A stretch of DNA of 7,711 nt from Candidatus Sumerlaeota bacterium (lineage in GTDB: Bacteria; CG03; SLGR01), in NCBI GenBank assembly GCA_007136585.1, contig SLGR01000019.1, positions 1 through 7,711 on the forward strand, given 5' to 3'. This document shows, piece after piece, positions 1 to 7,711 of this stretch. A model generated the notes under the pieces. The model worked only from the letters and a program-made list of their open reading frames with translations, did not search any database and was not told the DNA's origin. The number at the start of each line of letters is the position of its first letter. Position 1 is the first letter of the stretch. A program made the position numbers and the translations under genes.

Positions 1-4
1 ATAT

Positions 5-10
5 TCCTCT
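5..10 (-). promoter_or_regulatory. Possible ribosome binding site for a following gene beyond the window
   Basis: The 40 bases after the TAG of the GH94 gene contain no GC-rich hairpin with a T-run. They end, on the minus strand, with TTAGAGGAATAT. AGAGGA lies 4 bases from the window edge, the right position for a start codon a few bases outside. This would fit continuation of the operon. The motif is short and could be chance. Confidence 0.3.
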
Positions 11-40
11 AACCTTCACAGTATTTCCGCTAAAGTTATA

Positions 41-3000
41 CTATTTAAGCGGACTTTTATTCAAGTTCCTTTTAACGGAGATAACCTTAAGGGTCCCCCG
101 GGGCTTCTCAATATCCTCAGGCATAACAGGCTTGTTTTTCTTTAATTCGGCCCCTATCACACCCTCTACAGCCTCCCTGAAAAGCCACCCGCCTGATCCC
201 GTATATCCGTTCCATATCATTCGTCCCGGGTCAAAGTTCGTCAGGATATCAGCCGGCTGTTTATTGGGCTGGCCTCCGTAAACCTCGATCTCCTCCGGGG
301 TAGTATGCGCAACCGGGGTTATCTTTCTCCAGAGCCTGTAGGAGGTCTCCCTGTACCGGGCGGCCTCTTCAGCGTTGCCGGATTTTTCGTGTTTCTCCGC
401 AAGTATACGCGCTGCCTTTATCATCCACTGCACCCCGTGGCAGTACATCCCGTTCTCCCTGACTCCTTCCGGGTAGACGCAGCTCCTTCCAAGGTAAGGT
501 TTACTGTCTTCGTTGAGAGCCGGCCACCCGAGAAGAACCTCGTTTCCCTTCTCAAGCACATCAATCGCGGTATTGAACATTATCTCCGAACGTTCGGGGT
601 TAACACCCGATATCACAGCCCAGGCGGCGGTAAGAGCATCTATCTCCCATATCCCGCTTCCTTTCACCCCTATCTCCGTTCCGTCATCATGAAAAGCCCG
701 CAGGTACCTGTCCTGTCTCCAACTCCTCTCAATAGCTTCCTTCAGCTGCTTTTGTTTATCAAGATAATAGCGTTTCCTATTTTCTCCTTCTTTCTCGCCT
801 ACTATTTCAGTCATCTCGTTAAGTATGTAGTAAAGGAAAAGGCCAAGCCAGACGCTCTCGCCCTTTCCCTGGCTTCCGATCTCATCAAGTCCGTCATTCC
901 AGTCTCCGGCTCCGATAAGCGGAAGACCGTTGACACCCGTCTTTTTATCAAAAACCAGGTCGATTGATCTCAGACAGTGCCTGTATATGGTATCCGAACG
1001 GGTCGTTCTTCCGTAGAGCCCTCCTATGCCGTGAGGGTTTTTCGGTAGCGGCTCAAACGGATCTTCCGAGAAGACGTACGATGTCATCTCGTCAAGTATG
1101 GTTCTGTCTCCTGTTGATTTGATGTACTCAACCGTACCCCAGACAAGCCAGAGCAGGTTGTCCGAAGCGTGACTCCGGCAGGCAAACGCCGTGCTCCCGT
1201 CCGGAAGGGTAAAGAACCAGTGAAAAACATCGCCCTCGGGAAACTGCTGTGAGGCGTGAAGGATGATCTGTTTCCGCGCCATCATCGGGTCCACCCACAT
1301 AATATTTATAGTATCCTGGAGCTGGTCCCTGAAACCGTAAGCGCCGCTTGACTGGTAGAACCCGCGGCGGGCCCAGACCCTGTCAACAAAATCCTGGTAT
1401 TTAAGCCAGTTCTGAAGCCGGTCAAACTCCTCCTGGTTTGTCTTAATTTCCACAGTGGACATAAGATCCCTCCACCAGTTCCTTGTAGTTTCAAGGGCTT
1501 CGTTTACGTTTTCAACGGTCCTGTACCTGCCTACCACCTCACGGGCGGTTTCCATTTCCCCGGCCTGCCCCATAATCACAGCCAGGGACTCCTCCCCGCC
1601 TGACGGAACGGTTACGGTCTTAAGAAGAGCCGCTACACTCCTGTCATCTCCGGTCTTCTCCGGGCAGGGGGACCCCTTCTCAGTCATATAGGGCCTTTCC
1701 GGGGCTCTTCCGGGTCCGAAAAAGACTCCTCTTTCAGTAACTACTGCTTCGGGGTTTCCGGTCATTGCCACAAAGGCCGGACCTTTTCTGAAGGTATTGG
1801 ATGGGTTCTCGTAATATACCGCCCCCGTATCCTCATCTTTTTTTATAGTAAGGGCCGAGGGAGAACCCGAACCGGGCTGACCCTGTTCGGGCATAAACCC
1901 CAGGACCATCTGGAAATAAGGAGAGACCCTGAGCCTCCTGGGCTGATCTGAGTTATTCTTTATCTTAAGCATATATATCCCACAGGGGTCTTCAGGCGGG
2001 ACAAAGACAGTAAGCTCCGTTTCCAGATCCCCTTTCTTCATCCTGAACTCGGCTGTCCCTTCCACGCTGAACTCAGCCTGGTTGGAAGCCTCGCGGTCAT
2101 TAAGGGGATGATGCGTGGGAGAGTACCACTTGCCGCTCTCAGTATCATATATGTAAAAGGCCTCACCGGGGATCTCCCTTGTGACGATATCCGAGCAGTC
2201 AGGTGTTATCCGGTTCTGCTGGGAGTTGTAGTTACTTGTTGTATGAAGCCCCCGGTTCGTCACCATAACAGCGTGTTCAAGCGCGTTACATAGCTGGTGA
2301 TCAAAAGGCCTGGGGGTATACGGAGACTTTACAAGCATATTGTCCCCGTTATTCCTGTACTCGCAGTATGGGAGCGGTGTGCCGGGGGGTATTTTTCCGT
2401 GGCCTATGAAAGGCCTTTCCCGTTTCACCGCTTCCGGCTCAGGTGAAGTTGTTCCGGCTGCGGGCGAGATAATACTGTTTATAGCATCCAGTGCCTCGTC
2501 ACGCCCGGCGGCGCATCCTATAACAAGGGTGAAGTTCATGACCGAACGCGCTTTTACCTGCGCGTCAAGAACCATAGACCCTATGGGATCAAAGGTGGGC
2601 GCGCCTGTACTGTCTGAAGGCCGTTTAAAATCAAGGGTTGAGAGCGCTTCCGGATCCCATACACTCCGGGCCCTTCCTATAAAATCAAGCCGGTAATCAA
2701 GGTACCCTTCGGGAGCAGAATCCAGAGCCATAAACCCCATAAGTTTTGTCTTCTTCTGCCAGGCCAGAACGGCGTTGGCATTACTGTTATATTCAACCTC
2801 GGGGAAAAGTTTTGAGTACTGGGGATGAAACCTGTCGTCGTTCGGCCCGTTAAGCACCCACTCAAGGTAGGGAATTATCTTGAGCGGTCGGTCGGAACCG
2901 GAAAGGTTCTCCACTTTCACATCCCACTTCTCGGCGTGAAGACCCTCTACGGGCAGGGTTATATCAACAGTTGTTTTTATGTCGTTTGATTTATTGACCA

Positions 3001-5584
3001 GCCTTACCCCCTTCCCTTTTTTCTCAACGGAAACTCTTTCAAAACTTCCTGCGGGATAATTTCCTGTCACGGGCCAGAACCCTTTCCCCGGACCTTCGGC
3101 AGCAGTGTCTTTGATAAATACTATCCTACCGCAGGGATCCATAAGATCGTAGCAGCGGCGGCTTATATCATACTCAAATATATCTGTCTGGGACTGGTCT
3201 CGGTTATAAACATCCTTACGGAGCGTGCTGTGAATACTTCCGTCGTCCCGCACGCTAAGCGTATACTTTCCGGTTCGGAGAGTGTAAGTCTTTTTTCTGC
3301 GGCGCCGGTTCTTAAGGACCCTTACAAAAGAGAACCCGCCTGTAGATATGAGAGCGGCAAAGATAGGCAGCACCGCCATCTGCCCTGTTGAAAGCGAGCC
3401 GAAATACTCTATCATCCTCCTGTAAAGGGGGGCGGTTCCCATAGCCTGGGAAGTTGTCCACAGATACTCCCAGTCTTCCCCGCGTGGAAGGTAAAAGGGT
3501 ATCAGGAGCGGCGCCCAGGTCACAAAACGCTTAACGGCCTCCGGGATGTATTTCTGCGCTGAGATCGGACCTATGAACCGGGCGATTTTCTCATCAACCC
3601 TGTCCAGCCCTATAAAACTCCAGTTAACCAGGGTTGCCACCCTGAGTCCCATATGATCCATCCAGATCAGGATACGGAAAAAATCGTATATAAGAATGTA
3701 AAGAAACACGTTCAGGCTCCAGGCCCTGAAATTCTCAGGAGACGAAGTTAAGCTCTGAAAGGTGGCAAAAAACGTTCTTATAAGACCATCCTGGTTATAC
3801 CATGTGGGGTCGGGCATCATCCGCAGAAAAGTAAATATAACAGGGGCCATCCAGAGTCCCCACCGCATAACCCGTACAAGTTGTTTTATAAGTTCAACGG
3901 CCCCCTGTCTGGAGAAGAAGTTGCGTATTATTGATTTATCTTTCTTAAAATAAGCAAGCATAAACACCTGGTTTACCGCAAAGAGCCAGGCTGCGACAGA
4001 CCAGTTAAGAACCCCTGCAAAGGCCTCCGTGTAAAGAAGTTTGACCCCCCCTGTATAAACACCAAGATCAATCATACCCCATTTGTTTACCAGCGGAAAA
4101 GTCACGTAACTTCTACCTTCGAACCCGGCGGTGGTATAATCCCGGAACTTCTCAATTACTACCGGCACCTGAGCCGTATCAAGATAAAAGGCCAAGGCGC
4201 TTCCCACAAAAACCCCCAGAATAGTATCAAAGAAATAAAGCTTCCAGGTCTGAATCTTTCCTTTTCCCTGGAAAGAATATATGACATCTCGGATAAGACT
4301 CACAGCGCCTGAAGAAAACGCTCCGACCGTAAGTCCGAATAAGACCCGGGATCCCATATCAAGCTGAAAGATTCCTATATCTATACCATAGGAAAAACCA
4401 AGGCCGAAGACCGCCCCCCGTGCATAAAGGACCCAGTTTCTGTAGGAATATCGAAGCCTCAGGAAAAAAGGTTTGCTTCCGTCAAAAGTCTCTATAACCG
4501 TTTTCATAAACGGAAATACCAGGGCTCCCGCCGCCGTTCCGACTATAATAGGCAGGGAGGCCATCAGGGTCTGCGCGATATTGCTGGCCAGAAAAAATCT
4601 TAAACCATAGAGCACCGCCATAAATATACCGCTAAAAGCCATTCCTTTTTTAAGCCCCGTTGCGATATTACCAGATATATTTTCCTGAGAGGGCGGGGTT
4701 CCCTGGACACCGTCAAGAAGCATACCGGTAAGTAAATAAGTCATTCCCCACAGGGGAGCATGGGCCATCATGGTCAGAAAAACAGCTGTCAGCGCCTGCC
4801 CTGAAAGAGGAAGAGTCGCTACCGCGGGAGTAGACCCGGCATCTGCTATGTAAGGCGAAAGAACCACAGCAAGGGATATCAGAGCAAGATCCAGATGAGC
4901 CTTTCCAAACTTGAGGAAATCACCTTTTGCGGCATAGCGTATAAGTCCCGTTACGATCTCGCTGAATAAAAACACAACCAGAAACCGGCCGGCCACCTCC
5001 GTAAAGATCTCGTACCGGGCAAGCACCCCTGCACTCAGAGCTCCGCCTGCAAGGCGCAGTATCCCGGGGTTTCCCAGGAGCAGGAGCCACCCGAAAAGAA
5101 AAGGGGTTCCGGCCACCATTACAGCCGTGACGGGTTTTACGTGTCTGCCGCGCGCGGATACCAGTCCGGCGTTAGCGATGGAATATATAAGGAAAGCAAC
5201 AGATGCCGTAAGATGATTTATTACAAAGATCTGAGCCAGCGAACCGGGAACCTGAAGAAGCGCCTGGCTTCCGGAAGCTGAAGCCAGTATGCCGGCAACA
5301 GCAAAATTCTGAAAAACCTCCCGCGGGGTAAGACCTGATCCTGTAATGCCGCGTTTAAGAATAAGGGGGGCCGCAACCCCGGCAAGAGCGATAGCTATAA
5401 CCGCCGCGCCGGCTCCTTCCGCCCCAAGCGCCCTCTGGACAGGACCCAGAATATATATCCCTACCGCTGCAGCCAGGGTAATGACAGTAAATACCCCGTA
5501 TAAAATATCCCGCCTTATTCCGGCTAACGCGCCGCCTCCGGAGTATCTGCCGTTTTCAATTCCCGTATCTATGTAGTTATTCAT
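41..5584 (-). CDS. Polytopic membrane protein with C-terminal GH94-type glycoside phosphorylase module (cyclic beta-1,2-glucan synthase C-terminus-like)
   Basis: This is a complete 1847-residue gene: ATG start, TAG stop, no frameshift. Residues 24-757 carry about 18 hydrophobic helices (for example 26-47, 57-76, 116-142, 151-171, 313-332, 413-432, 449-469, 623-643, 736-755). The basic run RRRRKK at 760-765 follows. Residues ~766-1040 form a first Glyco_transf_36-like sandwich (HPQYSKLFPEVEY, 920-932). A Pro-rich linker leads to a second sandwich at ~1070-1345 (NRITPDCSD near 1124; PGEAFYIYD near 1139). The catalytic domain spans ~1375-1820. Visible motifs are SGAYGFRDQLQD (1413-1424), GDVFHW (1451-1456), R1470 before SDNLLWL, GDWNDG (1560-1565; D1564 is the likely general acid), H1716 and YTGSGGW (1794-1800). 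GH94 enzymes reversibly phosphorolyse beta-glucosidic oligosaccharides. The two-sandwich layout best matches beta-1,2-glucan enzymes, but the substrate is unproven. Helix parity and basic loops put the catalytic part in the cytoplasm. No GT84 or GH189 region is present. The ATG lies 13 bases after the upstream stop and has no well-spaced ribosome binding site, so coupling is likely. The GH94 assignment is firm, the substrate uncertain and the membrane domain unrecognised. Confidence 0.95.
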   Translation of the reverse strand: MNNYIDTGIENGRYSGGGALAGIRRDILYGVFTVITLAAAVGIYILGPVQRALGAEGAGAAVIAIALAGVAAPLILKRGITGSGLTPREVFQNFAVAGILASASGSQALLQVPGSLAQIFVINHLTASVAFLIYSIANAGLVSARGRHVKPVTAVMVAGTPFLFGWLLLLGNPGILRLAGGALSAGVLARYEIFTEVAGRFLVVFLFSEIVTGLIRYAAKGDFLKFGKAHLDLALISLAVVLSPYIADAGSTPAVATLPLSGQALTAVFLTMMAHAPLWGMTYLLTGMLLDGVQGTPPSQENISGNIATGLKKGMAFSGIFMAVLYGLRFFLASNIAQTLMASLPIIVGTAAGALVFPFMKTVIETFDGSKPFFLRLRYSYRNWVLYARGAVFGLGFSYGIDIGIFQLDMGSRVLFGLTVGAFSSGAVSLIRDVIYSFQGKGKIQTWKLYFFDTILGVFVGSALAFYLDTAQVPVVIEKFRDYTTAGFEGRSYVTFPLVNKWGMIDLGVYTGGVKLLYTEAFAGVLNWSVAAWLFAVNQVFMLAYFKKDKSIIRNFFSRQGAVELIKQLVRVMRWGLWMAPVIFTFLRMMPDPTWYNQDGLIRTFFATFQSLTSSPENFRAWSLNVFLYILIYDFFRILIWMDHMGLRVATLVNWSFIGLDRVDEKIARFIGPISAQKYIPEAVKRFVTWAPLLIPFYLPRGEDWEYLWTTSQAMGTAPLYRRMIEYFGSLSTGQMAVLPIFAALISTGGFSFVRVLKNRRRRKKTYTLRTGKYTLSVRDDGSIHSTLRKDVYNRDQSQTDIFEYDISRRCYDLMDPCGRIVFIKDTAAEGPGKGFWPVTGNYPAGSFERVSVEKKGKGVRLVNKSNDIKTTVDITLPVEGLHAEKWDVKVENLSGSDRPLKIIPYLEWVLNGPNDDRFHPQYSKLFPEVEYNSNANAVLAWQKKTKLMGFMALDSAPEGYLDYRLDFIGRARSVWDPEALSTLDFKRPSDSTGAPTFDPIGSMVLDAQVKARSVMNFTLVIGCAAGRDEALDAINSIISPAAGTTSPEPEAVKRERPFIGHGKIPPGTPLPYCEYRNNGDNMLVKSPYTPRPFDHQLCNALEHAVMVTNRGLHTTSNYNSQQNRITPDCSDIVTREIPGEAFYIYDTESGKWYSPTHHPLNDREASNQAEFSVEGTAEFRMKKGDLETELTVFVPPEDPCGIYMLKIKNNSDQPRRLRVSPYFQMVLGFMPEQGQPGSGSPSALTIKKDEDTGAVYYENPSNTFRKGPAFVAMTGNPEAVVTERGVFFGPGRAPERPYMTEKGSPCPEKTGDDRSVAALLKTVTVPSGGEESLAVIMGQAGEMETAREVVGRYRTVENVNEALETTRNWWRDLMSTVEIKTNQEEFDRLQNWLKYQDFVDRVWARRGFYQSSGAYGFRDQLQDTINIMWVDPMMARKQIILHASQQFPEGDVFHWFFTLPDGSTAFACRSHASDNLLWLVWGTVEYIKSTGDRTILDEMTSYVFSEDPFEPLPKNPHGIGGLYGRTTRSDTIYRHCLRSIDLVFDKKTGVNGLPLIGAGDWNDGLDEIGSQGKGESVWLGLFLYYILNEMTEIVGEKEGENRKRYYLDKQKQLKEAIERSWRQDRYLRAFHDDGTEIGVKGSGIWEIDALTAAWAVISGVNPERSEIMFNTAIDVLEKGNEVLLGWPALNEDSKPYLGRSCVYPEGVRENGMYCHGVQWMIKAARILAEKHEKSGNAEEAARYRETSYRLWRKITPVAHTTPEEIEVYGGQPNKQPADILTNFDPGRMIWNGYTGSGGWLFREAVEGVIGAELKKNKPVMPEDIEKPRGTLKVISVKRNLNKSPLK

Positions 5585-5597
5585 TTTTCTGTACCGG

Positions 5598-7711
5598 TTA
5601 TACTCTTCCTTCCTTAGTATCCCGGCCGAATACCTTGTAATATCCGGCCGCCGCCAACGACAATATAAGACCCAGTCCCAGAACCATAATTATCTTACCG
5701 TGAATCTTTTCAAGAAAGCGCATTTTTCCGAACTCAAGGTCAAGAAGTATTCTGCCCTCCACTGCCTCAGGGGGGGCCGGGGCCTCCTCCACAGGGCTTG
5801 CGAACTGGCTGACCCCGAAAGCAATGGTCGCCTGGGGTTTTACCACAAAAACTATCTCATCCATATCTCCTATCTTGCTCCATTGTATAGGCTCCTTTAA
5901 CATGGACCACCCAACGGAGGTTTCCAGGGGAATACCCTGAACTCCTCCGGGACCCTTAAACTCGGCCTTAAGGCTTATACTCTCAGCAAGTTCAGGCTCG
6001 GGTATTTTTACCGCTACGTACGCGGCGTCAAAGTTTTCAGGTCTAACCTCTCCGGGGTACTGGTTTGTCCAGACCCCCGCGGCGGAGTCAGGGGTCACCC
6101 TGAAATCCAGCTGCAGGACCTCTCTTGCTGCATGCGGGTCATAAACCCGCTCAATCAGCCCTTCGGCATCGCCAAGCTTAAAAATACCCATACCCTCGGC
6201 GTCAAGCAGTGTTATAAGCCCGGGTTCAACGATAAAGGGATCTTCAGGAAGTTCGGTTTCGGTAAACCTGAAATCAAAGAGCAGGGTTCCTTTAATATCT
6301 TCGTCGGCAGCCGGTTGCGCTACCATAACAACCTCATCAATACTTTCTATAAGCTCCCATTCTATAGGGGCGGCAAATGTATTTAATCCGTCTCGCAGCT
6401 CCAGGGGGACGGTCTGCACATCGCCGGCGGGCCCTTTAATTTCAAGGTTGAGTCTTATATCGCGCGACTGTCCGGGTTCAGGAAGAATTATATTCCCTTC
6501 TACCGTTTTTACGGTTTCGGCATCCAGCCATTTTGGGTACTGGTTTGTCCAGACCCCCACAACGGTCCCTTCCGGTGCCGAATACTCAAAAGAAAGAAGA
6601 TCTGACTCAGTCTCATGGCTGTATACCCGCGAGACACTCCCCTCGGAATCTCCTATATTGAAAACCCCCATACCGCCCGCGCTGAAAATATCCGGCTTCC
6701 TTTCGGGAAGATCCTTTTCCTCCGGTCTTTCAATATCCAGGAACTTAAGATCGAAATACACGCTCCCCGAAACTTCCTCTCCGGGGACTGGTTCAACAAC
6801 AAAGACCGCTTCGTCCAGCTGCGCTATATGCTCCCAGTCTATGAACTCCTTAAATGCGTTGGCCCCCTCTTCAACCCTGAGCGGCACTCTCTGAGTCTCC
6901 CCGGCTGGGCCTTTGAGCTCCAGCATGATGTTTAAAAGATCCGGGTTTATTTCACCCGGAATCCCTACAGCGGCCTTAACAGCGGTTACTGTTTCAGGGG
7001 AAAGCCCCCCAGGATATTCGTTCGTCCATATGCCGGTGACGGTTCCCTCCGGAAGCTGATATTCAAACCTGAGGGCCTCTCTTTCAAGAACCCGGCTCCG
7101 CGCGCGGCGGACGCTCCCTTCGGAGTCTCCTATATTAAATACGCCCATACCCCCGGCGGAGAATATATCAAACTCATCCTCTGCGGCTTCTCTCTCCTCC
7201 GGCTCGTCTGTCTCAAGGAATTCCAGGTCAAAGTAGAGGATACCCCTGGCCGTCTCATCATATGAAGGTTCAGCCACAAGCACCGTCTCTTCTACACTTT
7301 CCAGGGCTTCCCAGTCTATAAGATTATAAAAAACGCTCCACCCCTCCCCAGGATAGAGCGGGATAACCTGCATCATCTCATCGGGGCCTTTAAGCTCCAG
7401 TTTCAACCGGATAGATTCAAGCTGTTCATCCTCTTCGGACCTTAACCTCACTCTTACGGTATTTGCGTACTCCGGGGTTAGTTCTTCCGGGTATCCCCTG
7501 GTCCATACACCCGCAGCCGAACCCTCCGGGACCTCATACTCAAATCGTATAACGTATTTATCGTACTCTTCGCTCCGGGCAAATCTTGAGCTGCCCTCTG
7601 CCTCGCCTATTGTAAAGACACCGGTCTCCTCCGCATCAATAGGGCCGAATGAGAGCCCGTGGGAGAGGCCGGCGGATACCAGAAGCCCTCCTGCCAAAAC
7701 CAGGGTGCTCC
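5598..7711 (-). CDS. Four-repeat extracytoplasmic protein with C-terminal membrane anchor, putative carbohydrate-binding (5' end outside window)
   Basis: The frame is open to the window edge and ends with TAA. A TTG at 7697 could be taken as a start, giving 699 residues. However, the frame continues upstream as S-T-L-V, so the hydrophobic stretch STLVLAGGLLVSAGL reads as the core of a signal peptide and the true start should lie past 7711. Residue numbers here count from that TTG. Four repeats follow (about 26-163, 184-321, 343-480 and 502-657), joined by acidic, Pro-containing linkers. Each has G-[VI]-F-x-[IL]-G-[ED]-[AS]-E-G, then WT-x-x-YP, KGP, a second tryptophan, and a closing strand resembling YFDLEFL. 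A membrane helix at ~668-688 and a short tail (KVFGRDTKEGRV) end the protein, giving type I topology. The strongly acidic chain and the beta-rich pattern ending in a YFDLEF strand resemble galactose-binding-like or CBM sandwiches. Carbohydrate binding is inferred, supported mainly by the adjacent GH94 gene; no named family was recognised. A structural or adhesion role is possible. Confidence 0.9.
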   Translation of the reverse strand, partial: STLVLAGGLLVSAGLSHGLSFGPIDAEETGVFTIGEAEGSSRFARSEEYDKYVIRFEYEVPEGSAAGVWTRGYPEELTPEYANTVRVRLRSEEDEQLESIRLKLELKGPDEMMQVIPLYPGEGWSVFYNLIDWEALESVEETVLVAEPSYDETARGILYFDLEFLETDEPEEREAAEDEFDIFSAGGMGVFNIGDSEGSVRRARSRVLEREALRFEYQLPEGTVTGIWTNEYPGGLSPETVTAVKAAVGIPGEINPDLLNIMLELKGPAGETQRVPLRVEEGANAFKEFIDWEHIAQLDEAVFVVEPVPGEEVSGSVYFDLKFLDIERPEEKDLPERKPDIFSAGGMGVFNIGDSEGSVSRVYSHETESDLLSFEYSAPEGTVVGVWTNQYPKWLDAETVKTVEGNIILPEPGQSRDIRLNLEIKGPAGDVQTVPLELRDGLNTFAAPIEWELIESIDEVVMVAQPAADEDIKGTLLFDFRFTETELPEDPFIVEPGLITLLDAEGMGIFKLGDAEGLIERVYDPHAAREVLQLDFRVTPDSAAGVWTNQYPGEVRPENFDAAYVAVKIPEPELAESISLKAEFKGPGGVQGIPLETSVGWSMLKEPIQWSKIGDMDEIVFVVKPQATIAFGVSQFASPVEEAPAPPEAVEGRILLDLEFGKMRFLEKIHGKIIMVLGLGLILSLAAAGYYKVFGRDTKEGRV
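5603..5615 (-). promoter_or_regulatory. Purine-rich Shine-Dalgarno-like tract inside the end of the upstream gene, unusually far from the next ATG
   Basis: On the minus strand AAGGAAGGAAGAG encodes the last residues of the repeat protein (K-E-G-R) just before its TAA. It is the only strong anti-16S-like tract near the GH94 gene start, but 18 bases separate it from the ATG at 5584, more than the usual 5-10. The sequence directly before the ATG (TACAGAAAA) is only weakly purine-rich. No in-frame ATG, GTG or TTG is seen closer to the tract, so the ATG is kept as start, with translation probably coupled to termination of the upstream gene. Confidence 0.35.
5727..7622 (-). repeat. Tandem array of four ~477-bp coding repeats (about 159 residues each)
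   Basis: Unit boundaries in transcription order are about 7622-7209, 7148-6735, 6671-6258 and 6194-5727. The first conserved tryptophan falls at residues 65, 224, 383 and 543 (spacing 159, 159, 160). The second falls at 129, 288, 447 and 606 (spacing 159 each time). Units 2 and 3 are most alike, sharing an identical stretch around FSAGGMGVFNIGDSEGS. DNA identity also persists: the 19 bases at 6061 (tggtttgtccagacccccg) recur at 6541 with only the last base changed. Unit 4 has drifted most and carries an extra Pro/Ala/Glu-rich segment of about 25 residues before its last strand. The array looks like successive duplication of one beta-sandwich domain. Confidence 0.92.
7650..7711 (-). other. Probable signal peptide hydrophobic core of the repeat protein (cut by window edge)
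   Basis: Reading from the edge, the frame encodes S-T-L-V-L-A-G-G-L-L-V-S-A-G-L-S-H-G-L-S and then turns polar. This is the size and composition of a signal peptide h-region with a small-residue cleavage region (around SHG or GLS). The basic n-region and initiator codon would lie outside the window. An extracytoplasmic location for the repeats fits this together with the single C-terminal membrane helix. Confidence 0.6.

Follow-up and report, generated by a model that had tools for sequence, protein, structure and literature searches.

Here we describe a pair of genes that occupies a window of 7,711 bases, the whole stretch of DNA analysed, which is the entire contig C169 of a 1.88 Mb genome that is 88% complete. 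Both genes and all of their features given below lie on the reverse strand. The first (41-5584) encodes a protein of 1847 aa, defined by its open reading frame and domain matches, in which a membrane domain of ~18 helices (residues 1-757) is followed by a complete GH94 module containing the sole GH94 catalytic domain detected in this genome. The second (5598-7709) stops 13 bases short of the fusion gene's ATG and encodes 703 aa of a secreted repeat protein with a C-terminal membrane helix, the N terminus of which is lost at the contig end. Pfam searches with the whole 1847-aa frame, even at E≤1, returned only GH94 parts, namely two GH94_b-supersand stretches and one catalytic domain. We hold this anatomy, and its conservation among relatives, to be very likely correct; the degrees of confidence that we attach to anatomy, activity, linkage and uptake are judgements, none of which was computed.

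The GH94 module was described in the initial annotation as intact and similar to that of the cyclic beta-1,2-glucan synthases (CGS), and on both points its sequence agrees. The first supersandwich (GP1-like, residues 766-1040, 2465-3289) is defined by a PF06165 match at 2516-3145 and by alignment to CGS 1599-1820, the second (GP2-like, residues 1085-1340, 1565-2332) by a further PF06165 match, and the catalytic domain (residues 1370-1811, 152-1477) by a match to PF17167 over its full length (1-420 of 420, E 3e-65). By alignment and numbering, D1420 (1325-1327) and D1564 (893-895) are the equivalents of D2393 and D2528 of Agrobacterium CGS; D2528 is the catalytic acid and both residues were substituted in a published inactive mutant (PMC10901819). 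Over the same region the module scored ~338 bits against CGS and 121 bits against cellobiose phosphorylase, whereas a soluble GH94 protein encoded at the locus of one relative (L027) scored 535 and 490 bits, respectively. The module also contains YCH at 1714 and YTGSGGW at 1794, which we take to be the phosphate-binding motifs of GH94. All five active-site motif patterns tested are kept in 22 relatives with an open reading frame that runs to the end. One of the five is missing from L032, and in the remaining relatives without them the sequence is truncated at a contig end or interrupted by a frame break. With phosphate, GH94 enzymes convert beta-glucosides to alpha-glucose 1-phosphate in a reversible reaction, of which breakdown is the direction favoured in the cytosol. 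The module is likely to be an active phosphorylase, and on grounds of homology its substrate linkage is probably, with somewhat less assurance, beta-1,2.

The membrane domain (residues 1-765, 3290-5584) has no match in Pfam at E≤1 or in NCBIfam, and the matches obtained by searching PDB sequences never extended into it. Hydropathy averaged over 32 relatives, together with the positive-inside pattern of alternating loops, fits a predicted topology of 18 membrane helices with the N and C termini both inside, where we arrive at the number 18 from 20 raw hydrophobic peaks by dropping one and merging two. The last helix is trailed by the basic residues RVLKNRRRRKK. As the initial annotation had pointed out, there is no loop between helices large enough for a cytosolic domain; the longest two breaks, at residues 468-523 (4016-4183, with two beta strands) and 664-735 (3380-3595, with abundant conserved aromatics), both fall on the predicted periplasmic side. 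These two segments and a third predicted periplasmic loop at residues 588-623 (3716-3823, TWYNQDG..R) are among the best-conserved stretches of the domain. A topology with both ends inside predicts that the repeats lie outside and the GH94 module in the cytosol.

The initial annotation had also found no glycosyltransferase in the N-terminal half of the fusion, and every comparison made here agrees. GT84 and GT2 were ruled out by Pfam, by motif search and by comparison with a true CGS from Omnitrophota, and the PDB sequence search and two AlphaFold models likewise gave no GT84, GT2 or GH189; QxxRW is absent from the membrane domain, the sole similar string being RVMRW at 571, within a helix. 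The CGS used for comparison is a 2,964-aa frame (L094 5198-14089, G066:C67) encoded in an Omnitrophota genome alongside the fusion, with GT84, PF10091 and two supersandwiches, and it is unlike the membrane domain of the fusion, its similarity to residues 1-765 not rising above noise by BLAST or profile. A GH189 domain (PF10091-type) in the same chain as GH94 was excluded by Pfam, PF10091 being encoded by separate genes. The word “replaced” for the synthase half is too strong: CGS carries a 166-residue Rossmann-like insertion (1847-2012) between its supersandwiches (PMC10901819), the Pfam supersandwich matches of the window are ~80 residues apart, a gap too short to hold it, and there is no sign that the fusion arose from a CGS through a domain swap.

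Two AlphaFold2 models of the membrane domain were compared with known structures, the first with pLDDT 76 and pTM 0.74 and the second, built from 45 sequences, with pLDDT 84 and pTM 0.81. Neither had a Foldseek match at E≤0.001, and the best VIA-align Z values of 7.3 (rmsd 3.5, 107 aligned) and 6.3 (rmsd 5.9, 142 aligned) both fall within the tool's stated background. Known folds were thus represented by weak, scattered helical matches only, and for these reasons we refer to a domain with no recognised fold, as opposed to a new fold. Pfam, Foldseek and VIA-align also recognised no known transporter in residues 1-765, in keeping with the initial annotation, and profile comparison detected no internal duplication. 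At the level of whole genomes, profiles of the domain found distant relatives (E 1e-8 to 1e-11; L083 2133-6544, L084, L085 and L086, from genomes G227, G223, G109 and G205) within giant Omnitrophota frames, the largest reaching 15,303 and 25,048 aa; a C39 peptidase domain precedes the relative in one case, and a helicase C-terminal domain accompanies it in another. Given these very long frames, the membrane domain may be a more widely used module.

A GH94 module whose closest counterpart belongs to a synthase invites the reading that the whole is a biosynthetic machine, in which the membrane domain is an unrecognised glycosyltransferase or exporter and GH94, in parallel to CGS, sets chain length or builds the chain from glucose 1-phosphate. 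The conserved charged residues D599, R603 and D643, on the predicted outer side, could then be catalytic. We consider this reading unlikely, since the domain has no glycosyltransferase motif, family match or fold match and the gene content of the informative operons, with secreted glucanases, importers and a ROK protein, is what a catabolic role would predict.

The gene at 5598-7709, which the initial annotation omitted, is the other part of the fusion's system. Profile searches delineate four CBM-like repeats in its product, from the N-terminal end 7206-7649, 6729-7172, 6252-6692 and 5718-6215, and a reading of the sequence places the membrane helix at 5637-5693, followed by a basic tail. Most relatives have this part fused to the front of the membrane-GH94 part in one protein of ~2,050-2,500 aa, the additional N-terminal part opening with a stretch that resembles a signal peptide and continuing with one to three ~150-residue repeats and a single membrane helix. 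The split version, with the partner as a separate upstream gene, is found in the window and its order-mates, and L027 is split at the same place. At L014 (9323-15419) fission or a frameshift has divided the fusion itself into two neighbouring frames, of 1,222 and 808 aa. CBM11, CBM30 and CIA30 were each weakly matched by 3 of 36 repeat members (best 4.7e-7), repeat 4 of the window matched none of the three, and a PDB profile search returned no match for the repeat fold. Segments related to the repeats are also present in neighbouring PF10091 proteins.

The fusion recurs in ~40 genomes or loci from Omnitrophota, Auribacterota and the window's own order. Searches with the membrane domain gave relatives in 3 of the 16 genomes examined from the window's phylum, in 39 of 285 from the phylum to which an Omnitrophota relative belongs (four being weak partial matches), in 4 of 44 from that of an Auribacterota relative (one being a short match at a contig end) and in 1 of 294 from the phylum of a relative labelled Planctomycetota, namely that relative alone; they also gave relatives on 30 named contigs, almost all of them Omnitrophota. 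A broad sample of 386 genomes gave just two matches outside the window's phylum, and as their contig coordinates coincide exactly with those of matches in the Omnitrophota and Auribacterota phyla, both are probably genomes already counted there. Relatives in Omnitrophota share ~50% identity with the membrane domain of the window, those in its own order 66-70%, and the tree sets the window and its two order-mates apart on a fully supported branch. In one order-mate (L046 775-1080, G004:C130) an in-frame TAG interrupts the fusion gene at its second membrane helix; the copy may be broken, the sequence in error or the codon recoded. The same fusion at ~40 loci, with a membrane part ~50% identical, is far from chance, and the architecture is conserved. 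GH94 joined to a membrane domain without a recognised fold is an architecture that we found undescribed: no account of it exists in the literature searched, which included papers on Omnitrophota and the PVC superphylum and whose scope left out preprints and most subscription papers.

Among 99 proteins encoded next to the fusion, PF10091, to which the GH144-type enzymes belong, is the commonest family (10), with ABC permeases next (7), and PF10091 was found in 18 of 18 tested genomes that carry the fusion. In the two nearest relatives with the gene it lies directly downstream (L044 12831-15305 and L046 6399-8870), and the first of these proteins matches the endo-beta-1,2-glucanase 5gzh at E 1e-42; a second PF10091 protein nearby (L045 2046-3842) does so at E 1.5e-138. 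Four Omnitrophota loci (L006, L014, L022 and L027) have the fusion among PF10091 genes, with ABC permeases close by in L006, L022 and L027 and none in L014 as far as seen, and L027 additionally encodes a solute-binding protein and the soluble GH94 protein. A ROK protein is present in some Omnitrophota fusion operons. At many other loci, for example L008, L010, L012, L018, L026 and L029, no glucanase is among the neighbours seen. The window's own genome has its orthologous PF10091 gene on contig C181 (L047 670-3174), preceded by a CBM-like gene and not by the fusion. There the CBM-like gene leads directly to PF10091 (L047 2-3174), and in the order-mate G001 (L044 3653-15305) the repeat-protein and fusion genes stand in between; as these two genes are all that C169 carries, the layout could stem from relocation or from a break in the assembly. 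Proteins of PF10091 loci in the window's order bear type IX secretion-like C-terminal domains (CHU_C, Por_Secre_tail; L044 15306-17276, L048 8308-11298).

The separate glycosyltransferase that the initial annotation suggested as a partner did not emerge from these neighbourhoods. No glycosyltransferase family recurs within the 25 commonest of the 146 families among the 99 neighbours, and the window's own genome has no match to the GT84 region of the Omnitrophota CGS. The earlier interpretation thus stands for the GH94 part and for the N-terminal half in which no glycosyltransferase was recognised, and is not supported for the partner or for replacement. Histidine-kinase and response-regulator genes near the fusion at some loci are what would be expected of a transmembrane sensor, in which the repeats sense glucan outside and GH94 serves as a ligand reader or slow catalytic output, but Pfam finds no signalling domain in the fusion protein, and the retention of the active-site motifs in every relative reaching far enough, apart from the one motif in L032, makes such a sensor very improbable.

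We tentatively suggest, at somewhat less than an even chance, that the two genes form one inner-membrane system, a membrane-embedded beta-(1,2-)glucan phosphorylase that possibly couples uptake to phosphorolysis. In the periplasm, the secreted CBM-like repeats would bind a beta-glucan whose linkage is most likely beta-1,2, the ~18-helix domain would anchor the system and present or pass the glucan, and the cytosolic GH94 module would act in the catabolic direction, phosphorolysing the glucan to alpha-glucose 1-phosphate. Phosphate is located in the cytosol. With repeats outside, a large conserved membrane domain and secreted glucanases nearby, the simplest account is that a beta-glucan phosphorylase receives its substrate at or through the membrane. 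Counting against it are the many loci without a glucanase neighbour and the position of PF10091 on another contig in the window's own genome.

Because no transporter fold was recognised, it is topology by itself that suggests transport, and the ABC sugar importer at some loci makes a second uptake route less necessary and so weakens the passage step (“vectorial phosphorolysis”). Coupled uptake through the membrane domain is accordingly doubtful in our judgement, and we would give similarly little credence to its boldest form, a new mechanism of group translocation in which a membrane conduit of new fold draws in periplasmic beta-glucan and GH94 phosphorolyses the emerging chain. The membrane domain might instead be an anchor or scaffold only, with the tethered GH94 trimming glucan that arrives otherwise, for example by the ABC importer, and the repeats acting independently outside. 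ABC permeases and a solute-binding protein in some operons accord with this, as does the scaffolding role that the GH94 half also has in CGS (PMC10901819), yet 18 helices ~50% identical, with many invariant polar and aromatic residues within and around the predicted periplasmic loops, go far beyond the needs of an anchor, and we find this explanation rather improbable as well.

Glycoside phosphorylases are normally soluble, or the trimming part of a synthase. If the fusion does move sugar, phosphorolysis would be counted among the processes known to power uptake, a good match for anaerobes whose life is close to the energy limit; were group translocation true, uptake would be driven by phosphorolysis and glucose 1-phosphate gained without ATP cost. 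For Omnitrophota, which have not been isolated (PMC10066038), the system offers a concrete and testable carbohydrate function, and its membrane domain without recognised fold is a structural target.

Comparison with CGS (ChvB/NdvB/Cgs; GT84-GH189-GH94; PDB 8rf0/8rf9) is the most direct, since this is the best PDB match of the fusion (E 1e-108), shares its catalytic aspartates and is also a membrane protein with a C-terminal cytosolic GH94. In contrast to the fusion, CGS has GT84 and GH189, a membrane domain of six helices as opposed to ~18 and the insertion between supersandwiches, and has no extracytoplasmic repeat part. The PEP-dependent phosphotransferase system, in which uptake is joined to chemical modification at the membrane, is a conceptual parallel only, as we know of no sequence relation between the two; in the fusion the donor would be inorganic phosphate, the reaction phosphorolysis, and transport is itself part of the proposal. 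The 1,2-beta-oligoglucan phosphorylases (SOGPs; Lin1839, LpSOGP 5h3z) are, to our knowledge, soluble enzymes without a membrane domain, and 5h3z matches the fusion very weakly in sequence (E 0.014). Both nonetheless have a three-part GH94 without the Rossmann-like insertion (for SOGP, PMC10901819), and a catabolic role beside an ABC importer has been proposed for SOGP (PMC3960220). GH144 and the related clan GH-S beta-1,2-glucanases (PF10091), encoded near the fusion in several relatives, are separate and mostly secreted enzymes outside the fusion polypeptide, and likely act on the same glucan.
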